This document shows positions 1 to 25,213 of a stretch of 25,213 nt of DNA, piece after piece. Location: positions 1-25,213 of the IMG/VR virus record IMGVR_UViG_3300031629_000073. One strand, written 5' to 3'. This DNA comes from a virus. The notes beneath the pieces were generated by a model that made no database searches, had not been told where the DNA came from, and saw only the letters and a program-made list of their open reading frames with translations. Position 1 is the stretch's first letter, and every line of letters begins with the position of its first letter. Both the position numbers and the translations under genes were made by a program.

Positions 1-1601
1 AGTCTACATTGCTAGATGCTATATCATTTGCATTATTTGGTAAGCCTCACCGTGATATCAATAAGCCTGCACTACTTAACTCTATCAATAAAAAGAACTG
101 TGAAGTAGCGGTTACGTTTGAAATTGGTAAGCATAAGTTTGAAATCAAGCGAGGCATCAAGCCTGGTATCTTTGAGATCTGGCAGAATGGTCATATGATC
201 AATCAGGCTAGTACTACACGTGACTATCAAAAGTATCTTGAACAGAACATTCTTAAACTTAATCATAAATCCTTCCACCAGATTGTTGTATTAGGATCAT
301 CTTCGTTCGTTCCATTCATGCAATTGAAGTCAGCATATCGACGTGAAGTGATTGAGGATCTATTAGATATCAACATCTTCTCAAAGATGAATGGTCTATT
401 GAAAGAGAACTCTGCACGTATTAAAGAGAACTATAAGTCTATCACACATGAGATTGATATACAGTCTTCTAAGATAAAGATGCAATCTAAGTATATTACT
501 GATATGTCAGCTGCGTCTGCATCCATTGTAGAGTCTAAACGTGTGACTATGTCCGAATACGTGGCAGAAAAGACAGCGTTTATACGTCATGGTCATACAT
601 TATCAGATCAGTATGACGAGTATCATGATACTACTGAAGACGCACTAAACATCGTGTATGATCTAAAGGCTGTGTTGAATATGGATCTTCATACATTGAA
701 TGGCGACTTAAAGTCTCTTATGAAGGAATCAAAGTTCTATTCATCTAATACAGAATGTCCCTCATGTACACAGACTATCGATGATTCATTACGTAAGACT
801 AAGATTAATGATATATCTACTGTAGCTAAGGGTCATCTAGGTAATAAGAAAACATTAGAAATTGAGCTTAAAAGTGTCATTGAGTCTATTGATAGTGTGA
901 CAGAATTGATTAAAAAGAAGAGAGATCTTGCTCATGATATAAAGCTAAACGATATCAATATCAATAATATGCAAAGTAATATTATATCATTGGATGCTGA
1001 CATCAGTAGCTGTAATACAAGTAATGCTGACATCAGTAATGCAAGGGCAGAGTTATCAGAATTACAAGATGCAAAGCTACAACTAGCAGAGCGGAAATAC
1101 GAGATCAATGATGAGATCTCATATGGTATTGTTATAGCGGAAATGTTAAAGGATACAGGTATCAAGACTAAGGTCATAAAAGAATACCTACCTATAATGA
1201 ATAAACTGATTAATAACTATCTACAGATCCTTGACTTCTTTGTATCATTCAACTTAGATGAAAACTTTGATGAGAGTATCCGCTCACGTCATAGAGATAA
1301 CTTCTCTTACGAATCATTCAGTGAGGGAGAGAAGTCTCGTATAGATTTGGCACTTATGTTTACATGGCGTCAGATTGCTCGTATGAAGAACTCTACAAAT
1401 ACCAACCTTCTAATCTTGGACGAGACATTTGACTCATCTATGGACCATGATGGAGTAGAGAATCTAATGAAGATACTGAACACATTAGATACTGGTACAA
1501 ACGTTTTCGTTATCTCTCATAAGGGTGAGATACTTGAAAGCAAATTCCGTAGCAAGATTGAATTCGTAAAGGATCATAACTTTTCGAAAATAAAAGCCTA
1601 A
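1..1601 (+). CDS. 46: gp46-like recombination exonuclease subunit (SbcC/Rad50 type), 5' partial
   Basis: ATPase subunit of the T4 gp46/gp47 (Rad50/Mre11-like) complex, which resects DNA ends for recombination-dependent replication. The gene runs in from the left edge: the first codons read K-S-T-L-L-D-A, the tail of a Walker A P-loop, so the true start lies outside the window. A long coiled-coil middle carries a zinc-hook CPSC motif (bases about 757-768). The C-terminal ATPase half has the ABC signature SEGEKSRIDLAL (about 1320-1355), Walker B LLILDETFD (about 1407-1433) and the H-loop VISHKGE. A 15-bp direct repeat (994-1008 and 1024-1038) lies in the coiled coil. gp47 is expected just upstream. 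Family assignment is firm from motif order. Confidence 0.93.
   Translation, partial: STLLDAISFALFGKPHRDINKPALLNSINKKNCEVAVTFEIGKHKFEIKRGIKPGIFEIWQNGHMINQASTTRDYQKYLEQNILKLNHKSFHQIVVLGSSSFVPFMQLKSAYRREVIEDLLDINIFSKMNGLLKENSARIKENYKSITHEIDIQSSKIKMQSKYITDMSAASASIVESKRVTMSEYVAEKTAFIRHGHTLSDQYDEYHDTTEDALNIVYDLKAVLNMDLHTLNGDLKSLMKESKFYSSNTECPSCTQTIDDSLRKTKINDISTVAKGHLGNKKTLEIELKSVIESIDSVTELIKKKRDLAHDIKLNDININNMQSNIISLDADISSCNTSNADISNARAELSELQDAKLQLAERKYEINDEISYGIVIAEMLKDTGIKTKVIKEYLPIMNKLINNYLQILDFFVSFNLDENFDESIRSRHRDNFSYESFSEGEKSRIDLALMFTWRQIARMKNSTNTNLLILDETFDSSMDHDGVENLMKILNTLDTGTNVFVISHKGEILESKFRSKIEFVKDHNFSKIKA
994..1038. repeat. 15-bp direct repeat inside the gp46 coiled coil
   Basis: ATGCTGACATCAGTA occurs at 994-1008 and again at 1024-1038, a period of 30 bp (10 codons). 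It encodes the repeated A-D-I-S pattern in the coiled coil. It is probably a small internal duplication with no separate function. Confidence 0.6.
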
Positions 1602-1606
1602 ATCGC

Positions 1607-1635
1607 TTGACCTCATACGTCAAATGAGGTATAAT
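1607..1635 (+). promoter_or_regulatory. Sigma70-type promoter for the clamp operon, with dyad in spacer
   Basis: TTGACC (1607-1612), a 17-bp spacer and a perfect TATAAT (1630-1635). The spacer region contains the inverted repeat CCTCAT (1611-1616) / ATGAGG (1624-1629), which touches both hexamers and could be an operator. The expected start of transcription is about 1642. It sits in the 65-bp gap between gp46 and gp45. Confidence 0.8.
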
Positions 1636-1666
1636 TATATTAATGAATAACAGCCAGGAAGTACTA

Positions 1667-2350
1667 ATGAAAATATCGAGTAGCACATTATCTGTACTGA
1701 AGAACTTCAGCACAATCAATTCAAACATGGTGTTCAGTCCTGATGGGGAGTTGAAGACTATGTCGAATGCAAAGAACATTCTAGGCTCAGCTGTAATTCC
1801 AGAGCAGTTTGAATATGAGTTCGGTATCTATGATCTGAATGAGTTTCTAAACGTATTGGGTATGTTTGAAGATCCAGAGTTATCATTCCATGCAGATGCT
1901 AAGTTTGTTAACATCTCAGAAGATGGTCATTCTATTAAGTACTTTTTCTCTGAACCATCTAATCTAACTTCACCTCAAAAGAAGATTGTAATGCCTTCTG
2001 CTGAAGTACAGTTCGAGATGAGTGCAGATAACCTTAACGCTATGAGGAAAGCAGCTGGAGTATTAGGTACGACTGATGTTATAATTGAAGGAACTACTGG
2101 ATCTAATCAGTTAGAATTAACTGTAACAGATATTGGTAATCCTACTTCTAACTCATATAAGATTGAAATTGATGTTGATGAAGAGAACACTAGTGATTTT
2201 AAATTAGCATTCAATATTAATAACTTCAAATTTGCAGGAGGAGATTATCAAGTAGACATCTCATCTAAACTTATTTCGAAGTTCACACATAAAACAGAAC
2301 CCTTAGTTTATTGGGTAGCATTAGAAAAAACATCTAACTTTAACACATAG
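1667..2350 (+). CDS. 45: Sliding clamp (gp45-like DNA polymerase processivity factor)
   Basis: Trimeric DNA sliding clamp; in T4 it tethers gp43 polymerase and is also the mobile coactivator of late transcription. The N-terminus MKISSSTLSVLKNFSTIN closely matches T4 gp45 (MKLSKDTTALLKNFATIN). The length from this start, 227 aa, equals the usual ~228. An in-frame ATG at 1643 would add eight residues, but it lies almost at the predicted transcription start. ATG 1667 has a Shine-Dalgarno AGGAAG (1656-1661) at good spacing, so 1667 is preferred. It is the first gene after the 1607 promoter and is followed by the DsbA-like gene after 10 bp. Confidence 0.93.
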   Translation: MKISSSTLSVLKNFSTINSNMVFSPDGELKTMSNAKNILGSAVIPEQFEYEFGIYDLNEFLNVLGMFEDPELSFHADAKFVNISEDGHSIKYFFSEPSNLTSPQKKIVMPSAEVQFEMSADNLNAMRKAAGVLGTTDVIIEGTTGSNQLELTVTDIGNPTSNSYKIEIDVDEENTSDFKLAFNINNFKFAGGDYQVDISSKLISKFTHKTEPLVYWVALEKTSNFNT

Positions 2351-2360
2351 AGAATATATT

Positions 2361-2636
2361 ATGAATAACTTGATCATCCCATCTTCACCAGCAGACCGTC
2401 TAAAGATCCGTAGTGCAATGAAAGAGATTTCAAACACTTATGCACGTATTGAAGGCGAGCGTTCTTACATCAAAGAAGCTATTGATAAACTATCAGAAGA
2501 CTTTGAACTACCAAAGAAGTATCTACGTAAGGTAGCATCAGCATACCATAAGCAGAACATTGCAGAGACTACAGAAGTAGCAGATGATGTTGAAACCCTA
2601 TATGATGCTGTATTTGCAGAAACTGCTACATCATAG
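2361..2636 (+). CDS. dsbA: DsbA-like double-stranded DNA-binding / late transcription accessory protein
   Basis: A 91-aa, largely helical protein. Its C-terminal half (AYHKQN...EVADDVETLYDAVF) resembles T4 DsbA (89 aa), which has YHKDN and ends ELYDTVF. T4 DsbA binds dsDNA at late promoters and helps late transcription. Placement directly after the clamp, itself a late-transcription coactivator in T4, fits. In T4 dsbA lies next to gene 33 instead, so the order is rearranged. The start ATG at 2361 follows the AT-rich leader GAATATATT, with only a weak GAGA as ribosome site. The call rests on remembered T4 sequence and is good but not certain. Confidence 0.72.
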   Translation: MNNLIIPSSPADRLKIRSAMKEISNTYARIEGERSYIKEAIDKLSEDFELPKKYLRKVASAYHKQNIAETTEVADDVETLYDAVFAETATS

Positions 2637-2639
2637 CAG

Positions 2640-2668
2640 TTGACCTTATGAGCGTATTAAGGTATAAT
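2640..2668 (+). promoter_or_regulatory. Sigma70-type promoter for clamp loader operon, with dyad in spacer
   Basis: TTGACC (2640-2645), 17-bp spacer, TATAAT (2663-2668). The spacer edges are CCTTA (2644-2648) and TAAGG (2658-2662), an inverted repeat in the same place as in the 1607 promoter. Transcription would start about 2675. A three-codon reading frame, ATG GAG TAG (2686-2694), ends just before the gp44 start. Confidence 0.78.
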
Positions 2669-2697
2669 ACGCTATACAATATATTATGGAGTAGTGA

Positions 2698-3636
2698 ATG
2701 AGTACTGATTTATTATGGGTTGAGAAATATCGACCAAACAAGGTAGAAGATTGTATTCTATCTGATGAGTTGTTGACTACATTTGCAGAAGTTGTTAAGA
2801 GCGGTAACGTTCCTAACATGCTTCTAACTGGTACAGCTGGAGTGGGTAAGACTACTATTGCTCGTGCTATTTGTAATAGTCTTGATTTAGACTATATCAT
2901 CATCAACGCTTCTGAATCTCCAAACATCGATACTCTTCGAGGTACAATTAAACAGTTTGCATCTACAGTATCACTTCAGGGTGGTTTAAAGGTTGTTATT
3001 CTTGACGAAGCAGACTATCTGAATGCTCAGAGTACTCAACCAGCATTACGTGGATTCATTGAAGAGTTCTCTAATAACTGTCGTTTCATTCTAACTTGTA
3101 ACTTCAAGAATCGTATTATTGAACCATTACATTCTCGTTGTTCTGTGTATGAGTTTAATACTTCAAAGAAAGCATTAGCAGCACTTGCACCTAAGTTCAT
3201 GAAAAGACTTCAGTTCATTCTTGATTCAGAAGGTATTACGTATGACAATAAAGCGATTGCTAATCTTATTATTACTCATGCACCTGATTGGCGTAGAGTT
3301 ATTAATGAATGTCAACGTTACTCCAGTTCTGGAAATATTGATGTGGGTGTCCTTGTGGACTTGGGTAACGATTCTTATAACAATTTACTTAAAGCGTTAA
3401 AGGCAAAAGACTTTACTAAGATGCGTAAATGGGTTGGTGAGAACTCTGATACAGAACCTCATGTCTTATTCAGACGAATGTATGATACTTTATCAGATCA
3501 TTTAACAGCAAATAGTGTTCCACAGATCATTCTTATTCTTGCTGACTATCAGTATAAGAATGCATTTGTAGCGGATCATGAACTTAATACAGCAGCATGT
3601 CTTACAGAGATCATGGCTAGTGGAGAATGGAAATGA
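2698..3636 (+). CDS. 44: Clamp loader large subunit (gp44-like AAA+ ATPase)
   Basis: AAA+ ATPase that, with gp62, opens the gp45 ring and loads it at primer-template junctions. Seen: Walker A GTAGVGKT (residues 45-52), Walker B VVILDEAD (99-106), sensor 1 TCN (133-135) and the arginine-finger box HSRC (145-148). The N-terminal EKYRP motif is typical of clamp loaders. At 312 aa it matches the family (T4 319 aa). ATG 2698 is preceded by GGAG in the mini-frame ATGGAGTAG. The stop overlaps the DexA-like start (ATGA). Its partner gp62 is displaced about 1.5 kb downstream by inserted genes. Confidence 0.94.
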   Translation: MSTDLLWVEKYRPNKVEDCILSDELLTTFAEVVKSGNVPNMLLTGTAGVGKTTIARAICNSLDLDYIIINASESPNIDTLRGTIKQFASTVSLQGGLKVVILDEADYLNAQSTQPALRGFIEEFSNNCRFILTCNFKNRIIEPLHSRCSVYEFNTSKKALAALAPKFMKRLQFILDSEGITYDNKAIANLIITHAPDWRRVINECQRYSSSGNIDVGVLVDLGNDSYNNLLKALKAKDFTKMRKWVGENSDTEPHVLFRRMYDTLSDHLTANSVPQIILILADYQYKNAFVADHELNTAACLTEIMASGEWK

Positions 3637-4226
3637 ACAATGCGATGATCTTTGATCTCGAAACATTAGGTACGACAGCAGCAACCTGTCCTGTATTATC
3701 TGCAGCGGCATACGCATTTGATACAGAACGATTCTTATCAAGCAATCCATATACCATCGAAGAGATTGTAAGTGGATCAGATTATGTTAAAGTTAAAGTT
3801 AATGAACAGTGTACTCAGCTAGGACGTATCATTGAAAAGGATACACTCACGTGGTGGAAGCAGCAGGATAAGGCTGTACAGAAGGCTCAATTGATTCCTT
3901 CTGCAAACGATAAACCTGTTGCCGACATCATCAAAATGCTGTATAATAACTTTACACATAAATCTAATGTATATACAAGAGGTAATACGTTTGACCCTGT
4001 AATCATTACATCATTGTGTGCTACTCTTAAAATCGAAGAGCCTTATCCATGGTACAATGTACGAGACACTCGATCAACTATTGATGGTCTGAGTTGGGGT
4101 AGTGGATTATTTAATACGTTTATACCAGAAGGTATCGACGAGAAGTCACTTGCTGTTCACGATCCTCGTGTAGATATTGCATTAGATATTATGCGTATCC
4201 AAGCATTAGTGATAGCAACTTCCTAG
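3633..4226 (+). CDS. dexA: DexA-like 3'-5' DEDDh exonuclease
   Basis: A 197-aa exonuclease of the DnaQ/RNase T-like fold. Exo I is FDLETLG (D8, E10). A central TRGNTFDPVII segment supplies the second-site Asp, and the C-terminus has HDPRVD (H176, D181), the DEDDh signature. Segments TWWKQQ and YNVRDTRS parallel T4 DexA (EWWKNQ, WNQRDIRT). T4 DexA degrades host DNA and can act in recombination. The start ATG 3633 overlaps the gp44 stop (ATGA) and has TGGAGA upstream; an ATG at 3627 would overlap that ribosome site. Translational coupling to gp44 is likely. Family firm; orthology to T4 DexA likely. Confidence 0.85.
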   Translation: MNNAMIFDLETLGTTAATCPVLSAAAYAFDTERFLSSNPYTIEEIVSGSDYVKVKVNEQCTQLGRIIEKDTLTWWKQQDKAVQKAQLIPSANDKPVADIIKMLYNNFTHKSNVYTRGNTFDPVIITSLCATLKIEEPYPWYNVRDTRSTIDGLSWGSGLFNTFIPEGIDEKSLAVHDPRVDIALDIMRIQALVIATS

Positions 4227-4235
4227 GAGAGTTAT

Positions 4236-4454
4236 ATGAATGACGATTTAATATTAAGAGTAAGCCATAATAGCATACGAGAGGTAGCTTCTATCAAGCT
4301 AGCTCGGAATGGTTCATACTACATTGAGTTTTTAAATGCAGATGGTACATTCAATCGTAATGAAACATTTGGTGCTGGCGAGAACCTTGCATTCTTTGAA
4401 GAAGTATTAGAGGAATGGAAGGGTGGTGTTCGTAAGCAGTTCTTATGCGAGTAG
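4236..4454 (+). CDS. Small protein of unknown function
   Basis: 72 aa, not recognised. It has a strong ribosome site TAGGAGAG 8 bp before ATG, and its end overlaps the next start. The sequence alternates beta-like stretches (SYYIEFLNADGTF) and ends in an acidic helix (FFEEVLEEWK). No membrane segment or Cys cluster. It lies in the block inserted between gp44 and gp62. The reading frame is supported by packing and the ribosome site only. Confidence 0.7.
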   Translation: MNDDLILRVSHNSIREVASIKLARNGSYYIEFLNADGTFNRNETFGAGENLAFFEEVLEEWKGGVRKQFLCE

Positions 4455-4855
4455 GATTTACTGCTAGTGCATTTGACATGCTCCATGCCGGACATGTCAT
4501 GATGCTACGTGAAGCGAAGGAACAATGTGATCATCTCATTGTGGGATTGCAGATTGATCCTTCGCTCGATCGTCTTGAGAAGCATAGTCCTATACAAACC
4601 ATTGTAGAACGTTATATTCAATTGGCTGCAGTATCTTATGTGGATGAAATTGTTCCTTACGAAAATGAAGAGCAATTAAAAGATATACTTGAGACATTCA
4701 AGATTCATGTACGAGTACTAGGTGAAGAATATAAGCATATTGAATTCACTGGTAAGGATCTCTGTATGGAATTGGGTATCGAGTTGTATTATAATAGTCG
4801 GCAACATAAGTTCTCCTCTTCTGATCTACGTAACAGATTGATGGAAATAGAATGA
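4445..4855 (+). CDS. Cytidylyltransferase-family nucleotidyltransferase (TagD-like)
   Basis: 136-aa protein of the HIGH-motif nucleotidyltransferase superfamily. FDMLHAGH (residues 10-17) is the nucleotide-binding HxGH motif, and FSSSDLRNR near the C-terminus corresponds to the second conserved Ser/Thr-Arg motif. The length matches glycerol-3-phosphate cytidylyltransferases (~130 aa), which make CDP-glycerol. The phage substrate could be another phospho-alcohol or sugar phosphate. The start overlaps the preceding gene by 10 bp and the end overlaps the cupin start (ATGA), so expression is coupled. Such enzymes occur in marine T4-like phages. Superfamily firm, substrate not determinable. Confidence 0.86.
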   Translation: MRVGFTASAFDMLHAGHVMMLREAKEQCDHLIVGLQIDPSLDRLEKHSPIQTIVERYIQLAAVSYVDEIVPYENEEQLKDILETFKIHVRVLGEEYKHIEFTGKDLCMELGIELYYNSRQHKFSSSDLRNRLMEIE

Positions 4856-5187
4856 TGGATAAATGGAAGAATGTATACAATAATGAGTTATACGTTGTAG
4901 ATGATAATACCGATTTAGACTCTATGACTGTCTCATTTACTAAATTACATCAGGCTCAGACTACTCGTGGTCATGCTCATCCTAATGAAGAGGTTTACAT
5001 ATTCCATACTGGTAAAGGTGTTATGCGTATAGAGGATACTGACTATTTAGCAAAACCTGGAGATGTTTTCACAATTAAGCCAAATATCTTTCATAAAGTT
5101 ATAAATAACTCGACTAAGAACAAGTTAACATTCTATTGTGTATTTGAGGGCAATAGAACTAAGAAGGTATATGATGAATCCATTTGA
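4852..5187 (+). CDS. Small cupin-domain protein
   Basis: 111-aa single-domain cupin. Motif 1 is GHAHPNEEVYIFHTGKG (metal ligands H41, H43, E47) and motif 2 is PGDVFTIKPNIFHKV (H81), so all four usual ligands are present. Small cupins include sugar-phosphate isomerases, epimerases and dioxygenases. Pairing with the overlapping cytidylyltransferase suggests a nucleotide-sugar or lipid-head-group pathway, but the reaction cannot be read from sequence. The start is ATG 4852, overlapping the previous stop, or ATG 4855 directly after it. The end overlaps gp62 by 14 bp. Confidence 0.85.
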   Translation: MMDKWKNVYNNELYVVDDNTDLDSMTVSFTKLHQAQTTRGHAHPNEEVYIFHTGKGVMRIEDTDYLAKPGDVFTIKPNIFHKVINNSTKNKLTFYCVFEGNRTKKVYDESI

Positions 5188-5551
5188 TTATGTTAAGGCT
5201 GCAAGTTATAGTAAGAAAGACATTATGGTTGATGATATTGCTGAGAAAGCATACACACCTTATATTGTTAATAGAGCGTTATCCTACCACCTAGATACTG
5301 TTCTATTTGCTAATGAGATGAATATCAATCATAATATGGACAATAGACTTCAATTTGATTTTTATATAAATACCATCAAGAAGAGAAATCGCTTTTCTAA
5401 ATGGCATAAAGTTGTTGATGATAATGATGTAGATATTGTTAAGAGTGCTTTTAATTATAATAAGAAACGTGCTGAAGAAGTTTTGTCTTTATTGAGTAAA
5501 GATCAAATTCAGTCATTGAAAAATAGGATGAATATTGGTGGAAAACAATAG
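5174..5551 (+). CDS. 62: Clamp loader small subunit (gp62-like)
   Basis: 125-aa protein beginning MNPFDYVKAASYSKKDIMV, with VNRALSYHLDTVLFANEMN, LQFDFYINTIKKRNRFSKW and a C-terminal ALxLLS-type helix. This is the pattern of short gp62 proteins of marine T4-like phages (T4 gp62 is longer, 187 aa). It acts as the non-ATPase subunit of the gp44/62 loader. ATG 5174 has AGAAGG at 6-bp spacing; ATG 5171 is too close. It is followed by RegA, the same 62-regA neighbourhood as in T4. Confidence 0.85.
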   Translation: MNPFDYVKAASYSKKDIMVDDIAEKAYTPYIVNRALSYHLDTVLFANEMNINHNMDNRLQFDFYINTIKKRNRFSKWHKVVDDNDVDIVKSAFNYNKKRAEEVLSLLSKDQIQSLKNRMNIGGKQ

Positions 5552-5951
5552 TGAAAGTATAGAATGGACTCCCGCTCACATGCTGGAGATAACGCTTAAC
5601 GAACCAGACGATTTTCTCAAAGTAAAAGAGACTCTGACTAGAATCGGAGTAGCATCCTCAATGGATAAGAAGCTATTTCAATCATGTCATATCTTACATA
5701 AACAAGGAAGGTACTTCATAGTACACTTCAAAGAATTATTCTTATTAGACGGTAAAGGATCTAACCTCAATAAGAACGATCTGGAGAGACGCAATACGAT
5801 TACGACTCTTCTAGCTGATTGGGGACTATTAGACATTGTCGATACGAGTCAATCATTGGACACAGCCCCTCTAAAGCAGATTAAGATAATTTCCTATAAG
5901 GAAAAATCTGAGTGGGAACTATGTCCGAAATATAATATCGGGTCTAATTAA
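5535..5951 (+). CDS. regA: RegA translational repressor
   Basis: Strong match to T4 RegA: the stretches LKVKETLTRIG, FQSCHILHKQG, YFIVHFKEL and WELCPKYNIG align with LKVKETLTRMG, YQSCHILQKKG, YYIVHFKEM and WKLVPKYTIG of T4. RegA binds AU-rich initiation sites of many early phage mRNAs and blocks translation. The start is uncertain. TTG 5535 (138 aa) has AGGA (5525-5528) at 6-bp spacing and overlaps gp62; GTG 5538 is also possible. The T4-like start would be ATG 5580 (123 aa, beginning MLEITL), which has no clear ribosome site. It lies just upstream of gp43, as in T4. Confidence 0.93.
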   Translation: MVENNSESIEWTPAHMLEITLNEPDDFLKVKETLTRIGVASSMDKKLFQSCHILHKQGRYFIVHFKELFLLDGKGSNLNKNDLERRNTITTLLADWGLLDIVDTSQSLDTAPLKQIKIISYKEKSEWELCPKYNIGSN

Positions 5952-5969
5952 ATCAAGGTAGCATAAGTA

Positions 5970-6158
5970 ATGAGAAGGTTATTACGTAAGGTCAGAGTCG
6001 TATCTGCACTACACAGTAGGAAGCGGGCACGTAGAAAGACCTTTGAGCAGAACCAGGAAAGTTTCCTAAAGGCTGCAAAAATGATGGAACATGAATACCC
6101 AATGGGTACATCTCACCATTATATCGCTTATCAATTGCAACGTAATAGAGCAATTTAA
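5970..6158 (+). CDS. Small basic protein of unknown function
   Basis: 62 aa, very rich in Arg/Lys in its first 25 residues (MRRLLRKVRVVSALHSRKRARRK), which suggests nucleic-acid binding. It is not recognised. AAGG lies about 11 bp before the ATG. It is the last gene before the terminator at 6173, so it closes the gp44-RegA operon. A 96-aa frame on the opposite strand overlaps it and has no support. Confidence 0.6.
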   Translation: MRRLLRKVRVVSALHSRKRARRKTFEQNQESFLKAAKMMEHEYPMGTSHHYIAYQLQRNRAI

Positions 6159-6172
6159 GCACGAACAATAAG

Positions 6173-6195
6173 AGTCTGCTTCGGCAGACTTTTTT
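6173..6195 (+). terminator. Rho-independent terminator with UUCG loop
   Basis: AGTCTGC (6173-6179), TTCG loop, GCAGACT (6184-6190), then an uninterrupted T run (6190-6195). A 7-bp stem closed by C(UUCG)G is an unusually stable hairpin. It ends the clamp loader/RegA operon and insulates it from the gp43 promoter 12 bp downstream. Confidence 0.93.
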
Positions 6196-6206
6196 ATGCC
6201 TGACTG

Positions 6207-6235
6207 TTGACCTTTTGGCCAAAATGCTATATAAT
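6207..6235 (+). promoter_or_regulatory. Sigma70-type promoter for DNA polymerase, palindrome in spacer
   Basis: TTGACC (6207-6212), 17-bp spacer, TATAAT (6230-6235). The spacer holds the perfect 12-bp palindrome TTTTGGCCAAAA (6213-6224). Expected transcription start is about 6242, giving a ~25-nt leader. The leader contains an out-of-frame ATG (6254) that opens a 12-codon frame running across the gp43 start. Confidence 0.82.
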
Positions 6236-6266
6236 AGTGTATATAATATATTAATGGGATGTAACT

Positions 6267-8777
6267 TTGAAATTCTACACAAGTGTCAATAGATTCGGTA
6301 ATTCAATTCTATATCGTGGTTATGATGGTGCTCAACGTATTCATAAGAAAGTGAAGTTCCAACCAAAGTTATTTCTTCCAGATCCAGAAGGTGATTATGA
6401 ATTATATGAACCATCTCCAAATCCAATAAAGTTATCTCCACATAAGTTTGAATCAATGGCAGAAGCTAAAGAGTTCTCTGATACACATAGTAATGTATCT
6501 GGCTTTGAAGTGTATGGTATGACTAACTATGTGTCACAATTCATCTCAACAGAATTTCCAAAAGACATTGAGTTTGATATCAATAAGGTTAACATAACTT
6601 CAATCGATATCGAGGTACATGCTACTGAGGGATTCCCACATGCTGATCAAGCTGCATTTCCTGTTAACGCTATTACATTAAAGCATTCTATTAATGATAC
6701 ATTCTATACATGGGGATTAGATGATTTCGATACATCATTATCTGACTATGAAGTATGTTATTTCAAGTGTGAGAATGAAGAACAATTGTTAAGGAGCTTT
6801 CTGTTACATTGGGAATCACCTATCAATATGCCAGACATTATTACTGGTTGGAATAATAAACTATTTGATATGCCTTATCTTATTAATCGTATTAACAATT
6901 TGTTAGGTAGTAGTCAGTCTAATCGTCTATCTCCTTGGGGTAAGGTTACACCTCGTATGGTTAATATCATGGGTCAAGAGAATAACTATTATGACATCTT
7001 TGGTGTAGCTATTGTAGACTACATGGATGTATTCAAGAAGTTTGCATTACAATTTGGTAAGCAAGAATCGTATAAGTTAGATCATATTGCTAATGTTGTA
7101 TTAGGTGAACGTAAGTTAGATATCACAGACTATGGTAACTTAGTTAATTTAGCTAATGAAAATCATCAGAAGTTTATTGAATACAACATCAAGGATACTT
7201 ACTTGATTCCAAGAATGGATGATAAGTTAGGTCTAATGTCAATTGTATTGATGGTAGCATATCAAGCTGGTGTTAACTTCATAGAGACATTTGGTACTGT
7301 TGGTATTTGGGACTCTATCATCTATAGACGTCTATTAGCTTTGAAACAGGTAGTTCCACCTAAGAAGCATAACATTAAGGTTCCATATCCTGGTGGTTAT
7401 GTAAAGGATCCACAAGTTGGAATGCATAATTGGTTAGCTTCATTTGACGTTAACTCTCTATATCCAAACATAATCGTTCAGTATAATATGTCACCTGAGA
7501 CTATTAGATCTGATATATCTGAGCCATCATTCTCTGTTGATAACTTATTGAATCAGAGAGTTAAAGCTGATTATGATCTTCCATGTGTAGCTAATGGAAC
7601 ATACTTTGAAAATAATAAGGTTGGATTGATTCCACAGATCATCACAGACATCTATGCTGAACGTAGAGATGCAAAGCAAGTAATGATTCAAGGTCAGAAA
7701 GACATTCAGGGTGTTACAGATAGTAAAGAGATTGACAGACTTGAGAAGATCATCAGTGTTAATAAGTCTAAGCAAATGGCTCAGAAGATCTTATTGAACT
7801 CATTGTATGGAGCTATGGGTAATATTCACTTCAGGTATTTCGATATTCGTGTAGCTGAAGGTATTACTATGATGGGTCAGCTTACTATCAAGTGGGCAGA
7901 ACGAGCAGCTAATGAATTCATGAACATGGTAATGGAAAATAAAGAGCCAAAGGATTATGTTGTAGCTATCGATACTGACTCTGTGTATGTTTCTATGACA
8001 GAAGTTATAGCTAAGTTCAAACCAAAGAATCCAATTGACTTTCTTGATGATGTATGTGGATCTAAGTTTAAGGATAAGATCACAAAAGCTCATGGTGAGA
8101 TGTATAAGATTACTAATGGATTCACTCATCGTCTTGAGATGGATCGTGAGGTAATAGCTGATCGTGGTATCTGGATAGCTAAGAAACGTTATATTCTTAA
8201 TGTGTTGGATGATGAGGGAGTACGATTAGCTGAACCTAAGTTAAAGATTATGGGTATAGAAGCTGTTAAATCATCTACTCCAATGAAAGTTCGTGATGCA
8301 TTGAAGGAATCGTTTCCACTTCTAATGAGTTCAACTGAAGAAGAACTTCAGAAGTTTATATCTGACTTTAGGGTTAAGTTTAATAGTATGCCTGCTGAGG
8401 ATGTATCATTTCCAAGGGGATGTAATAACGTAGCTAAGTATGTTAATAAAGTAACAGTATATAATAAGGGTACTCCAATTCATGTTCGTGGAGCTTTGGT
8501 ATTCAATAACTTATTAAAGGAACGAGGACTGAATAAGAAGCATGAATCTATTAAGTCTGGTGATCGTATTAAGTTTGCTTATATGAAGATGCCAAATCCT
8601 ATTAAAGAGAACGTTGTATCTTTTCCAAACTTTCTTCCAAAAGAGCTTGACCTTGACAAGTATATAGACTATAATATGCAATTCGAGAAGACATTTCTAA
8701 AACCTATTAGTGCAATCTTGAATGTAATCGGATGGGAAGCAGAACCAAGTGCTTCTTTAGAATCATTCTTTGAGTAA
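6267..8777 (+). CDS. 43: Replicative DNA polymerase, family B (gp43-like)
   Basis: 836-aa replicative polymerase with proofreading exonuclease. Exo I SIDIEVHA (D114, E116); Exo II DIITGWNNKLFD (near residue 190-200); Exo III YNIKDTYL (near 305). Polymerase motif A FDVNSLYPN (D394), motif B KILLNSLYG (near 507), motif C IDTDS (D569, D571), then the KKRY motif. All catalytic residues are present and the protein is uninterrupted (T4 898 aa). The start is TTG 6267 (MKFYTSVNRFGN aligns with T4 MKEFYISIETVGN), with GGGATG about 5 bp upstream; no in-frame ATG fits. TTG and the overlapping upstream frame suggest limited or controlled translation. In T4, gp43 and RegA both repress this kind of mRNA. 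Confidence 0.96.
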   Translation: MKFYTSVNRFGNSILYRGYDGAQRIHKKVKFQPKLFLPDPEGDYELYEPSPNPIKLSPHKFESMAEAKEFSDTHSNVSGFEVYGMTNYVSQFISTEFPKDIEFDINKVNITSIDIEVHATEGFPHADQAAFPVNAITLKHSINDTFYTWGLDDFDTSLSDYEVCYFKCENEEQLLRSFLLHWESPINMPDIITGWNNKLFDMPYLINRINNLLGSSQSNRLSPWGKVTPRMVNIMGQENNYYDIFGVAIVDYMDVFKKFALQFGKQESYKLDHIANVVLGERKLDITDYGNLVNLANENHQKFIEYNIKDTYLIPRMDDKLGLMSIVLMVAYQAGVNFIETFGTVGIWDSIIYRRLLALKQVVPPKKHNIKVPYPGGYVKDPQVGMHNWLASFDVNSLYPNIIVQYNMSPETIRSDISEPSFSVDNLLNQRVKADYDLPCVANGTYFENNKVGLIPQIITDIYAERRDAKQVMIQGQKDIQGVTDSKEIDRLEKIISVNKSKQMAQKILLNSLYGAMGNIHFRYFDIRVAEGITMMGQLTIKWAERAANEFMNMVMENKEPKDYVVAIDTDSVYVSMTEVIAKFKPKNPIDFLDDVCGSKFKDKITKAHGEMYKITNGFTHRLEMDREVIADRGIWIAKKRYILNVLDDEGVRLAEPKLKIMGIEAVKSSTPMKVRDALKESFPLLMSSTEEELQKFISDFRVKFNSMPAEDVSFPRGCNNVAKYVNKVTVYNKGTPIHVRGALVFNNLLKERGLNKKHESIKSGDRIKFAYMKMPNPIKENVVSFPNFLPKELDLDKYIDYNMQFEKTFLKPISAILNVIGWEAEPSASLESFFE

Positions 8778-8780
8778 TAT

Positions 8781-9719
8781 ATGATAGAATTAACAATATT
8801 TAAATACACGAGAGATAATAAGACTAATAACAAATTGGCGGTTCCTAACTGGCTGTCGTTTGTTACGGTGTTAAAACACCTCTCTAAGCAGCCTGGCTAT
8901 AAACCCAAACAGGGTGAATTTAAACCAGGATCTAGTCTTATATCGCCTGCTGTGTACTCTGAAGGCACTACACGATCTAATGTCAATGTAGATTATTGGG
9001 GTATGTGGGCTGCATTAGATGTTGATCAATATGAAGGTACTTTCGAAGAAGCATTACTTAAATATAAAGACTATGAGTATGTTTGTTACTCTACAGCATC
9101 TTCAACAGAAGAACATCCTAAGTTTCGTGTAGTGTTTCCTCTGACAGATATTGTTTCTAAGAAGCAAATTAAAGGGTTCTGGTATGCAATCAATAAGAAC
9201 TTTGGTGAGGATGGAGATCCACAAACTAAAGACATGAGTCGTATGTATTACGTTCCTGCAGTGTATCCTGATGCGTATAACTTCTTTATAGAGAATAAAG
9301 GTAAGCGTATTGAACCAGAAGAATTGATGGAACAATATCCATGGGTAGATCGAGGAGAGACATTCTTTGATCGTCTTCCAGAATCTATTCAGAAGACATT
9401 GATTGCACGTAAGAAAGATGAGATGAATAATAAGACATTCAAGTGGAGTAGCTTTAAAGACTGTCCATTTGTTAATAAGAAGATGGTGATGCAGTACGCT
9501 GTTATATCTGAAGGCGGATGGTATCATATGATGTACAAGATTATGGTATCGACAGCATCGTCTGCTTTGTATCATAAGTATCCTATAACGTCTGCAGAGA
9601 TCGCTACATTGTGTAGAGAGATAGATAGAGCCAATGGGGATTGGTATGGGGAAAGACCTTTCGAGATTGAAGCTGATAGAGCTATTGAATACGCATACAA
9701 AAATATAGGTGTTATATGA
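8781..9719 (+). CDS. Putative AEP-like primase / replication protein
   Basis: 312 aa, placed 3 bp after gp43. The pattern suggests the archaeo-eukaryotic primase fold seen in phage and plasmid primases: ALDVD (D80, D82) as possible metal ligands, YSTASSTEEHPKFRVVFPL (H112, R116) like the S-x-H...R-x-V-x-P-L strand of such primases, then KDMSRMYYVPAV (R154), matching the SRxxYxP segment. The C-terminal third (CREIDRANGDWYGERP) is helical and could be a PriCT-like helper. No Walker motif, so no helicase domain. T4 uses a DnaG-type gp61 instead, which is not in this window. The ATG lies in an AT-rich stretch with weak SD, and the end overlaps the epimerase (ATGA). Fold assignment is by eye. Confidence 0.6.
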   Translation: MIELTIFKYTRDNKTNNKLAVPNWLSFVTVLKHLSKQPGYKPKQGEFKPGSSLISPAVYSEGTTRSNVNVDYWGMWAALDVDQYEGTFEEALLKYKDYEYVCYSTASSTEEHPKFRVVFPLTDIVSKKQIKGFWYAINKNFGEDGDPQTKDMSRMYYVPAVYPDAYNFFIENKGKRIEPEELMEQYPWVDRGETFFDRLPESIQKTLIARKKDEMNNKTFKWSSFKDCPFVNKKMVMQYAVISEGGWYHMMYKIMVSTASSALYHKYPITSAEIATLCREIDRANGDWYGERPFEIEADRAIEYAYKNIGVI

Positions 9720-10651
9720 AAATATTAGTAACTGGAGCAGCTGGCTTCATTGGATATCATGTTAGTTCTGAACTTGCATACAGAGGACATACAGTAGTAG
9801 GTGTTGATCGTGACATTAATGGTTCTGCAATTAGATCCAAGCGATTTGATTTGTTAGAAGAAGCAGGAGTATTCCAACGGGAAGTTGATATCACACACAA
9901 CTGTGATCGTATTGACTTCTCTATGTTTGACTTTATCTTCCATCTAGCAGCAAATGCTGATGTGATGCATTCACTTGAACAGCCTGCTGGATACTACATG
10001 AATAACATTGTAGGTACTCAGAACATTATCGATGGCGCTACTCTACATAACATTCCTGTAATATATGCATCATCGTCATCTGTATATTCATCGAACAAAT
10101 GTTCAACGGCTAAGCCATACAAAGAGAACATGGTACTCAATCCGCCACCTAATCCGTACGCAATGTCTAAGTATGTGAATGAATCTCAATTTGATCAGGC
10201 TTCTATTAAGAGTTGGGGTATGAGGTTCTTTACTGTATATGGTGAATGGGGTCGTCCTGATATGGCTTTATGGAAGTTCACTCAGCAGATTATGAATGAA
10301 GAGACTGTTACTCTACGTGGTAATGGTAAGTACATCAGAGACTTCACTCATATCGACGACTTGATTAATGCTCTAATATTAGTACTCGATCAGCGACCTA
10401 AAGAAAGTATCATTAACGTAGGTACAGGACGTTGTATTACTAATGAAAGAATGGTTAATATCATAGAGAATGTTACTGGTATTAAAGCTAATATTGAATA
10501 TGAAAAAGCAAACAAATATGAAAGTAAGATGACATTAGCAGATACTTCTATCCTTACATCATTAGGATGGGAATCTCATACAGGTATTGAGGTTGGTATT
10601 AAATCGTTCGTTAAATGGTATAAGAAAGCAGGTGGCCGATATGATGCCTAG
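9716..10651 (+). CDS. NAD-dependent epimerase, UDP-glucuronate 4-epimerase-like
   Basis: 311-aa extended short-chain dehydrogenase. GAAGFIG (residues 7-13) binds NAD; HLAANADVMHSL and SSSSVYS follow; catalytic Tyr/Lys are in PYAMSKY (Y148, K152). The block RFFTVYGEWGRPDMALWKFT is the hallmark of UDP-glucuronate/UDP-galacturonate 4-epimerases. Predicted reaction: UDP-GlcA to UDP-GalA. The next gene makes UDP-GlcA from UDP-Glc, so the two steps are adjacent. Its start overlaps the primase-like gene and its end overlaps the dehydrogenase. A related 4,6-dehydratase is less likely from the motif. Confidence 0.85.
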   Translation: MKILVTGAAGFIGYHVSSELAYRGHTVVGVDRDINGSAIRSKRFDLLEEAGVFQREVDITHNCDRIDFSMFDFIFHLAANADVMHSLEQPAGYYMNNIVGTQNIIDGATLHNIPVIYASSSSVYSSNKCSTAKPYKENMVLNPPPNPYAMSKYVNESQFDQASIKSWGMRFFTVYGEWGRPDMALWKFTQQIMNEETVTLRGNGKYIRDFTHIDDLINALILVLDQRPKESIINVGTGRCITNERMVNIIENVTGIKANIEYEKANKYESKMTLADTSILTSLGWESHTGIEVGIKSFVKWYKKAGGRYDA

Positions 10652-11456
10652 GATTGCAATCATTGGTAATGGGTTTGTTGGATCGACAGTATCTACTGCA
10701 TTTAGTAATACAGAGCAGTACATTCTAGATCCAACAACTCATCCAGAAAACAACTATGATGATCTGGTTGCTTTGAATCCGATGTTAGTCTTTATATGTG
10801 TACCCACACCAATGAGTGTAGATGGGTGCATGGACTCTAGTAACATAGACGAAGTTCTAGCTGAGTTACATAAGCGGAACAAATACCTAGTTAAGGTAAT
10901 CAAGTCTACTATTGTACCAGATCAGATTGATAGCATGTTTCAGCTATTTGAGAATGTTATATACAATCCTGAGTTTCTTCGGGAAGAGTATGCACTCCAC
11001 GACTTCTTGAATCCTAAGTTCAGAGTGTTCGGTGGTAATTATGCTGCATGTGAAAGAGTATCTGAATTGTATTATATCATGTCTGACTGTAAGTCTTGTC
11101 ACACTTATATAACAGACGTTGCTACTGCATCGTGGGTCAAGTACACAATCAATACATTCCTTGCAACTAAGGTAGCATTCTTTAATAGTATCAGAGAGAA
11201 GTTCGATGGTGGTGATTGGATGGCATTCCAAACTATTATTCCAGCAGAACCTCGGTTAGGTAATTCTCATATGCAGGTACCAGGACCAGATGGACTACTT
11301 GGCTTTGGTGGATCATGCTTCCCTAAAGATATACAGGCATTGGCCTGGGAGTATGATCTACCAATCTTAGACGCAGTCATTGAATCTAACAACAAGATCC
11401 GTTCACAATATGATTCGATTAAACGAGAAAAAGATCAGAATATTGTTTACATTTAG
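10641..11456 (+). CDS. Short UDP-glucose 6-dehydrogenase-like protein
   Basis: 271-aa nucleotide-sugar dehydrogenase. N-terminal GNGFVG (residues 9-14) binds NAD; ICVPTPM, YNPEFLREEYALHDFLNP and WVKYTINTFLATKVAFFN are typical of the UDP-Glc/GDP-Man dehydrogenase family; GFGGSCFPKD holds the catalytic Cys (C226). Only about 45 residues follow that Cys, so the C-terminal nucleotide-binding domain of cellular enzymes (~390-450 aa) is missing. It may be a natural short phage form or may need a partner. ATG 10641 (or 10644) has AGGTGG upstream; the extra N-terminal codons from 10587 lie inside the epimerase and are rejected. Confidence 0.84.
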   Translation: MMPRIAIIGNGFVGSTVSTAFSNTEQYILDPTTHPENNYDDLVALNPMLVFICVPTPMSVDGCMDSSNIDEVLAELHKRNKYLVKVIKSTIVPDQIDSMFQLFENVIYNPEFLREEYALHDFLNPKFRVFGGNYAACERVSELYYIMSDCKSCHTYITDVATASWVKYTINTFLATKVAFFNSIREKFDGGDWMAFQTIIPAEPRLGNSHMQVPGPDGLLGFGGSCFPKDIQALAWEYDLPILDAVIESNNKIRSQYDSIKREKDQNIVYI

Positions 11457-11474
11457 TCTAAACTATAGTATAAT
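11446..11474 (+). promoter_or_regulatory. Probable promoter for uvsX-gp41 operon
   Basis: TTTACA (11446-11451), 17-bp spacer, TATAAT (11469-11474). The spacer contains TTTAG-T-CTAAA (11452-11462), a near-perfect dyad as in the other replication-gene promoters. The -35 box overlaps the dehydrogenase stop codon region. The 5' leader carries AACTGAGAGA, shared with the leader of the 24262 promoter. Confidence 0.7.
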
Positions 11475-11508
11475 ATACCTAAGAAATTAATAACTGAGAG
11501 AGAACATT

Positions 11509-12555
11509 ATGTCCATAATGGATAAACTAAAAAGTAATTCAAAGATCAAGGCAACTGATTCATTAGTTGACTCTAAGATCTTTAAGAATCTTGATGTGAC
11601 ACCTACACCAGTTCCTATGATTAATGCCGCATTATCAGGGAATGTTGATGGTGGTGTTACTTCAGGATTGACAGTACTGGCTGGACCATCTAAGCACTTC
11701 AAGACGTCATTCGCATTACTAATGGCTGCAGCATTCTTGGAAGCTCATAAGGATGGTATCATATTGTTCTATGACTCTGAGTTTGGTTCTCCTGCATCAT
11801 ACTTCGAATCATTTGGTATTGACACATCTCGTGTTCTGCATACTCCAATTGCAAACGTAGAAGAGTTGAAGTTTGATATCGTAGCTCAGCTAGAAGGAAT
11901 GGATCGTAAAGATAAGGTAATGATCGTAGTCGATTCTATCGGTAACCTTGCATCTAAGAAAGAATTAGAAGATGCTAAGTCTGAAAAGTCTGTAGCTGAT
12001 ATGTCACGAGCAAAAGCTCTGAAAGGTCTATTCCGTATGGTGACTCCATACTTGACTATGAAAGACATTCCAATGTTAGCTATCAACCACACATATCAGG
12101 AGATCGGTTTATATCCAAAGAACATCGTATCTGGTGGTACTGGTATCTATTACTCTGCAGATAACATCTGGATCATTGGTCGTCAACAAGAGAAAGTTGG
12201 TACAGAGATTGCTGGATATAACTTTATCATTAACGTAGAGAAGTCTCGATTCGTTAAAGAGAAGTCTAAGATTCCAATCAGTGTAACGTGGGATGGAGGT
12301 ATTGAGAAGTACAGCGGATTGTTACAATTAGCATTAGCAGGATCATATGTAGCTAAACCATCTAATGGTTGGTATCAACGAGTCAATACAGATTCAGGTG
12401 AGATGTATGGTGATAAGTGTCGTGAGAAAGAAACGTTAAAGGGCTCTTTCTGGGATCCGATCTTTAAAGAAACAAACTTTAAAGAGTTCATTAAAAACTA
12501 CTACACAATTGCATGTAAGCCAATGCTAGAAGGGGAGATCGACTTTGACCAGTAA
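11509..12555 (+). CDS. uvsX: UvsX RecA-like recombinase
   Basis: 348-aa strand-exchange protein that starts recombination-dependent replication. Walker A GPSKHFKT (59-66) matches T4 UvsX GPSKSFKS. FYDSEFGSPASYFESFG, Walker B VVDSIGNLASKKE (D142), DMSRAKALKGLFR, INHTYQE and SGGTGIYYSADNIWIIGR all parallel T4 UvsX. It is somewhat shorter than T4 (391 aa), lacking the acidic C-terminal tail. The ATG at 11509 is preceded by GAGAGAGAACATT; a second in-frame ATG lies at 11518. The gene after it overlaps by 11 bp with a TTG start. Confidence 0.95.
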   Translation: MSIMDKLKSNSKIKATDSLVDSKIFKNLDVTPTPVPMINAALSGNVDGGVTSGLTVLAGPSKHFKTSFALLMAAAFLEAHKDGIILFYDSEFGSPASYFESFGIDTSRVLHTPIANVEELKFDIVAQLEGMDRKDKVMIVVDSIGNLASKKELEDAKSEKSVADMSRAKALKGLFRMVTPYLTMKDIPMLAINHTYQEIGLYPKNIVSGGTGIYYSADNIWIIGRQQEKVGTEIAGYNFIINVEKSRFVKEKSKIPISVTWDGGIEKYSGLLQLALAGSYVAKPSNGWYQRVNTDSGEMYGDKCREKETLKGSFWDPIFKETNFKEFIKNYYTIACKPMLEGEIDFDQ

Positions 12556-12859
12556 ATTCTATGAAATGATTCCGATGGAAGATGAAGATCGATGGGGTGT
12601 TAGTATAACAGACTCAGAGAATAAGTTCTTTGGAGTATCAGCAATGTATGGTAGTGTTTCTGCTAAGGAACTTGGGGATGGTACAGCACAGTTATCATTC
12701 CACTACGATGTTATAGATAATCCATGGGATGTTGATGTTAGTGGAAATGATCTACATAACGTCCTTGGTGAAGCATTAGAAGATATATTATACACATCAT
12801 TAGAAAGTGGTGAATACAGAATGGGAGATAAAGTTGAATCTGGAACAGCTGATAATTAG
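12545..12859 (+). CDS. Small protein of unknown function in the T4 gene 40 position
   Basis: 104-aa acidic protein, not recognised by sequence. It starts with TTG 12545 inside the end of uvsX, supported by a strong AGGGGAG about 8 bp upstream. It lies between uvsX and gp41, where T4 has gene 40 (an ~114-aa head-assembly factor). Positional equivalence is an inference only, as I see no convincing similarity. Its last 26 bp overlap the gp41 start. The middle (TAQLSFHYDVIDNPWDVDVSG) looks beta-rich and the C-terminal part is an acidic helix. Confidence 0.68.
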   Translation: MTSKFYEMIPMEDEDRWGVSITDSENKFFGVSAMYGSVSAKELGDGTAQLSFHYDVIDNPWDVDVSGNDLHNVLGEALEDILYTSLESGEYRMGDKVESGTADN

Positions 12860-14171
12860 AAACCTGTGCATTAATGAAGAATTCACTCGAATGGTAATCC
12901 CTTTTATTAAGAGGGAATACTTCGAGGGTGTATCTCGTAATGTGTTCGATGATATAGTTAAATTTGTTAATAAATACAATAAGCTACCTACAGCAGAAAC
13001 TTTATTGATTGAGCTTGATACTTCTAGTAATTATGAAGAAGCAAAGACTCTATTAAAAGCAGACGTTGATGCAGTAGAGAAGGATTGGTTAGTAGATCGT
13101 ACAGAAGGTTGGTGTCAGGATAGAGCATTGCATCTTGCAGTAATGGATTCAATTGAGATCATTAATGGTACTCATAAAGAATTAAGTAAGGATGCAATGC
13201 CAGATCTATTAACAAAAGCATTAGCAGTAACATTTGATTCATCTGTTGGTCACGATTATATCGATGATGCAGAAGGTCGATTTGAGTTCTATAATGCTAC
13301 AGAAGAAAGAATTCCATATGATCTAACGTACTTTAATCAGATCACAAAAGGTGGATTACCACGTAAGTCTTTATCTGTTATCTTAGCAGGTACTGGTGTT
13401 GGTAAGTCTTTGTTCATGTGTCATCAGGCAGCAGCAGCTATGTCGATGGGTAAGAATGTATTATACATTACTTGTGAGATGGCAGAAGAGAAGATAGCAG
13501 AACGTATTGATGCTAACTTATTGAATGTTGATATTGCTAAGCTAGATACATTAGAACATGATAACTTTATCAATAAGGTAAATAAGATATCTACTAAGAC
13601 TCAAGGCAAGATCATCATTAAGGAGTATCCAACTGCAACAGCACATACTGGTCACTTCAGAGCATTATTGTCTGAGATCAAGTTAAAGCGGAAGATGGTT
13701 CCAGATATTATCTTTATAGATTATCTGAACATTTGTGCATCGGCTAGGATGAAAGGTATGGGTGGTTCTATTAACTCATACACATACATCAAGTCTATTG
13801 CAGAAGAGATTCGTGGATTAGCTGTAGAGTTTAATGTACCAATTGTAACAGCAACTCAGGTAAACCGTGAAGGTTTTGATTCATCTGATGTGGATCTAAC
13901 TAACACATCTGAATCATTTGGTCTACCAGCAACAGCAGACCTAATGTTTGCATTGATATCTAATGAGGAATTAGAAGGCTTAAATCAGATAATGGTTAAG
14001 CAATTGAAGAATCGTTATAATGATATTGGTTTGAATAAGAGATTTGTTATTGGAGTAGATAGAGCAAAGATGAGATTATTCGATGTGGAAGAACGAGCAC
14101 AGAGTTTAATCGAATCTCCAAAGAAAGAAGATCCATTAAATCTTCCAGATAAATTCACTGGATTCAAATAG
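12834..14171 (+). CDS. 41: Replicative DNA helicase (gp41-like, DnaB family)
   Basis: 445-aa hexameric 5'-3' helicase. N-terminal domain begins MNLEQLIIRNLCINEEFTR, a form usual in marine T4-like gp41. Walker A AGTGVGKS (185-192), Walker B IIFIDYLN, the ATQVNREGF sensor region and the C-terminal KNRYN arginine finger are present. The start is TTG 12834, with GGGAG (12823-12827) at 6-bp spacing; a GTG at 12807 has no ribosome site and adds nine residues unlike the family. Overlap with the previous gene suggests coupled translation with UvsX. Confidence 0.94.
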   Translation: MNLEQLIIRNLCINEEFTRMVIPFIKREYFEGVSRNVFDDIVKFVNKYNKLPTAETLLIELDTSSNYEEAKTLLKADVDAVEKDWLVDRTEGWCQDRALHLAVMDSIEIINGTHKELSKDAMPDLLTKALAVTFDSSVGHDYIDDAEGRFEFYNATEERIPYDLTYFNQITKGGLPRKSLSVILAGTGVGKSLFMCHQAAAAMSMGKNVLYITCEMAEEKIAERIDANLLNVDIAKLDTLEHDNFINKVNKISTKTQGKIIIKEYPTATAHTGHFRALLSEIKLKRKMVPDIIFIDYLNICASARMKGMGGSINSYTYIKSIAEEIRGLAVEFNVPIVTATQVNREGFDSSDVDLTNTSESFGLPATADLMFALISNEELEGLNQIMVKQLKNRYNDIGLNKRFVIGVDRAKMRLFDVEERAQSLIESPKKEDPLNLPDKFTGFK

Positions 14172-14179
14172 GAACTACC

Positions 14180-14338
14180 ATGGGATACCATACATTAGAT
14201 GATCTGCAGAAAGTAATCGACTTGATGCATCGTAGGATGACTCATATTATGTTGAATAGAGGGGTACTTGCTCAGCCAGAGATTGATAATATCTTATCTG
14301 ATATTAAAAGCCTAGCGAGGCAAATTGCCCATGAGTAG
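14180..14338 (+). CDS. Small helical protein of unknown function
   Basis: A 52-aa frame that fills the gap after gp41. It begins MGYHTLDDLQKVIDLMHRRM and ends SLARQIAHE, with a heptad-like helix throughout. TAGGA lies 6 bp before ATG 14180, and the stop (14336-14338) overlaps the start of the next gene. It is not recognised. The support is the ribosome site, tight packing and the absence of any other gene in the interval. Confidence 0.6.
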   Translation: MGYHTLDDLQKVIDLMHRRMTHIMLNRGVLAQPEIDNILSDIKSLARQIAHE

Positions 14339-14570
14339 TTTAGTCGTATTAAGTTTATTTCTTATAGCTATAACAGCTATTTGGTTCTACAAACTAGGCC
14401 TTCGAACTGATATTGAAGTAGCTGTTAACCAGGAGAGTTTTAGGGCAGGTATAGAAGAGGGTGTATCAGGTACACTTAAACTAATGGAAGAGGAAGGAAT
14501 AATTCGTCGTAACGAGACAGATGATGACTACGAAATGCCATCGGCTGTAAGTTACGACGAAAAGGTTTAG
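14331..14570 (+). CDS. Single-pass membrane protein of unknown function
   Basis: 79 aa. MSSLVVLSLFLIAITAIWFYKLG forms an N-terminal membrane anchor (residues 3-20), followed by an acidic soluble domain with FRAGIEEGVSGTLKLMEEEG. ATG 14331 overlaps the preceding stop and has GAGG 10 bp upstream; TTG 14325 is an alternative. Its stop codon (14568-14570) directly abuts the stop of the convergent EF-hand gene, so no bases separate the two opposed transcription units. Confidence 0.65.
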   Translation: MSSLVVLSLFLIAITAIWFYKLGLRTDIEVAVNQESFRAGIEEGVSGTLKLMEEEGIIRRNETDDDYEMPSAVSYDEKV

Positions 14571-14894
14571 TTACTTCTTAGCTTTCAATGCAGCAGCACC
14601 AAAGAATGCAGCAACGATACCAGCAACAGCTATAAAGTAGACTCCTGCCATATCTCCAAGGATAGTGGCAGCTTTGTCTACACCAAATACTACTGCTATC
14701 ACTACAGCGAATGGATATAATAGCATTCCGCCTAATGCAAACCAAGCCATATTACGTTGGGCGTCTTCTTTCTTATCTTCATTCTCAAGACGTATCATTC
14801 GTTCCTGAGTATCAAGTTCCTCATCAGTTATGATGCCGTCACCATTAGTATCGGCTACATTTAATTTACTGTCAGCTGCTAGTTTCTTAGTCAT
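14571..14894 (-). CDS. EF-hand membrane protein
   Basis: 107 aa, last gene of the leftward curli-type operon. Residues 15-26 form a canonical calcium-binding EF-hand loop, DTNGDGIITDEE (ligands D15, N17, D19, T23, E26). A charged helix and two membrane helices follow (about 49-70 and 80-102), ending in Lys-rich residues. A single EF-hand normally pairs, so dimerisation is possible. TAGGA lies 8 bp before the ATG, and the gap to the cyclase stop is 9 bp. Ca2+-dependent envelope function is an inference. A holin-like role is an alternative given size and topology. Confidence 0.8.
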   Translation of the reverse strand: MTKKLAADSKLNVADTNGDGIITDEELDTQERMIRLENEDKKEDAQRNMAWFALGGMLLYPFAVVIAVVFGVDKAATILGDMAGVYFIAVAGIVAAFFGAAALKAKK

Positions 14895-14903
14895 GCTATT
14901 ATC

Positions 14904-16934
14904 CTATTTAGTTGTTGCTATAAAGACACCATCCCAATCTTCTGGGAGGTCTTGCTTCATCATATATCTACAACGCTCAATCCATATATCATAATAATCT
15001 TCCATTTGGCTATAGAAGCTAACGCGTAACATCTTACATAAATGAATAGCCATCTCAAAATCTTGCTCTTGATAAGCAACGTGCATTTCAGCATGAGCAT
15101 CAACAGAGCTACTGAACATCTTAGATGATAGATCTAATGCAGTATAAATCTCCAATCCTACTGTCTTACCTTTCACAGCAAGTTTATCTAGTTTAAGATA
15201 GAAGAATGATTTCTTTGTTCTCTCGTATGTCTCTGGTCCAACGATCAGCAGTACACCATATGACTTACATGCAGACTCAAGTCTTGCAGCAGTTGATACA
15301 GCGTCTCCAAGGATGTCATATGAATGCCTTGCAGTAGATCCCATCTCTCCGATATAACCTAATCCAGTATTAACACCAGCGCCCATTCCTACAGGAGGTC
15401 TGTCTTGCATGATGTCTTGATCATTAAACGACTTCACGGCCTTGATCATATCTAATGCAGTACGAACAGCAGTATGAGGATGAAGTGGATCATCTATTGG
15501 AGCATTATGAATGTGCATCGAAGCATCGCCGATATACTTGATAACCATTCCGTCTGCATCAAGAATAGGTTGAGTAATAGCATCCATATATCCATTCATT
15601 ATCTGAGTTAATCCCTTTACATCATCACCGAATGATTCACCTAGTGGAGTAAATCCTCTTAGGTCAGTAAAGCATATCGATACTTCTTTCTTCATACCTT
15701 CTTTGATTAGTGCAGGATTCTCTTGTAGCATACGTACGACAGTAGGAGATGCATAGCCTGCAAACTGCTTCTTGATAGCCATCTTCTCAAAGAACTCTTG
15801 TCCGAACTTAACGCCATATACATGAGCAAATACAATGATACTCATAAGCGCAGGTAGTATTGTAAGGTGTAGTTCTGCCCAATTAATGAATGCATAGAAT
15901 GGTAGATATACAACTGATCCGAATGCAACCAGTGATACTAACCAACCAAATCTGATATAAGATAACAATACAATCATCAATCCTAATGCACCAATTGCAA
16001 GGATCTTATACAGCTCACCTAATTGAGGTGTTGATATATTATAATCATCTCGTACAGAAGCAAATGCACTTGATGCAATTTCATGCCCGTACACTGCCCC
16101 AGAGGGCGTAGGAACAGGGTTTGCAATACCTTCTGCAGTAACACCAATGAATACTGTCTTACCTTCTAAATCAGGTATTGTATCTGCCATAGAGTATCGT
16201 GTATGAGTGTAGTTAGGATTGATCCATACACGTGATAAAGCATCTGTCTTGATTATAGGAAAGCCTTTAACTCGTACTGCCACGACACCAAAATCATTAG
16301 ACTTGATCTGATACGTATTAGTTCCTGTGTACAGTTTAAGTATTTCAAGTGTAAGAGAAGGATATAATGTATCACCTACTCTGCTGATCATTGGAAGTCT
16401 ACGAACCACTCCATCCGACTCTGGTAATGTATTAGCAATACCCACTCCTGATACTACTGTCTCGTACTTCTCTAGATTGGCTGCGATGCCACTATACGAA
16501 GGAACGAATGTCTTTGCAGGAGGTCCTACTTCTACTATGCCTGTAGTGTATGCTGATCTACTGCTGGATTTCTCTGTAGGGAAGTGAGATAATATAACAC
16601 CCTGACTAAGATACTGAGTAAACATATCATCCTGTCCACTTCTATCCTCTTCTGGAAATGCCATATTAAATACGATGGCTCCTGCATTAGATAATCTAAG
16701 ACGATGAATTAGATCTGCATATTCATTACGAGGAAATGGGAACTGGCCATAACGAGCCAAAGCCTTCTCATCTATATCAATTAGAACAGATCCTGAATCA
16801 ATTGGTTCTGATATCATAAGCTGATCTGATATCTTCAATTCAATATTCTGTATGATAAGTGGATTAGATACAACTACATATGTGAGTGCTGCAAGTGTTA
16901 TGATAGCCCATAATGGTGATAGTATGTATTTCAT
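14904..16934 (-). CDS. CHASE2-domain class III adenylate cyclase
   Basis: 676-aa membrane signalling enzyme. One N-terminal TM (about 5-23); an extracytoplasmic CHASE2 sensor (about 30-300, with LIDIDEKAL, GQFPFPRNEYADLI and GAIVFNMAF); three TMs (about 308-375); a cytoplasmic cyclase domain (about 415-600). Metal ligands are D424 (CFTDLRGFT) and D470 (KYIGDA). K466 and D540 fit ATP selectivity, so cAMP is the predicted product. R551 is kept, but the usual catalytic Asn is Ser (S547 in GDAVSTAAR). A C-terminal helical tail follows. Its start overlaps the FecR stop (ATGA), with AGGA 10 bp upstream. FecR-CHASE2-cyclase neighbours are common in bacteria but unusual in a phage. Confidence 0.92.
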   Translation of the reverse strand: MKYILSPLWAIITLAALTYVVVSNPLIIQNIELKISDQLMISEPIDSGSVLIDIDEKALARYGQFPFPRNEYADLIHRLRLSNAGAIVFNMAFPEEDRSGQDDMFTQYLSQGVILSHFPTEKSSSRSAYTTGIVEVGPPAKTFVPSYSGIAANLEKYETVVSGVGIANTLPESDGVVRRLPMISRVGDTLYPSLTLEILKLYTGTNTYQIKSNDFGVVAVRVKGFPIIKTDALSRVWINPNYTHTRYSMADTIPDLEGKTVFIGVTAEGIANPVPTPSGAVYGHEIASSAFASVRDDYNISTPQLGELYKILAIGALGLMIVLLSYIRFGWLVSLVAFGSVVYLPFYAFINWAELHLTILPALMSIIVFAHVYGVKFGQEFFEKMAIKKQFAGYASPTVVRMLQENPALIKEGMKKEVSICFTDLRGFTPLGESFGDDVKGLTQIMNGYMDAITQPILDADGMVIKYIGDASMHIHNAPIDDPLHPHTAVRTALDMIKAVKSFNDQDIMQDRPPVGMGAGVNTGLGYIGEMGSTARHSYDILGDAVSTAARLESACKSYGVLLIVGPETYERTKKSFFYLKLDKLAVKGKTVGLEIYTALDLSSKMFSSSVDAHAEMHVAYQEQDFEMAIHLCKMLRVSFYSQMEDYYDIWIERCRYMMKQDLPEDWDGVFIATTK

Positions 16935-17977
16935 TCTTGATATATCCTTATGCTGTTACTGGATCCCCAGTCTAAAGTATCGAAGCTGATTTCTGATGCA
17001 CCTTGAGTGATCTGTAGTCTTATTCCTGATTCTATTCTGAATCGTATATCTATTGACTGATTGCCTGCAATACGAATTACTCTTGCAATGGGCTCTTCAA
17101 TAATAGTGTATATCTGAGACGTATCATTAAGTCCATGTATACGTCCATCTCTCTCACCTAGGAATGGATCAAACAATACGTTTGCTAGTAGATCGAACCC
17201 TAACGGGTCAACGTCTAGTTCTGACCAATCTAAGTCATCATCCATCTCTAATAAATCTATATCTAACCCATCAAATTTAAGCCAATCAATACCATGAGCT
17301 TTCTTATTAGCTAACTCTAATTGTTCTTTGATCTTCTTTGGAGGAGATATAATCATTAGGTTATTGATTATATTTAAATCTATCTTGAGTAATACTGGTT
17401 TGGTGGGAGCAAATCCACGAGCAACAACAGCAGTTGCTTGGAAAGCTACATTCATAAGTACCATTCCCATATCAGATGATACTTCAATCTCACCGACTGA
17501 TCCATCTACATTAGGTAGAAGTATTATTGTAGATCCACCCAGCTCATTAACTGTCATAGCAAATGCAGTTCCACGTACTGCAATGGATGCAGAGGGAGTT
17601 GATATAGATACGTTTGCGGGATTCTTAGCTATAAAGCCAGAAGCATACTTAACAGTACCCATTGCTATTTTAAGACCCAGGGTACCTGTTTTCGTTTCAG
17701 GATCATACACGAAATCATCTATCACTAATTCAGAATGCTCTGATACTCGTACTTGCGTATCATCGTCGAATGTTATACCGACTACTCCTTTTGCAGTCTT
17801 CACATAATCATCCATTTCAACACCCTGCTCACTCACTACATCAAATACTTCAGTGTCTCTCTTAATACTAGAAGCACCTTCAAGTTCTGTTATAGAACCT
17901 ATACTTGCATTAGTCTGATTGGGTAATAGTAATAGTCTGATTGCTACCACTAAGATCAAGATCAATCGTGTTTGCAA
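16931..17977 (-). CDS. FecR-domain periplasmic protein
   Basis: 348 aa with a signal peptide (hydrophobic 5-18, likely cleavage after TNA, residue 24). The FecR domain spans about 50-145, with VGITFDDDTQVRVSEHSEL and the hallmark TPSASIAVRGTAF (128-140). A very acidic stretch (about 229-262, rich in D, L and E) and a beta-rich C-terminus follow. There is no further TM, so it is probably periplasmic or outer-membrane associated. The start is TTG 17977, supported by a perfect AAGGAG at 9-bp spacing, which makes the gene overlap the curlin-like gene by 68 bp in another frame. It overlaps the cyclase start by 4 bp, so FecR and cyclase are probably made together as sensor and partner. Confidence 0.85.
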   Translation of the reverse strand: MQTRLILILVVAIRLLLLPNQTNASIGSITELEGASSIKRDTEVFDVVSEQGVEMDDYVKTAKGVVGITFDDDTQVRVSEHSELVIDDFVYDPETKTGTLGLKIAMGTVKYASGFIAKNPANVSISTPSASIAVRGTAFAMTVNELGGSTIILLPNVDGSVGEIEVSSDMGMVLMNVAFQATAVVARGFAPTKPVLLKIDLNIINNLMIISPPKKIKEQLELANKKAHGIDWLKFDGLDIDLLEMDDDLDWSELDVDPLGFDLLANVLFDPFLGERDGRIHGLNDTSQIYTIIEEPIARVIRIAGNQSIDIRFRIESGIRLQITQGASEISFDTLDWGSSNSIRIYQE

Positions 17978-18590
17978 TTAGAGTTGCTCCTTGGTCAATT
18001 GTTACAGTATTAAAGCTTCCAAGTGAAACTATTTTAGCAGAGTGTCCACCTAGGCCAGAACCATATCCGGATTGAGTAAGTGAATATGTATTACTATCGC
18101 CTGTAAGATTCAGATCGATATTTGCTCCGTCTGCGTTTATATCAAACATAAAATCGTTTGTACTACCTAATACAATAGCACTTACAGTTCCATTTGCAGC
18201 AGAAAGTAATCCTGCATCAACATCAAATGTGTTGGATGATCCTGTAAGACTAATTACGTATGCTGAACTATTTGCATTAGCTATCTGTAGATCTACTACG
18301 TTAGCGGAACCAATTTGATCTAGATCTAAAGTAAAACTATTACCGTATATAGAACCGAATATTGAGTTAGTGGATCCTAGCTGATTGATATTAATGTTTT
18401 GATCGTTGCCATTGATTATAAAGTATGGTGATACGTCAAGGGGTTTACCCACTGAGTTATTATCTCCACCAGATTGAGATATGAATAAAGTTAATCCATC
18501 TCCCGCAACCTGATCAATGTACACAGCTTGCTCGCCGTATGTCAACGTCGCTACCATAATTAAAGGTGCTACCATTGTTAGTCTTTTCAT
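17910..18590 (-). CDS. Curlin-repeat protein (CsgA/CsgB-like fibre subunit)
   Basis: 226 aa with a signal peptide (MKRLTMVAPLIMVATLTYG, cleavage near residue 19). The rest is Gly/Ser/Asn/Asp-rich beta repeats with G-S/D-x-N turns, among them QLGSTN, QIGSAN, TGSSN, LGSTN, TGDSN and LGSFN. Two (QLGSTN, QIGSAN) match the curlin Q-x-G-x-x-N pattern; in the others the Gln is replaced by Leu, Thr or Ser. It is a predicted amyloid-type subunit exported through CsgG. ATG 18590 with TAGG 7 bp upstream is preferred over ATG 18605, which overlaps the CsgG end. Only one such subunit is seen; no separate nucleator, CsgC or CsgE. Confidence 0.83.
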   Translation of the reverse strand: MKRLTMVAPLIMVATLTYGEQAVYIDQVAGDGLTLFISQSGGDNNSVGKPLDVSPYFIINGNDQNININQLGSTNSIFGSIYGNSFTLDLDQIGSANVVDLQIANANSSAYVISLTGSSNTFDVDAGLLSAANGTVSAIVLGSTNDFMFDINADGANIDLNLTGDSNTYSLTQSGYGSGLGGHSAKIVSLGSFNTVTIDQGATLIANTIDLDLSGSNQTITITQSD

Positions 18591-18598
18591 TTTAGTGC

Positions 18599-19369
18599 CT
18601 ACCATATTTGTTTTCTTACACCATCCCGTACAATAGTGTGAATAGCTTTCTCAATTGTATATTGTACAGCCCTTGAGGAAGCCTCGTTTCTGTTTTCACC
18701 GCCTTCTATTTCTAAGGTCTGGGTATCCATATCGAAGAACTTAAATGTGGTACTATTAATACCTTTGCTGAGTAATTCCTTCTCTACTAATACTGATAAT
18801 AAAACTTCGGATGTTGCTACAGATACTACTCTCATAGAGACTGTAACATTGTGTTTTGTATATTGCTCGGATACACCTAAACCGAACACACGTAATCCTT
18901 GACCACCTGATATGATATCTGAATCATAACCGATGATACCACCCTCGATGATAATACCTGCATACATCATCGGAGGTAGAGGAGAAGTTGCTGCATCGTC
19001 ATTTCCTATACGAGAGCTTCTAATGATTTGACGTTCTTTCACAAGATTATCAATACCACTGCGTTCTACTACTCGGAACCAACGACCACCTGAATATGAT
19101 TTGAGGCCATTTACAACGTACGAATCTGCGCCCTGAGTAACTGCCATAGACAATGAAGCTGAACCTGATGTAGGTTGTCTCTGACCTGTAAGATCGTTAA
19201 ATGAATATACTGCAACAACAAGCGGCCCATTCTTTGGAGGTTTAGTTGCGTATCTTGATTTTGATACTTCTGATGCATCTTCTCGGCTAACCGGTTGTAG
19301 GTCATGTATTGCTGCAACACTACATCCAGTTAGTATTAATGATGCAATCATTATGCCAATGATCTTCAT
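18599..19369 (-). CDS. csgG: CsgG-like curli secretion channel lipoprotein
   Basis: 256-aa outer-membrane lipoprotein with lipobox LTGC (C16). Strong parallels to E. coli CsgG: NDLTGQRQP (QDETGQFKP), GGRWFRVVERSGIDNLVKERQIIR (SRWFIPLERQGLQNLLNERKIIR), IIEGGIIGYDSDIISGGQGLRVFGLG (IMVEGSIIGYESNVKSGGVGARYFGIG), VSMRVVSVATSEVL and FKFFDMD. It forms the nonameric export pore of type VIII secretion. The eyelet loop here reads PTSGSASLSMAV where E. coli has PYPASNFSTAV, so the pore-lining Tyr and Phe are absent. It is slightly short at the C-terminus. The start overlaps the CsgF stop (ATGA). Confidence 0.95.
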   Translation of the reverse strand: MKIIGIMIASLILTGCSVAAIHDLQPVSREDASEVSKSRYATKPPKNGPLVVAVYSFNDLTGQRQPTSGSASLSMAVTQGADSYVVNGLKSYSGGRWFRVVERSGIDNLVKERQIIRSSRIGNDDAATSPLPPMMYAGIIIEGGIIGYDSDIISGGQGLRVFGLGVSEQYTKHNVTVSMRVVSVATSEVLLSVLVEKELLSKGINSTTFKFFDMDTQTLEIEGGENRNEASSRAVQYTIEKAIHTIVRDGVRKQIW

Positions 19370-19809
19370 AGTCCAAATGCCCCGACTGGAACTGTGACGA
19401 CTGTTACGTTGCCGTCTGCTCCTATGATTTCTAATGATACTTCTGTACCATCATTGGTATAATTAATAACTGTACCTGCTAATTCTATAGTGCCAGAGGC
19501 AGACGGTTCGTCACCAAATAGTGCATCTACTAAAGCTTTTGATAATTGTGCATACACACGAGATTCGAAGTTGTTAATGAATCGTGCAAGGTTAGATGAA
19601 TCTGCTTCTCGTTCAGCTTCTCTTATCTCTTGATCAATCTTATCTTGACGTTCTTTCTTACCCTTCTGAGTGAGCTGTTCTAGTGTTATGACGTGCGAAG
19701 ACCATCCGATACCAGAGAATGATGGATTGCTAAATGCATAAGGATTTGGGTTAGCGCTTATCGTACTCGAAAGTAGTATCAGTGCTATCGTGCTTATCAA
19801 TCTTTGCAT
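19366..19809 (-). CDS. csgF: CsgF-like curli assembly factor
   Basis: 147 aa with a signal peptide (cleavage near ISA, residue 19). The mature N-terminus NPNPYAFSNPSFSG matches the CsgF FRNPNFGG segment that plugs into the CsgG eyelet. A charged linker helix follows (about 45-75), then FINNFESRVYAQLSKALVDALFG (DNFTQAIQSQILGGLL in E. coli) and a beta C-terminus (TVINYTNDGTEVSLEIIG). It couples fibre nucleation to the secretion pore at the cell surface. AGGAAAG lies about 6 bp before the ATG. The start overlaps the preceding gene by 59 bp and the end overlaps csgG by 4 bp. Confidence 0.9.
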   Translation of the reverse strand: MQRLISTIALILLSSTISANPNPYAFSNPSFSGIGWSSHVITLEQLTQKGKKERQDKIDQEIREAEREADSSNLARFINNFESRVYAQLSKALVDALFGDEPSASGTIELAGTVINYTNDGTEVSLEIIGADGNVTVVTVPVGAFGL

Positions 19810-20044
19810 TATTTCTTTCCTGTTCCTGTAGAATCATATCCAACTTTGTTTTAAGACGTATCAGATCATTATCCAACATACGTATTCTATCGATCAATCC
19901 AATCAGAGTCATATGAGACTCGCTCACTACAGGATCGACTTCTTCTGTCACCCAGGTCCATATATAATATATGAAGTAACCTAATCCGAATGCTGCAATG
20001 ATAGGAAAGCCATATTGACCAATTGCTTCTGCTATATTTTCCAT
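19751..20044 (-). CDS. One-TM coiled-coil protein B of the curli-type operon
   Basis: 97 aa: MENIAEAIGQYGFPIIAAFGLGYFIYYIWTWV gives a GFPI motif and a membrane helix (about 12-32). A heptad-like helix (IGLIDRIRMLDNDLIRLKTKLDMIL) and a polar tail follow. It resembles protein A just upstream (DVGFPIASALAGGFF, then ...MNNELIRIDVQI), so the two look like paralogues. The GFPI-TM start recalls YvrJ-type small membrane proteins, a weak resemblance. TAATG overlap with protein A and a 59-bp overlap with csgF put it in the same transcript. The role is unknown; scaffold or holin/spanin-like roles are possible. Confidence 0.75.
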   Translation of the reverse strand: MENIAEAIGQYGFPIIAAFGLGYFIYYIWTWVTEEVDPVVSESHMTLIGLIDRIRMLDNDLIRLKTKLDMILQEQERNNAKIDKHDSTDTTFEYDKR

Positions 20045-20322
20045 TAGTCTTTCCTTGAGTCCTTCTGACCGTCTGCTCGTGCAATACGATCTAGATCAGG
20101 TCTAATACCAAATGCAGATGTTATCTGTACGTCGATACGAATGAGCTCATTGTTCATAGTCTTGACTCTGTTGTCGAGAGCAATAGCGAACATGCGCTGA
20201 GTCTTTATGTCTTCTAGCACTCCTGCAAGTATAAACTTCAGAGTAAGGAATACAAAGAAGCCACCAGCCAGAGCAGATGCAATTGGGAATCCTACATCAG
20301 ATACTAATTGTAAAAAGTCCAT
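20044..20322 (-). CDS. One-TM coiled-coil protein A, first gene of the curli-type operon
   Basis: 92 aa from ATG 20322, which has AGGA 8 bp upstream; the longer frame from 20349 has no ribosome site. MDFLQLVSDVGFPIASALAGGFFVFLTLKFIL contains GFPI and a TM (about 11-32), followed by a helix with RVKTMNNELIRIDVQI. It is paralogous to the next gene. As first gene of the operon it should be the most strongly expressed. Function not recognised. Confidence 0.75.
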   Translation of the reverse strand: MDFLQLVSDVGFPIASALAGGFFVFLTLKFILAGVLEDIKTQRMFAIALDNRVKTMNNELIRIDVQITSAFGIRPDLDRIARADGQKDSRKD

Positions 20323-20375
20323 CAAATTCATCCTAAAACAGTTATACAATATTTATAATAAAACTCGTTGCAACG

Positions 20376-20404
20376 TTGACTTTTTGGTGTTTATGTAGTA
20401 TAAT
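20376..20404 (+). promoter_or_regulatory. Sigma70-type promoter
   Basis: TTGACT (20376-20381), 17-bp spacer, TATAAT (20399-20404). Unlike the replication promoters, the spacer has no inverted repeat. Its transcript would start about 20411 and run through the second promoter at 20501 into the gene at 20544, giving a ~130-nt leader. It may also make a short RNA of its own. Confidence 0.68.
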
Positions 20405-20441
20405 AAAGATGTCTTTGTGCGCAGGCTGTATACCATAAAAA

Positions 20442-20543
20442 GTTATAAGCATATAACAAAACAATCTAAGAACAGTGTTCCCTGAACCAGATATATACTG
20501 TATAATAGCTATATTGAATGAGAACAACTGAAGGAAGTATATT
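20442..20543 (+). promoter_or_regulatory. Repeated promoter/leader element, copy 1
   Basis: GTTATAAGCATATAAC (20442-20457), AATCTAAGAA, TGTTCCCT (20476-20483) at the -35 place, 17 bp, TATAATAGCTATATTGAAT (20501-20519) and GAGAACAACTGAAGGAA before ATG 20544. The 19-bp -10 core is identical in all three copies. The -35 hexamer (TTCCCT) is not consensus, which suggests an activator or other factor. Palindrome to -10 distance is 59 bp. Confidence 0.8.
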
Positions 20544-20888
20544 ATGACTAAGTTTAACAAAGCAGATTTTACGTACGAAGGTGGATACTTAATGTATGCA
20601 GGTCCTTATGTAGGTGCAAAGACTTACGAAGAAGTATATGGTGCAGAGAACTGTCACCCATCTCGTATCGGTATGCAACGTGAGGCTTTCATCGCTCGCT
20701 TTAAGTATAAGGGTATTATTTCAAAAGCTGCATTTGTTAAAGAGCTTATCAAGAACCATACAGTTGAAGGTTATCTTGCAGCTTTGCCAGATAGCATGGG
20801 TCCAACCATTGTTTTAGCTAATGCTAACCCAGCATGGTATAATAACCTAGTTGCTAAGTTCGATGCTAAGCATAAGTTGTGGAGGTAG
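20544..20888 (+). CDS. Conserved-looking phage protein of unknown function
   Basis: 114 aa, first gene after promoter copy 1, with AAGGAAG 8 bp before the ATG. Not recognised. It is mixed alpha/beta, rich in aromatic residues (YEGGYLMYAGPYVGAKTYEEVYG), without a membrane segment. The C-terminus is basic (FDAKHKLWR). A strong dedicated promoter suggests early, high expression. It is followed by the next gene with overlapping ribosome site. Confidence 0.78.
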   Translation: MTKFNKADFTYEGGYLMYAGPYVGAKTYEEVYGAENCHPSRIGMQREAFIARFKYKGIISKAAFVKELIKNHTVEGYLAALPDSMGPTIVLANANPAWYNNLVAKFDAKHKLWR

Positions 20889-20891
20889 ATG

Positions 20892-21113
20892 ATGAGTGAA
20901 ATCCAGAAGGCTTTTGAGACTATAAAACAAGCCATGATCGATGATTCTCCTGAAGTGCAAGGCAGTTATGCACATGCATGGCACTGTAATATAGCTATGG
21001 CGGTATATGACGAGTGTACTACAGATATAAGCTCTGAAGATGCTATGAGAATTGGTAACGCAGCTGCAACTAGGTTTATGAAAACATGCTTTGATGTAGT
21101 AACTAAGCAGTAA
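20892..21113 (+). CDS. Small conserved phage protein (WHCNIAMAVYDE type)
   Basis: 73 aa. The segment YAHAWHCNIAMAVYDE...AMRIGNAAATRFMKTCFDV matches a widespread family of small phage proteins with W-H-C-N-I-A-M and A-A-x-R-F-M signatures, whose function is unknown to me. ATG 20892 has GGAGG at 6-bp spacing; ATG 20889 is too close. It belongs to the operon starting at 20544. Confidence 0.75.
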   Translation: MSEIQKAFETIKQAMIDDSPEVQGSYAHAWHCNIAMAVYDECTTDISSEDAMRIGNAAATRFMKTCFDVVTKQ

Positions 21114-21125
21114 TGGAGGATGAAG

Positions 21126-21359
21126 ATGAATAAAGAACGATTTGATAGGCAAATGAATAGTGGCCAGTACGTAATCTGGGCAGGCAATCGTATATACGAG
21201 CTTGAAGAAGCTGATAAGAATATGTCAGAAGAGATTACATCTTTATACGATGAAGTCTCTGCTGCATACGAAGAGATTGGTGAGTATAAGGCATTACTAC
21301 GAGAGGCGAATCAAGTTCAAAGGGTGCTGATTCAAACGCTGGATAAGCTAACATCATGA
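21126..21359 (+). CDS. Small coiled-coil protein of unknown function
   Basis: 77 aa with a long acidic heptad helix (IYELEEADKNMSEEITSL and YEEIGEYKALLREANQVQ), probably a dimeric coiled coil. ATG 21126 is chosen because GGAGG (21115-21119) is 6 bp upstream; ATG 21120 overlaps that site. The stop overlaps the next start (ATGA). Not recognised. Confidence 0.7.
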   Translation: MNKERFDRQMNSGQYVIWAGNRIYELEEADKNMSEEITSLYDEVSAAYEEIGEYKALLREANQVQRVLIQTLDKLTS

Positions 21360-21592
21360 CACCACAGGAGCAGTATGATTACAAGCGGGCATGGTTGCAG
21401 TTAGATAATCAAGTCGTACCAATTCATTCTGACAATCTATGGAAAGCTAAGTTGTGGGTTCGTGAGAACGTCGATCGTACACAATATTCGTTTAGACCGT
21501 ATACTGACATATACGAACATACATACTACTTTGAAATAAGTACTGATGTAGAAGAGTTCAAAAAGTTATATGCATATAACAAAACGATATAA
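21356..21592 (+). CDS. Small protein of unknown function
   Basis: 78 aa, aromatic and acidic (WKAKLWVRENVDRTQYSFRPYTDIYEHTYYFEI). ATGA overlap with the preceding gene. The last codons lie on the 16-bp palindrome of promoter copy 2, so the gene end and the control element share sequence. No known domain is recognised. Confidence 0.7.
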   Translation: MTPQEQYDYKRAWLQLDNQVVPIHSDNLWKAKLWVRENVDRTQYSFRPYTDIYEHTYYFEISTDVEEFKKLYAYNKTI

Positions 21593-21678
21593 GAAAGATT
21601 GAATTAGCTGTTCTCTTACTTCAGGGTATGATGTATAATAGCTATATTGAATCAAGAAACAAACGAAGAGAATATATT
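21565..21678 (+). promoter_or_regulatory. Repeated promoter/leader element, copy 2
   Basis: Perfect 16-bp palindrome GTTATATGCATATAAC (21565-21580), ATATAAGAAAG, a 10-bp insertion relative to the other copies, GCTGTTCTCT (21607-21616) in the -35 place, 17 bp, TATAATAGCTATATTGAAT (21634-21652), and a diverged leader ending GAGAATATATT before ATG 21679. Palindrome to -10 distance is 69 bp, one helical turn more than the 59 bp of copies 1 and 3. Confidence 0.82.
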
Positions 21679-21957
21679 ATGAAAAACCTTGAAATGCAAG
21701 TTGGAATGATCATCAAAGCTAAAGACTTCGGTCATTTGGATTCTGATTTTATCATCGGTGAGATCACTTATGTAAGCTCTACTGGAATGATTGAAGGTAT
21801 GATCACTAAACGTGTAATGGATAATAAGGATGTTACAGGTCTATATGATGATGGTTTTTTCACTACTGTACAAAACGGTAAAACAATAATGGATCGTCCA
21901 GAAGAGCCTCGCTTATCAGAAGTGAGTGTATTCTCGAACGGCGCAACTTTCGGATAA
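21679..21957 (+). CDS. Small protein of unknown function
   Basis: 92 aa. The frame extends upstream to 21628, but that part covers the promoter -10, so ATG 21679 (after GAGAATATATT) is the start. It looks like a small beta-barrel (MQVGMIIKAKDFG, IIGEITYVSSTGMIEGMITK), with a Pro/Glu-rich turn near the end. Not recognised. It is the first gene of a run of four small genes leading to the phosphoesterase and ligase. Confidence 0.74.
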   Translation: MKNLEMQVGMIIKAKDFGHLDSDFIIGEITYVSSTGMIEGMITKRVMDNKDVTGLYDDGFFTTVQNGKTIMDRPEEPRLSEVSVFSNGATFG

Positions 21958-21959
21958 AT

Positions 21960-22148
21960 ATGAAAAATTGGACGGACAACGTAAGTAAATTTAATGCAGT
22001 AGCATGTTATGTATCAGACACACAGTCTGGTATCAATGATAAAACTAGGTTGGCCTGGGTAGTTGATTTCATCTCAGGCAGTGCGTTTCCGTTCAAAGAT
22101 GATACTGGTGTGTATTGGAAATATTCAGACCCAGTAACAAAATTATAA
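21960..22148 (+). CDS. Small protein of unknown function
   Basis: 62 aa, start 2 bp after the previous stop. The ribosome site is weak (GGATAA), so translation may depend on coupling. Composition is ordinary soluble with a WVVDFISG strand. Not recognised. Confidence 0.6.
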   Translation: MKNWTDNVSKFNAVACYVSDTQSGINDKTRLAWVVDFISGSAFPFKDDTGVYWKYSDPVTKL

Positions 22149-22166
22149 CGAATTGAGAATTATATT

Positions 22167-22349
22167 ATGAAAGGTTTACTAGAAACAACAGGTGGCGATT
22201 TTCCAGCTCACACATATTTCATGACTGGAGACGGTGAAGCTATCTATGCTTACTACAACGTCATCCAATCTCAATTTGTAGTTTTTCGGAAGTCGATTAA
22301 GTTCTACAAAGCTGGTCGTAAGTTCTCTAAAGTAAACTTCACAGGATAA
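22167..22349 (+). CDS. Small protein of unknown function
   Basis: 60 aa, with AATTGAGAATTATATT before the ATG, similar to the leaders of the repeated promoters although no promoter core is present here. Aromatic-rich (YFMTGDGEAIYAYYNVIQSQFVVF) and basic at the C-terminus. Not recognised. Confidence 0.6.
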   Translation: MKGLLETTGGDFPAHTYFMTGDGEAIYAYYNVIQSQFVVFRKSIKFYKAGRKFSKVNFTG

Positions 22350-22353
22350 TATT

Positions 22354-22566
22354 ATGATGTTATTAATGGGTTATAAAAGTAAGAAAGAATTGAAGTCATC
22401 TATCGGTGATCAACTTGACTACATGGAAACTTCATTGTTTGGTAATGAGTATTTGAATGATGGAACGTTTCTGGCAGCGCATCGTCCTGCTGTGACTAAG
22501 TTAGGTGGACGTGAGTTCTTTGCAGAAGTTACTATGGTTAATGGCTTAATCGCTAAGGTGTCGTAA
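22354..22566 (+). CDS. Small protein of unknown function
   Basis: 70 aa, beginning MMLLMGYKSKKELKSSIGDQL and ending in a beta-type FFAEVTMVNGLIAKVS. The start is ATG 22354 (ATTATG context, weak SD GGATAAT), with ATG 22357 and a later ATG also possible. It abuts the phosphoesterase start with no gap. Not recognised. The ending is typical of many small phage proteins with a strand-rich tail. Confidence 0.6.
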   Translation: MMLLMGYKSKKELKSSIGDQLDYMETSLFGNEYLNDGTFLAAHRPAVTKLGGREFFAEVTMVNGLIAKVS

Positions 22567-23073
22567 ATGAGTGATGTATTCGTAATATCTGATTGCCACT
22601 TTGGACATAGAAACATTCTTAGATATCGTACCCAGTTTCCTACCATTGAAGAGCATGATGAATTTATTATGGATAATATCGCATCTACCATCGGTAAGCG
22701 TGATGTTCTATGGATGTTGGGGGATTGTTTCTTTACGACAGAATCTCTTGACTTTCTTAGGCGCATCAGCAAGATGTGTATGAAGGTACACTTTGTTATA
22801 GGCAACCATGATACTGACTCAAAAGAGGGTCTTGCTAACATTGGTACTATGATCGAAGAAAAACTGATTGATAAGATCGGTGGAGCATTCAAGGGACGGG
22901 GCGATAGATGGTTTACTCATTGTCCTATCCATCCGGATGAGCTACGTGGTCGTGTAAACATTCACGGTCATGTTCATTCAAATACAATTAAAGATGCACG
23001 TTATTTCAACGCGTGTTGTGAGAACATTGATTATACACCAAGACGTATAAGTGAATGTATATATGAGGAATAA
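22567..23073 (+). CDS. Calcineurin-like metallophosphoesterase
   Basis: 168-aa phosphoesterase with all five motifs of the family: SDCHFGH (D9, H11), LGDCF (D53), GNHD (N80, H81), THCPIHP (H118) and HGHVHS (H135, H137). These ligate two metal ions. Small phage enzymes of this type act on phosphomonoesters, cyclic nucleotides or nucleic acid ends. Given the cyclase and the cREC-like gene in the same window, a cyclic-phosphate substrate is an attractive but unproven possibility. It overlaps the upstream frame of the ligase but not its chosen start. Confidence 0.9.
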   Translation: MSDVFVISDCHFGHRNILRYRTQFPTIEEHDEFIMDNIASTIGKRDVLWMLGDCFFTTESLDFLRRISKMCMKVHFVIGNHDTDSKEGLANIGTMIEEKLIDKIGGAFKGRGDRWFTHCPIHPDELRGRVNIHGHVHSNTIKDARYFNACCENIDYTPRRISECIYEE

Positions 23074-23077
23074 AATT

Positions 23078-24202
23078 ATGGGTGTATCAATGGATGAGTT
23101 GTATAAGCGTGATACTACAGGTAAGGTTCGTGTATGGACTACTGAAGTGGAAGGTGATATGCATCGTACGATCACTGGTGTAGTTGATGGTAAAATGGTT
23201 GTCTCTAAGTGGAGTCAATGCAAGCCAAAGAACGTAGGTAAGGTTAATGAAACGAGCGGTCATGAACAGGCAGTTGCAGAATCAAGTGCTAAACACACGA
23301 AGCAGATTGCGAAGGGATATTTCTCCAACATTGATGACATCGATGGCGGTACTCTTTTCAAGCCTATGCTTGCTAATGATTATGCTAAGCTAAAGAATCC
23401 CATTGACTTTCCAGTGACGTCTCAACCTAAGCTGGATGGTATTCGTTGTATTGCTAAAGCAGATGGATTGTGGACTCGTACAGGCAAACCTCATATGGCT
23501 ATCCCGCACATCTGGGAAGCTGTTAAAGGTATATTCGAAGAGTTTCCTGACATGATCTTGGATGGTGAATTATACAACCATGATCTTAAAGACGACTTCA
23601 ACTCTATCGTATCATTGGTGCGTAAGTCTAAACCTTCAGAAGAAGACCTAGCTGAGTCTGCTAAGTTAGTTCAGTACCATGTATATGATATTCAATACGA
23701 TCTATATGATGAAACAAAGGATCTTAACTTTGTATTCCGTAAGACATCTTATATCAACATCGTACGTAAGCTAGATATTGATTGTATCGTTCCTGTAGCT
23801 AATGCGTTCATTCAGTCTCAGGTCGAGTTAGATGAAGTGTATGCACGTTATATCTCAGAAGGATATGAAGGTCAGATGGTTCGTCTTGACGGTCTGTATG
23901 AGAACAAGCGTTCTAAGAATCTTCTGAAGCGTAAGGAATTCATTACAGAAGAATTTGGAGTGGTTGGAGTAGAGGAAGGACTAGGCAACTGGTCCGGTTG
24001 TGTCAAGCGATTCAACTTAGTTAATGAACATAATGTATATTTCAATGCTGGTGTTCGTGGTACTCAGGTACAATTAGCTGATCTACTTAACAACAAGAAG
24101 TGTCCTGATTGGGCCACATTACGTTATTTTGAATTAAGCCCGGATGGCATTCCGCGCTTTCCTATTGTTATTGATTATGGCTGGGATGGAAGAGACGATT
24201 AA
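23078..24202 (+). CDS. ATP-dependent DNA ligase
   Basis: 374 aa. An N-terminal domain (about 1-85; VRVWTTEVEGD, KPKNVGKVNETSGHEQAVAE, KGYF) resembles the WGR-like N-terminal domain found on many phage ligases. The adenylation domain has motif I KLDG (K118 is the AMP-accepting Lys), RTGK, motif III LDGELYN, motif IV EGQMVR and motif V LKRKEF; an OB-fold C-terminus follows (VGVEEGLGNWSGCVKRF). It seals nicks, including Okazaki fragments. ATG 23078 follows AGGAATAAAATT; the 23051 start lies inside the phosphoesterase and is rejected. Confidence 0.92.
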   Translation: MGVSMDELYKRDTTGKVRVWTTEVEGDMHRTITGVVDGKMVVSKWSQCKPKNVGKVNETSGHEQAVAESSAKHTKQIAKGYFSNIDDIDGGTLFKPMLANDYAKLKNPIDFPVTSQPKLDGIRCIAKADGLWTRTGKPHMAIPHIWEAVKGIFEEFPDMILDGELYNHDLKDDFNSIVSLVRKSKPSEEDLAESAKLVQYHVYDIQYDLYDETKDLNFVFRKTSYINIVRKLDIDCIVPVANAFIQSQVELDEVYARYISEGYEGQMVRLDGLYENKRSKNLLKRKEFITEEFGVVGVEEGLGNWSGCVKRFNLVNEHNVYFNAGVRGTQVQLADLLNNKKCPDWATLRYFELSPDGIPRFPIVIDYGWDGRDD

Positions 24203-24302
24203 ATTATATGCATATAACATTTTAATCTAAGAAAGCTGTTCTCTTTTCTGTTTGGATATAGTATAATAGCTATATTGAATTGAGAACAACTGAGAGAATA
24301 TT
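24203..24302 (+). promoter_or_regulatory. Repeated promoter/leader element, copy 3
   Basis: ATTATATGCATATAAC (24203-24218; inner 14 bp a perfect palindrome), AATCTAAGAAAG, CTGTTCTCT at the -35 place (24236-24244), 17 bp, TATAATAGCTATATTGAAT (24262-24280), then GAGAACAACTGAGAGAA before ATG 24303. It begins directly after the ligase stop. TGTTCTC (24237-24243) and GAGAACA (24282-24288) form an inverted repeat flanking the -10. Confidence 0.82.
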
Positions 24303-24428
24303 ATGGAACAACTACTTATCGCATCAAGAGCATTCGAAGCAACTGGAATTTTTGAAGTTGTATTATATGTAGTATTGGCAGCATCTGTTGTTGGAACAAT
24401 CATCTTATCAAAGAAAGGTTCATTATAA
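24303..24428 (+). CDS. 41-aa single-TM membrane peptide
   Basis: Short frame directly after promoter copy 3: it begins MEQLLIASRAFEATG, then has a membrane helix (about 16-35, FEVVLYVVLAASVVGTIIL), and ends SKKGSL. GAGAGAATATT precedes the ATG. Its stop shares a base pair step with the next start (TAATG). Being first in a promoter-driven operon suggests strong early expression. Positive residues after the TM suggest the C-terminus is cytoplasmic. No function recognised; small early membrane proteins in T4-like phages often act on host envelope or exclusion. Confidence 0.7.
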   Translation: MEQLLIASRAFEATGIFEVVLYVVLAASVVGTIILSKKGSL

Positions 24429-24619
24429 TGTTTGAAGCAATTAAAGTTAAAGATGGTGTGATTGTATTGCCAGAAGGCTATATGAATATGTTTAATGATA
24501 TGGAGTCTTTAAAGTCTTTCATAACAGGACGTTTGGCTCACGAAGCAGAAATGTTAATCCGTGCTCAAGTGTATGGTCAATTGAAGGATATGGATTTTTA
24601 TGAAAACAAAGGAATATAA
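24428..24619 (+). CDS. Small protein of unknown function
   Basis: 63 aa, TAATG-coupled to the membrane peptide before it. An N-terminal strand pair (IKVKDGVIVLPEGY) is followed by a long helix with ESLKSFITGRLAHEAEMLIR. Not recognised. Confidence 0.65.
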   Translation: MFEAIKVKDGVIVLPEGYMNMFNDMESLKSFITGRLAHEAEMLIRAQVYGQLKDMDFYENKGI

Positions 24620-24623
24620 TGTT

Positions 24624-24797
24624 ATGTCGAGAGCAGTCGAAGAAGGTATTCGATCTGGTCTTTACAGAGCATTTAAACACTATGATGAGTCTACTCCAGT
24701 AGATGAAGATAGGGAGTTGGATAGAATAGTATCCGTTGTTGCTAATATCACAATGGAGTCTATTCAAGAAGTATTTAATCTCGAAGGAGAGATGTAA
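24624..24797 (+). CDS. Small protein of unknown function
   Basis: 57 aa from ATG 24624, beginning MSRAVEEGIRSGLYRAFKHYDE, with AAAGGA about 10 bp upstream. The in-frame ATG at 24600 lies inside the previous gene. The EEGIRxGxxRAxKH pattern recalls small proteins of marine T4-like phages. It overlaps the next start by one base (TAATG). Helical and acidic. Confidence 0.66.
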   Translation: MSRAVEEGIRSGLYRAFKHYDESTPVDEDRELDRIVSVVANITMESIQEVFNLEGEM

Positions 24798-25117
24798 TGT
24801 CTTACTACATGTACTTGGACGACATCAGGAATCCTACTACAGATCGTGATTGGAATGTAGTTAGATCATATCGTGAGGCAGTTGATATGATCCTTGAGTT
24901 CGGTATGCCTGCATACATTAGCTTTGACCATGATCTTGGTGAAGCTGATATTGAAACTGGCTACGATCTTGCAAAGTGGATTGTCGATCAGGACATGGAT
25001 GGGGCATTTACAATATCAACATTATTCAAGTTCAATGTACACTCTGCTAATCCAGTTGGAGCAGCAAACATTACATCTTACTTGAATTCATATATGAAAA
25101 TGAGGAAAGTATTATGA
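24797..25117 (+). CDS. cREC-like receiver-fold protein (cyclic-phosphate processing type)
   Basis: 106 aa. MSYYMYLDDIRNP (D8, D9) and ISFDHDLG (D44, D46) followed by TGYDLAKWIVD, and HSANPVGAANI near the end, match the cREC group of receiver-like domains proposed to act on cyclic phosphates in nucleotide or RNA repair systems. The start is TAATG-coupled to the gene before and the end overlaps the next gene (ATGA). Biochemical role in phages is not established to my knowledge. Confidence 0.78.
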   Translation: MSYYMYLDDIRNPTTDRDWNVVRSYREAVDMILEFGMPAYISFDHDLGEADIETGYDLAKWIVDQDMDGAFTISTLFKFNVHSANPVGAANITSYLNSYMKMRKVL

Positions 25118-25213
25118 TTTTCGGTGAATATTATGACCTTGATCCAGATCAAGATGAAATTGATAATGCTCGTGCTCGTTACGCAGATATGATGGCTGAA
25201 GAATCTATGGGCG
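25114..25213 (+). CDS. Acidic small protein, 3' partial
   Basis: Frame open to the right edge, 33 codons visible: MIFGEYYDLDPDQDEIDNAR followed by ARYADMMAEESMG. It overlaps the cREC-like stop (ATGA), with GAGGAAAG upstream. Strongly acidic. The rest is outside the window and I do not recognise it. Confidence 0.6.
   Translation, partial: MIFGEYYDLDPDQDEIDNARARYADMMAEESMG

Follow-up and report, generated by a model that had tools for sequence, protein, structure and literature searches.

The middle promoters of bacteriophage T4 carry a MotA site, with GCTT at −30 to −27, in place of a −35 box, and outside T4 and a few close relatives neither MotA nor the Mot boxes are found (PMC1524935). T4-like cyanophages and the phage Melnitz have been reported to lack MotA/AsiA as well as recognisable middle promoters, with the remark that the middle promoters of these phages may be too divergent to be detected (PMC5780444, PMC9004378). 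At the Pm promoter of phage Mu, a Mor dimer bound to an inverted-repeat element with its axis at −43.5 works together with sigma70 polymerase and the C-terminal domain of the alpha subunit (alpha-CTD) (PMC4390567).

Here we analysed a stretch of viral DNA of 25,213 nucleotides (IMG/VR record IMGVR_UViG_3300031629_000073; hereafter the window), the genes of which resemble those of the marine T4-like phages Melnitz and C48C1. It contains a three-copy repeat that is similar to T4 middle promoters in its occurrence in a T4-like phage, its sigma70-type −10 box, its short leader, the weak −35 box of the window copies and an activator-type site upstream of the −10 box, but differs from them in that this site is a 21-bp dyad at about −53, −63 or −73 and the position of the −35 box is kept. 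No description of the element was found in the open-access literature searched. Each copy probably consists of a sigma70 promoter and an upstream operator for a dimeric activator, encoded by either the host or the phage, which would contact RNA polymerase from a single side of the helix.

Motif scans of the window located the three copies where a sequence-only reading had placed them, and the distances that it gave from the start of a shared palindrome to TATAAT (59, 69 and 59 bp in copies 1, 2 and 3) were correct. The 19-bp start region TATAATAGCTATATTGAAT is identical in all three copies, as had been claimed (positions 20501, 21634 and 24262), giving three exact matches in the window versus 0.07 expected by chance with up to three mismatches. 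The palindrome itself was recovered in all copies with at most three mismatches (three instances, chance mean 0.45), but the perfect palindromic 16-mer exists only in copy 2, the corresponding sequences being GTTATAAGCATATAAC in copy 1 and ATTATATGCATATAAC in copy 3. Some of the segments had been misquoted for copies 1 and 2: copy 1 reads TCTAAGAACAG and TGTTCCCT, deviating in the TCTAAGAAAG and TGTTCTCT segments, and copy 2 reads ATATAAGAAAG. The sequence ascribed to two copies, GAGAACAACTGA, is present in copies 1 and 3.

All features lie on the plus strand. Copy 1 begins with the upstream half-site GTTATAAG (20442–20449), which is the left arm of the palindrome and is located 21 bp upstream of the equivalent half-site of the core, followed by the 21-bp putative operator CATATAACAAAACAATCTAAG (20450–20470; axis at about −53), the degenerate −35 box TTCCCT (20478–20483) 17 nt before the −10 box, and TATAAT with the conserved start region (20501–20519); transcription would start near 20513, and the first gene is gene 20544 (20544–20888, 114 aa). 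In copy 2, the upstream half-site GTTATATG (21565–21572) and the putative operator CATATAACAAAACGATATAAG (21573–21593), which overlaps the 3′ end of the ORF 21356–21592 and has its axis one turn further out at about −63, are followed by TTCTCT (21611–21616), the −10 box with the start region (21634–21652) and a gene for 92 aa (21679–21957). Copy 3 is situated directly 3′ of an ATP-dependent DNA ligase gene and comprises the half-site ATTATATG (24203–24210), the putative operator CATATAACATTTTAATCTAAG (24211–24231; axis at about −53), TTCTCT (24239–24244) and the −10 box with the start region (24262–24280) before a gene for 41 aa (24303–24428). The dyad is symmetric at 8, 12 and 10 of 20 positions in these three copies, weaker than in the family consensus. 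TTCYCT has only three of six matches to the sigma70 −35 consensus. None of the three copies was detected in a plain sigma70 promoter scan of the window. The same scan yielded a near-consensus promoter, TTGACT-17-TATAAT (20376–20404, plus strand, 11 of 12 matches), in tandem about 100 bp upstream of the copy 1 promoter and outside the element.

The expectation that further copies exist outside the window was borne out in IMG/VR, where about 60 distinct copies, none nearly identical to another, were found in other contigs before genes with short leaders; the site recurs in dozens of other marine phages, although copies from the same clade are only partly independent of each other. An exact scan for the 19-mer returned 12 contig stretches, with the upstream block preceding it in L007, L011 (twice) and L015. 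Scanning for the block without a further rule returned 43 stretches, and for the block followed by a gap of 20–50 and TATAATNG it returned 50, compared with 14 stretches with scattered gaps for the reversed block. Within each contig all sites are on one strand, and there were almost none in the control. The longer element-bearing contigs are T4-like where marker proteins allowed an assignment, with DNA polymerases 44–51% identical to that of the window. A homologue of gene 20544 in contig G048 (48% identity) is likewise preceded by the operator, in spacing class 48, two turns different from the operator spacing at gene 20544 itself. Melnitz has a plain TTGACA promoter before its homologue of this gene and lacks the core throughout the 36 kb examined, C48C1 has one weak core match, and the T4-like Pseudoalteromonas phage XG4 is without the element. 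Searching isolates with a 111-nt consensus gave mostly unrelated −35/−10 matches in Gram-positive phages. In a collection of 84,980 host genomes, the T4-type core with its −10 box had only nine matches, scattered over unrelated bacteria and taken as chance. In two Klebsiella N4-like phages, CTTATAACAAAATGATATAAG precedes TTGACA (E = 0.01), with no clear −10 box.

The profile over 60 copies shows a weak GTTATAAG followed by CWT-ATAACAAAATRWTCTAAGAA, and the family consensus of the predicted operator is CTTATAACAAAATGATCTAAG. The conserved upstream unit is thus not the palindrome of the sequence-only reading, the left arm of which is weakly conserved in the relatives; its right arm together with the next 14 bp forms a 21-bp imperfect dyad, CTTATAACA-AAA-TGATCTAAG, of which this arm is the left half. 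Following this conservation profile, the 16-bp palindrome was dropped as the operator in favour of the dyad; it corresponds to the upstream half-site placed back to back with the left half-site of the core. The core is an imperfect reverse complement of itself, centred on index 7 (z = 4.9 for the axis and 5.4 for the reverse-strand self-match). Its index 4 is C in 59 and its index 13 is C in 54 of the 60 copies, both near-invariant, and index 17 is G in 41 and A in 16. Between the upstream half-site and the corresponding half of the core the distance is exactly 21 bp, and some phages have a complete or almost complete second operator at this upstream position (gaps of 59 and 38 in L173, L174 and L176, 49 and 28 in G046). 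A site for IHF was considered and rejected on inspection of the profile, in which the positions that IHF would need vary and the flanking C and G are fixed.

The distance between operator and −10 box varies by whole helical turns. Exact TATAAT sequences within 100 nt of 65 cores, collected without a gap rule, occur only at gaps of 27, 28, 37, 38, 39, 48 and 49 nt. Long contigs, for which a reversed-sequence control was scanned as well, gave the same series, and contigs fetched by the core alone agree with it. Between 51 and 81 nt, the scan found one family at 59, representing the outer members of tandem pairs 21 bp apart (59, 38), and one AT-rich match at 52, apparently by chance. A Rayleigh test with a 10.5-bp period on gaps listed by hand from the long-contig scan gave R of about 0.95 and a nominal p of about 4e-16, the true p being larger because the phages are related. 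The dyad axis thus lies at about −53, −63 or −73. The earlier argument that spacings differing by one helical turn fit a protein that acts from one side of the helix had been made from the window copies, and it holds in this large independent set. Class I sites of CRP are found at −61.5, −71.5 and −82.5. The arrangement of a dyad-symmetric site at whole-turn distances upstream of the −35 box is of this type, and the predicted operator shares with class I CRP sites the dimeric character and the whole-turn positions; it is not a CRP sequence, however, and its series spans promoters of related phages. In the Mu system, the Mor site replaces the −35 box at a fixed place and a one-turn move of the alpha site is harmful, whereas here several turns are used and the −35 box is kept; the sequence of the Mor site is unrelated to the operator.

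The mechanism that we propose builds on what can be read in the sequences, namely the conservation and dyad symmetry of the predicted operator, the fixed −10 box, the short leader, the whole-turn spacing and the placement before genes. The candidate dimeric activator would bind the 21-bp imperfect dyad upstream of a sigma70 promoter, often with an additional half-site or second operator 21 bp further upstream. Once bound, the dimer would reach RNA polymerase, the simplest route being the flexibly linked alpha-CTD, and this contact would compensate for the often weak −35 box. The linker would let the sites shift by whole turns; since only one face of the DNA would permit the contact, operators would stand at whole-turn positions.

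We infer activation rather than repression, although ~20-bp dyad operators in tandem copies are what phage repressors typically bind. An operator that shuts the promoters off at an early or late stage, for instance by means of a repressor from a resident prophage or from the phage, appears unlikely to us. Such a reading could draw on the small Cro-like proteins encoded by some Pseudoalteromonas phages that contain related half-sites (see below), but no homologue of these proteins was detectable in the T4-like contigs. Moreover, the operator is located outside the −35 and −10 boxes and shifts by whole turns, as expected for contact with the polymerase and not for occlusion.

About as unlikely as repression, in our judgement, is that the block is an UP element bound directly by the alpha-CTD without a separate activator. 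The block is A/T-rich and upstream of the −35 box, and some promoters still accept the alpha site when it is shifted by one or two turns (PMC4390567). UP elements, however, are defined by A/T tracts and not by invariant C or G, whereas the most conserved positions here include the C residues at indices 4 and 13 and the G at index 17, within a 20-bp pattern that has dyad symmetry and tandem copies 21 bp apart.

Downstream of the operator the order is fixed: a −35 box, a 17-nt spacer, TATAATAG and a short leader to the ATG (median 27 nt, interquartile range 23–30). The best-matching −35 box is at 17 nt in 49 of the 60 copies, with on average about 4.2 of six matches in the two main spacing classes; the hexamer is TTGACA in 11 copies, TGTACA in nine and TTTACA in five. 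TATAAT is found family-wide, and with a −35 hexamer 16–18 nt upstream the arrangement is that of a sigma70 promoter. T4 late promoters, defined by a TATAAATA −10 box without a −35 box, do not match, the −10 box here being TATAATAG with a conserved −35 position. In the many relatives with a good −35 box, the promoter may not depend on activation.

These hexamers also bear on the proposal of the sequence-only reading that TGTTCTCT at −35 itself binds the activator, in the manner of MotA-dependent T4 middle promoters, with the palindrome as an accessory. That an activator-type site lies upstream is retained, but its assignment to the −35 region is very unlikely to be right. The window sequence is far from the −35 consensus and common to copies 2 and 3, but relatives with the same operator have TTGACA, TGTACA or TTTACA at this place, so that TTCYCT in the window is best read as a degenerate −35 box and not as a separate site. 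Neither the window nor its relatives show there a Mot box (TGCTTtA near −30, 11–13 nt before TATAAT). Members of the MotA (PF09114) and AsiA (PF09010) families gave no match in the 30 and 22 records searched, respectively, most of which are genome fragments.

Related half-sites also occur in unrelated phages. The Pseudoalteromonas siphophages Pq0, C7, AL and SL25 each contain several GTTATAASCATATAACNAAAYGKTATT sequences before genes, with none in the control for these records, and their half-sites, ATAAC-N5-GTTAT, and axis are the same as in the T4-like set; in the Vibrio phage 1.262.O the block occurs at a gap of 28 nt. Among 30 Pseudoalteromonas and Vibrio phage sites, five have their best −10 box at 18 nt and four at 28 nt, in phase with the T4-like set (phase coherence p of about 0.001); as the search pattern for these sites was derived from the block, their sequence likeness is partly selected, but their spacing is not. 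The axis in the Pseudoalteromonas phages would be at −43, close to the −43.5 of Mor in Mu. De novo 8-mer counts in these phages were dominated by coding repeats.

The site, proposed in the sequence-only reading to be phage-specific, need not be so: related half-sites are shared with unrelated phages, so its binding protein may be host-encoded. This sharing could be explained if a phage regulator was exchanged or if the different phages rely on one host protein, and we lean slightly towards the host; a phage-encoded HTH protein common to the element-bearing contigs was not recognised in those sampled, which are fragments. A further-reaching idea, which we regard as possible but tentative, is that one host activator serves T4-like myophages, Pseudoalteromonas siphophages and a Vibrio phage, each having independently placed its operator upstream of many promoters with whole-turn spacing, so that a single host regulator would gate early/middle expression in several lineages. 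That this regulator is the cysteine/sulfur regulator CysB, its operator borrowed by the phages, is highly improbable: LysR-type proteins do recognise T-N11-A dyads and bind near −65, and the cysP promoter was the fourth-best match of the phage matrix in a 20-kb MG1655 stretch, at a low score, but the block is absent from the E. coli cysK, cysP, cysJ, cysD and tauA upstream regions, which led us to disfavour the E. coli CysB operator, and short queries of little power found no match in all E. coli genomes.

The promoters stand before small genes of early or middle type and would be used at that stage of infection. The element suggests itself as a candidate switch taking the place of the T4 MotA system and may be a candidate divergent middle promoter in a different branch of marine T4-like phages. 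Its natural spacings of about 28, 38 and 48, extended to 59 by the tandems, amount to a ready-made helical-phasing experiment, and the fact that unrelated Pseudoalteromonas phages share it directs attention to a host protein, which could be retrieved from uninfected cells. For the passage from early to late expression in T4-like phages without MotA/AsiA, the element thus provides a concrete candidate for the missing switch, detectable by sequence alone.

In copies 1 and 3 of the element promoter (a putative dyad operator upstream of a sigma70 promoter), the -35 region contains TGTTCYC and, about 50 bp away past the start, lies its inverted partner GAGAACA (20478-20530 and 24238-24290 of the window, respectively); this pair is not conserved in copy 2. 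The gene cluster under putative element control includes a gene at 24797-25117 whose small product has a cyclic-phosphate processing receiver domain (cREC_REC, E = 2.5e-24).

Elsewhere in the window, the minus strand carries a curli-type gene cluster (14904-19809) encoding a CHASE2 adenylate cyclase, FecR, a curlin-repeat protein, CsgG and CsgF. A curli-type cluster is likewise present in the Methylophilales phage Melnitz. The element-bearing, T4-like contig G048 (stretches L117-L120) yielded Pfam matches to alternative oxidase, heme oxygenase and ferredoxin-dependent bilin reductase.

The sequence CTTATAACAAAATGATATAAG was also found 7-8 bases upstream of TTGACA in the Klebsiella N4-like phages HS106 and P19-618 (phage stretches L167 ~123 and L172 ~501), a match with E = 0.01 that may be due to chance.

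Two element promoters, at ~3123 on the minus strand of phage stretch L024 and at ~8680 on the plus strand of L066, are followed by a structured leader rather than an ORF. These leaders contain repeats such as GGAACCTTCGGGGTTCACTGCTT and then CTCCC, and neither matched any family in Rfam; a riboswitch or an attenuator is possible. In the phage stretch L068, a tRNA gene assigned by Rfam (5401-5474, minus strand) lies directly 3′ of an element promoter, and the element is therefore not confined to protein genes.
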